Positions 1-64,000 of a stretch of DNA of 64,000 nt are shown here, one piece after another (within the stretch, counting starts at the first letter, position 1; each line of letters opens with the position of its first letter). Source of the stretch: Styela clava (lineage: Eukaryota; Chordata; Ascidiacea; Stolidobranchia; Styelidae). Made by a program: the position numbers and the translations under genes. The notes beneath the pieces were generated by a model. It worked only from the letters and a program-made list of their open reading frames with translations, was not told where the DNA came from and searched no databases. The stretch lies in NCBI RefSeq assembly GCF_964204865.1, contig NC_135254.1, positions 11,351,001-11,415,000 of the forward strand. The letters are read 5' to 3'.

Positions 1-1125
1 AACAAGATATAAGATTTTCAACTAAATGGGTGAACAAATTTGTCGCAACAGTTAAGAAATGTCTCATCCATCACACCACTTATAAATTACAGTCAGACGT
101 TTGGTTCAGCCCAGAAGGTAACTTTGTTGGAGTTCTATATGTAAAAGATAAGTCTGTTGAAGAAATCTGGCGCAAAAAACTCGAGACCAAGAGATACGAG
201 CCGCCTAGACTGGTCACAAATCCGATATCCGTGAAAGGAAGAGATTTGATTCGAATGGAGTTGTTGTCCCGCAGAGCAATGTAGTTAAATTTGATAAATT
301 TTCTTCAGATATTTTCAGTGTGAAAGAAAACATAGCCAAAAATGAGCATAGCTACTTTACTAACTTCTGCCTCCGTACACTTCCTGTTGGTGACGAACGA
401 TTTACTCTGAGAAACAAGTTGTCGTTGAGGTGGATTGGAGTGAAACATGGGCAGCCACACCAGGTGAGATTCAAAAATATATATAAATGTGAAAACCGCG
501 CCCTATGAAAATTCGAAACTAAATGATACGTATAAATATTCTCTCATTTATTATTTAGCATCGAAGTTACGTAATTATTTTTTTTTATTTAGGAAGATCT
601 ATCGAAGACGTTTTTCGATACGAAATCGTTCCTTCCTTTACTGAAGTCGATACTTGGCGTAGATTTGCAGATTCCAGTAGCGCTCTCAATTTGACAAATC
701 GTGAGATCAACCATAATATTGACTACGACGCGCCTTGGAAAGAACAAAAGTTGAAAAGTCTTCTGCTATGGCAGGAAAAGAACAGAGGATCGGGAAAAAG
801 AAAAGGCGATCAATCAGGTGTAGTAAATGTTCCGTTGTTGAGTCTTATTACCATATTCTTGAGTTCCGCGAACTAGATTGTTTCGTAAAGCGTCCTAAAC
901 GACTTCAGACCTAACTCTAATGCACGCGTTCAATTTATCAATTCGCATTTTGTTCTGATAAACTCATTTTGAGACTCGCAACTTATTCTTGACAACTCTT
1001 GCGTTTAAAATACCAGACTGAGTTGCAGCTAACAGCGCTGTGAAGTCGGGGAAAATTTACAATCGACTCCGGATTCAGATTATGAAAATTCTGACTCCGA
1101 ATTGGCTTCCGCCACTCCAGGTTGA
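1..1125 (+). CDS. 3' part of a death-domain protein gene, frame-disrupted
   Basis: Three exons are visible: 1-463 (open at the window edge), 593-822 and 1036-1125 (TGA at 1123-1125). Introns: CAG|gtgaga to tttag at 464-592, and gta|gtaaat to taacag at 823-1035; the second is my best phase-consistent choice. Exon 593-822 encodes a death-domain-like helix set: DTWRRFADSSSALNL, then TNREIN, then KEQKLKSLLLWQEKN, that is the W..FA..L.L...EI.....EQ...LL.W pattern of adaptor death domains. The last exon is short and acidic (TPDSDYENSDSE). The first exon reads well in three successive frames: up to about 260-285 in one, about 260-420 in a second (FCLRTLPVGDERFTLRNK), and about 415-463 in the third (VVVEVDWSETW), which alone joins exon 2 in phase. 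Two 1-2 nt indels are implied. The region before the death domain may be ZU5/UPA-like, as in UNC5 or PIDD, but I cannot name the gene. Pseudogene, assembly indels or misread exon structure remain open. Confidence 0.5.
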
Positions 1126-2695
1126 TGGAGATTTTCCTAGTCTGATATAAAAAATGATCGCGTTTTTTTTTTATTTTGAAGTTTCTGTAAAGAAATATTT
1201 TGTCTTAGGCTATCGTAATTAAAGTAGGAAAATTTGGTACTCCCACCAAAGAATGTGAACCAAGATGACAGACACCGGAACGTAGTATGTGTACCAGGTC
1301 AGGGTTAGGCCATAATTTCAGATACAAATACTACGGGAGTCACTTGGCTAGTCCCCGAACTCGTAATAGAACTAAATAAAGGAATAAGAAAAATAAAGTA
1401 ATAAATAAGGAAAATTGGAATATAATTATGGCCTAACCCTAGGCTGGTACACATAATTCGGAAGTACCGAAAATTTGACTGCGCCTCCCAGTCCCAGGTG
1501 ATAAAAAATACTGCTCCGGCCCCAATGAAACATGCTATTTTCGACTATGGTACACCTGTAACTACAGTTCAAATTTTACTTCAAATAACTATACTGTTTC
1601 GCAGCGAAGGCTTTGTCAAATAAAAATATTCTTATTTGTCCTCAGATGAGCAGCTCATCGAATCAATACGAAGGCTGACAATTCTACATCGCGAAGGCTG
1701 AACAGTTTATCAGTTAAAATTCTAATGCATACGTCCGTTTCATATTTGACCCAGTGTGTTCTTTTTGTGTGTATATTCTTCAACTTGTTTACTATCATAC
1801 TTTAATGTGAGCGTGCTGGATTTACTGTATCTATATCACAATATAGTAAATTTCTCGTACTTTGTGATAGTACAGGTTTGGCGGAACTCGGAGTTAGCAG
1901 CACGCAGCCTTATTTAAGCAAATTAAACATGACATGTTCATCTCGCATGAGTATGACAGTGCGACGTTGTTAGAGACACCGTATGAAGAATATAACAATA
2001 TAACGCACACATTTACAGCAAGATATGAATTTTGAACTAGCTTCCAAATAGGTATGATTACAAATTTCTCAATATTACAGGCTATATAACACAAGTACAT
2101 TCCCGAAACCGATAATGGATATTTCCAGTCGGGTATTATAATCGCCACTGAAAAACCTACTGCAGAGACACCTTTGCATAGTACTATTGCCTCAGTCGGT
2201 CTGCAAAATGATATATCTTTCAAATTGAATATTCTTACAAACAGCAAATAAATCCCTACACATCTATTTTCCACCCACCTCGACCACACGATAGCAGCTC
2301 GAATAATATACAATGTTTTATAGGCACAAAGTAAAATGTGCTCCCCATACGTACGCCCTTCTCACACCCAAGGCTGTGGCATAGGAAAAAGACACTTAGC
2401 GTCAGTTGAGACTTCGGGTCGTAAATAATTGCGACTAACTCTAAGAAAATCAAATTTCGACATGAGAAGTCGTCAGGCATTATTTAATGGACTGTCAAGG
2501 GCGGTTGTTAAAATTATTTCTTTTCGAATAGAAAGAACTAACCGACAAGAACCGGGGCCTGTGCTCCAAAAATAACTTCCATCTATGAACTTCTTTAAAC
2601 CAATAGGAAATTAAGAATGACGTACCACTTAAAATTCTTATAAAAATATATTCTATTTCAAAAATGTAAAAAAAAAAGTTCCTAAGATTGCAACA
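1126..2695. other. Intergenic, between convergent genes
   Basis: The stretch between the death-domain gene and the SCAI stop codon holds one palindromic repeat (1236-1468, listed separately) and otherwise AT-rich sequence. Open frames at 1894-2313 and 2256-2480 on the minus strand have no recognisable domain and no partner exons. The right part is probably the SCAI 3' UTR, though I see no clean AATAAA on the minus strand. Confidence 0.5.
1236..1468. mobile_element. Palindromic MITE-like element, copy 1
   Basis: Starts GGTACTCCC and ends AAGTACC. Inside are inverted arms: CACCGGAACGTAGTATGTG-TACCAGG near 1273 and the complementary GGCTGGTACACATAATTCGG near 1442. A related copy sits at 5231-5406, sharing the arms and the internal CTCGTAATAGAACTAAA segment, and a shorter relative is at 15036-15136. 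No coding capacity. The arms include TTAGGGTTAGG-type sequence, which should not be mistaken for telomeric DNA. Confidence 0.7.
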
Positions 2696-5600
2696 TCAAC
2701 GACCATCGGCATCCAAAAATAACGTCCGGACACCAAGAACATCTGCCATATCTACAATTGCCTTATTTATTGCAGGATTTCCAACAAAATCTTCTGTGGG
2801 TAATTCAGGATGGGATGAAGGATAATAGGAATCATCCTGTAGTAAATAAGACAAGATAAAATTGGTATTTAAATAAGTTTCATCAAAAAAACTAATACTT
2901 TGTGTAGTAAATGATATACGTATACACATTAGCAAGTTTCATTATTAGCTAGTTTCGGGTTCTTGAACTGGCAGAAAACACCCAATAATTTTAGTAGTTT
3001 TAACGCCAATTACCAGACTGCCTTTTACCCTTCAAATGGTTATTCTATTAGAGGCAGTTGAATTATTAAATATGGAAAGTTGAAGTAAATCATAAAACCT
3101 ATGGAATTTGCAGGGTTAATAACATTTTGTGATGACAAATTACACAGGCAGTATTTTTATTATAAAGAATTCATGACAACGGAAAACCTACAGAACAATT
3201 TCTACATGATTTGAACTTTATCAAGGGTTTTGCCAGTTTTCCCGATTTTCCCAAAATTTTGTGTGTTTATTGTTTTGTGAATGTTTCAGGGAATTCGAAA
3301 TATTTCGGGGAAATCAAAATAAAGTTATACTCATGCTTATTCATGCCTTTCACACCCTGCCTACAAAGGAAAACCATGTTATTTATTTATTAAATTCATG
3401 AAACTACAATATGAACCAAATGCATCGAATAAAAGAAAAACATAACAGGAGTGGAACATTTTCTCACCTTGAAAGCTCTATGAAGTCGTAAGACACAGAA
3501 ACAAAATACAAATCGCAGTAGAATCAACCTGAGAAAATCATCACCAAATATTTGAAGATAACCATGATCTGGTAAAATAAAAAAAAATATTTTTAAAAAA
3601 CGCTTATTTGCGCCTTCCAGTCTGCGTTAACCCACTGAGCCATCACACCCAAAATGAATCCATATCTTACCCAATATCCTGGACCTTAAATATGCCCTTT
3701 GTGACTCATCAAGAGCTTTATGAACAACTTGTGAACATGTTTCATAAACTCTGTCAGATGTCTGATTGACACCACATACTTGCATGAATGCAAATACCGG
3801 TGAATATAGGAATAATGTGAGGAGACGTCCATTTTCAAAATTATCTGAAAAAATGAAAGTAATATGTCACATTTGTTGAAGATCTGATATAGAAGAAGAT
3901 AAAAATTCGCAATTCATCCAATCAAATATTGAATTATCTAACCAGTTAAAAACGGATATGGACTTGTCAAAATATGTATTTTACCATGTACTAAACTTAT
4001 GTTCATTTTTACATTGAAATCAATAGATAGTTGCTATCTAGCTTCTGTGAGAACTATCGATAGCGACTGGAATGCAAAAATCAACGACACAAGATCATGT
4101 CAATTTAACAATCTGAATATCAAATTCATTTTTTTTTCTCATATAGACTCCATTAAACAAGAAAAATTAAATCTACGTAAAAATGGTTTCAGATGTCAGA
4201 TATGAGTAATTTTCCTAAAATATTGAACCTAAGAGAATCAAGTGCTTATTTAACTTCTGAGTCTGATCGCATTCAATATTTCAATGCCATAGCCACCTTT
4301 CATCGCAGCAGGAAGTTCTTCTGGACTCATCAAACAAATGAAAGGTTGTCCAAAATAATTCGGCATTTCAGCGAATGATCGTGAATTGTCGCTGTCTATT
4401 ATAATTAGCAATGGTTTTCTTGTAAAAGGAATCAAATCACCAGGATGTATACTAAAAATAATGAAGTCTTTAGTTCATTTAGGAACATGATAATATGAAA
4501 ATTGACACAAATTAAATTAAACATGCAGCAAAGTGAAGATAAAAGTGACTTATGATTTTCAAAAAGTAAATAACGACCTTCTTGGTCATATTTTGAGACT
4601 ACTATCGCTGGAAATGACAATAATCATATCATGAAACTGTTCTCAATTATCGATAATTCTTAAATTCAAGACTCATATAACATTGTATATATTACATTAT
4701 AATACTTAATTTGTTTTGTAGATCGCTTCAAGGCATTCATAATTGTTATATTCAAGAAATTTTCTAATAAAACGTGAGGGTCTAGTCTGTCCGCTTGTTC
4801 GTCACAAGTGCATATTATATGAAGGTTCAGGTAAATATGATATAAATTTTTTTCCACATACTACTGTAAATCAAGGACACAAAAATGGCATAAAACTACT
4901 TTAACAGACCAGTGCATATTCTTTATCAATGTTGAAGTCTTTTTCGGTGATGGTTTTGTTAAGACATTGCCTTCATCTTTTCTATCATTCGTTATCACTC
5001 CTCCATACTCGTACCCACCTTAAATGATAAAAATGTCAAGCCTTAAAAAAATTATTATCGAGATACAGTTTACTAAATAAAGGATAACAACTTTAAACTT
5101 GAAAACAATAGTCGCAGAATGTCATCACATGTATTTAACTCCAAACAAGGTTCTGCACAAGCATCCAATGATATGTATGGAGCTACTGTATCCCTCAAGA
5201 ACCGGAACTTTTTCAGTTCATAATTGATTACACCGGAACGTAGTATGTGTACCAGGTTAGGGTTAGGTCATAGCTAGTCTCCGAACTCGTAATAGAACTA
5301 AAATAGGAAAAATTGGAATAAAATTATGGTCTACCTCTACGCCTAACCTGGTACACATACTACGTTCAGGTGTCCGCCATCTTGGTTCGCATACTACAGG
5401 AGTACCAGCTTAAGACAGTTTTTCAAAAAATAAAAGACAAAAATGCAACATCATACCAGGGTCTTGTGGTCGATTCGGTTTAGTGCCATGAGCCGAAATA
5501 TACAAAAGCAGTGCTTGACCAGGTGGTAGCTCCTGAGAAAAGAAATATGTAAAAATGATATTCTGAACAAGTGCAAGAAAATTCAATAAAAATTCGGATA

Positions 5601-8600
5601 TAGAAATAAAATAAAAATTTTAAAAACTTAATCAAAAATTAGATAAAACCTTCTTGGTAGAGCGAAATCCTAATTAAAAATTCCAAGGGCTCAAAGAACC
5701 CTCGTGCAAATGCTTATATGTATATTTGATAACATGATAGTATGTGTTATTTAAATATATGCTAATTAAAATTTTTTGAGTGGAACACCTGAACTATATT
5801 ATATTTGACTACGGTATATTTAAACAATATATGCATAATAATATAGACTTTCAGAATTGAACAGAAACTTGCGCAGCCTATGGAGTGTACTTGTGGAACC
5901 CAAGGGAAATCAAGAACTCTGTTAAAAACCACTGATATCCCTAGTACCCTTACCTTTACAGCAGTAGATACAAACGTAAAAAGTTGATAAAATGTTGGTC
6001 GATACAAAAGATATTTGTGAGGATTGTCTCGTTTTAGTTGAGTTTTGCCATTTTCCTGATAAAAAAGTTCAAATTAATAATTCAATTTTTAATAGAGGTC
6101 ACTGTGCATCTATTTGCCACTTACATTAGTTTGCCACTTACATTAGTTGGGATGGTTTTATCATTTTTTTGAGAATCTTTAGGCGAAACTGGTTTTCTTT
6201 CAAGAACCTGACAAAAAGGATGAGGGGTTAGGCTAGGCAAAAGTGCAATATTGAAGTAAAATATCTTATTTTAGAACACATAACGTCACTTTCTCTTGCT
6301 GAAATAAATTTATTCGTTAAGTACTGTATTTCACAGACAATAAGGTGCTGTTTAAATCCTTTTTTTTCACAATTATCAATCATGTGCTTATAAGCCAGTG
6401 CGCCTAATTTATGCATCAGGTAGCTTTATGCTTTATTACCTACATTCAAAACTGGTATCGGTACTTTTGTTTTATAAACAAATTGCCATTTTACATTTTC
6501 TTCACATAAAATACAAAAACTATAAATTTTTTTCAATAATAAATGATCTTTTTTAATGATGTTTAATGATCTTTTCACGGTAACTCGGTACCCCATAAAA
6601 ATTAAAAACTGTTGCATCTTATAGCCTTTTGTATGGAGAAAACCCCGATGTAATTGACGATGCGCCTTATGGTTGGTGAAATATGTTGATACAGTAAACA
6701 AATTCATTTACAGAACTTGCAAACTCTCAGCAGACATATTTATTAAGTAATTCACGAAGGAAATAATTTTAGAAACAAAAAACAGAGGCTCCTACCTGTA
6801 TCATTCTGAACATATCAATCGTTAACTCAGAGAATTTAAGTTGTGAAGGTGAGTTTCCTACAATGATGGCATCACCAAGAGTAACATGGGCTTGTACACC
6901 TGGCAATTGCAAACAAGTTGTATTACTCAAGGGCATAAAGACAAAATTCTATTTTGTCATCCAGTACATGAGTAACGAACAATAAAGCTTGACAGAAAGA
7001 CTCAACAGTGTATGTAATTATTTTTAAATCAACTAAGTGACACAGCGGAGAGTACTAGGATATTGAACTGCAGGTCCATACACAAGAAACAAATCCCATA
7101 TAGCCCAATAAAATTAAAAGCCTAAAAAAAGTAAAAGCCTTCTAGCGAAAAATACAACGGTTAACCAGTGAAAATTTCGAAGCAATAGGTCCAGTAGCTA
7201 AAGAGAAAAGTGATTTTACCATAACAATAGGAAATTTTTTTAACAAAAAAACACATTCAGTAAATGGACCAGAACTTTGTGGAGTGGAAGAAAAGACTGA
7301 ATTTCGTACCTTTCTCTGGTGGAGGTAATATTCCAGAACAAAGTCTCATGCTTAAATCACATTTTTGATAAGTTTCAGCTTTCAAAACTTCAACTGGTTC
7401 TGCCTGAAATACAAAGTTGACAGTAAAATTTCAACCAGATTTATAGAGTTGCAAGTTGCAACATGGGATTTTATCAGCAGTTCATAAGTCATTGCTATCA
7501 AATAGGGTTTTGCATACTTCCCATTGAAGTATGTCAATAGAGTATTAAAGATTTTATTAACTTATATTAAGATAGGATTTACATATTTAACCCGATGAAG
7601 AGGAAAGCCGATAAGGCAGTTTAATCATGATCATGTGCCTAACCACTGCTTCTCGTCTGGTTACCAGTCCATGTCAGGTATGAGTAGGGTTACCATATTT
7701 TTGTGACTTCAAATCAGGACGCCTCAAAAGATAAATTTCATGCGCATATTCTCTGTCCAAATATCGGGTTCAGTTCGAAAAATAGGAAGGAATTGACGTT
7801 AACGATACCGGTACAAATAATTTGAATTTAGACTAATTAGTATTAGTATGGGAATCAGCGGGAAACGAACGGATTCACCTTCAGTAAGTAGGCTAGCGCT
7901 GCGCTACACAGAAACAACAGTAACGAGAACATGTTTGTGTATTATGCTGGAAAAGCGGGACTTTTGGCTGACTTATCGGGACACCGGGACAAAACGCTGA
8001 AAAGCGGGACGTATGGTAAGCCTAGGTATGAGACTAGTTAGCCAGTTATTTGTTTCAGATGAACAGAGGAAAAAAACGGGGTGGAGGAAAAATAAATAAA
8101 TAAATCACCGAAATATCCTACATCAAGAAAAGCTTTTATTTCTGAAACTACTTGTGTCCATTCCTGTCCATTGTTTTCAAGATGCTGCTTCTGTTCTTCA
8201 ACTTGTTTAGAAAAATCCTGAATCATTTGAAGTAATATTAAGAGGCTTTTTCTTTGCGAAACACTACAACATAATTCTATATTGAACATGATGCTTAAAT
8301 GTGTTGTTTATCTGCAATGCAGTAACTGATACAACTAGATAGCAATCAGAGACGCCGACTTATTGATCTAGCGGTATGTATCCTTCGCTCTGATTCAATA
8401 GCGACATCGCGTGTTCCATCACTAATCAATTAATAATAACTCGCGACGAACGACAACTCTTTAGCATGTTCTTAGCCTTGATTAGCATTAGAACTAACCA
8501 TCACTTAACCAGTGTTCTTCAAACTTTTTTCATCGCGATCTACTTGGCATGGCCAATTTTTTCTTCACGACCCCAAAAATTTTTAATGAAACAAATATTA

Positions 8601-10307
8601 TTGCATATTCTCGCACAAACTATCGAATCTTGTTTCTATTTCGGTAATGTTGGGTCGCAGTTCCAAATAGTTCGAATTTGATTGATATTTTGTTTTAACA
8701 TAAGTTGGTGTCGAAAAAGATTTCTCACATGGCTAGTTCTGACAATGCGACTCCCATTGGACCCTTTTGCGACCGGGGTGGGGACCCGCAGTTTGAAGAG
8801 CCCTGTTATATATACAATATCATTGACCACAAAGGAAGCTATACCAATAAGGTATATAGATCATCAAAAATAAAACATATCTATTATTCTCAATCCTCCC
8901 ATACATGGTTTCATGTAAACTTTTTATCAACAAAACCAAGTTCAAAAATATCAAATATTGGAAATGTTTTTGGCCATATGTTTATGAAAAAAGCATAATT
9001 TTTTTTCATGCGATAAATAAACATCATACCACTACAGAACTTACCATTACAAGATTATAAACATCCTGCTTGTAATCAAGTAATAAACAAACAACAATGA
9101 ATCTGGCATAATATCGATGCTTCTTCAACAACAGATCAGAACAACTGAAACAAAATGACATTAACTTAATTAAGAATGCAAGTTAATAAACCCCCAAATC
9201 ACACGAACAAACGAAGATACCTTTCTTCCTTGTGTGCATTTTTGTAATAATTCCTTGTTCTTATTGCAGAGTAAAAATGGTAGGCTTCATTTAGATAATT
9301 CGCTTCACTCGTTCGTAGGCTGAAATACCACTTCAATAAGTTTTTTGTAAAACTATGATTTTTTGGCGACTACATTAAAGGAAATTATTTTTAAATAGCA
9401 CTTACTAGTAATGATAATATAATTGCCCAATCTTTGATGCAATTTCACCTATTTGCCATCGTTTCAATCCATATACACTGTCTAAAACCAGTCTGAAAAT
9501 AAGTAAAAAACATTATGTAATGTTGCACATATCATCTTATAAAAAGTGTGTAACTGAACAGTCTGTAATATTATAACGATTTTTCACACGTTTGGTCTGG
9601 AAAGACACTAATACAAAAAGAGCTACGGAGTTTTCAGAACACCCCCCGCCCAGAAATCTTCTGCATAGTCTATGTAGTTTAGGTCACCCTGGTTGAGACA
9701 GCAAGAATAAGGATTCAAAATTAGCATAGAATGAATTAATATAAACCTGTTTTCTTGTTGAAATTTCCACAACTTTGTATATGTCTCAAAAGTTCTGGCA
9801 AAATATGGTTGCCATTGTCTTTGCCCATATTGAGGTAGATCTCTGAAATGCAAGAACAAAATATTACCAACAAATACATACCATATCCTTTAATTATCTG
9901 GTCAAGTGTGACAAGATCAATCAATCAGGATATTGGGGTTATGGATTCTAAATGTGTACGATTCTACCCTTACGTTTCAACTGCAGTTTCGGAAAGACGA
10001 ATTGTCAAGTAGTATTCTAAATAATCGTTCATATATATTATCCTTACAAGTGTTCAAACCACAAAATTTTCAATCTGGAAAAACTGTCACAAAGGATTTT
10101 GCAGAAAATCCTGATTTTTGTATTTGATATGCTTGAAAATGTTTATTGAAAATGTTGAATTTCAATTACCGGAGTCCATTGAAAAGATTTTTAGAAGCTT
10201 CCAATAAATCACCAAATTCCTGAACTACTTTTCGTTCCTCAGCTGTGGGAGTCGGAGGCACAGTTTCCATCATTATGTCAAGACCACAATACCAAAAGAA
10301 CTCAAAT
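2696..10307 (-). CDS. SCAI: SCAI, suppressor of cancer cell invasion orthologue, 16 exons
   Basis: SCAI is a nuclear cofactor that binds MRTF/SRF complexes and represses their transcription; in vertebrates it also acts in double-strand-break repair. Coding exons in transcript order: 10273-10170, 9842-9747, 9492-9406, 9319-9221, 9144-9045, 8217-8122, 7403-7310, 6899-6796, 6207-6142, 6055-5954, 5532-5457, 5018-4910, 4451-4297, 3844-3671, 3568-3468, 2836-2696. They sum to 1704 nt (567 aa plus stop) with every junction in phase, against about 606 aa in human. Conserved blocks: FNGLRDLPQYGQRQWQPYFA near the N-terminus, KRWQIGEIASKIGQLYYHYY, KHRYYARFIVVCLLL, NPHKYLLYRPTF, MHCIHPGDLIPFTRKPLLII, FGQPFICLMSPEELP and FGDDFLRLILLRFVF. 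The start is ATGATG at 10273; the sequence upstream in the exon has a stop in frame, and the first exon begins after an acceptor (ttttataacag) at 10308, so an upstream non-coding exon or a trans-spliced leader is likely. Introns carry several repeats. Confidence 0.96.
3190..3330 (+). repeat. Dispersed repeat, copy in last SCAI intron
   Basis: The stretch containing TTTGCCAGTTTTCCCGA, TTTTGTGTGTTTATTGTTT and GGGGAAATCAAAATAAAG is matched, with substitutions, at about 32563-32670 (TTTTGTCAGTTTCCCCGAA, CTGTGTGTACATTGTTTG, GGGAAAATCAAAATATAA). Same orientation. No coding potential and no clear termini. Confidence 0.5.
5231..5406. mobile_element. Palindromic MITE-like element, copy 2
   Basis: Lies in a SCAI intron (5019-5456). 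It opens with CACCGGAACGTAGTATGTG and ends with the complementary CACATACTACGTTCAGGTGT followed by CCGCCATCTTGG and a terminal AGTACC. It matches copy 1 at 1236-1468 but lacks that copy's left terminus. Non-coding. Confidence 0.7.
6113..6146 (-). repeat. 17-bp tandem duplication covering a SCAI splice donor
   Basis: TTTGCCACTTACATTAG occurs at 6113-6129 and again at 6130-6146. Read on the minus strand, each unit carries the same ACTAAT|GTAAGTGG donor. The exon-proximal donor puts the exon edge at 6142 and keeps the SCAI frame. The distal donor (exon edge at 6125) would add 17 nt and lead to a stop in the next exon. Confidence 0.9.
7555..8080 (+). repeat. SINE-like repeat, interrupted by a hAT MITE
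   Basis: The sequence GATAGGATTTACATATTTAA, then GCCGATAAGGCAGTTTAATC and TCTCGTCTGGTTACCAGTCC, resumes after the MITE as ACTAGTTAGCCAGTTATTTG. The same order of blocks appears at 31355-31760 and, degenerate, at 25528-25800 and 29045-29345 (reverse). This is one dispersed family, with the tRNA-like end lost here. It lies in a SCAI intron. Confidence 0.65.
7685..8024. mobile_element. hAT-type MITE with 8-bp target duplication
   Basis: Ends are TAGGGTTACCATA on the left and TATGGTAAGCCTA on the right, inverted repeats with one mismatch over 13 bp. The element is flanked by a perfect 8-bp direct repeat GGTATGAG (7677-7684 and 8025-8032). An 8-bp duplication and CCATA-type termini are hallmarks of the hAT superfamily. 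At 340 bp with no long ORF it is non-autonomous. It inserted into the older SINE-like repeat in the intron between SCAI exons 6 and 7. Confidence 0.85.
8301..8460 (-). repeat. Dispersed repeat, related to 12117-12430
   Basis: Read on the minus strand it runs CGCGAGTTATTATTAATTGA, TTAGTGATGGAACACG and then AATAAGTCGGCGTCTCTGA. The copy at 12117-12430 (+) has GCGAGTTATTAATTAATTAG, TGATGGGACACAAGG and ATAAGTCTTCGGTCTCTGA in the same order. It is a moderately diverged interspersed repeat of unknown class, in a SCAI intron. Confidence 0.6.
8510..8805. mobile_element. hAT-like MITE remnant in SCAI intron
   Basis: The left end CAGTGTTCTTCAAACTTTTT and the right end AGTTTGAAGAGCCCTG form an imperfect inverted repeat of the CAGNGNTCTTCAAACT type common in hAT elements. 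I see no matching 8-bp flanks, so it is old. Short open frames inside it on both strands are not genes. Confidence 0.65.
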
Positions 10308-10425
10308 CTGTTATAAAAAGAAATTGGACCCATTTAAATCTTGAACCAAAATCTGACAAAGTTATATTCCCAGATCCACACTAAACAAAATCAACGTATC
10401 GTTAGCCTATCATGATTGAAAAAAG

Positions 10426-10591
10426 GATGCCACTTTGGTATGCGATTTCGAATCATAAAACTACTTAATCTCATAAAGAAATTCGCATAGAATTCAGTTT
10501 CTAATCCCAAGTCTGTCATCACTGGGTTAGGGTTAGGATAATTCAAAAATCTCTAAGATCAGACATTGGGATTACATACCAAAGTGGCATC
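10426..10591. mobile_element. MITE with perfect 17-bp terminal inverted repeats
   Basis: The left end GATGCCACTTTGGTATG (10426-10442) and the right end CATACCAAAGTGGCATC (10575-10591) are exact reverse complements. The 166-bp element is non-coding. A diverged relative with GGTGGCACTTTGGTATGCGA at one end and TCGCATACCAAAATACACC at the other lies at 38326-38414. It sits just upstream of the first SCAI coding exon. Confidence 0.8.
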
Positions 10592-11344
10592 AAAAAAAGG
10601 TACCAACAACATACAGACATAATGCCGACTTTAGCAGACTGAAATAATGAAGCTAATAGCAGCAAATTAACATCACAAGAAATATAATGCACAGATCAAG
10701 AATAATATTATTCAAATTCAACTTGTGTTAAAATTCGCTCTGGTTCGTAGACATTGATATAACAGTAATCACATTCGAGCAATGCTAAAAGAAATTGTCC
10801 CAGGTTGAATAAAACTTGGAGACCAAAAATTGCAACACCTGTCTGCCTTTACATACAGGCAGGCAGATGTTGTAAAAGAAACCAAAACGAATGAAAAATA
10901 ATTCAAATATTATGCAAGACAAACATGTAAAATCATATGCATCACTCCCAATATTGGGATCTCAAGATGATGTACATAATAACAGAAATATAATCGAAAT
11001 TGAGTATTACCTAATATTTTAAGATTTGGTAGACTATCATTCCAAACTTCAAAAATTGAAATTTACACATTTTCTGGATCATTATAAAATAATCATGCCA
11101 AAATGGACATAAGTATAGATATTAATATCATCCAGTCACACTAAAAACAATCAATAATTTACCACAAGCCAGAACTACATAATGGAATGATATAATACAT
11201 CAGCTGCCTACCAGAAATGAATAAATCACAGACAGTAAGCATGGATCTGTGGATAGCAGAAGCTTAGATTGAAAGGCGGTGGGAGCAGCTCCAACAAAAT
11301 CTAAAAGACTTGGGCCAATAACTTTTTTCAACTCTATCCAAGGA

Positions 11345-11746
11345 TTAGTGACGTCCACGGAAGCTGGCAGAATCAAATCCACCACGGCCCCTGAAACCAC
11401 CGCCTCCTCTGCTGAATCCGCCTCTTCCGCGGCCGCGAACTTGAGCTTTCAAAATAGCCGCTTTTCCTCTTCCGGCAGAACCACCGCGTTGTTGCTTCAG
11501 CATCGGAGCATTTTTAAGCATATCAGGCAAAATCATAAACCTAACTTGACTTCCGCGGATGTAAATATTCTGCAACTGTGCTGTTCTACCGTCTCTATAA
11601 GTAACAGTTACATCTGTCATTTGACTATTCATGTTATCCTCAGCTTCTATGAGTTTTCCACGATAAACTTCTCCATTCGCGGTTTCACATGTGATAATAT
11701 GGCCCTCCGCCTCATGAAGTACTTTGATTGGAACTCCAATAGACAT
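11345..11746 (-). CDS. SNRPD3: Small nuclear ribonucleoprotein Sm-D3
   Basis: Sm-D3 is a core subunit of the seven-membered Sm ring on U1, U2, U4 and U5 snRNAs; it works in spliceosome assembly. The 133-aa protein (126 in human) starts [20 protein letters not shown] and carries Sm1 (about residues 5-40, including [20 protein letters not shown]) and Sm2 (about 50-75, including [19 protein letters not shown]). The C-terminal tail from residue 87 is rich in Arg-Gly ([15 protein letters not shown]), the usual substrate for symmetric dimethylation by PRMT5. I chose ATG 11746 because homology begins exactly there; the open frame upstream shows no homology. The gene has no intron. SCAI begins about 1 kb downstream on the same strand. 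Confidence 0.97.
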
Positions 11747-12116
11747 TTTTAATGAAATTATGTGCCAAACAATTGTATTCAGCGAGATAAAAATTGAAAC
11801 TAACACGGCGAGGTCACAACTAGACAATGCGCAAAAGCAACACCGAAGGAAAGCCTTTTTCCCGCGTCCGCGTCTCGTTGCCTCATCGGAACTGTGAAAA
11901 ATATTCGAACGAATGACCTAAATGACGATATTATTAGGTCATTGCCGGTCATTGCTTAAACAGCCTTATTAGACAAAAAGGAAAAATGGATCGTTTTGAA
12001 ATTTTAATTTAAATTAGAAACTAAATTTCGACAACCACTTTGTTTATTTCATTCCGTGTTCATTGACATGTCGTTTACATTTTATTTTAGTTACGTTAAC
12101 CATACGTTATTATTAC

Positions 12117-12430
12117 TTATCGATCTTAAGATCGGTAAGTATGTTGATAGGTATTTTGTCTGTTTGTTTGTTTGTTTGTTTGTTTGTCTGTTAGATACAC
12201 GCGATATCTCACGAAAGCGAGGATGAATCCGCTCCAAATTTTGCATATGCATTCATCATATCTCGGATCAGAAGCCTATTGATTTTGGAAGAATTAGGTC
12301 GTATAATTAGCGAGTTATTAATTAATTAGTGATGGGACACAAGGTGTCAGTGTGGAATAGGAGCGCTGTTTTGGGGGATCCCCTAACTTTCGATCGATAA
12401 GTCTTCGGTCTCTGACCGATATTCTCGTTA
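12117..12430 (+). repeat. Dispersed repeat with (TTTG)n microsatellite
   Basis: A short inverted repeat (ATCGATCTTAAGATCGGTAA) precedes about seven TTTG units (12157-12188). Then follow CGCGATATCTCACGAAAGCG and the block shared in inverted orientation with 8301-8460 (GCGAGTTATTAATTAATTAG). Interspersed repeat, class not determined. Confidence 0.6.
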
Positions 12431-13974
12431 AATATTGTTACATTTTTGTTCTGAGTTTCCTTATCGCATGTAGTCAATTGAAACAATTTCGAGCACAGTA
12501 ATAGGTATAGGATGCTATTCGATTGCAACGGGTCATAAAAAGGGGGTTGATAAACATCATTATGCGGAAAAACTTCTTCTCGAAAATCGCTATGTCCTGC
12601 AGTCTGAGAAAAAAAGTGTCTGCTGATATTTCAATGCCGGCACTGTTTATAACCCGATAACGTAGTCCATAACGTATTGAAATTAAAACTATCATTTAAT
12701 AACAGCAGGTTTACTTAAGAAACTTCCATATCAAGCACATATTTTTAAAAATAAACTATAAGAGAATTCAGATTCAAATACAGATGGTCTCACTCAACAC
12801 GAACACTAAAAGTAACTATAGATACACAATCAACATGATCTATAACGCTGTCTTGAAATTCAAACGTCATATTACTTTCTACCGTCGATAGAGATTTTGA
12901 ATTCAACAAGTGAGCAATTGCGTGAGTACAAAATTGTACGAAAGAAAAGTGCCTCAAAGAGATGGTAGCCTGCTTGAGCATTTCCAACGCACTATCGTAG
13001 AGTTTATGATTCTCAATAACAATGGAAATATATATATAACGTAAAATGGTCACATAATCTTAAACTTGTGGACATTCCCAAAAAGTACAAGCGATTAATC
13101 TGGATAAAATTTGTTTTTTTTTATTGTTTTGAATTAAATCTAAAAAATAATTGATCCAATAGCCTACATTTTATTTGTTATCGTCTGGAAAAAGTGTGCA
13201 AGTTTATTTTTTGAAACTGACGTTTTACCGTTCAGCTTCTCATGTGGAGAAATTTTCCTATAGTTCTTCAACAGTCTTCAATTCTAATTTACTCATTATT
13301 GTCGTGATTCCGATTTATCGACGGAAAAATAGCAATTATATATCAAACTCTTTTTTTTTTTTTGGTAGGAATAAAAGCCAGATCAGATGGAAGGCGTTTG
13401 ATCACAAACCATTGTGAAGTTATGATTCCAAAAATCTCAATGAAAGATTATTTGGATGTGTTGCTGGCCTCTTGTTTTACATGCGATCTTTGATAATTTG
13501 AGCACAAAAAATATATAAATATGAAACCTTCATAGAAAGATATCTTGAATTGGCAAAATTTGATCAAAATTGTAAACTTGGCCCAAGTCAATAACAATTT
13601 TTTTATAATTTCGAAACAATTTTAATGATATCAAGTTGTGGGATTCAGGGGGTTCAAGCGACGCATTCTTAGAATGTCGTGATAGTAAGCGAACCCATTC
13701 TTAAACCTTGAGATACATTCACTATCCGAAATGAGCGAAGCTGTTGTTAGTGAGTTTGGTACAAAATAGAATCGGAATTTTTTCTAAATTTTAAATTGCG
13801 TCACTGTTTGGCTCCCATCCATATACAATCCACAGAATGTGAAAGGCAAAAAGAATTTAATTTGCAAAACTTTCTTGAAAATAAAGAAAAATCGGGCTGG
13901 CCAGCCGCTCATCGACTTTATTATCTGTGGGTGATAAAATAATGAATCCTTTTCATTGGCTAATGATCACGTTT

Positions 13975-14420
13975 TGAAGCGTCTTCATTATTGGACACGT
14001 TTAGTGGACATTCGTTTAACTGTGAATCTTAATAGTGAACTTGGGGGGTAGCTGACTCCGATGACCTTATGGTCGTATCGCTCTCCCAGTCTATACCAAA
14101 TTAACTTTGTGTATATTGTATATATTAATTTGTATACCATTGTTTGTTTTCCGGTTGACAAATCAATAAATCTCTCTCTCTCTCTCTCTCTCTTTCTCAT
14201 AACGATCGTTTTGTTGTTGTTGTTCTTGTTCATCGACACGTTTTGAAGAAACCGCTTTTCTCTTCGATTACTGGACCAATTGCTTTGAAATTTTCAGTGG
14301 TGAAAGATGGAATTTTTCTCCAGAAGTCTATAACTTTTATTTTTTGCTATGATGTCATCAAAATTATGTGGCGCTACGTGTCCATATATTTGAGCATAGC
14401 TCTCTTGTTTGCATGATGAC
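13975..14420 (+). repeat. Copy of a repeat shared with 17110-17600
   Basis: Blocks ACCGCTTTTCTCTTCGATTA, CTGGACCAATTGCTTTGAAA, TTTTTCTCCAGAAGTC and CGTGTCCATATATTTG recur in the same order at about 17240-17600. A shorter inverted piece is at about 7150-7215 in a SCAI intron (AAATTTCGAAGCAATAGGTC). Non-coding, moderately diverged. Confidence 0.6.
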
Positions 14421-14766
14421 GCTGTTGATGCAGGGCCGGATAACCCATTAAGCAAAATGAGCACGTGCTTAGGGCAGCAAGGGAAAGGGAGCACCACACA
14501 AATTTCAATTTCCATGGTCGAATTTTTATGACTCCGCAGTATCATGAAATAACTCGAATCGGTCTGACGACCCAACAGTTAATATTGGTCCGGTATCGAG
14601 CCCACATAGGCTAGCTAGAAACTTTTTTTTTTGAATACTTTTGCAATAAAAAGAATTGAACAAAGTTACTTCTGTCAGATAATTCAATGTGGTGGTCCAC
14701 GCACGACAATTGGGAATTAATTCCCATTGCGCCCCCTTGTTATTTTATATAAATAGTTTTCATTGT

Positions 14767-14955
14767 AACTTCAATACTGTTAAAAAGCGTCAGTCGTAAA
14801 ACGTTTAAATAGCATTTCACCATAACTCAATACTGTTACAAAGCGTCAGTTGTTAAACGTATAAATAGCATTTCACAGAAACTTCAATACTGTTAAAAAG
14901 CGTCAGTCGCTAAACGTGTAAATTGCATTTAACTGTAACTCTAATACTGTCAATA
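14767..14955 (+). repeat. Tandem repeat, 56-57 bp unit, about 3.3 copies
   Basis: Units begin AACTTCAATACTGTT, AACTCAATACTGTT, AACTTCAATACTGTT and AACTCTAATACTGTC at 14767, 14824, 14880 and 14937. Each contains AAAGCGTCAGT and a GTTTAAATAGCATTT-type segment. Units differ by a few substitutions. Confidence 0.85.
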
Positions 14956-15035
14956 TTCGATTTTACTGAAAGTATTAGTTTCACAACGCGAGACTAACTC
15001 TATATAGTGACATAGTCCTGCTCTATTAGGTGATC

Positions 15036-15136
15036 CCGGAGTATTCGTACCAAGATGGCGCACAACCTGGACATAGTATGGGTACCAGGTTAGGGTTGTT
15101 AAGGTTGTGCGTCATCTTGGCACGAATACCTCCGGA
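15036..15136. mobile_element. Hairpin MITE, short relative of copies 1 and 2
   Basis: The arms CGGAGTATTCGTACCAAGAT-GGCGCACAACC (from 15038) and GGTTGTGCGTCATCTTGGCA-CGAATACCTCCGG (to 15135) pair over about 32 bp. Between them is GGTACCAGGTTAGGGTTG, shared with the elements at 1236 and 5231. Confidence 0.75.
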
Positions 15137-15821
15137 GCGCCCTCTATTATGCTGACAGATTTGTGAGTGTATAATAATGCAGCGATGTTGTAGCCAAGGC
15201 TGAATAAACCATTGAGCAAAATAAACACGTGCTTAAGGCACCAATGTTACCACCACCACCACTAGTTACATACCTATTATTATCATTTACATATAAGGCA
15301 ACAAATTTTTAAGTGCTTATGGCTTCCAAAAGGCCATATGATTCGGCCCTGCCTGTATGGATGAAAATCAATTTCTTTTTTTTATTTGCGTGAAAGTGAC
15401 CAATCGAAAATAAATTAACAGTGACGTACAATTGCAATTTGCAGCCACTGAGACACTTCTTTCGCTTAGAATTGTTCAAGCATGGTTGTAAACATTACCT
15501 CGTTTTCGTGTAAGTTTTCAGTTGTGTTTCCAAATAATAGCTGTACATCAGATACCTTAATTGCCATGATATACTCCGAGGACCTTTAGTTTAGTTGCAA
15601 TAATCAAAAATTGATACCGTAAACGCTAAGATAGGCAAGCCTAAAATTAGCTATCAGTGCCTGTAAGTGGCACGTGGTTCAAGATTTTGAATAGAAATAG
15701 TTTGCAAACATGTGAGCCAGTTTGTAAGCGCCAACTCTCCAAAACACTTCCAAAATACAGGGAGAATTTTTGAGGGGTCAAGGTTCGGGCACACGTCCAT
15801 TGAAAACACAGAGCTATATAG

Positions 15822-16216
15822 AGGACTTGCACGGGTCACGTGACTTTGTTTACTGGACGGCAGAAAAACAAAAACGTCCAGTTGGCTCCTGTCAGTTGCA
15901 GGTCGGATTATACGTTTCCGTTTTGTTTGGGTGTGGAAAATGGTTATTTCGTATTGTACCGTTGGCTGTATGTATAGTATAGACAACGAAATGGATCTTC
16001 AGTTATATTCCACTTTTTCAAAAGATACCATCTATTGGCAGGACTGCTTGGTGTCAAGTTCAGAAGTCATCTCGCTTGTGTTTCACTGTTTGCGGACAGC
16101 ACTTCGTTGGTGGTGAGTGATAATGTGCCGTTATCAATTTCTTTAAATATTCATAAGCTTCCCCATTTCAAAGGGAAGAAGATGACAAACTACTGTTATT
16201 GGTAGGCCTACTTGCA
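15822..16216 (+). pseudogene. THAP-domain exon remnant with promoter, left inverted arm
   Basis: From ATG 15941 the + strand reads MVISYCTVGCMYS, then a degenerate FSKD segment, then, after a frame change, KSSRLCFTVCGQHFV before a gtgagt donor near 16113. C..GC, FxKD, W and C..HF are the THAP zinc-finger landmarks (DNA-binding domain of P-element-type transposases and THAP proteins). Upstream is GGGTCACGTGACTTTG, a perfect E-box palindrome typical of promoters. The arm is repeated in inverse at 19017-19450. A deletion of about 19 nt relative to the other copy breaks the frame. Whether the source was a host THAP gene or a transposase I cannot tell. Confidence 0.6.
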
Positions 16217-16375
16217 GACTTGACTTGTGTAAGGAATAAATCATCAATTGCCATAAGGTATTGTTTCCCTGGTTAGCAGGTAATCTATTAGTAAGTGTGA
16301 AAAGTTGAATAGATAACTAAAGTTCAACACCAGTCAGTGCTCATGCAAAAAATAACCAGAATTCAATTGAATTCG

Positions 16376-16640
16376 CTATCTAGAAATACGCTCGCCACCG
16401 CATCTCTGACCACCCTGGTAGTTTCACAGGTTTCAATCCCATGCGGGGATAGTTTTGTGCGAGAGGATTTCAGCTCTCCTCCCACTGAAGGTGGTTCACA
16501 CGTCCGCTGGTCAATTACGACATCCCCCACCATCAAGTCCATGCTTCTGAAAACAAATACCTGACTAACTAATCCCGACACAGAATGGTAATCGTACGAT
16601 GTTGCACCTTGCAATCCTCCCCCCATGATAAATCCTTTCC
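16376..16640 (-). repeat. tRNA-like SINE, left inverted arm
   Basis: Contains a tRNA-like portion with a B-box-like CAGGTTTCAATCCCATGCGG and the common family blocks ACCATCAAGTCCATGCTTCT and GACTAACTAATCCC. The inverted partner is at 18735-19016. Other family members are at 25528-25800, 29045-29345, 31355-31760 and 34720-34930. Confidence 0.65.
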
Positions 16641-18734
16641 TAAAAACTACCGATATTGGTAGGCATATTTGCGTTTCACATTAAAAGAAATCTTCATTAA
16701 TGGTCAGAAGGTGTTGTCTGATTGTTTCGTTAGTTAGCAGGTAATCTATTACTGATCTGATACACAAACTTGGCACTGTCAATTGATGATTAGTGTTTAA
16801 TTTCTTTTCAGGAAAAAGGAAAGAGAACCCATTATCAGCTGCTTATAAAAGCCATCAATATTTGAATTTTCGCCATCCCCAGAGAGGAAAAGAATAGTTA
16901 GAAAAAGAGGGATTTTAAAGAAAGGCAAAATGCAGGACCATTTCAACAAATTCTGTTAACTTATATGCGTTGCAATTTTGCAGTTGTTAGCATAAACATT
17001 TAATGTGTCTTTCGACTAGACCTACCACACTTTAAAAGAAGCCGCCTATACCCATTTTCATTGGAACCATAACACTGTAAAATATTTGATAGAAATTACC
17101 CCTAAAGAGTCATATCTTCCATTTGAAAGGGCTGTGGAGGCAGATCCATTTTCGGACACGTAGTGGACATAACGATCGTTTCAATGTTATGTTGGTCCTA
17201 TTGTTGTTCTTTGAAACTTTTTGGACATCTAGTGGGAAATCTAAAAAACCGCTTTTCTCTTTCATTACTGGACCGATTGCTTCGAAATTTTTACTGGTTA
17301 AAGATGAAGTTTTTCTCCAGAAGGCCATTACTTTTATTTATTTCAAATATTTCTGTTAGCTCTGTGAGATTTGTTTTTGTTTGGTATGACGTCACCGAAC
17401 GTTCTGCGGACGCATAGACGACACTCCTCTTCTTTTTGATCACGTGACATCGAACGTCGATGGTTCGTAACGAAGTCCTTACGGTACTTTGCTACGATTT
17501 TTTCCTTACGCTGATCGACGGTACGGTAAACCGTACTGTACTGCGAACAGACGTGTCCATATATTTGGGCGTAGCTGTCTTGTTTACTCTAAATTATGGA
17601 ATGTTACTTCCAGGTTATCTTATCCTTGCTTATAGATATCTTCATGTTAGTGACTCCAGCTGACCCATGCATGTCACATTGAAAATTCTCTTGTGTACCG
17701 ATAAAATTAAGCAGTTGGAGCCTTTAGACCTTGGAAACAGTCGAATCTGAGCACGATGTATTCATGTGAAACACGTAATATGCATTTATAAGCAGAAATA
17801 TCCCATCTTGAGCAGCACCGATTCACAACCTCCTGCCTATGGAATCAAAACATTAGACAAATTGGTGTACTGTGCGCATTCACAAATCTTTGCGAATCAA
17901 GTGTGCCTTTTGACTGAGGAAAATTTAGCATTGAAATGGTCAATCTCAATATAAACCTAGTATCTGCAGATAAAACCAATTGTTTTTTAAAAATACACTT
18001 TTGATGTGCTTTATTTTTCAAATATAATTTATGATTGCTGTAAAGTTTGTGATACATTTGGTACCATGGTTACCATATGCAAATTAACGTGGGTTACACC
18101 CCTCTCGAATAAAAGTTTAGACTCTTAAGTCATATCTCATAATATTCTTTAAACAAAAGGTTGCGGCTAGCCGGCTACCCATCAGAATTTTCTTTCAGAT
18201 CACAAATTCGCAATATTACGCTTCACTAAGTTTCATTTGCAACTGTATTTGGTTGTAGTATCGGTGTCCAACTTTAGACTGAAACCTTCACTACCAGACC
18301 CACCGAAACAAAAAAAAATTTCTTGATCGGGTCGTATTGAAGTTGCTTTCGTTCAAGCACAATGGACATTTATCTCCACCAATCCACAGTAATCACAAGT
18401 TATTTGTCATTACGATAAGCATCAATAAATGGATACTGAGGATGTATCATCAAGTCACGCAAGCTGTGGTCTTGTTGCAACTCATACTTTGCCATCCATC
18501 TATTCCATGGTCGCACCCATATCTGTAAGATAATGGATACAGATTCATTCGATATCATGATCCTGCACTAGCTTTGTAATAATTGTAGAGTTTTCATAAA
18601 ATCTAACGATCAAGTGGTGTGAAATTTATGTCCATATCCCACCACAAACACTAGCCGTAAATGAATTTGATTCCGGGTAGCATATATTTTTTTGCCAATG
18701 ACAATAAAAAGACATTTTGGGTCAGTTGTACAAG
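16641..18734. other. Central part of the inverted duplication, no gene seen
   Basis: AT-rich non-coding sequence. 16655-16770 partly repeats 16185-16300 (GGTAGGC block and TTAGCAGGTAATCTATTA). 17110-17600 is a copy of the repeat at 13975-14420 and includes one TGACGTCA at 17387. No transposase-like open frame of useful length is present. Confidence 0.5.
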
Positions 18735-19016
18735 CACCTTTAGGAAAGGAGGGGGGATGGTTGGGCTCGTACGACAGTCCACAGTCTCTCGTACGATTAC
18801 CATTCTATGTTGGGATTAGTTAGCCAGATATTTTTGTTTGTTTTCAGAAGCATGGACTTGGATGGTGGGGGATGGTCGTAACCGATCAGTGGTCGTGTTA
18901 ACCACCCTCAGTGGGAGTGGAGCTGCAATCCTCTCGCACATAACTATCCCCGCATGGGATTGGAACCTGTGAAACTACCAGGGTGATCAGAGATGCGGTG
19001 GCGAGCGTATTCCTAG
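18735..19016 (+). repeat. tRNA-like SINE, right inverted arm
   Basis: Reverse-complement partner of 16376-16640. It includes GGGATTAGTTAGCCAGATAT, AGAAGCATGGACTTGG and CCCCGCATGGGATTGGAACC (B-box-like on the minus strand). The junction with the neighbouring THAP arm (GATGGCAAGTAGCC) is the same as on the left side apart from an extra 160-bp insertion there. Confidence 0.65.
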
Positions 19017-19450
19017 ATGGCAAGTAGCCTAGGCCTACCAATAACAGTAGTTTGTCATCTGCTTTCCATTGAAATGAAGAAGCTTATGAATATTTTAAAA
19101 AAATTGATAACGGCACATTATCACTCACCATCAACAAAGTGCTGTCCGCAAACAGTGAAACACAAGCGAGATGACTTCTGGACTTGACACCAAGCAGTCC
19201 TGCCAATAGATGATATCCACATTGCACATCCGGATCTTTTGAAAACAGTGGAATATAACTAAAGATTCATTTCGTTGTCTATAGACTCTATACTATACGT
19301 ACAGCCAACGGAACAATACGAAATAACCATTTTCAACAGTCAAACAAAACGGAAACGTATAATCCGACTTGCAACTGACAGGGGCCAAATGGACGTTTTT
19401 GTTTTTTTGCCGTCCAGTAAACAAAGTCACGTGACCCGTGCAAGTCCTCT
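19017..19450 (-). pseudogene. THAP-domain exon remnant with promoter, right inverted arm
   Basis: Minus-strand partner of 15822-16216. It reads MVISYCSVGCTYS from about 19333 leftward. After an in-frame stop and a frame change it continues to QKSSRLCFTVCGQHFVDGE before a gtgagt donor near 19132. GTCACGTGAC lies upstream of the ATG (19429-19438). This copy keeps the segment missing on the left but has a stop and a small insertion of its own, so both copies are dead as written. Its antisense frame at 19275-19610 is open but is a shadow. Confidence 0.6.
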
Positions 19451-20175
19451 CAGTGATCGAAACGAGGAAAAAAATATGCCTTGTCATCGTTGCGTAAGGG
19501 TGTTGCATCAGCTGACGCGCGCCGGGAATATATTCCTTCAGTCACTGGTGATAGTCGAGTCATTGTTTTGTGTTCGGACTTTCGGTATAGCTCACTTGTT
19601 TTTGAATTGAACTCTTTGACTATGGGAGCGATTGGACTCGCATACGGGTTCATAAACATGTTGATTGTTTTCCAATGTACCGTTCTTTCATTTACTTATG
19701 GTCATAAATAAGTTACGGTACTAGTAACTACTTAAGGAAGGAATTTGTGAAGCTAGAGATTGGAAGAGAGGGTCCCGTACCGTAATTCCTTAATTACTGG
19801 ATCGCTCGAGTAATTCAGTAATCATTAGAAACAACCGGCATCGCTTCAATTCTGTAATAATCACTTACTGACTTAGCGGACAGTTTGACATTGGTGCCAC
19901 AATTATTCAGTACAGCAGCAGCAGTTGCTGTTTTTGTTAGATTGCTTTCAAAGTACTGCCCGATTGTAAATCGCGTTTTTCTGTGTTTGTTTTATTCTCT
20001 TTTGGTGGGCGGGCATGTACATGTACGCTTTTTAACTTTTTTTAAGTTATGCCCGTCACCCAGGTATCTCTGTATTTTGTTTGTCTGTTAACTTTTTGTA
20101 TTGTTTATGTCAGAGAACCAAAATAAATGATTGATTGACTTAATTGAACAGGGACGTAAGACAGTGTAAATAAGT
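19451..20175. other. Upstream region of LRRC58
   Basis: No gene. It presumably contains the LRRC58 promoter and 5' UTR; I see no decisive TATA element. An in-frame TAA nine bases before the LRRC58 ATG (20167) fixes that start. Confidence 0.4.
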
Positions 20176-21291
20176 ATGGCTGCCACTAATCAACCATATG
20201 CAGTTGATTTTTCATGGAAAGGATGTCAAGAATTTCCAGATTTTACCGTCACATGTCCGAGATGTTCTTCGGTTGAATCAGACTCACAAAAAAATGAGAA
20301 AAGCAAAACCTCATTTTGTAGATGGAATTCTTCGTCTATTACCTCTGTCACATCATTGGATATTTCACATAATTTGATACATAGGATTGACCCTTCTCGA
20401 TTTATGGGACTCGCAAATCTTAAAGAGTTGAATTTGAGTAGTAATAGATTGAGACAGCTTCCAGAGGAAATATGCTTTCTGACAAACCTGAGTGAGTTGT
20501 ATGCGACGAATAATGCTTTGGGTACTCTGCCGAAGAATGTGAAATATCTTAAAAAATTGGTGCATTTGAATTTAAGTGGTAACGCATTTAATGACATCCC
20601 TCCATCGAGTCTTGAAATATATTCTCTCAAAATTTTGCAACTTGGCGGAAACAACATTAAAGAAGTTCCTGCATCTATTACTAACTTACAAAGTCTAGAA
20701 GTTCTGTACTTGGGAGGAAACCATATTCAAAATATTCCTGCTGAAGTGGGTGAAATGAAAAGTCTTTCGAGTTTGACGTTGTGTGATAATAAATTATCTT
20801 CGATACCTACAGAACTTGTGAAATTACGAAATCTTCAGTCGTTGAGTTTGCACAACAATCGTCTCACTTATCTTCCACGTGAAATATTACAACTCGTTAA
20901 TCTTGTGGAATTGAGTCTTCGTGGAAACCCGATGGTTATGAGATTCGTACAAGAGTTATCATGTGATCCTCCTTCGCTCGTAGAACTCGCTAGTAGAACA
21001 ATTAAAGCCTTCAAGCTTGATTATATTGATTTGCCAAAAACACTTGTGAACCACCTTAATTCTGCCAAAAAATGTCCGAATCCTCAATGTTCCGGAGTTT
21101 ATTTTAATCAAAAATATCACCAGATTAAATTTGTGGATTTTTGTGGAAAATATCGTCTCCCTCTCATGCAATATCTCTGTTCACCCGAATGCATCTCGTA
21201 TTCATCATGTTCTTCAACAGCTAGTTCAGAAACAGAAAGTGAAGAAGAATTAGAGAACGGGGAAAGAATGAGAAGAGTCCTGCTTGGATGA
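20176..21291 (+). CDS. LRRC58: Leucine-rich repeat protein LRRC58
   Basis: Intronless 371-aa protein, the same length as the human orthologue as I recall it. About nine leucine-rich repeats of the SDS22/plant-like type span roughly residues 55-260 (LKELNLSSNRLRQLPEEI, LVHLNLSGNAFNDIPPS, LEVLYLGGNHIQNIPAEV, LQSLSLHNNRLTYLPREI). The C-terminal block has paired cysteines, CPNPQCSGVYF near 300-309 and FVDFCGKYRLPLMQYLCSPEC to about 339. These resemble a small zinc-binding module and are the most diagnostic part of the family. An acidic tail follows. The family is proposed to be a substrate receptor of a cullin-RING ubiquitin ligase; that role is from the family, not visible here. A TAA in frame just before the ATG supports the start. 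A possible poly(A) signal AATAAA is at 21840. Confidence 0.95.
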   Translation: MAATNQPYAVDFSWKGCQEFPDFTVTCPRCSSVESDSQKNEKSKTSFCRWNSSSITSVTSLDISHNLIHRIDPSRFMGLANLKELNLSSNRLRQLPEEICFLTNLSELYATNNALGTLPKNVKYLKKLVHLNLSGNAFNDIPPSSLEIYSLKILQLGGNNIKEVPASITNLQSLEVLYLGGNHIQNIPAEVGEMKSLSSLTLCDNKLSSIPTELVKLRNLQSLSLHNNRLTYLPREILQLVNLVELSLRGNPMVMRFVQELSCDPPSLVELASRTIKAFKLDYIDLPKTLVNHLNSAKKCPNPQCSGVYFNQKYHQIKFVDFCGKYRLPLMQYLCSPECISYSSCSSTASSETESEEELENGERMRRVLLG

Positions 21292-22264
21292 ACTTTATCT
21301 TGTTCTTCTCGAAATATAAAAACTGTGTGGAAATCAAAATGTACTCTGCTCATTCATTACATTGTCTGCATCAAGTATTATTAGGTCGTTGCTTTCTTAG
21401 TGAATTTGGTTTCAACTGAAAATTAAATTTAGAATCACATTTTGGGCTCAATTTTACTTGAATCCATACAATTAAAATTTTTTATTTAGGAAAATATTTG
21501 ATAAACTTATGAGTGTATTTTTATGTCATTATTGATTGTATATTTTGCTTTAAATGCTTCATCATGTAACTTTTATTCGTTTGTTGCTTATTTCTGGACA
21601 AATGCTCCTTTGTATAACTACCTAATTATTCATTAGAAATCTATTGTTCAATCCTTAGGAGGTTCGTTAAGTTCATTATACAGTGTTCTATTAGTACACA
21701 AAATTGAATCGAATCACTACCTCTTCTTATTACTAGTATGTAGGAATATTTGGAATGAAAATGGTGAATTGGTATTTCATGTGGAAGGTTATTCCAGGTG
21801 TCAGAAAAGTTTGAGAGATATGTGTCACTGTTAATATTTAATAAAAAATAATACCTCTTGATGCTAACTATTTTTGACTGTTTCAGACCCTAAGAGAGTG
21901 CCAAAAAATTTTAAAAATAATTCTTTTCACTATGATTAAGGTGTGTAGTTAATGTTGGAATCTATTTTTTTTTAATATGGGTCTTTGCAGTTTGTACTAG
22001 CATTGTCATACGCTATTTGCATGAAACAATTAAGTTAGTCAGTACTTCAACTTAATTCATAATTTGGTGCAATGAAGCGAATCCTATTAAATTGATCGCA
22101 ATATATTGAACTGTCTAAATGTAAATGAAATTCTACATTACGTTAAAGTATTGTTTGTTTCTGGCTTGCATTTATTAATTTATTTAATTCTATTGTGAAC
22201 TAATATGTGTTTGTTTTTGAATCTGTATTAGATTTCTTTAGTTTAGCATCTCATTAATGTCAAT
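21292..22264. other. LRRC58 3' UTR and GILT upstream region
   Basis: AT-rich and non-coding. The left part is probably LRRC58 3' UTR up to about 21.86 kb (AATAAA at 21840-21845). The right part leads to the GILT start; no clear promoter motif was found. Confidence 0.5.
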
Positions 22265-25200
22265 ATGATTTACAAGTTTTTGTTTGTTGCTGCATTTGTG
22301 GCATTGGCATCTGCATCATCATGTGATCTACCTTCAAGATTCTGGTGCGACTCTAAAAAGATTGCAAGCGAATGTGGCGTAAGTTTTTATGTTGAAATAT
22401 TCGATTGTACAATTATAACAAAGAAAATTCAACGACTTTACTCAGCCTGTATATATATAACATCTGTAGATTCAATAAAAGTAAGTCACTGAAAATTACA
22501 TTCTTTTAAAACTAAGAAATAATGATTAATTCAAATGGTTGGCGAAGAGTTTGTACCTGCTGCTATGTGTAGTTTGTTAAAAATTGACTGCGACAACTTG
22601 ATAATTTTGTTTTTCTAGGTTGAATTGCAATGTGCAGAGCGACACTGGATCGAGGATAATGACGCCCAACCTGTCATGCTTGATTTGTACTTTGAATCTC
22701 TTTGTCCAGGTAAAAACGTGACTCATGACAATCTACCATTGAGAGCCATAGTTTGTATAATACTGACACACTGGAGTTGTAGCCAAAGCCATTGTGATTT
22801 CAAACCAGCTCCCTAGCCCTGCTTTTTAATATTTAGGTACGATTTGATTATCATATTGTTCATCACACATATAGAAAAGATAGACATGAAGAAATTCTGT
22901 GTTGTATATTTATGCAAAACGGACTTTGTTAAATTGAAATAACTGAATAATTTATTTTATATTGTTGCAAAACAATGTTACTACATACTAGGTTGCCGTC
23001 AGTTCATCACAAAAATGCTGTACCCTACTTGGAAACAATTTCTTGATACAAAGATACTTAAAATACAACTGTACTCTTACGGAAACGCGAAAGTAAGTCC
23101 TATTTTCAAATGCTTTCAGATTGTAAAAGGTTTATGGTGAATATGCTTTACCCAACTTGGAAAAAATTTTCTGGAACGAATATTATGAAACTTACATCCT
23201 ATCCTTTCGGCAATGCCGATGTGAGTAGAGCATGTTGTATGACGATGTAATCCTCAAAACTTTATTCAATGATCTATTATTGTGATAGGTTAGTTTCAGA
23301 CTGCATGGCTATTTTTGTTGTATTTATGTTGTTTAAATGATCTTGTCCAGTAATTTCTCTCTAATATCTGTAATTTTGTTGTTTTTTCCTCTGGTTGTTG
23401 GTTCCTCTGGCTCTTATTTTGTTTTCCTTGCTTCTGTCCAGTCTCTCACCGATGATCAGTTTTATCTTCCATCATTCTCACTAGAAATTAATGATTGTAC
23501 AAGTAACAAACATCTCAGTGTGCTTATAGTTTAGATTGGAATGTGTTACTCTGATGTTTTTTATTAATCGAATGTTTTTCAAAATTGCGTGTATACTCGT
23601 GATTGTGTGAGATAATCATTAACATCTGTTGTTTAAAATAATTTTTAGCAAATATCCAGCAAAAACAACTTGCAAAGTATACATTACACATTGTAAATCA
23701 AATATAAAAATTTGAATTATAGTCAAATTTGATTTTTGGAATAATTGTCCGTTACTCTTGTTTTATTGTTATACATAAGTTTTGGTATCATTATTTCATA
23801 GTTAAACAATCAATGCGAGCGAGAAAATTTGCTCAAGCAAAGCAATCGCGCAAAAGTAAGACTGGAGACTGAACTACATTTTTGAGTATTCAAATGCACA
23901 CATATTAATGTTGCACACTGCCATATTGTAGCATGAATTAACCATAATTTTCATTTAATAGCCTATTTATTACAATAGTTCAATTAAATTTGTAATCCGT
24001 TAGGTTTAATATGGACTTCTATACCCATTTTATAAAAATGCAATTTCTTATTTTAGGAAATGAAAAATGCATCAACAGGTATGTGGGACTTCACTTGTCA
24101 ACATGGACCTCAAGAATGTGTTGGAAATTTAATCGAGGTTTGTAATTCAATTAAAATCACATTTAGACCATGATGCATTTAATAAAGTTAGTGTTATAAT
24201 CTGTAAAAAAATAGCATATTAAATTGCAAACAAATTGCGTAGTATAAAAGAGTGTTGTTTGTATTTTGTCACAAAACTTGCAGTCACATGATTTATCTGC
24301 AATACCAATATCTAAACAGTTTGCACAGACGCTGCATTTTAACATATCTATTTAAACAGTTTGCCAATTTTATCACTCATTTTGAGTTTCTGATTACCGT
24401 CTTCTACAAAACATAAGGTTATAACCAGTGGTGGGATTCAAATTTTTTGTCAGCCGAATTTTTCACAAACAGAACATCGACGGTAACCAGTAACGTTAAC
24501 CGGTTCGCTGATCTCATAAAATTCTGTGAAGTGGTTCTATAGAACCGGTGCGAACCGGCTGAATCCCACCACTGGTTTTTTTACAATATTGACATTAATG
24601 TTATTAGTGTATTGTAAAGATATTTTGTTTTTCACTCTTATTTTACCATATTTTATGAGAAATACCTTTTGATGTTATATAATTTTGGTAATATCATTGA
24701 ATTTTGTGATATATTTTTCAGAACTGCATTCAGAAATACACCATGAATGATCCTATGAAATATTTCCCGATATTTTACTGCATGGAATCGGCTCAGGATC
24801 CAGTTGAGGCTGCTAAAATGGTAAGAAAAAATCATTAAGATTTTTTTCCGCTAAGCAGTTCTCTCTTTAAAATTATGTAGTGTTGTTATTTGCACACTCA
24901 TAGAGTGGTTACAACTCACTGCCAAGCCCATCGTATTAGATGGAGTCAGAGATGGATTTCAAACCAGTTCTCCTGCCCTGTTCAGCCTCTCTGTGAAGAC
25001 TTATCTTTTACGCCTTGGTCCGATTATTCATAGATCTCGTAGATAACAAAACAGTTGTATATATATACTGATTTTTATTTCTATCCACTGTCCTGATGAA
25101 ATTTGTCTGTATAAACATTTGAAACATTGGCAAAATCATATTGTTTGCTCCTTACTGTTTGTGCACGCATTACTATTTTCTAATCCTTTAAGATGGATGA

Positions 25201-26481
25201 GGTCACATCTTTATAGAAAAATAAACAAATTACACTCTTTATCTTCGATATATATATTTCGAATGCCGTCACCTTTACAGTTATTAAAAGTAATTCTATG
25301 CATTCAATTTAGTGTGTAACCAAAGGTGGTTTGAAATGGTCTGATGTTGACACCTGTGCTAAGGGACCAGATGGGAATGCACTCATGCATAACAGTGCTA
25401 TGGCAACTGATAAACTGAATCCTCGTCACACATATGTTCCTTGGGTTACTATCAATGGGGTGAGTGAATTATTTTTTTATCATATATTTTAGATATTATC
25501 TGAAAATAGGATTTGAACATTTTATACTGGGGAGAGGAGAGGGATAAGACAGCTTAATCATATGACAAACCACGACTTCTCGTTCGGTTACCAGTCAATG
25601 TCGTATATTGGATTAGTTAGCAAGTTATTTTTTTCAGGGCATTGGACATGGACAGAAGGTGGAGTAAGCTGTAACCAACCAGAACTGCTCCACCCTACAA
25701 TGGTAGGGAGTAATCCACTCTCACATAAATATCCTCCACAGGATTCAAATCTGCGAGCCCACGCAGGGTGAGCGTACTCCTAATGCTTAGCACAATGCGC
25801 CACACAGCAGAGCCAAAGTTTGACACTCAGATGGAAGCTGGAGAGCCCAACAGAAACAGGGCTCCAGAGCTGGAGCTGTTTTGTTCTCAAACCAGCTCTT
25901 GATGCGTAAGACAAGTAGTGCCTGGCAATGTCATTAGCAAATAGTGGCTCCATTGCTGGAGCATCTCTCCTATCTGTTGCATTAATATATTGCTACAATG
26001 CACAAAATGTGTAGCTAGGATATTGACTCTAATATCTCTCATCCATACAAGTTAAACATTTGCAGAATTCACAATTCATGAAAGATACCTAATTCATGGG
26101 GTTGAATTGAAAAAGTATTTTTTTTCAGCAACATACTGAATCAATGCAAGAGGAGGCTCAGGAAAATCTCCCAAAGCTTCTGTGTGACACCTACAAGGTT
26201 AACAGATTTTTTCAATATTATTGTTGCTTGTGTTTTATATTCATGAAATGAATGTTTGAATTTTTTGTCAAATTTGCTAGAACTTGTTCACCACAGAGGG
26301 TGTCGGTCAGTCATCTGTTGGGCATTCTCTTATTTGTTTATCATATTTTACGACATAATCTTGGGAGGATACAATATATATTGTTATACATTTCACTTGC
26401 ACATTTCAGGGAATGAAGCCCAAGCAGTGCGCGGAGTACATGGAGCCACAACCACTGCTCGTGACTTACAGGGATGATTAA
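22265..26481 (+). CDS. IFI30: GILT-type lysosomal thiol reductase, 8 exons with an alternative exon pair
   Basis: GILT reduces protein disulfides in endosomes and lysosomes. Exons: 22265-22378, 22619-22709, then either 22992-23092 or 23120-23220, 24057-24137, 24722-24820, 25313-25459, 26129-26197, 26410-26481. Either version gives 774 nt, 257 aa plus stop, in phase throughout. Features: signal peptide MIYKFLFVAAFVALASASS; LYFESLCPGC active site (CPDC with the second exon); the diagnostic CQHGxxECxxNxxxxC signature complete as CQHGPQECVGNLIENC across the exon 24057/24722 junction; and YVPWVTING, matching the vertebrate YVPWVTVNG. N-glycosylation is possible at NAS in exon 24057. Introns contain a hAT MITE and SINE-like copies. 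ATTAAA overlaps the stop and AATAAA occurs at 27022 and 27035. In vertebrates GILT serves antigen processing; here innate or digestive proteolysis is more likely. The symbol is by family; invertebrates often have several GILT paralogues. Confidence 0.95.
22735..22820 (+). repeat. Short SINE-like fragment in GILT intron
   Basis: TTTCAAACCAGCTCCCTAGC-CCTG near 22798 matches TTTCAAACCAGTTCTCCTGC-CCTG near 24957 (fragment about 24890-25015), each preceded by CACTGGAGTTG- or CTCATAGAGTGG-type sequence. Probably the same degenerate SINE family. Confidence 0.45.
22992..23092 (+). other. GILT alternative exon 3a (CPGC version)
   Basis: 101 nt, entered in phase 1 after ACTAG and left in phase 0 at GTAAGT. 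With the last base of exon 2 it encodes GCRQF, MLYPTWKQF and YSYGNAK. It supplies the second active-site cysteine (C-P-G-C). Confidence 0.9.
23120..23220 (+). other. GILT alternative exon 3b (CPDC version)
   Basis: 101 nt, entered in phase 1 after CTTTCAG and left in phase 0 at GTGAGT. It encodes DCKRF, MLYPTWKKF and YPFGNAD. 17 of 33 residues after the first match exon 3a, including Cys, MLYPTWK and GNA. It is only 27 nt from exon 3a, too close for splicing between them. Confidence 0.88.
24426..24574. mobile_element. Small hAT-type MITE in GILT intron
   Basis: Left end CAGTGGTGGGATTCA and right end TGAATCCCACCACTG are perfect inverted repeats of 15 bp, the CAGTGGNGG type typical of hAT elements. 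It is 149 bp long, non-coding, and without a convincing 8-bp flank duplication. It also contains GAACCGG/CCGGTTCG palindromic pieces. Confidence 0.8.
25528..25800 (+). repeat. SINE-like repeat in GILT intron
   Basis: Contains GGATAAGACAGCTTAATCAT, ACTTCTCGTTCGGTTACCAG, TTGGATTAGTTAGCAAG and a B-box-like GGATTCAAATCTGCG. It is a full-length but diverged member of the family seen at 31355-31760. The open frame over it is not a gene. Confidence 0.65.
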
Positions 26482-28337
26482 AATTCATGTTTTCATATTG
26501 CTATGAATCATTCCTAATAATTCATTCTTCCACTTTTGATTATATTTTGATTTGCATTTTCCTGCCCTTGACATTATATTGGACAATCCCCTTTTCATGA
26601 AGCATTATTAATGGCTTGGTCTATCAATATTTTCCAGCAGTAGCAAAGTTTCAAAAACCCTGAACATTAGTTCATTCTAGTAAATTTCAGTCTTTATTAT
26701 TATAGCCTATTCAAGCTATGCATGAGCTATTCACCATCTGTATAATTTTGCCTATAGTTTGTAGCTCAATAATTCCTGTAAGTTCCTTGATGTTTTCGTT
26801 TTGTATTTGCTGATCTTTGTTCCTTTGTGCAATACTTCAGTGTTACTTTACAGTTGTCTACTGTTATTTCTCTTTTGCTCACATGTTATGCAGTCTGGAA
26901 TATCCATGTCTATCAATCGAGCTTGTAGAAATATGCCAATGTGCAGCCAGTCTAAGTGAGCAGTGTCAAATTGATTATTTTTTGTGATTTTCATTACTTG
27001 ATTCTGAATATCATTGAAACGAATAAAAATGCATAATAAAGAAAATGTTCTCTGATTCAGGAAAGGGTGTAATGTTACTAGAAGCGGCAATGCGGCATTA
27101 AAAAAATTCTGCCAAGAGGCATTAGCGTGAACCTACAGTAATGATAATATTTGGTCTCTCACATGCTTATTGAGCATGCAACAGATTATTGAGAGGCTAT
27201 ACCCGATAAAGCTCCTCTCCTGATGGGATTTTACATCTCATGCATGATGCATTTAATAATATTCATTAGTTGCATCCAGGTCACAAGACATAAAAAAAAA
27301 TAGTATAAATATGCTCCATATACATTATACACTTACCATTGGCACTCTGAGTAGGACGTCGCCAAACATTGATTACTGCATTCAGTTGTTCCACTCTAGT
27401 CCCAAACCTTCATTAACATACCAATCAATGGTGTGAAACGCTCAAATCTAGAACTAAATCTGGCTTAACTTTCTCCACCGAAGACTACGGCTAACTAAAT
27501 GATCTAAATAGTTACCGGTAGTCTGTTATATCCAGCATCGCAGGGCAGTTTGTATGATTGGCTCGGCGGTATGCCGCATCGTGCTGTGCATTAGGAAAAC
27601 ACTCGTCAATGCACCTCAGATCACCATGTGTGGGGAGTTAATTATGAACGAGATGATCGCTGGACTTCTCGCCGTTGTATGTGTGATTTATGCAACTGCT
27701 GGTCTGTTACAGCCACACATCTGAAACAAACAGCTGTTCGCCATATGATTAGCAGTTCTTATGATAAAATCTTTCCAATTTTGATTTGAAATCCTCTTTT
27801 CAGTCGATAAATATGACATTGGCCATATGGTCAGTAATACAATCAATTTGATTTCTTGCTGAACATGCTTGTCTGACGAAGTGTGACCATGGCTAGACAA
27901 AACATTGCAGAAATACATTCGTGTTAGTGTACAGAAGGCAGCATTATTCTTGCTTCAGGATCCTCTCATTATACGCATACGAATTGACTTGCATAGAGTA
28001 AGATATGGCAGCTAGTCTCACGTAACCCCAACTGGTAGAAAAAACACTGACTCAATAAATCTTTCCTTGATTGGAAGCGAAGATTGATCTTATTTTTATA
28101 CCTTTACTTCACTCTTATTAAGCCTTGTCTGAAAATTGGAAAAATCTGGACATAATTTGCACAACATAGGAATGCTTTTAAAAGAATATATCACACATTA
28201 AAATCTTTTGAATGTTTACATCTACGTAAATAGTTTAAAAAGTTTTGGAGAAGAATATTGATTTGCTACAAGTAAATAAAATGAGCAAAAATAAAATTTA
28301 CAAAGAAAATAATTCAACAGGTTTAGTACGAATATTG
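26482..28337. other. Region between GILT and DUSP11 3' ends
   Basis: No gene. The left part is probably GILT 3' UTR. 27545-27640 (CGGCGGTATGCCGCATCGTG) and 27690-27760 (inverted, GTTCGCCATATGATTAGC) are fragments of the SINE-like family. The two genes are convergent. Confidence 0.5.
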
Positions 28338-30022
28338 TCAATAATACCACCTGTCCGACCTTGATTTGTAAGTATATTTAGCGCCACGATTCGGTGGAGA
28401 ATAAGGTTTACTATGATGTCCTTGCCTCTCATAGTTTGGATTTTGCCATCTGTATGGATTAGGCTGATAAATGGGTTGGCCATAGCGATCATGTGGATTA
28501 TGATAATAATTATAACCATGGAATCCTTCTTGACCAGTAGATTGAGAATTAAAGTGTTGTCGACCATAGGGACGCTGCTGGTACTCGTAATCATAAGAGT
28601 TTGCCAGGTGGAGTGGGTCATACCACTGCTGCCTTAACCCTGTTGAACTGTTATCATAAAACCCAGAATCTGTTTGATAATCATCATGATAAAATCTGTC
28701 TCTTGGATGTAAATTATCTCCATAGGAGTTTCCCTGCTGTGAATGTTTATTTTCTGATGACCGAGATGTCTCATTCTTCTGTGCTACATCGCTGGACGTG
28801 CCAAGCAGATCATCCAAGTATACTTGTCTTTCTATCTTGTAACCCCTTGCTTTTTCAAAAGCTTCGATTGCATCTTCTGGCTTGAAATTTTTTCTGTTTA
28901 CCAAATGTCTGTAATAAAGATATTTCAACAATGTTATAGACTGGGAACATAAATAAAGGATTGCTGGATAGGAGTAGTCATTAGACCCTAGATCTTAGAG
29001 ATATGGATTTTATTCTTCATTTCTGAACAATCAAAATATAACCTTAACTTCCTGAATTTTGCTCGGCCACATGGCGATCATGCTTAGCGTTGAGAATACA
29101 CTCACCACTGCACGTAGGTTTGAACGGGCATAATTATACTGTAGGGTGGCTTGCATAACCGCTGGTTGATTACAGCTTCCTTCACCATCAAGTCAATGCA
29201 TCTGCAACAAATAACTGGTCAACTAATTCGGACATGTAGCCAGACGAGAGGCTGTGGTTCGCCATATGATGAAGTTGTCTAATCTGATTTCATCTCTCCT
29301 GGATAAATATGTAAATTCTATCCTAATATGACATAAATCAAAAAATAAGTTTACCGAAATACAGTATCATTAATCTCAGATATCTGAAACTTGAAAAACT
29401 ATCTAAAAATTATATTTACTTCCTGAATTTGGTACAAATCACCTTCTTAAAAAAGGAGACATTTTTTTGCAAAAATTAGTTTACAAAACTAGAATATAAC
29501 AGCTGTCATCTATGTGAATTTCGAACATATAAGTGAATGCCATGTTAGAATACAGTAATGAAATATATTATTATTGATACTTAAGAAATCTACTTACCTG
29601 CAGATCATATACCCAGTTCTATTCAATCCATGAGTGCAATGAACTGCGATCAACTTGTCATTATCCTGATTTTCATCTTCAAATTTAACAACAACATCAG
29701 AAAATGAGTCCAATACTTCTGATTGCGGTATTACTCTCCCAGGAACAAATATTTTTTTATATTGCACATTTTTTTCTTCAAATTCCTTTGGATCATAATA
29801 CTTTGTAGTAAAGCTCAAGTCTATGACAAGTCCTAAATTATGACCTTTTGATTTCGCCATTTCTAACGCAGTATCACAACCAAACTTTTCGTTCTCACTG
29901 ATGTTTCTTGACAAATGGGGTTTGAGAGGAACTTTCATACAAATGAAACGGGTACCAGGAATTCTTTCCCCCATTGGTGAGTAATCCATCCATCTATCTG
30001 GAGGGCCATTCTTAGGTGCCAT
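28338..30022 (-). CDS. DUSP11: DUSP11, RNA 5'-triphosphatase / RNP-interacting phosphatase
   Basis: DUSP11 (PIR1) removes gamma and beta phosphates from 5'-triphosphate RNAs in the nucleus; it is a cysteine phosphatase related to the metazoan capping-enzyme triphosphatase. Two exons, 30022-29598 and 28908-28338, total 996 nt (331 aa plus stop); the junction splits an Arg codon AG|A. The N-terminal catalytic domain contains DRWMDYSPMGERIPGTRFI, LGLVIDLSFTTKYY, and the P-loop HCTHGLNRTGY with Cys129 and Arg135. After it comes PEDAIEAFEKARGYKIERQVY, matching the human sequence. The tail from about residue 200 is rich in Tyr, Gln, His, Asn, Gly and Arg (YDYEYQQRPYGR, HNPHDRYGQPIYQ) and likely disordered. 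The start is the ATG at 30022; a longer N-terminus in another exon cannot be excluded. PIN4 lies 500 bp upstream on the same strand. Confidence 0.95.
29045..29345 (-). repeat. SINE-like repeat in DUSP11 intron
   Basis: Reverse-orientation family member with ACCATCAAGTCAATGCATCT, CAACTAATTCGGACATG, CCAGACGAGAGGCTGTGG and GTTCGCCATATGATGAAG, ending GATAAATATGTAAATTCT. Confidence 0.65.
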
Positions 30023-30521
30023 AATAATATTGACTCCAAAGAATTATATTGTTAAAAATCAGAATCAGCTTTTTAGGTATTATAAAATGTACTATTTTAG
30101 CTGTTATAAAACACCAATAAAAATTTAGAAGGCCTATGATATAGTAATTCAGCATTTGATAAAAAAGCAGCGAACCAATGTATATCAATAGAAATAACAA
30201 TAAACATTTGTAATCTTTAGATACTTATGTTATAATTCAGCTACTAAATCACTGATAGACCATTATCGAAGTCCAAGAATATTAACCTGAATTGAGTAAA
30301 TTTATACAGTTTGAAAGATATTATAAGATAACACTCTCTATAATGAAAGTCACACATGTTTTTCAAAACAACTTCATAATAAAGTGCTACTTCCATAACT
30401 AAACCAATAAACAAAACTGAGCATGGCAACAATTCTTTTACAGTTTTACGATGCAGAGATGGTTAAGGCCATGATTGTAATTTCCATATTTCATTGCATT
30501 TTTTTTGTGTTGAAAACATTT

Positions 30522-30908
30522 TCATTTCTTTCCCTCAACCATTATAATATGATATCCAAACTTAGTTTTAACTGGAGGATCGGTGTAGACAGCATTTCCC
30601 AATGAACTGACTTGTAAAGCAAAAGCAGCTTCTTGAAATGGTCCAACCATTGACCCTCTTGTCATCCATCCTAAGTCACCTCCAGAACGTGCTTTATCTT
30701 CACTCATTTGAGCAGCAACTTCATTAAATTTACTTCCCGCTTTCAACTTTTCCATTGCTTCCATTATTTTTGAATGTTTTTCACAAAGGATGTGTCTCAC
30801 TTTTACTGCATTTCCTCCTTTCTTTTCTTTCCCCCCACCGCCTTCTGATTTATCTTTCTCTTTGTTAGCACCTTTGCCCTTCGCAGCTCCTCCGCCCTTT
30901 TTTGGCAT
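30522..30908 (-). CDS. PIN4: PIN4, parvulin-type peptidyl-prolyl isomerase (Par14)
   Basis: Small nuclear and nucleolar prolyl cis-trans isomerase of the parvulin family; vertebrate Par14 associates with pre-ribosomes and chromatin. The 128-aa protein has a basic Gly/Lys-rich N-terminus (residues 1-32, [18 protein letters not shown]) for nucleic-acid contact. The rotamase domain runs from about 33 to 128: [58 protein letters not shown], and [14 protein letters not shown]. It lacks a WW domain, as expected for this subfamily as opposed to Pin1. The gene is intronless here. The ATG at 30908 gives the family's MP-K start. DUSP11 follows 500 bp downstream on the same strand, so joint transcription is possible but unproven. 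Confidence 0.97.
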
Positions 30909-32500
30909 TTTACTAATTTCTGAATTTTGTTTTGAAATTGTAACAAAGTCTGGAAGTAGTTACCCTATGTATGTATGTTTATGAATGAATTAAATACAAT
31001 TGGATTGTATACAGTCTCAAGTTCGTAACAATTAAATCAATACCGGTAATACTACATTCATATACCGTGCAGTACATTGATTACAACAATTACAGAAATA
31101 TGGTACAGGTACTGCGGTATGAACGCAGTCAATTCAGCAACTGTAAGAGTTCCTCAAATTACGGAATTACCGGAACGGAACGGAAGAATTCTCGCGTAAA
31201 CGTAAGTCTACCGGAACTGATTTGTAGTTATCTTGAAAAATGTATTTTATACACTTCTTTCCTATTTGCAGTGAAATTAACGAGCATGTGGGAGGGGGAC
31301 AGTGGCGAAAATAACGTTTTAGTGTTACGCCACCTAGCGAGTGGGAATCCTGCTTAATAGGATAGGATGTACATGTTTATCCCGGGGGAGAGAAAAGCCG
31401 ATAAGACGGCTTAATCATATGGCGAACAACGGCCTCTCGTCCGGTTAACAGTCCAGGTCAGGTATGGGATTAGTTAGCCAGTCATTTGTTTTCGGAAGCA
31501 TGGACTTGATGGTGGAGGAAGCCGTCTCAAACGAGTGTTTGGGACGTAAATCTGTAAATATTTGTATAAGAGTTGTTGAAATATGGCACATTGCAAATTT
31601 ACAAGTAAGAAACACTTTCATTTTTCCATTGCTCTCTTTCTTCGTGAAGATGCAAATAGCCGATAGTCAACTTATCGAAATCGGCGGTGTGGCGCATCGT
31701 GCTAAGCGTTAAGAATACACTCGCCGCCTTATCTCCAATTATCCTGCGTTGGATTACGTGAATTACGTGCACGGAATTCAAATTTCATCATCCATATCTG
31801 GTACTCTAAAATGCCTCTTTTGGTATATTCATTTTCATGTTATTGACTTACTTTATTAATGATGTATTTCAATGTAGATCGCTGAACTCTCCATTTCTCG
31901 GAAGCTCTTTCTATAGTTTGCTACCATACCATGTTGGAAGCATTGGAACGGATGCAATGATTTTAAATTGAACTAATCGAAAACGAAAAATAACCCGATA
32001 CCCCAATCCATGTTTGTGCATAGACTGTTATGAAACACTCAATCTATTTACAGCTTGTTTTTTAGTAACAATTTTTGTCACTGTGTTATTTTTGCAATGA
32101 AATTGAACCTGAACCATTTTACGTCAACGAGTGTTTTTTATTCGATATTTTTGTAGGAAAAGCATTGTTGTGATACACATACCATAGCCATGCATTCCAT
32201 CCTATCAAAGTGTATTTATTGAAGTGTAGATTCAGATTCAGATAATTTATTTTTATCATGCAAGAATCAATGCTAACACAACACAAAAGTGTATAACGAA
32301 ATTGGAAAAAAATGAAATATACACGTAAGAAATAATGTCCGAGATTCATTGCAATCGATAAGGGGTCGCGAAGGACTGTAACAGTCTTCGAGTCAGCGAC
32401 ACCTGTTGGCTGTGTATTTATTAATTAGGACCCACCGAGTGTTTATGTTACACAAGTTTGACGCCCGAACGATACCCGTTCGTGTTTTTGTCTTTTTTAT
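30909..32500. other. PIN4 upstream region and repeats
   Basis: No gene. It contains the PIN4 promoter region, in which I see no clear core motif, and the SINE-like copy at 31355-31760. Short open frames here are not supported. Confidence 0.5.
31355..31760 (+). repeat. SINE-like repeat with internal insertion
   Basis: Starts GGATAGGATGTACATGTTTA, then GCCGATAAGACGGCTTAATC, CTCTCGTCCGGTTAACAG, GGATTAGTTAGCCAGTC and GAAGCATGGACTTGATGGTG. About 140 bp of unrelated sequence (near 31530-31670) separates this from the tRNA-like end GTGGCGCATCGTGCTAAGCG. Confidence 0.65.
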
Positions 32501-35500
32501 TTTAAATATATGTTTGTGTGTTGAATATGGGTAAACTAGCGCATGTATATTTACATGTATTAAACCTTTATATAGGTTTTGTCAGTTTCCCCGAATTTAC
32601 CAATCTTCTGTGTGTACATTGTTTGTGTTTTGTGTATGCTTTCTTTGCGGGAAAATCAAAATATAACATGACGAAATCAAGCAGCCCACGCTCATCGTCG
32701 TTCTGACAGGGCAGGTTTTTGGTATTTTGTGCAAACTTTAACTTTTGTGCAAAGCGTCTTAGATTTCTGAAATTTTTGGTTATAATCATGCACAAACAGA
32801 AATTTAAGCAGTCTATAGACAAATCTAAATAATTCACTCCGTTTTCGTAGAAGTAATTGAGAAATTTATGAGTTCCATATTTTGGGGTCACCCTGTATAA
32901 GCCAAAATGTATGTACAAATCATAAAACGTACGACTCTATTAGTCTCTGGGAAGTTTTAGTATAATAAGGACATAGCGGCCAAAACTTGAGTGTACCAGA
33001 GTACTAGACTGAAGTTAGGTGCCAGCAAATTGAAACAAAAAGTATAACGATTTTTGCAGTGATGTTGGTGAAGTATGGATATAATTTTACTGCTGTCAAA
33101 GGTCGGGAAAACATTAAGCCGTGAAGTTTTCGTTATAGCGATTTTAATTTATACTTATATATAAATTTGCCCGTCACGCATGACTGCATTGTTGTGCATA
33201 TTCCACAGGTTTCGTTTAATTTTGAAGACCGACTCAAGTTAGTGTTTGAATGTATCGGTATGTCTACTTACATCAATTATGTAACCAAGATGAATCTTAA
33301 ACAAAGAAATATTGTTGTTGGCCTAGTAACCATGGTTCATCCTTACGTGTGGAATCCCAGGAACTGGTATCGGTAGGCTACGCTACGGTACTGTAGAACA
33401 TATTAAACCAAGACTTACCTACTGTACAGAAAGGAGCTTGTTAGGAATTTCCGGTTCTTCATACTGGGTACGATATCTATATGCTCATGCAGCCATAAAA
33501 GGTTAGGTACCTGAATACTTTACACTAAAAAGGAGGAACTATTTCCAGATATATGGACATGCAAAGTGGCTTCGCTCCTGTGGTTAATGTAAAAAAGTGT
33601 CATACACATTCATGATGATTTTGCTTCATGCGTTGTCTGATGAAAATGATCTGTAAATCAGTAAACCGTTTTACACATGACATTTATGTATCAAATATGT
33701 CAATTTTTTTCATATCTTTCGACTAATATCAGAATGCCACAAAAATGTAAAAGTCTCTCTTGGCCCACTTCTCACACATTTGCCCCGTGCTTGGTAAAAG
33801 TGCGACACCTGTGTGGGGAAACTTGTGATTGCCGTACAAGTAGCAGAAGATCTACAGGTGATTCATCAGTGGTACAAGTGGTCTGATAACTCGACTAAAG
33901 GGAAGTGTGTAATATCAATTGTATGTTGGAATTTGATGTGCCCAAAAATCAAACTGTAAACTAATAGATATATATATATATGACAATAATTTAACATATA
34001 TTTTCATATTCAAACAAAATTTTACTTTTGTTATTATTATGATGTGCACAGCATCTGGAAAGGTCACTTGATAAATTGACCATACGAAAAAGTTCAACTG
34101 ATAAGTTATGACCCCATGTTCTAGCTAGTGTATAATTTATCATAATCAAAACTAGTCTTATTTTTTTATTATGATGTAGAAAACGATCAAAATGAGTGAC
34201 CACCAGCTGTACAATAGAATTCATTTACGTTGAGGATATTATCAAGCAATCGATTAAGGTAATGTCTTCGCCACTGAGTTCACGGATATTATTTTATGTT
34301 ACAACAATGACCACGAAATTTCAACTTTACTCTAATCGCAATTACTGCGAATAAGATATCAGTCTGATCATTCATTTGAAATATATTCAGCCAACATCCT
34401 TATTCTATGGTGAAGCGCTGTCTTCTGTTCCGGTTACCACTTCATGTTAGATAAGTCGTCAACCAGTTAATTGTTGTTTATGCGGATAGGTTAAGTTTAT
34501 TCATAATTATTCTCCTGTATTTAACAGCCACATCTGCTCGATGTTTACCGACGATATGCCAGTAATCCAAGACCAGGTGAAAACTTAATATACCTAATTA
34601 CATTTTATTTCATAATGTTTATTTTCAAAATCTCTAATTTGTACAGTTTCCGTGGTATCAATGATTTGTTTAACTGGTTTTACTTTCTTTAACGTTTCTT
34701 TATATATATATAATTATATGCGGGGGGATTGATATACTCCTCTCCGTCGTAGGGTGGTTCTCGTAAGCGCTATTGGTTCCGGCCTTCTCCGCCGTTATGT
34801 CCATGCATCTGAAACAAAAAACTGTCCAACTTATCCCAAACCCGACATGGACTGGTAACTGGATTAGAATCCGTGTTTCGCCATCTTATCGGCGCCCACT
34901 CTCCCGAATGGGAAGGAGGAATTCGAAATTTAGACTTCAAGCCCCGAAAAAACTTGAAATTACGACTCTCGCACCAACATTGATAAAAAAAAGTTCACAC
35001 TTTTTTATAAATATAGTCGATTAATTTCTTAGTGATTGCAGTCACCAGAGGCGGTATAGTATTACACGAAAACGTCAGCTTTCAGCATGCTTGGGTTGAT
35101 TGGAATAATTAGGACATTAGGTTATTCCTTGAAGAGTTAATAAATCAGCATTTTCAGTTTTACCATAGTCAGATATTAGAGCAATCTTATAAAAATTGTC
35201 ATTGCGATTCAGCAATGCTTCCATAACAGATGACGTACTTACACTAAGAATAAAACCATTTATCAATTCAATTCTTCAAAGACGCGCTTACGTCGACCAC
35301 GGCTTACGACCGGAATTACGCAGACGTCCCGAAATAAAGACGCAGACTGTGTAATTGATTGAATACTATTTTTGGTTAAGCCAATAATATTCAATAATGA
35401 AGTTTTGGATGATCAGTCGTAAGACACTTTTTTTCAAGTTTTCTGACTTTATTTGGTCGTATACACATCATAGCCCCATAAACTTGATTATATTGGAATT

Positions 35501-36000
35501 GTTGTTAGAAAGCGTCCGCCCTTTGTCCATGCTTGACACAGTGATATAGACATTTTTTGTGCAATTTGGGTTCATTTAGTTCAGTATTGTACGTTTTGCT
35601 CATTAAACTTATTATTATTCGTAGTGGTCTGCTGTTTGTAATCTTTATTCTGGAATGGGTTTGTATCTCGCGTACAAAACATAACCCGGAATTCAAATTG
35701 AAGATGTAGAATGAATATAGTAATTTATTTTTGAATTATTATTACAATTTGTGTGCTTTTCATATAGAATTTTTTTTTATATCATCATCAACTCTTCTTT
35801 TCGTTTATGTAAGTGTCATCAGTTTATTGATTGACTGTAAAAATTAAAAAATGTTTAAAACTACAATAAATGTAATAGTATATATATCCAATAGGCGCAT
35901 TACTACTAGCGACTCGCTATGAATAGAGCCAAATTCTCTTGTCGTATTTTTCGGGCATGCTTTTGATGGATGGTATTCGAACGAAATCACATCATTGCAT
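32501..36000. other. Gene-free stretch
   Basis: No gene. It holds the second copy of the 3190-3330 repeat (about 32563-32670), TA-rich microsatellites near 33967 and 34699, and a divergent inverted SINE-like copy at 34720-34930 (TCCATGCATCTGAAACAAA, CCGACATGGACTGGTAAC). Confidence 0.5.
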
Positions 36001-38325
36001 TACAAAGCCGCAACCGGAAGGCTCCGTAACATGATATCGTTATACAATTACTATAGTATAAAGGAAAAGAAACCCCCGCTTTCTGATTTCCTGTATTAAA
36101 ACATTTTTGCATTTTATTCCATATTGATGAAACATCCTATTCGGAAAATTCATACTTACAATTTTCCTGGGTGACGTCACAAAAATTTTCCAGGACGTGT
36201 AAGGCGTCAAAAACACGATATGCTTTGTCGAATTTTTGCACGTCCTCTGCTTAAACCTCAAAACAAGCCATTGATGGAAATTGTGTTCCTGGTACAAAGC
36301 GGTATTTTGCGTAGGGCAGGAGGGAAATATAGATATAGCGCGAAATCATTTACATCTACTCTCTTCTATGAACTAAATTATTCCAGTAAACATTTGAGTT
36401 CTGGTTGTCATCATACATACGTAGATGTTGGTGGATTGCTTTGTTTTGATCTTGAATTTACCACGTTTGTCCGAGATGTTCTCTGTCGAGGGGCTTTTGG
36501 AGACATGGCATCTGAAATATTCCAGATATACGAATACAATAAACGGCACCTTCCTCTCTTTCTCCCGCAATTTCTCTTGGTATTTTGAGGACTTTCCGTT
36601 ATCCGGTAGACACTAATGTTCCCATCAAGGTTTGCACATTGCGGTTTGAAGTGTGTAAATTCTACCATTCTCTCGGTCCTTTTCTACCAATGGCTATTAG
36701 ACCAGATTTTTTGTCGTTAGATTTGTCATATCCAATTTCGAAGCCATTCGCTTAATTAATACTTCCCAAACCCCATTATCGGACAGCATCATATTCAGAT
36801 TAAATTTCAACATACTGCGAAACAAGAGGAATTGTGCAATGTTACTGCAATACTGCGCGTTGAAAAGTGAAAAACATAATAAAAAACATGTCATTTTCAG
36901 TTTAAGTCATATCAGACTGCCAAAATTGCTAAAAAGTATATTGTATTTGTGAAATCTCTCCTGGGTGAGGAGGTTTGGGGTCAAACCAGGTACATTTTGC
37001 GTGACCCACTTCTTATTTGTTTACGACACAGAAGAATATAAACACAGTATGTCAGAAGGTTTAGCGGTGACTTTCTTAGAGACCCCATCGTGCCCGCCTT
37101 GTACACAAGCATTGATGCGTGCACACGAATCAGTTTCTATTTCTAAATTAGTTGTTTGCAGAAGATTGTTGTTTTTCCGAATATGCCGGTAAAGGACGGA
37201 TATACATTTTTTGACGACCACCATTGATGAAGCATGAATGTTTAACTCTGTTTAGCTTTGACTCATACATGGGGTTATGCCACTGCTGTATTACTTTATT
37301 TGACGTCACCACATCAGCTGATGTTTTCTAAACAACAAATCAGCCAAGTAGATTTTCCACGGTTCGTGATATGCCACGACCTTGTGGTACGCCGCTCAAC
37401 TAGGCGATATTTACGGATTTTGCGCAACTCTCGATCCCGTCGCGGGTGATCAAAGCTAAAATGAGCGTCTTTGACTAATCAGTAAGTTTGTGATTATGGC
37501 ATGGCATATGTTTTCCAAAATTTAGCCGTCGTCACATACTGCAAGAAACGTATTCTAATCATAGTAAACAGCCCTTCTAAGATCATGAACGAACTTGTAT
37601 GATTACTTGCTTTCAATCAGTTGTTCAGTTTGATATTTCGAATGCAAGAGTGTTGTTTAAATATCAAAAACTTTTGCATTGCTAGCAAATGGCGTGTGCA
37701 AACAATGGTAGATCTCTTTCAACGTTTATAAATTCAATTATATGCTTGATGCATAGCCTTTTTTGCGACTATGTAAGACTGGGATAATAATAGATAATTT
37801 TCCAATGACCATATTGTTATGGTATTCTTTGCTATGTTGTGAATTTATTTACTGAACATAATAACCGTCTTTGTACTGAATATATTGTGAATATATTTTG
37901 CAAATGCTTTAAAATCGTTACACCTTTGATGTGTGCCCCAAATCAGCGCTTTCTCAAACAAGTCGTTGCAGACGTTACGTCATTGTTGAAAAGCGTAAAT
38001 GTGTGCACTTATTTACACAAGAAGGATTATGCTATCACACTTGGCACTGACCAAACATTCACGGAGTAGGAGAATTCTAACTTGAATGGTTTTTACTCCT
38101 TTTATTTATGATTATCTTAGGCTATGGCAGTTTATTGCCCAACGTTATGCTTTACTTTCCTACTAAAAATTGATGTTTTCCAATTACCAATCTCTCATTT
38201 ATTAACCCGGAATTGGCAATCGTATTTGAGGCCGAAAGTGGTGACCAATTTAAAAATTAGGGAAATGAATTTATTTTTAATTATTCCCGCGTATTACAAC
38301 GTTTTAAGATTATGTAGAACGAGCG

Positions 38326-38414
38326 GTGGCACTTTGGTATGCGAACTCAATTGCTTAACGTTATCTCAATCGCATAGATCACACAATAGCTCAGATCGCA
38401 TACCAAAATACACC
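38326..38414. mobile_element. Short MITE related to 10426-10591
   Basis: The ends GGTGGCACTTTGGTATGCGA and TCGCATACCAAAATACACC are inverted repeats with two mismatches and match the termini of the element at 10426-10591. The interior includes a second small palindrome (CTCAATCGCATAG). Confidence 0.7.
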
Positions 38415-41400
38415 GAACGAGTGGCAAGTAGTTAGTATGCTGCTTTCGACTGATTGGCTTTGTGTATTCAAATTAATTTTTGCAAATTTCGTTTTCTAAT
38501 TGATACTCATATCAGTCTAAAGCCTTTTAGTTGAAACACATGAGGGGAAGCTGTAAAGTCGGAACCGAACATTGTCTGTGAGTGTCAAATATGAACAGAT
38601 TACTTGTCTTTACAATCTGATGTACCAAGAATGTTATAAACAGTAACGGAAGTACAAACTCGAAGTTGTCATCAGGGCGTATAACAGCTGTTTAATAGCC
38701 TAACCAAACACTATCTCAAGAATTACGATACTTGTTACAGCAACAATAATATTATATACTGGAGTGAATCGGCTTCCTTTCCCGCTGCATTCCAAATGTT
38801 TAAAGTGGATGACCTCAACCCCCATATTGTAACGGTTTCTAGCCCATATACCGTTTTTCTAGCCCAAGGTTATTTGAAATGGGGCATTTGGAATTGTATT
38901 TCCAAATCACTGCAATCCTAATGGTGGCAATCAGATCTCAACAAATTTTACACTTGTACTTGAAAGCATTAAGCATGGTACTTCTAAATTGCCAGTTTTC
39001 ATTATAAAAAAAAAACACTACCAAGATCGCTACGATTTGTTTGTATCGGGGAAATGTTGTTACGTGTCATAGACAAAACTGTAACTGTTATTGCAATTGT
39101 TCTCTTCACTTATCGTGTTTGGTTTTGAAACCGCCACGAATCGCGTCATTTTGTTATGTGGTAACCAGTACGAACTCTTCGGTATCTCGTTTATTTATGT
39201 TTACTGTACTTGACATTGTTTCACTTCAAGTTTCTTTCACAATCTATTGTCACCATTGAAATTTGGTAAAAGTTTTCACCCACCCACAGACTGATTCTCA
39301 GCCGATACATGTCGTGAAATCGAAATAACGATATTATTAACGTAAACGGAGTAGTTTCCGAGATTTAAAAGACAAAACAATTGAAATGGCATATTCTTGT
39401 CAATGGCAGGCGTGGATAAGTTGGCTTCTTATAGACATTTAGTATATACTAGTTTTACATGTTTATTATTTTTTAATGTTATGTTCAAATAGAGGGTAAT
39501 AATCTTTCACTCTGAAAAGTATTTGTTACAGAGATATAATTTTCTGAGGTATAACACTCCTTGCTTTATTTCCGCTTATCAGTATTGCTATGTAAACTTT
39601 GAAATTTTGATAATGTTTTGATAATTGTAGTCATGGTGACAAAATCATCATATCGTATATTTGATGTTATTCCGAATATTTGCCCTTAGGCTTTGTCTTT
39701 TCGCATCCCTACGTCAAAAGATTTTGATAAATGGGTCGCATCATTAACTTGTGTATTTGTACAATAAATGGATTCTACTCAGCCATGAGATATTTTATTG
39801 ACTTCTAAATTAAACGGTTGAAAATCCATCTACGCTGCATTGTATACGTTTTCGTACGAAAGACGATAAAGGCGAATAACTGAATCTGATACCGGACCCT
39901 TCGCTGACTGCTAGGTCATGGTTCTTGCTCCTTGTTTTCGTTTCTGCCCTAATGAACCGGTGGATATGTCAGATCACACGTACTATCAATTCAACCACCG
40001 TTTATGTTAGAAATTTAATCAATGTTATATGGAATGTTTCCGTGACATGATGTACTTGTTCCCGGAGAAGGCAAGTATTAAAAAAATGAGTAATACAGAA
40101 GATGACATGATTGTCTTTCATTTTTTCTTTGATATAAAAATAGGAATTGCAAACAGAAAATCAAATCAATTATAAGTTGGCGTTAAAACGTTAAAATGCC
40201 CAATGGTGCCGGTAATAACGTCCGATAGAATTTTTTTCTGTTTTTTTTTTGATACAATGGGCGCCTTCTATATACAGAAACGTTACCATTCCAGTATCTC
40301 GACCAACTTAACACTCTATGCAACGTATATAGAAGGTCTTCGGCATTCAGTTTTATTTATTTTTTGAAGATTAGTGCAAACCCAAGTGGCGACAAGAACG
40401 CTAGACTAGTTATGGCATATTCCAAAACACCATGTATTGTCCCCACCACAGAATCTGTTATGACTTTTATTTTAAAACGTACATCTGAAAGTTTATCCCC
40501 CAATTGTGATTCTAAGCATTTGATATTTGCATTCGATTTTTTCGAAGAAATTCGCAACCGGGATTTTAAAAAGTCCGTTACATTGACATACTGATGAGTT
40601 CAAGATTCTGTTGATTGACACTAACAGCGATCCACATTCTTGTCAATCAAACACATTCCTGATACACCGGGCAGACCTTGATTTCGCAAGATAACTATGT
40701 TATTTTGAGCTTTATTTACTTCTTAATAAAATTCTTGTTTACGAGTATCATTCGAGGATGTCATCGCCTGGCTCATCAGTTCGTCGTTAAATTTGTCTGA
40801 CCTGAAAGCGATTACATCATTTTAAATTCAATTTCAAGGAGTCAAAATCGATTACCTCCCACTTCTATTATTTTTCCATACACTGCATTAGTAAACCAAA
40901 CTTGAACCGATGTGAAAACTGCCGTGCCAAGCTTTTCCCAGACCAACACCAAGGTCTGGAATAAGTAGTTCTTATAGAATTAAATTTCGTGTATTTTTTC
41001 TATTATTATTCACATAAACGTAGCTTGTGACTAACAATATGTCTGGTGGACCACAATTTCGTATTTTGTCTTCCTAGGAACTGCAGCACTTTATTTAGTG
41101 TCCAAGTAAGGCGAAATGTTTTTTAAATTTTGATTACGTAATAAATCGAGAAGTAACTCCCTCATAAATATTTAAATTGGAATTCCCCAGCTTTCAGGAA
41201 TCATCATCGCTCACTTGATTATCTGATTACAATATAATGTAATGTTGTTATTACGTTCAGATGCTTCGAACAATGAACTAGAAGAGACTTACAGAATTAA
41301 AAATTGTTATTAGTTTTTCCTCGGCTGTCATAGTGTTATATTGTTGAATTTCATATTTCCTGAAGGGTATGAATGAATTCACGTTACGCGGATTAAAAAT

Positions 41401-44400
41401 GACTCATTTTTCAACAGTATGTCTTTTCAACAATCAAAATATTTCTAGTGTCAACTACTATTTGACATTCACATATCGCATGAATATATATCCGTAGATT
41501 GTCATCGCACCAGGGGTAGCTCACAATTATCAGTGCAACTTCTATTAGTTTTCATTTTTATTCGCGGTTTTGGGACATTGCTTTGATTAAACTTATTCAA
41601 AACGAGACCAATGCTCCAATATTTGGGCACGAAAGTAGCGCATCGATACCGGTGAGGTCTTAGCGGATCACTGAATTTGCTGATAAGTTCGCGGACAAGC
41701 GTGAAATAGAAACATATTTTTAATAAATTTGTCATAAAAAGTGTTTCCGTGAATTAGAATAAATCAGCTCCATTTTGGCCGAAATATCGTGTTCTATGGG
41801 GGTGGGGGGGACTGTAATATATATAGATTTCCGGCGATAGATCTATTAGTATCGGATAAAATATATTTTTCTCGGCAATTACAAAACAACAATTCAGCAA
41901 ATCAATCCATAGGTCCGAAAATAAATTCATTTTGGGCGATCTGATAGTTGCCACTTTTTTCTGACTTGTAAATACGCATTGGGTAATTTGAAAAAATTGG
42001 GTTTGACTGCGAATATTCTTAATAAAGAAAAAATGCAATACACTAATGGCGCTAGAGCGGCGGGATCAATTTTTAAAAATTCGAAAAATGTCAGTTTGTT
42101 TTCCGTACCAGCATCACCAACACGTTTCTTAGTACTTAATTAATCAATTAGGAAAATGTCACTACGTGTATCAGACAGCTACGAATCAAGTGTTTGTCTT
42201 TTGTTATTTAAATATGTCTTATCTCATATGCATTTTGAGTCAGATATCATCTAGTAAATATGAATAAACCCACAGATGACGTCACTCATCGACCAAGAGA
42301 CAACAGCTTACAGTAAAAATTCGCTAATATTAGCATTACTGATCATGTAACATAAATGAATAAATAAACAGCAGCATGAATATGAAAATTTAATGTCTCG
42401 GAAAATTCTCGCCTTTCTCTACCCGTTCGTGATTCGATACATTTTCCGCCCAGCACCAGGGGGTAGAAAAGGGTCACTTTTCCTAATAAGGATCCACGAA
42501 CTCATGAAAACAAGCCGTGCACTACAAATTGGAATTTCGTCTGCCTGCTCATCCTAAATTCGTAATAGTTATGTTATTAACCCCTTACGAATCCTTTACT
42601 TTTAATGTTATTGTTTTTGTCGTCTCGCCAGAATCAGGGAAAATAAGGGTTAGGTTGGGTTCCGTTAGCATATTTAAAGTAATAGTTAACCCAGTGAGTC
42701 ATACGTGGAAAATAATGTCTTGGATTAGACCCACACACCCATCACCCAACAATACCAGCGTGATATCATCAAGTATTAAGGGTATGGAAATGGTAATAAA
42801 CATTTAAAAATTGAATATTGGTTGCAGTAATAGCGATGTAATATAAATATAGCTCATTTACTGAAATTTTGGTAAATTCAATCTAGATTTCATCATCAGT
42901 TTTATTAGAAAGATTGAAATATATATATGTAACAGGTCGGATAATTTAAATTGATGTAATATTACTTGGTAAACCACCTTATTTTGCGTGTTCATAAAGC
43001 CGAAGTCTCTTACAGAGTCAAATGATAAATTTTAAAAACGGTAAAGATGCTTTACGCAAAAGACAATTATTGAGCATTTGACTTTACTGTGGTATTTAAG
43101 AAAATATATCTATTGGTTCTATATTAAAGATCTAACTCGCTCGAGAGTTTAAGAAATATTGAGTCATTTTGTTATTGACATTGGCAAATTTGACTATCAG
43201 CAGGGCATTCAATCAATTCAAATTGTGTACTCAAGTTACTTGGTTTCATTTTACCATCAATGCTCCAATAAATGAAAAAGGGTTTCGCGAAGCTTTTCTC
43301 ACCAAAAAGGGCGTCGTCCTGTAGGACAGAATACTTGTGGCGGTATGACTCACTTAAAATAAGGAAATAAACATGTGAGACATATACGCCGTAGTGGTTG
43401 TACCCGTCTCATGGTGAGGTCAAAATTTTCCCTTTTCTAGACGCCTTTTAAATATTTATACTGTCGAGGAAGTTATTGGTATCGGATGTTTTTGCGCAGA
43501 AATACATATGATAAGAAAGTTTACCCTTGAAAAATCATTTTTTACTCCTATGGTGAAATTGGCTTTAATGAATTTCGACTTGAATGGAAGTTTACTCTGA
43601 CTGGTTATTTTCCCTGCAATGTTCGAGTTATGACGGACTCTCAGTCTAAAAGAACGAGAAACAATCTATAAATAAATCTTTTCTCTCGTCGCTCCGATAA
43701 TACATGAAAATTATTGAGACACATTTGTAATGCATGACAGTATAATGTTGAATCATTTTTACTTCAATTTACAAATTTTTATCAACAACTTAATATATCA
43801 TTCAATATTTGTAATAATAATATCGTATATAGATCTCCCGATATAGAAGCCATTATACTATTGCGATATTCACAGCACCTTGTGTCACATAGTTCGTTCT
43901 TTCTGTCGTGCTCAAATTTGAAAAAATTGTATGCTTCAGTTTAACAGGTAATATTTGGGTTTAGCCTAGATCTAGTAGCTGTAGCGAATGTTTGACTTTG
44001 CAGGTTAGCGTTCATGTATATGAGCTGTTTTCCTTTTTGACCCAGACCCCCCACTCAATACCCTTGGGGAATATGAAATTGCAGTGACTGCTCCAACCCA
44101 CTAAGATTTGGTTTAAACTAAAGCAATCAGCATAGCCATACGGTCTTGTTCTGTTGGAAAACATTTAGGAGACAAATGATTTGAGAAAGTACATCAGCTT
44201 GCTCTCAATAGATATTTTATACATTGTTGAAACAACTGACATCAGTACGTGTTATGGTTTCTCCATGTGGTTCGGATCATATTTCACAAGACCTATTCAC
44301 ACCGTTATACGGACGATGAACTTGACAGTCACGATGTCTGACGTCAATTGGTAATAATACGTTGTATAATCATATTTTCGATGGATAACACAAATCATAT

Positions 44401-44777
44401 TTTTGCATCAAGTAACGTACATTGGAGAAAATTCAATTCAGCCTACCAAGTTTGTTTCATAAATAAGTTGCTATTACGACACTGTGATTATGTATGGGCT
44501 TTGTCTGGCAGAAGATGATCGAGCTCATATGAAAACATTGCGATGACTCAGGCATGTTTTCAGGCACATAAGAATATTTTGCGAATATATGGATTCGATA
44601 TTGTTGGAGACAAACTGAATCTATGGATTTGTTTGCGAAATTGTTGTTGTTATGGTTGTTGTTGATGTCGTGAAAATGGATTTTTCCCGTCATTATTGGC
44701 CAACTCGAATTTTGAGTTACTTGTAGATAAAAATTGTCGCTAGAAGACCACTACCTAATATTTCACTTTTTTTTTCA

Positions 44778-44868
44778 TTTTTTCCAGTCCATCCAAAGAT
44801 TTTGCTTATTTTAAATTTATAATTTTTTCCAGTTCATCCAAAGATTTTGCTTATTTTGATTTTATAAT
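44778..44868 (+). repeat. 45-bp tandem duplication
   Basis: TTTTTTCCAGTCCATCC-AAAGATTTTGCTTATTTT is followed 45 bp later by TTTTTTCCAGTTCATCC-AAAGATTTTGCTTATTTT. Two copies with few differences; each resembles a splice acceptor, but no coding frame follows. Confidence 0.8.
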
Positions 44869-47099
44869 TAATTGTTGTTGCACTTTACCTTGGTGGTATT
44901 TCGTCAAACTATTCCTATTATCTATTAAATAAAAAATTGGTATTCAGCTGACGCTTTGCCGATACCGATATGAATTGTGATGGTGGTGGAACATGACTTT
45001 TGCTTTGAATTTGCATTTGATTGATCAGATAATAGATTACAGTAAAGGTATAGCATAATCATTACGGTACTGTGTTGATTATAAGACCTTTGTGTCCACA
45101 TGGTTGAGCGCATCAGTTTGAGTTTGTTTCATATCGATGTAATAATAACTTATCAATCCATTTTGTAGTTTTACAGTTATAAAAGTATATATACTGCATG
45201 TATGTTTTAATGATCAACAGTTTATAAATGACAATTTTGTTTAACTTGACTATACAGTAAATAGTCAAATCTATTTTAACTTATCGTTGTTTACGACACT
45301 ATATCCGTTCAGAAATTTAAATTTCGGGACTTTTTTTTTGATACCATCTTAGTTGTAACACGAGACTTTAGGATAAAACGTTCGTGCTTTTTCGTAAATT
45401 TACAAACGTGATCCTGATCCTAAAGTATTGCACTATATCATAATTTGTGGGTATATTCACTAAAAAAACAATTGGAAGTAAATTTAGATAGATCTTGATT
45501 CTTCTATCTATTGGTCGAATGTCGTTGAATTACTCAGCACAATCGAATTATGTCATCACAAAAACTGTTTATGTAATATTAAAAATGAAATCTGCCCTGA
45601 ACTTTCCTCGATAACCTACGTTTTCATGATATTATGCTAAAATGTAGATGGAATGTTTCAACTTTTATACTAACATTTTCGATTTTGTGGATAGAAATAG
45701 GGCTCTTCTTTGTTTTTTCAATTTAGATAATTTTTGATAGCAAAATATTTTTAAGAATATAATAATCTCTTTCCAGTAAATGAAAAATTCATTTGTGAGA
45801 TTTCGTTATATCTAACTTCCTCGGACAAAACAAGATTGAAATTAATCAAACAAAAAATGATGCTATTATATTACCATCAATATATTTTTATTACGGCAAT
45901 AATTATATGGTAAATATAATCGATATAATCGCTAACTCAGTTTCAGTATAGTATCGAAACGTGTCATACGGCATGTACGCAATGGCGAATTCACCTTGAC
46001 CTAATTATTAGTATTTTAATCTTTGGTGACTTTGATAACGTAAACTTCAATAGCCTTCAGCTATACAGTTGTAGACAGCATACCACATGCACGCGTATAC
46101 ATGAGAATAGCCACGATATTTCAAAAAATGTACTAAAATAAAAGGTTCGCTGTGTGATTCTCAACCTCTTCTGATATATTAATTGCTATTCCCAATTTGG
46201 AACTGTTTCTTATTCCGTGACTATGCATTGAATGCAGTCTTTTGGTATTCGTTCCATCATTAATAGCTAGCAATAGTCGCAAATCGCATTCTGGCTTTTA
46301 TACAGTTTGAATAGTTCAAAAGTGTGCATAAATATGTATTACAATAATACAGAATAAATAAAGAAATGCTTCCCCAAAAACATCAAATTTCCTCCATTCA
46401 GAAGAATTCCTTCCCGTTTGGAAAACTTTACGATTGACACATATAACACAGTAAAAATTCCTATCAAATACAAACTTGTTCATAACGGTTCACTATTTCA
46501 TAATACAAACCGCACGCAAACTTGATCTTCAATTTATTATTATAGCGATATAGTGTGCCACGTTGTTGTTGTGAAACTTCAAAGTAATCAGATCCTTGAT
46601 CTTTTTTCGAGCATATTTTCTGACTGAGGCTTAATTTAGTTTGTATTTTATTCTTATTCCTTCCGGTTCGGAAATTGTTTTCAGACAATCGTAGGGTATT
46701 TATGGCTCAGAATCTCCCGTTTTACAAAATGTATACGACGATTGTGGTACCGTGTCCATAACCCCAGAGAGAAAAAATGACTGCCGCATCCTACCTATTT
46801 CTTTGATATCGATTTCGTTAAGTACTCTTTATTTGAGAGTAAATTTGTCATTTCCGTTTTAAAGCCAATGTGAAAACTAGACAAGTGTGGCCATCAAATA
46901 TGTTCTACAATTTAACCCCATTATTGCTCTCTTCTTAGTAAAGAGCTCACAGACGTTATAATGAGCTTGACCCCAACCTAAATTACTTTTTTTATTATAC
47001 TCTTTTACGGACACATTTGTTTTGTCGCTAACCAACTTCATATGTCAACTTCCCATCTGTCGTCCATTTTGTTTCATCAGCCAACTTTTTCGTAAAATG

Positions 47100-47454
47100 G
47101 GGCTAGTTATTGTTATACAAAATGGCGACAATGTCAACTCCGGGGAATTTCTTTAATCTCTAATTTAATTCTTTAGGAGACCTCATGGTCAGCTGCGCAG
47201 TTTTAGAGGCATCCGATGTCATCTGTTCCGCGTCACGCCATCACGTTCAATTTCCAGTGCCTCTGAGTCATGTGATGACGCACAAAGGCCTCAATGGACT
47301 ACCAACCGTTGCTATGTTAAAATTGGATGAGCGTTCTTTCAAACTTTGAAATATGGCGGCTGCAGACTCAAAGACGCCGAAACATTTTGTATGGTACTCT
47401 CCTGATCACGTACAGACCATACATGGCCTTTTCTTGCCTCAAATGATTCTTTGA
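47100..47454 (+). promoter_or_regulatory. Candidate promoter-like patch with short Met-Ala ORF
   Basis: The patch contains ACAAAATGGCGACAATG at about 47118, a locally GC-richer stretch with CCGCGTCACGCC and TGATGACGCAC, and then ATATGGCGGCTGCAG. An ATG at 47353 opens a 33-codon frame starting MAAADSKTPKHFVWYSPDH, with a possible GTACAG donor after DH. It could be a transcription start with a first coding exon. No partner exon is visible downstream. Confidence 0.25.
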
Positions 47455-50400
47455 CTACTTGACTAGTTTAATGTCCCCCACAGCTAAAGCTACATATGAC
47501 TGATGATTTCAAAAAACATTAAAATTCCTTTTTATCTGTGAGTCATCCTCGAGACCACTTTGTGCCTAGCGCATAAAATCTGCCAGCATCAATTTACCAC
47601 CAGCCTACTGCGTATTATGACTTCATTTGACATCTGCCATTTATTGAATGATGCAAATAACAATTTTGAATTTCAAAGGCAGAAACACTGTTAATATTAT
47701 CTCACTAATCTGTTTGAATTAGCAAGAGACCACGAGACATACGTACTACTCACCAAAGCTTTTTTTTCTGAAAAAGGCTTTTAATATTCAACATGATATG
47801 TCAATTATTATTTATAGTAGCATAAACAATGGTACAATAAACAAAGAGATTGAATTTTCGTGTTTTTTGTTTTGTTTTTACTGATGCTTCTCCAGTAGTT
47901 CACAACATTAATTATACATTCCTCTTAAAAGGTATTATAAAAAGAAAAAAGTGAACTCAACTTAATATATAAATAAGACATTAATTCATTTATATATATA
48001 CATATATGCTTTGTTTTTTTTATCTGAAAGTTACTTAATTTTCTAGTGGTTCATTATTAGATACAATACTGTAGAAGTAGTAAAAACTCTACTTATGCGT
48101 ATGTTAAGCTGATACAATGCTACTTTTTAGGCGAAAACCATTTACTTCTTGTACCTTATGAACACTGATCGAATATTCGGATATATTCGAAATCAGTTAT
48201 ATTCTTGATAATAAGTTTATAGTTTATGATTAATCACAATAAAAGCGACAACTAACTAAGATACTATTCATTAATGCTAAGTAGAAGGCAGTGAACAGAG
48301 ATTGACGCTGGGTTTTAAAGTAGTGCAAGTGAATACTGTGGTTAGGAATAAAGATTATTCGAAGAAAAATATCGTGTTTCGTTTATCGTTTGGACACTGA
48401 TAGATTCAAGAAATATATTTAAAGATGAAAAGCACCGTATACACATCGCAGTTTAAAAAATATCTGACCACCAAACTTATTACAAACATATTATTTACTT
48501 GTTCGAGTGATTTATACAGTATTGATGATGAAAATTGAAGTATTTTTAATTACACTTCGAAAGTCGGTGATGTCATGGATAGACTATTTTCGTATATGCG
48601 TCACATCAAGTTTAGCATACGTTTAAAATAGTTTTGTATTTTATCTCAAATCTGAGACTGACAATGAAAGGATTAACAAGGATTAACTGTTAATAGTGAT
48701 TTCCATCCAATTCTGATTCCTCACGTGACAAATTAGATTCTTCTTCGTGATGTGAACGTCGCATGTCGTTCTCGTCATCACAAGTCGAAACAATGTATCG
48801 TGTTAAGATTATAGTTTTAAAAATGCACCGATTTACACAATTTCTCAAATTTAGATTTGTTATTGTGGTAACTCTGGTTGGGCGTGAGTTTCGGATTTGT
48901 CAGCAAAGTTACGCCCGTTATGATGCGCATAGATGAGGTGCTGTTAACTTGCTACCGAAGCGTAATAGAACAAATATGTGGTAGAAGGACGTGGCGTGAA
49001 ATTGTAAAAAATCCATGACTTGTTTCCAATTCATTATTATTATTTTCAATACTGTATGTCAGTCAGCAGATGTCAAAAAAGTTACATATTCTACAAAATT
49101 AGATTTCACGTCTTTCTTTTTCAGGAAGCGATATTTGGGAATGTGTTTTGCTGATCGAGTTATTTTATCTCACGACTAACCAGGTGCAATAAGAACAAAT
49201 CTTTGCATATGTTTTCACCTTGATTTAAGTTTATTAATTGTAGTATTGTGACAAATCATCTGTTTTCACTGACGCGATAGATGGTTGATATAATGATGAG
49301 AAATCCTCTTCAACAGGGCTATAGATTCGGAAAATGATAATTTTGACGAAATAAATAAACGTTTTTTGCCCCTGTCGTTTTGTATTTGTTTTATGGGATT
49401 GGAATATAAAAATTTTATTTATGTATAGAGATTACAATGCATTTCTAACAAAACCTACCTATCACATTCAATTCCATACGTAATGTAAAGGATCTCAATT
49501 TGTACCAACTCGAAAAAATCTCAGCAGATGACATCGTTAAAAATTTCCAATCACTGTGTGAACGATTGAAGGAGAGAAATATTTCAGCCATTTGTTTTCA
49601 TGTCCAAAACCGGACGCCATAAGTACCCGCCCTCGTAATACTGAATATTTTTACTGTGAGTCACCGTGGGTTCACATTCCTTACGACCTTTTGGTATTGT
49701 GTACACATGCTAGGGCCGAATTAAAATCGGGCTCTTGTGATTCGAATAGCGTATGGCAAAAACTTGCTTTTACAGTATGCCACCCACACGATTTCCGTTT
49801 TGTCCCTAAAAATAAATCTGAAAAGGATACTGGTATGTTCAGTACTCTTCTGGTTACTAGTCTTTTGTCAGTTTAGATATGCAGAAAACGCCCGAATTCG
49901 GTCATACTTTCGTCACGCGGTATTCTGTGTAATTTCCCAACAGAACTTTTTCGGGCTTCAGGTCGAAACCCGTTATAATAATATAATTGAGCTAGTAATG
50001 TGATGATGAGTAACAATAATTGTTATTGTTTTACGACCACATTTCAACTGACCCGTTCGGTCAGGTCAATCATATCCTTTGGTAGAATGGGCTGGTCGAA
50101 AATAGTCCTTATCCAGTTAGGAATATCGATCTGCTTACAGAAAAGGAATTTTTTTTTAATTGTTCAGCTTTTTATGTTTTTCGGAATACTCTGGTGGCGT
50201 TGTTTTTACTCGTACTCAATCGTGCTTCGTCGTCATATTTTTTTGTTTGGATATTTGTAGCTCACCAGACTTGCACACTTACCATAATATGTTCATAGAA
50301 AGCGACCAAAATGGTTTAGTTTTATTGAGCGTTGGCTTAACCTGTATTGTATTGTGTCAAACGTATACTCTTCCTATCCAAAGTGCTGAATATACTGAAC

Positions 50401-53400
50401 TGTCACTGCTATACTTGGTGTGGTCGTGAACTCACTACCACCTGTAGATCTAAGCTACAATACAGCGATTTTCAGCCGACCTTGCGTACTTGACCTTTGC
50501 CGAAATATACGCTGTATTTCTACGGTTCGTTATGGTACCATGTTCATTATTCTTAACGAAACTACAGAATATCTTTCGAAACTGAAAATGTGAATATTTT
50601 GAGCGGATTAATAATTAAATCATAGTGGCAGAGTAGCTTCAAACTTCATTTTGAATTTAGCAATCAAACTTTTATTCAAATCAGCTTTTTTGTCATCGTT
50701 TTGTTGATAAGAGAAATGAAATCGCCAAATATTTAACCCAATGTGATGAACCAGTCTAATCCAATTTTTGGTTTTATTTCGGGTTTTCAACTAAATCATT
50801 TTTGTAATATCGGTTTCCAGTCTGAGTCATTCTTTCAATACAGCTTTGAATAAGTGAAATTTTTCTGATTATTTTTTACCGTGGATTCGTTTTGAAGATA
50901 TAAATATGCTATGTGCAATTTCATAGATGAGTTCATTTGGAAATTGAATTACATGGAACACGAGTAATAAATTTAAGTAACCTTTGACGGCGATGTTATT
51001 TGCTAAATCATTGTTACCTAAACTCTGACATTTTGAATTTCATACTATAGGACTATCCAGTATATCTCGTTTTTTGGCTAATTCCACTTTGTTTGTCTTT
51101 CTTCAGTTACCTGGGAAGAAGGTGGTATACTCTCGATACAATTTCTGACGTTATATAAGTTTGGATCAAATTACCCATTCGATATATGAGTGAATAAAAG
51201 AATGGAAATTGCCGTAGGATAATAATTATTATTTCGGGGCGATCTTTTGAAACAAAATATCGTGATCATGAAAATATTTGAACTTGAAGTAGACATCAAA
51301 CATTTGTTTACCGACTATTCGACACAATGACTGTCTGCACTATAACAAAAATTCGGTATATATGATGGAATATAACTATATCGGGTGCTGCTTCATCAGA
51401 AGGCGCAGTTAAATATACACTCGAAAGCTTTAGAACCGGCTATAACGAAGCTTAATAAAACGTTCCCCACAATTTCGTTTTAATAACCAAGAAAGAGATT
51501 TAGTACATCGTAAAAATATTTTTTCCTTTTTTTTTTATCGTAATTGTATGTTTGACACATGCTGAAGGTTAATACCAAAGTATATATAATATATTGGACC
51601 ATCCCATCTTTTCCTATAACCTATGTCTCATGTAATTCTTATGAAATTCTTATTTGAGTAAAGTCACATGACTTGTTATATAGAGTATTTATCGCTCAAG
51701 ATTTGGTTTTTTTTGTCGGACAATTTTTGTTATTGAGCCGTAGTACTTCATTTAATTTATGTTACAAAATGTGGTCTTGTTAATCTCCAAAAATATGATC
51801 TTTTGTAAGATAACAACTTTTAAATGCGTCATCCGAAGTGAAAGTCAGGTATTGTTAATTCAACTGCATAATTTCTCAATATCAAGTAACTCAAAAGAAA
51901 GGAAGCAAAAACAGTTTGGAATTGAAGATTCAAGTAAACTCACTTTTCACATCAACTAAATATCCATAAATCATTAGATTGTCTGCGATTTGCGAAGCTA
52001 TTTAGATGATTCTGTATTTAAATGGGTATCTTAGTTAAAGTATTATTCCTATGTTATTTCCCATACGAAAGTACATAGCAAGCTCATTCCTCTGATTACT
52101 ATAAATAAGTTTTCAATTTGCTTAATCTATTTCTAGATTATGCATGTCCTAAGATAGAAAAAAACTATAAATGGCATCTTTATAATTCGTTCTATTGATT
52201 GGGAATATGTTCACTGTTTAAATAAGTCCTAAACCTGGAAATCCTATTTCAATTCACCACAAAGACCTTAATTGGTTATAAACATTTAGAATCTTTTGTT
52301 AGTCTACCTTTGTGATTGATAAACCAGCCTCAACTTAAATTTGAATTAGCGTTAGTAGAGTGGATAGCTTGACTACGCTTTTTATTTTTATATTTGTGTA
52401 TTCAAATAACGATTTTTCATTTTGTATGGAAAGCGTGGTATAAAAAATGACTTGTTGTATTGAATGTACCACAGAGCGAGAGGCAAGAGTAGTATTTATA
52501 ATTTTGTTTTTTGCTGGCTTTTTTGCCTATAATATAGAACTGCGAATAATTTAGTATCTGTATTTGGTTGAAATGGGTAGCTCTCTGTTCAGCGTGACTG
52601 TTAGTTTTGTTTAGTTGTGACGCGATTTTATTTGTAATGATGAAATATGGTTTAATTTTCAAGATCTTAATCGCAAATTTCAAATTAGTATTATCTAATT
52701 CAGCATCAGTATTCTTTTCTTCTGAAAATAAAACAAAATATGTTTGTTGTTCAATGGATAATTGTAGTTTTTCTATGGTTGTTAACGCGTTTTCTCTTCT
52801 CATCTGGTATAATTGCTTTCCAGATTCCTCTGGCACCTTCTTTTTGTGTGTTTGTGTTTCGACACAACCCCGAAGGTTGTAAATATAACAGGCTTATTGT
52901 CAGGACTAGTTGTTCAACCCTTATCTTGAATCTTTTTTAAAAATGAAAATGGAATATGATATTAACGATGGTTTTTCTGAATTTTGTGATATAGATTATT
53001 AAATATACTCAACGGTAGAGTTCAATACGTGATGAATTCGAATTTAAATCGGATAATGGAATATTTAAAATGATAACTTTTCGGATATTTCTTCAGTTTT
53101 TCAAACTAAACTTCAATTAAAAATTTCATAAATTTACCTAATACACTAATCTATGACTGAACAATACTTTTCTCGGTCATTCCAAATTGTTTTATCCTTC
53201 CGCCGAAAACAAAATGGCGAAAATGCGTCGCCCTTCGAATAACGGGTGTCGTCAAAATACACGTGTTAAGTTCTTACGTCAAGTCAGGCATGATGATCAG
53301 CCCACGCACTGCGTAAATTCTGTCGCCCTTCAGTCGTTCGAGCGAACGATTTTTGCGCAACGTTGTTTGCGCTGAATTCCTTCTCGGGCTATTTTTGTAC

Positions 53401-56400
53401 CAAGACATCCTGCGATTAAAGGAAACCCTATCTTCGAATCGCCGCTGAAGTCGAAACCATTTGTGCGTGTTGGAGCCTTGAAGGAAAACAAAACGGACAC
53501 AAGGTACTTTAGGATATGGTGTGACTGTCAGGTCATCTAAAATGCCTAGATTCTATATATAGCGGTATTCATAGTTGCTGTGTTTAGTTGGCGATCTCCT
53601 TTGCTCAGCAAATGCCTGCTTGACGTTTCAGTCTCTGCTAGAATCGAGTGGTCATTTGCCTTCCTTTTTTTCCTTTTCAAAATCTGAATGGATTTTGTAG
53701 ATAATAAATCTTGTCAATGTGGCGAAACTGCCAGGAAAAAAAGTCTGAATTATTTACACGCTTTATATACCCACATATCATCTATATTACATCTGCCATC
53801 CAGACTACAGTAGCCTGCTTGAAGTTTAACGTAGTCCACACCATTTATACGTGCTGTGAGCTAAAAATTTCATTTGAGGACCTGAAACATGACCAAATTC
53901 TGTAGTGACGAAATAGCTTATATTATCATTGGCAATATGTGCAACCCGAAAGCCCGGTGGTGCAATTTCTTTAAAGATGCCGAATCTTGGCGATGCACTA
54001 TGTAGTTGATGAAATATGGAAGGTTTTTTGGTACAAATGGTTTCGGCTATGAGCACTCGTAAGATTTACAGAATCAACAACGGAATGAACCATCCACGGA
54101 ATACCGCAAGTGTATGTTTGTAAATATTTTAGAGAACAAAACAAGTTTAAAAATAGCCAATTTTCACCTTTATACATAGTAATTCAATCTATTCATAGAC
54201 GGCTTTTATTTACTTTCGTCGTTTATAGTTCGCTGTTTGTTCGCTTATGACAACGCCATCCCGACTGTGTGTCTGTTTTCCGAAAACCGGTACGAACTTT
54301 CGGGTCTTTTGTCTGATAGTATAGAGAAGGGAACTTGTACTGTAATAAATTACCTTTACAAAGCCGTCTTACAAAGCTTGGGAGCCTGTATTGTTTGTTT
54401 TAGGACCGGTATTACTAACTAGTTTGGAATGCATTTTCCCGTAAAGTGTTTTTCTTCGTATGATTTCTTTGTCTAAAAAATCGTTTACTCCGACGTGGAA
54501 TGAAATCACGTACATGAATTTTGGAATGACTCACTATGATCAGGTGCATCAAACAAACATAAGTGTAGCTTATAATATTTTATATTTTTATGAGTGTCTT
54601 GATTACGGCATTTCTAGCTAAACTTATTTGATAAATAAATACAATCGTCGCACATTATGTGTTTGAAATTCAATGACAAATTCCGTTTACGGGATGTCTC
54701 ACCGACTTCTTGAAAGATATATAGACAATAATTTGAGGTTGGAAATGTTGTTTTCGCTATGGCATCAAAGGAAATGATATTTTGTCAATTTAGGCATATG
54801 CAGGAATTAACAACAAAGTCTTTACGCTCTTTCGAACAGTGGGGTTCTTTTTTTTTCTTAAATCGTCCGCCATTTTGTTTCTGAAAAGGATACAATTTAT
54901 AATTCAAACAAATTCTTATATATTTTTCTTTATGTTTCCCACTGTAACTTCTTCTGACGTCGTTTTCCGCCATTTTGAAATAATTTATAGATAACAATAT
55001 TGATTATATAAATGATAGATTACTTGAAACAACAATGTGTTTTATCTTAACGACTTTATCAAATAGTGCGATTACATCTCGCGTATAAATAATATTTAAC
55101 AAATTGTAGTGAGTTCCCAATTGTTGCATAAAACATGGCAAATAATCTGCGCAACAATCTTTACCACAAGGCATGATAATATAAACTACTTTTATTCAAT
55201 TAAAATTTTTCTCTCATTTACTTGATGATTAGAAACACTTTTCTCACATCTGATTCATTGGCCTATCATTTGGATTGATTCATTAGACCACGTTGGTCTT
55301 ATGCGCATTCCTTTCCGTTGTATCTAAGTCTTATATTAGCGTAACGTTATAGAAAAAGAGTATATATATAGGCTTGTTGCTGTCGAAATTCACAAACTAA
55401 TGATGGGGAATCGTAGAGATCTTAGTCATCTCTATCGTCCTCCACCTCCAAGGTGTGGTTGGTTTTTGGTACTTTTCGAAAGAAATAATCTACAATTTTT
55501 TCTTTAAATTTTATACTTTTTTTTATTATCATTCGTTCCCGGAGAGAAGCAAAATAATAGGCTTGTTCATATCATCATCTTGGTTCATATCATCGCTTTT
55601 GATTATTGCGTAATAATGTGCACTAAAGGTGAATTCCGCCGGACGTAATACGTCACAACACCCCAGCATGACATGGCTCTTGTTCTGTCGTTTCTCCTAT
55701 GACACTTAAACCAGAAAATCCATTTCCCGCCTTCGGGGAAGAAATTCTTATTTGTGGATATATTACCTAGGTAAACAACGGCGAATCGAATTAAAGAAAA
55801 CCATTCATGTTTTTACAATATTTGTGCTGACCTGGCAAGCCTCTAGTCCACGCAAATTGACGATCTATCTGTCAAAAAGTTCGCAACACTTGACCGGGTT
55901 TCAATAGGATATAGATAACGGGTTTTTGTAGTGTGGAAGTCCTTAATTGTTAAGGATTTTAATGACGTTAATATTATGCAATTTCGCAACAATAAGTTGT
56001 CATTAGGTACATTATGAATTGGCAATACCAGGGTTTAGTTAGACGAATTATCCACATACAATATATTCTGTCTTATGACAATGAAGGTTACAGCACCGGT
56101 TTACTGCATGGCCGCGGTGTACACAGACGGTCTTTACTAATTGTGCATCCAAATGTAGAACCTGATATTTTTTTAACGGGCGATTTCCCACACACTACAC
56201 GGGCTCTTATGCCAAAGGCCAGACCACGGAGAAAATTTGCCCATTTCTTGTTGAAAACTATAACAGCCAGTGAATGAAATTTTACAGCAATAAGTCATCT
56301 ATTATGCTGATTGTTATCAATTACATTTTCTCGGTGTTGAAAATAAATACTTATCATTCTGTGTGTCACATTGTTTGTATCTTCAGGCAAAATCTAAAAT

Positions 56401-59400
56401 GGCAAATTAGTCAGTCCACTGAGTGATAAACCATTTCATAATGTAAAAAAAATCGAAATTATCCCACTTACCAGATACAGGTATTGTGAAATTTGGAAAT
56501 AGTTGAAAATTTGAGCGAGGGTGATTTAAAAGATTGGACTATCTTCTTCAACTGAACTTCAATAGTATTCAACTAATAAATATTGTGATATCGTGATAAA
56601 ATACCACTTATTGAACTTGGAGGGTATATATTGATCTTTGTGGTAAATTGTTGTTGTTGATGTTAGGAAAGGAAACATATTTCTGCAAAACCTATAAACA
56701 TTCAAGTTTCATTACTTAAGAAGAAAGAATTCACAAAAAACGCTACTCCTCATATTGTTAGTCAAATATTTTGCGCTTCATTTTAATTCATGGGTACGTT
56801 CAATAATATATATCTTTGCGTACTTATATATATACCCGCCATTCCAGCAAAGATCTCACCGGTACCAATGCGCGACCTTGTCCATATATTTGAAGATTGC
56901 TTTCTTTTGTTAAGATTAAAAACGTACAAAAATAGCTTCAGACAAGACTACCAACCCATTCGTATTATTTTAAAACTATTTTCCGTTAATATCCTAAGCA
57001 CATTCCACTAAACAGCTGACATGGTTGCATGCATCGATGAAATCCGAAACATTTCCTTATTTAGTAAACCCGCGCCAATATCGCGTTGGACATTTTCTGG
57101 AAAGTACCCGATTGAAGGATAAGATATAATCTGGATATTGCGCAATAAGAATTATGTATAATATTCTGTTATTCAGCGATTGATACATTCGGACTAGTGT
57201 GCTTGTTATTGACTGCAATTTACCAAGCAAAATTAATATACTGGTACTCTATAAATTTCTGAAATGACAATGATTACGCAACTATAGTTTCATTGGTAGC
57301 CCTTTTCGCTAGTTTATTTGGCTCGATATTTCAAGAAAAAACATAGATTTTTGAATCCGTTCGACTACACTCACTACAGGAATAATTGTTAAAATATGTC
57401 CTCAATGTGATAGTTTCAATCACTAAATCATATTACCACCGAAATTAAATACAAACTGATATAATTGCAAATATATATTTTTCTTCTAATAAAGATATAA
57501 CTGAATCGTATGGTTATTATAACATAAAGTGTTGAACTAAGCATTCAACTTTTCGTTATGCATTAGTACCCTTGAAGTATCTGTGAACGCCAAAATGCGC
57601 TGGCCAGTATAATTAAAGTTTTCTTTTAGAATTAGCGTGGGAAAGTTCTGTTGGCTAGACAACGCCAAGGTTGTGTCATCTGATTGATTAATTCCATACA
57701 TGAATGACTCATAAAAACTGCCTTTACTTTTAACGTTAGGTCTTGCAAAACTAGTTCTGGTTGTCATAAGTATATACCAGTTCCATAGGATGATAACATA
57801 CTTAAATTTAAACCATCGGTTATAATTTTAAGTTGTTAAAATGTGCCTTTATGACAAGATTCGCCTGTCCCTTTTATTTGAATTAGTCAATGCATAGGTA
57901 TGGTCCATTCTTTGATTAGGTATTTTTGAAAGGTATTGGTCACTGATTGGATTTCCTCTATTGTGCTTTTGTTCTTTGCTAACGAGCCGTCATCTAACAA
58001 TTAACCACAAAGGTTTTCCGGGGTCAGCGGTTATCTCCTGTATTGCGAAATGGACTTCGAACGAATGTTCCGATTCTCTCGTTTTCCATTCTCTCTTTTC
58101 TGCTTTCAAATTCTATCTTTTATCGCAATAAATGACGTAGTTGTCTCTCATTTTCCTTGTTCTCTCTTTCATTATCTCGGCTGGAATACTAAATTCAAAA
58201 TTGGGCTGGGATGGCGAAACAACACTTTTTGTACTATTGGTGCAGACCGCCGTCGGGATACGACTTTCTCGGGATTAGGCAATTTTTGTTCAAAAATTAT
58301 ATTGTTGAGCTAATCAACAGGATATAGTCGCAAATCATATGTGAGTCAGATTTTAGATTGAGTCAGGATTTTGGAAAATACCTATGAACTATATTTTTCC
58401 CGACAACCGCTCGACGGGATTTGGTAGTCATGGACGCCGCCTTAGATTTTGACTTATTACTTACCGAAAGGAGTCTGGGTTAAAAACTATTGAGTCGCTA
58501 TAATTCTTTTTGCAACATAGATTAGCGTTTGGGTTACTTCGGATTGTCTGCATTCGGATATACAAAAATACGGACTAGTTTGAAGAGGCAATATCATCTT
58601 TTGTCGAGTATCATCAATGACTTTTGTTCAACTGATATTGATCGCATCGCAGGTCTAGCAGACCAATGAAGTCATTGTGGATGTGAACTATCTCATTCCA
58701 GTAATTTTCGCGCCTCGTTTGGTCGTTGACTTTATGATGACGTGTCGCTCTTGAAATGGGGTGATATGGTGTGATATCTGACTTTGTTTGTATTTCTCAA
58801 GTACTTCAGTGTTTCGAAATTTGACTAATAGACGAAATAACTCATGCATATGATTAGAGATTTCCGAACTTTTCGAATTAATAATGTAAAAATCTTTATG
58901 TGTTTAACATGAAGTATTGACTGTATTAACTTTATTTATGAAGAATATTGATTATCGGGGGATTTATTTACATATTTTTGTGATGCTAAATATGGCATAT
59001 TCGATTTTGCTGCACGATAGATCTGAAATTTTCAATGCTTTTTGGCCCACTACTTAATACATAATTCCAAACTGTTTCGATTTTTGCAAATCGGTGCAAC
59101 TACCTCCAAATCATTCTATTGACTAAAGTTTGTAAAATCACAAAATTATAAAGAAATTTATATTCTGCATATAAAATGTTAAAGTGCGATTTTCTCTTTT
59201 ACAAAGTTTTAGATTCAGAGAAAATATAATTCTTTTCCAGTTAGGTGACATATGATTGAATACAGGCTAAGACTTGGCACGGGTACCGTAGGGCCAGTTT
59301 CAATCCCTCGAGACCAATACACAAAGCTGTATTGTACGCGACGAGACGGACCGCCATTGACTATTTCGCAACATCGGCGGCAGACGGGATAGTTCGTCGC

Positions 59401-62400
59401 CACCATCCATCTACGCTCTCGGCCAGTTCTTGGCCGTCGTCAACAGCCAGCGAGCCAGACAAGAGGCATTAATATCGTACGTGACTAGCCTGACATAACA
59501 GACGAAAAACCAAATTTAAATATTCAAGAATATGGCCGCTTTACGCACACAGCGGGAACTTGGTCAACGACGGCGCCGCCGTCGTCGATACCGTGGTATT
59601 CTCTTATTCCGCCCATGACGAAAACCGGTTAGATTTAGCGAGGTGGTTTAGTTTCATGGTGGTTTCGAATTGGGTTATTGTGTATTAGTTTATAACATAA
59701 AAATAGGTACATTGATACTGTAAAATAAATGACTTCATTTCAAAATATTGTACTGCTTATAAATAAAATATATAATTGTGCTCAACCGTTCCAAATTGTG
59801 TTGCATGTTTCAAATATTTTATCTTTTCTGCTTTTGGGCGTGGTACTATACATTCGGTGCTTTAGTTCAACACAAATTGGAAATATACTTTTTCTCGAAG
59901 TTTCTTTATAATAGAAGCATTGAAATATATTTTTGCAATTGAATTGGTTTGCATATAAACTTTATGTGCATTACATTTACGTCTTTTTCGGTTATCCGAG
60001 AACAGTCTTATTTTTTTGATTATAAGTTCGTGATCTTCAGTCGCGTTGTTTTGATTGTGTCGGTACTCGGTATGCCTTCCCTTTCTTCGTGGTAATTTCT
60101 GTATTGCCATTTGTTGTTATTTGTTATGGATGTGCGTGCTTCGCGGTCTGGCAACGGCCAAAACCGAAAAGTTTGATTCGAGAGTGGAAATCACCTACGC
60201 ATAATAACCCGGATGTCAGCGTGGCCATACTTAGATAACATGATTTTTGTGATGAACTGATATCGCTGTGAAACTGCCGCGGAATAGACTGCTTGAAATT
60301 ATGATTAATTTATATGATATTTTTTGGAAATAATTCTCATGCTCTCAAACATTCATGGAGATGATACTTGAGAACATAAGCAAAAATTTATTTCAAGCGG
60401 GCCAATATTGAAGTTCGAATCATCCCACCAACTAATCATTTCATTGAACGCTGAGGCACAATCGAAAATCCGTCTATGGAAATTTCTGTGGGTCCCCTTT
60501 CCCTTGGTGCCCTAGACACATACTTATTTTGCTTAGGGATTAATCCAGCTCAGTCTAATAGTTACAATGAATTTTATATGCAGGACAGAAATTTTTATTT
60601 GTTTTTTTCTTCAGTATTTTCTTCATATTGCGTAATTCAAATTTTCTCAATCTTTTGTGACCGTGTCATCTTATCTTGGCATTGACTATAGACTGCTGTT
60701 AAAGATTCATGTGAACAAGGCGTGTCCCACGATTTTTAACACTAATGTATTGCCGGCAAGGAGAAAGTAAATACACGAGTTTCTCTTTACGGCGATCCTA
60801 CGTGACTAGAATTCTTTCATTATGGTTGATTTTCGAGAAAACGCGACTCTAACGACTGTGTAAATATCATTTAAATCGTGGTATGTTCAGCGAACGACGG
60901 GGCAGTCGATGTTGAGTGACCAACGAAAGTCGCTTCAAGTGAGATTATCGTAAAAAGAATCATTGTGAAATTGACGTCATCATCCGGGTCGGATGTTCTG
61001 TGAATCACGCAAGACCAAAGAGTAGTGTTATATATTGCTGCGTGTTATAAAATATAGATTATGATTTTAAAATTGTTTATAGAGTATACATTTAAACTAT
61101 TTTGGAAACTGTTTTGCGGATTTCATATTTTATCGTACCGTCATATTCTTTAATGCGTCATATTTCAGTATCTTACTGTGCCTGTACTTCCTAAATTTGT
61201 TCACAAATCAATAATATGTCCGGTTTTACATATGAATAATTCTTATAACATAATAAATGTTATTGGGTAATAAGTTGCTTACTTCAATAATACTGTCATC
61301 GTCTTTGACGTGTTGGTTTTGCCAAGTAAGTGTTGTCATCTTCCCGCGAGCGGTTTCCACTCTTGTCGGTATGGAGACGTTTCAACGATATGGATGTCGC
61401 CCCCTAAGATGCCAGACAGCTACGCCGTCATTTGTTTTTATTACTCAATACAGGGTCGCGGCCATAGGTTGTCTGGTCGTCTATCGGGTATATTAGTCTA
61501 TAGTAGCTCAGATATTAAAATCAATTTTAAAATCAATGATTTTATTTTTCTTTCGAATTTTGCTTTGATCAGTTCGCCGAATGCATGACATTATAGAATT
61601 TCTTTTGTAGGGAGATAAGTGATGTCATTATTTATCCGCGTATCATTTCTATTAGATGTCAGTTTTTTTGATGAAATACTGCTTGAATATTCATCATTAA
61701 AACCTGTTTACTTATATATAGTCATGCTATTTAGCAAATAGGTCATTTCGAATAGCATACACAGTGCACAATTATTTGTTCTCAAATACCAAGTCATGCC
61801 AACATTTTGAGAAATAATCTTTCAATTTCATCATTTGTATTTGAATAGTATTGGCCGAAAGCCGTGTCATGGTTCACAAGTTAATTCGTTTATTCGAATC
61901 ACGTCCATATGATACGTTTTTCAATATCAAAATTTACTTTCAATGACGTCATCGTGATTTGTGGTGAAAGGAACTGCGCATCTCACACGCTAGAAAAAAG
62001 TCGCCCAGCTTAAAGAATTTTTCAATATTGTGAAGACGATGAATCATCAAGCCTGCTTATATAAATCGCGCGTGACCATGTCGTACTTACTATATTTAAA
62101 CGACAGAGGATGGCGGACCTGTGGTGTCGGTCATTTCCAACTTCGACCGTTCAGTAACCACATCACGTTTGAAATAGTTATGATACTCAGATGGAATACC
62201 AGTGAGAGTTTTTGAGAGGACAGGCTCTTTCTAGAAAAGTAGACAATATAGCGCATGATACTTTATTACTACTTAGTACTAGACAGTAAGTGTCACTTTC
62301 GTACACAGCGCTTGCACTCTTTATATTACATTTCAGTTGCGCTTGTATCTATACTGAAGGCTTGTCGATTCAGTGTAAGTTGAATTTGGATTCTCTCCTT

Positions 62401-63940
62401 TTTGCCTGCTATTTGTTAGAAGACAATTATAGCTGTTTTCGTTGAATATTTTATGGATTTATTTTGTCGTGTCTGACTTGAACTATATAATCAAGAATTA
62501 TGTATCGACGCCCATCTTTCGAGGTCGATATTTTGTTGTGCTTTAAAAGAATATATCACTCCCTTACCATCTCGCAAACAGTATTTACTGTACTATCGTG
62601 TTAATGTCTCACTACTAATCCTATGTTTCTGCTTATATCAGGACAAGCTAAAAGATGAGACCAAAACCTAACCCAACATGAACATAGTAAAAGAAAATAG
62701 ATTCGAAAATGGGTGATGGGGCAATCACCAAGAAACTATAACAGGATCGTGCCGTATTTACTACCGTGGATTTATGATCTTTCGATGGCCAAACAAAAAG
62801 AATAATTACTAAAATTTATCGAAAGTAGGCGCGGAAATCAATAGCACCTGTAAATTCCTATGTTCTAAAATTAGTATTCAGAATTAATTGAGGTTCTAAT
62901 TAACTAAATTTTCTAAATTCTAAATTTTTTTTTCGATGACTAAAAGGGAATTTAAAAAATGGTTCCATTCCAGGTTTCCCACCATGTTTTGTTTTGATTT
63001 GAAGTTACTTTGAGAGAGAGAGATATTTCTAAGTGATATATCTAGTCCGAAAACGTCGCGTCAGTCTGCTCGAAGCGCACGTGATGCTTTTATATAGTTA
63101 CACGTTACATAACCTTCTCTTGGTTTGTCTCGAGTTTGAATGAAGCTCCATAGGCGTGCCTCTTCAAGATGACACAGCAACTTTTTGTTTGTTTTTCTGC
63201 TTGTAATAGTCACAATTTCTGAGCATTGGTGGAATATTTCTATCGGAATTAATCCAATTTCGAAAAATTTGTTTTGATATCAGTATTGGCTATGCTGACT
63301 TTATATGACAGCTGACTTTACTGATATTCTCATTACCTTTATACAATATGAAATGTCAAAATAAGTGATGCTTCGTATTAGGAAAGACATTTGACAAACA
63401 ATGGATGACGTCATCTTTCATGTGGTAGTCACGTGGACACAATATGGCGTACTCGACTAGTTCAATATGTTGAAGGTCGATGGCTGACGCTGATTACAAA
63501 AGAGATTTATTTAGTTTCCATTTACCACCGTCCACCACGTCTGAAATAACGTAGTACACGATATACCTGTCTGTTGGGTAATATAATATGACTTTTCATG
63601 ATACATGTGTTCTAGTTAATGCCAAAATACTGTGCATACTTGAATATAGCTTTGTCTCATATTTATACCACAGTCCTGGTTGGACATGTTCAGCTTACTG
63701 TCTTTCTCGACATATTTTAAGAAAAAAAATTCTTTCCCTGGAATTGACGTGTTTGTGGAAGTAGTGACGCTTTCCGTTGAGTAATCACTCGCCATTCGAA
63801 CCCGTTTTTATTTTTACCGCATAAAATTTGCGAAATTTTCTCTGAAGCAAACTCGTTATCGGTGTTTGTTTCCATCCTTCCCTGTTACCACCGACTGTGG
63901 GAGTAAGAATTATAAAGGATGTTGCTCTTCCGTTCATCGT
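47455..63940. other. Gene desert, right part
   Basis: No recognisable gene, RNA gene or intact transposon. It contains TGACGTCA at 60972, 61944 and 63406; AAAATGGCG or its complement near 53212, 54868 and 54968; and a GC-rich patch at about 59270-59640. Candidate Met-Ala short frames at 53214-53375 and 59532-59618 have no homology I recognise. Confidence 0.5.
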
Positions 63941-64000
63941 TTAAACCAAATATAAAAAATGGCGTTCAAGCATTCGACCAGTATAATAATCAGAGTCTCG
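63910..64000 (+). promoter_or_regulatory. Possible gene start at the window edge
   Basis: TATAAAGG at about 63912 is followed 47 bp later by AAAAAATGGCGTTCAAG. The ATG at 63959 stays open for the 14 codons to the window end (MAFKHSTSIIIRVS). TATA spacing and the A-rich start context fit a promoter and 5' coding end, but the evidence is thin. Confidence 0.25.

What the first reader, a model, noticed from the sequence alone, without database searches (positions are those of the whole stretch)
22992..23220. Mutually exclusive GILT exons, 27 nt apart, that swap the active-site dipeptide
Seen: two consecutive 101-nt exons, both with good acceptors and donors, both entered in phase 1 and left in phase 0, both encoding the second active-site Cys plus MLYPTWK and a GNA end (17 of 33 residues identical). 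Splicing exon 2 to either gives an intact protein; joining 3a to 3b shifts frame and hits TGA at the seventh codon; skipping both also shifts frame. The gap of 27 nt is below any usual minimum intron length, so steric hindrance should force the choice. The result is CPGC versus CPDC redox motifs; in thioredoxin-fold enzymes the XX residues tune redox potential. I do not know a described case for GILT.
Basis: partly seen in the sequence, partly recalled or inferred. Interest (0 to 1): 0.82.

Follow-up and report, generated by a model that had tools for sequence, protein, structure and literature searches.

The report
Two swappable exons in GILT gene
A sea squirt gene for a lysosomal disulfide-cutting enzyme carries two alternative versions of its active-site exon, packed too closely to be used together, so one gene can probably make two versions of the enzyme with different catalytic motifs.

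Summary
The window is Styela clava (an ascidian): the 3a form of its GILT gene (22265-26481, +) matches a public S. clava 'GILT-like isoform X1' at 256 of 257 residues. Exons 3a (22992-23092) and 3b (23120-23220) are 101 nt each, enter in phase 1, leave in phase 0 and lie 27 nt apart. Either gives an intact 257-residue GILT; both or neither shifts the frame. They come from an old duplication: 61 of 101 nt and 17 of 34 residues identical, synonymous sites near saturation, dN 0.39. Both isoforms score alike as GILT (103.5 and 106.1 bits). 3a resembles the exon of a close relative, 3b that of a more distant one, so the pair probably predates the split from the closest relative found (weak statistics). 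Each exon encodes the second active-site Cys, the active-site helix and the next strand. The swap is CPGC for CPDC, the two commonest motifs among 212 relatives fetched. The public record seen is the 3a form; no RNA data and no record of 3b could be seen. Best reading: sterically enforced mutually exclusive exons. The splicing kind is known; my searches found no described case in GILT.

The parts
22265..22378 (+). GILT exon 1, coding part (start ATG, signal peptide region, first part of the saposin-A-like stretch)
22619..22709 (+). GILT exon 2; ends in phase 1 just after the first active-site Cys and Pro (CP|)
22992..23092 (+). Exon 3a, 101 nt: completes CPGC, active-site helix and next strand; the form in public isoform X1
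23093..23119 (+). 27-nt gap holding the 3a donor (gtaagt) and the 3b acceptor (ctttcag)
23120..23220 (+). Exon 3b, 101 nt: completes CPDC, same structural unit as 3a
24057..24137 (+). GILT exon 4 with the CQHGPQEC signature; shared by both isoforms
24722..24820 (+). GILT exon 5
25313..25459 (+). GILT exon 6
26129..26197 (+). GILT exon 7
26410..26481 (+). GILT exon 8, coding part with the stop codon

Best explanation
Exons 3a and 3b are mutually exclusive exons made by an old tandem duplication within the Styela clava GILT gene. Exon 2 is spliced either to 3a or to 3b, then to exon 4. The donor of 3a and the acceptor of 3b share 27 nt, so the splicing machinery cannot work across the gap (steric hindrance). 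An mRNA with both or neither exon is out of frame and probably destroyed. One gene therefore makes two GILT thiol reductases that share everything except residues 69-102: the second half of the active site (CPGC or CPDC), the active-site helix and the following strand. Shown: anatomy, phases, frame outcomes, homology, constraint on the pair, and a public protein of the 3a form. Inferred: the steric block, use of 3b in the animal, regulated choice, and different redox behaviour.
For: Same length and phases, 27-nt gap, both/neither out of frame. Homology far above shuffles, dN 0.39 with synonymous sites near saturation; in a neutral simulation to the same nt identity 1 of 2000 copies kept 17 or more identical residues and 440 of 2000 stayed open. 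Both isoforms score as GILT, 3b 106.1 bits and 3a 103.5. Exon 3 coincides with a structural unit in the model. P0002 carries a 3a-like segment (29 of 34 to 3a, 19 to 3b) and P0004 a 3b-like one (23 of 34 to 3b, 17 to 3a); the tree places them so, and 3a+3b as sisters is disfavoured at p-AU 0.0497. Other introns of the gene are 212 to 836 nt. In human, 57 mutually exclusive clusters (9%) have a donor to branch point distance under 50 bp (PMC5740500, passages). Public protein of the 3a form named isoform X1.
Against: No transcript of the 3b form was seen. Holding 3a, 3b, P0002 and the rest of the protein together is not rejected (p-AU 0.136), so a duplication confined to the Styela lineage is open, and the segment is only 34 residues long with groups named after the tree was seen. 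The constraint test is on the pair, not on 3b alone. The species of P0004 is not named and its gene may be a paralogue. The intronless copy on contig C18 is about equally close to both exons (65 and 68 of 102 nt) and gives no support for 3b use.
Confidence: 0.8

Rival explanations
1. Only 3a is used; 3b is a decaying or rarely used copy of the exon.
For: The one public S. clava protein that I could see is the 3a form, and no 3b transcript was seen. In the model of splicing, 3b has the cramped upstream side: only 27 nt separate it from exon 3a.
Against: 3b is open, keeps its splice sites, the second Cys and the conserved PTW and GNA residues, and scores slightly higher than 3a against Pfam GILT. 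The pair shows third-position divergence typical of constraint. 3b is closer to P0004 than 3a is.
Confidence: 0.12
2. Mutually exclusive exons are real, but the CPGC/CPDC change is incidental: the exons differ mainly in helix surface, substrate choice or stability, or choice between them serves only to make unproductive, frame-shifted mRNA and so set the amount of protein.
For: 17 of 34 residues differ over the whole helix and strand, not only in the motif. Both/neither mRNAs are out of frame.
Against: The residue pair between the cysteines is described as a very important, though not sole, determinant of redox properties in related enzymes (PMC5193440, passages). A pure amount switch would not need two constrained coding exons.
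Confidence: 0.35
3. The 27-nt gap is a real, spliced mini-intron and both exons can be joined.
For: It has a good donor (8 of 9 U1 matches) and an AG acceptor.
Against: Joining shifts the frame and stops after six codons; the next shortest intron in the gene is 212 nt.
Confidence: 0.03

Closest known systems
Tandem-duplicated mutually exclusive exons with steric interference (human survey PMC5740500; alpha-tropomyosin as the textbook case is recalled, not looked up)
   Same: Homologous neighbouring exons of equal length, lengths not divisible by three, donor of the first too close to the branch region of the second.
   Different: The boundary lies inside a catalytic CXXC motif, so the choice sets one residue of the active site; gene family and organism differ. 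No junction reads seen here.
KHK (ketohexokinase) and similar enzymes with swapped duplicated exons (PMC9741552, passages)
   Same: An enzyme in which the swapped region lies next to the active site.
   Different: In the KHK passage the catalytic arginine is the same in both isoforms; here a residue of the CXXC motif changes.
Mouse GILT, solved structure 6nwx
   Same: Fold (TM-score 0.92 by target length, rmsd 1.4), CXXC position and CQHG signature.
   Different: Active-site motif CGAC in the mouse chain (alignment); Styela offers CPGC or CPDC from one gene.

Membership tests
GILT (PF03227) | Match above Pfam's curated cut-off (22.4 bits) | tested here: met
   3a isoform 103.5 bits, 3b isoform 106.1 bits
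GILT (PF03227) | CXXC active site and CQHGxxEC signature | tested here: met
   CPGC or CPDC, and CQHGPQEC in exon 4; the signature's name is recalled
GILT (PF03227) | Thiol reductase activity at acidic pH in lysosomes | not testable with these tools
   No assay
Mutually exclusive tandem-duplicated exons | Adjacent homologous exons of equal length and phase | tested here: met
   101 nt each, phase 1 in, phase 0 out, 17 of 34 residues identical
Mutually exclusive tandem-duplicated exons | Junction reads from each exon to the outer exons, none (or only frame-shifting ones) between them | not testable with these tools
   No RNA data available; public protein of the 3a form only
Mutual exclusion by steric hindrance | Donor of the first exon less than about 50 nt from the branch point of the second | tested here: inconclusive
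   The whole gap is 27 nt, so any branch point between the exons is closer than 50 nt; the branch point was not mapped, and the only yUnAy match in the 60 nt scanned lies inside exon 3a, 40 nt before the AG. Limit from PMC5740500

The most novel reading that the evidence does not exclude
Styelid ascidians keep, in a single GILT gene, both of the active-site types that are commonest among GILT proteins, and switch the redox character of their lysosomal reductase by tissue or immune state through sterically exclusive splicing of the catalytic helix. It would be the first described GILT, and perhaps the first thioredoxin-fold enzyme, whose CXXC dipeptide is set by splice choice.
Probability: 0.35. 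Interest if true: 0.72.

Novelty: new member of a known kind. Interest (0 to 1): 0.55.

Why it matters
The swap lies inside the catalytic motif of a well-studied enzyme fold, so two natural versions of one enzyme, identical outside 34 residues, can be compared directly. That makes the effect of the CXXC dipeptide and active-site helix on lysosomal redox chemistry testable without designed mutants. It is also a compact example of exon duplication doing the work of gene duplication in an enzyme family linked to immunity.

Tried and rejected
Tried without gain: a viral-contig scan for related loci found nothing (1 of 8 scans used). RNA folding of 22619-23260 was no more stable than 20 shuffles (z -0.23), so I do not propose a docking/selector RNA mechanism. 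Literature, listings only: 'GILT' with 'mutually exclusive exons' gave 16 papers, none about this enzyme by title, several on pig gilts; 'lysosomal thiol reductase' with alternative splicing and CXXC gave one, on multiple sclerosis risk genes; mutually exclusive exons with active site, thioredoxin and isoforms gave two, unrelated by title; GILT with ascidian/amphioxus terms gave 19, 12 listed, none on ascidian GILT by title; intron lengths in Ciona gave none. Styela clava with alternative splicing gave 12, none on this gene by title.

Considered and dropped: the gap as a real mini-intron (frameshift anyway); an assembly duplicate (exons only 61 of 101 nt identical); splice-site type mismatch (ordinary GT-AG sites, no formal scoring done). 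I hoped that the intronless GILT copy on contig C18 would show which exon was in the copied mRNA. Its exon-3 part shares 65 of 102 nt with 3a and 68 with 3b, while 3a and 3b share 62, so it does not decide.

Full report
Observation. Coordinates, lengths, phases and frame outcomes were recomputed. Exons 3a and 3b are 101 nt each, 27 nt apart, both entered in phase 1 and left in phase 0. With exons 1, 2 and 4-8 each gives a 257-residue protein. Both together give a stop at the seventh codon of 3b; neither gives a shifted frame. The other introns of the gene measure 212 to 836 nt, or 964 nt from 3a to exon 4 and 410 nt from exon 2 to 3b.

Organism and gene. The 3a protein matches a public Styela clava protein, GILT-like isoform X1, at 256 of 257 residues. 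Both isoforms match Pfam GILT, 103.5 bits for 3a and 106.1 for 3b, cut-off 22.4. A model of P0001 (62-row alignment, mean pLDDT 91.5) matches solved mouse GILT 6nwx best (E 7.7e-18, TM-score 0.92 by target length), bacterial DsbA chains next (best E 4.0e-06). In the model, exon 3 (residues 69-102) covers the second active-site Cys, nearly all of the active-site helix (68-88) and the next strand (91-97). The 3b form was not modelled.

Homology and constraint. 3a and 3b share 61 of 101 nt and 17 of 34 residues; by codon position 22 of 33, 25 of 34 and 14 of 34, the pattern of protein constraint. NG86 gives dN 0.39 and pS 0.744, so dS (3.6) is at the edge of what can be estimated and the ratio of about 0.1 is rough. 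In a neutral simulation to the same nt identity, 440 of 2000 copies stayed open and 1 of 2000 kept at least 17 identical residues. This tests the pair. For 3b alone, the argument is that it keeps conserved positions and scores as well as 3a.

Age. P0002 (79% identical overall) carries a 3a-like segment (29 of 34 to 3a, 19 to 3b); P0004 (58% and 60% to the two forms) a 3b-like one (23 of 34 to 3b, 17 to 3a). A tree with the window segments as separate rows (39 rows: 36 of 212 fetched proteins, chosen by me as tunicate-like or outgroup, plus three window rows) puts 3a with P0002 (99/78) and 3b with P0004 (91/76); neither is starred. Holding 3a and 3b together is disfavoured (9.2 log units, p-AU 0.0497); holding both with P0002 and the rest of the window protein is not rejected (2.5 log units, p-AU 0.136), nor is 3b with the rest (p-AU 0.14). 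So the duplication probably predates the split from P0002's species; how much older is open. The groups were named after the tree was seen.

Own genome. The assembly (376.6 Mb, 379 contigs) was searched with P0001: 10 matches, nine in this gene (the eight exons of the 3a form, and 3b; coordinates converted) and one elsewhere. Search by family PF03227 gave two matches, this gene and the same other place. That place is an intronless open frame on contig C18 with the motif CPDS, the second Cys replaced; it differs from public P0003 at 15 of 255 residues. Candidates are capped, so more diverged copies could be missed. Its exon-3 part is about equally far from 3a and 3b.

Motif. Among the 212 proteins fetched the motif is CPDC in 93, CPGC in 71, CPDS in 11, CGGC in 10, CPFC in 9, CPYC in 7, CGAC in 3, CPAC in 2, CRAC in 1, and not found by the pattern in 5. 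The set was gathered by similarity to this gene, so these are not unbiased frequencies, but each Styela version is a common natural motif. In DsbA-like enzymes the dipeptide is called a very important though not sole determinant of oxidoreductase potential (PMC5193440, passages). That Asp instead of Gly alters thiolate stability and its dependence on lysosomal pH is inference.

Mechanism. The gap holds the 3a donor (8 of 9 U1 matches) and the 3b acceptor. In the 60 nt scanned before 3b the only yUnAy match lies inside exon 3a, 40 nt before the AG; looser matches lie 23 and 11 nt before it. Either way, factors at the 3a donor and at the 3b branch site would overlap. In human, 57 clusters (9%) were flagged for such interference under 50 bp, and 377 (60%) have lengths not divisible by three (PMC5740500, passages). 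Both safeguards exist here. The 3a acceptor is poor in T (5 of 17; the others 8 to 12), which may be where the choice is regulated; that is a guess. Folding gave no sign of a special RNA structure.

What is missing. No transcript data were at hand. The protein library is clustered at 90% and the two isoforms are 93% identical, so a 3b isoform would be hidden in P0001's cluster (4 members, not listed). The splicing kind is known; the instance and the catalytic-motif swap were not found in the searches made.

Noticed in passing
G000 contig C18:5017390-5018133 (locus L001): Intronless second GILT copy with CPDS in place of CPxC (resolving Cys lost). Four other CPDS proteins (P0011, P0147, P0148, P0150) form a separate clade (100/100), so the loss may have happened twice in tunicates. 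It differs from public P0003 at 15 of 255 residues.
   Followed up: partly
window 24423-24577: Element with perfect 18-nt terminal inverted repeats (AACCAGTGGTGGGATTCA), MITE-like, inside the intron between exons 4 and 5.
   Followed up: no
window 22796-22821 and 24955-24980: 26-nt sequence repeated at 85% identity in two introns of the gene, perhaps a fragment of a dispersed repeat.
   Followed up: no
window 20170-21291: Single-exon leucine-rich-repeat open frame of 373 codons just upstream of GILT on the same strand, LRRC58-like by eye (recalled).
   Followed up: no
window 28338-30959 and 11345-11917, minus strand: Open frames that look by eye like a DUSP11/RNGTT-type phosphatase (motif HCTHGLNRTGY), a parvulin-like isomerase and an SmD3-like protein (recalled).
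   Followed up: no
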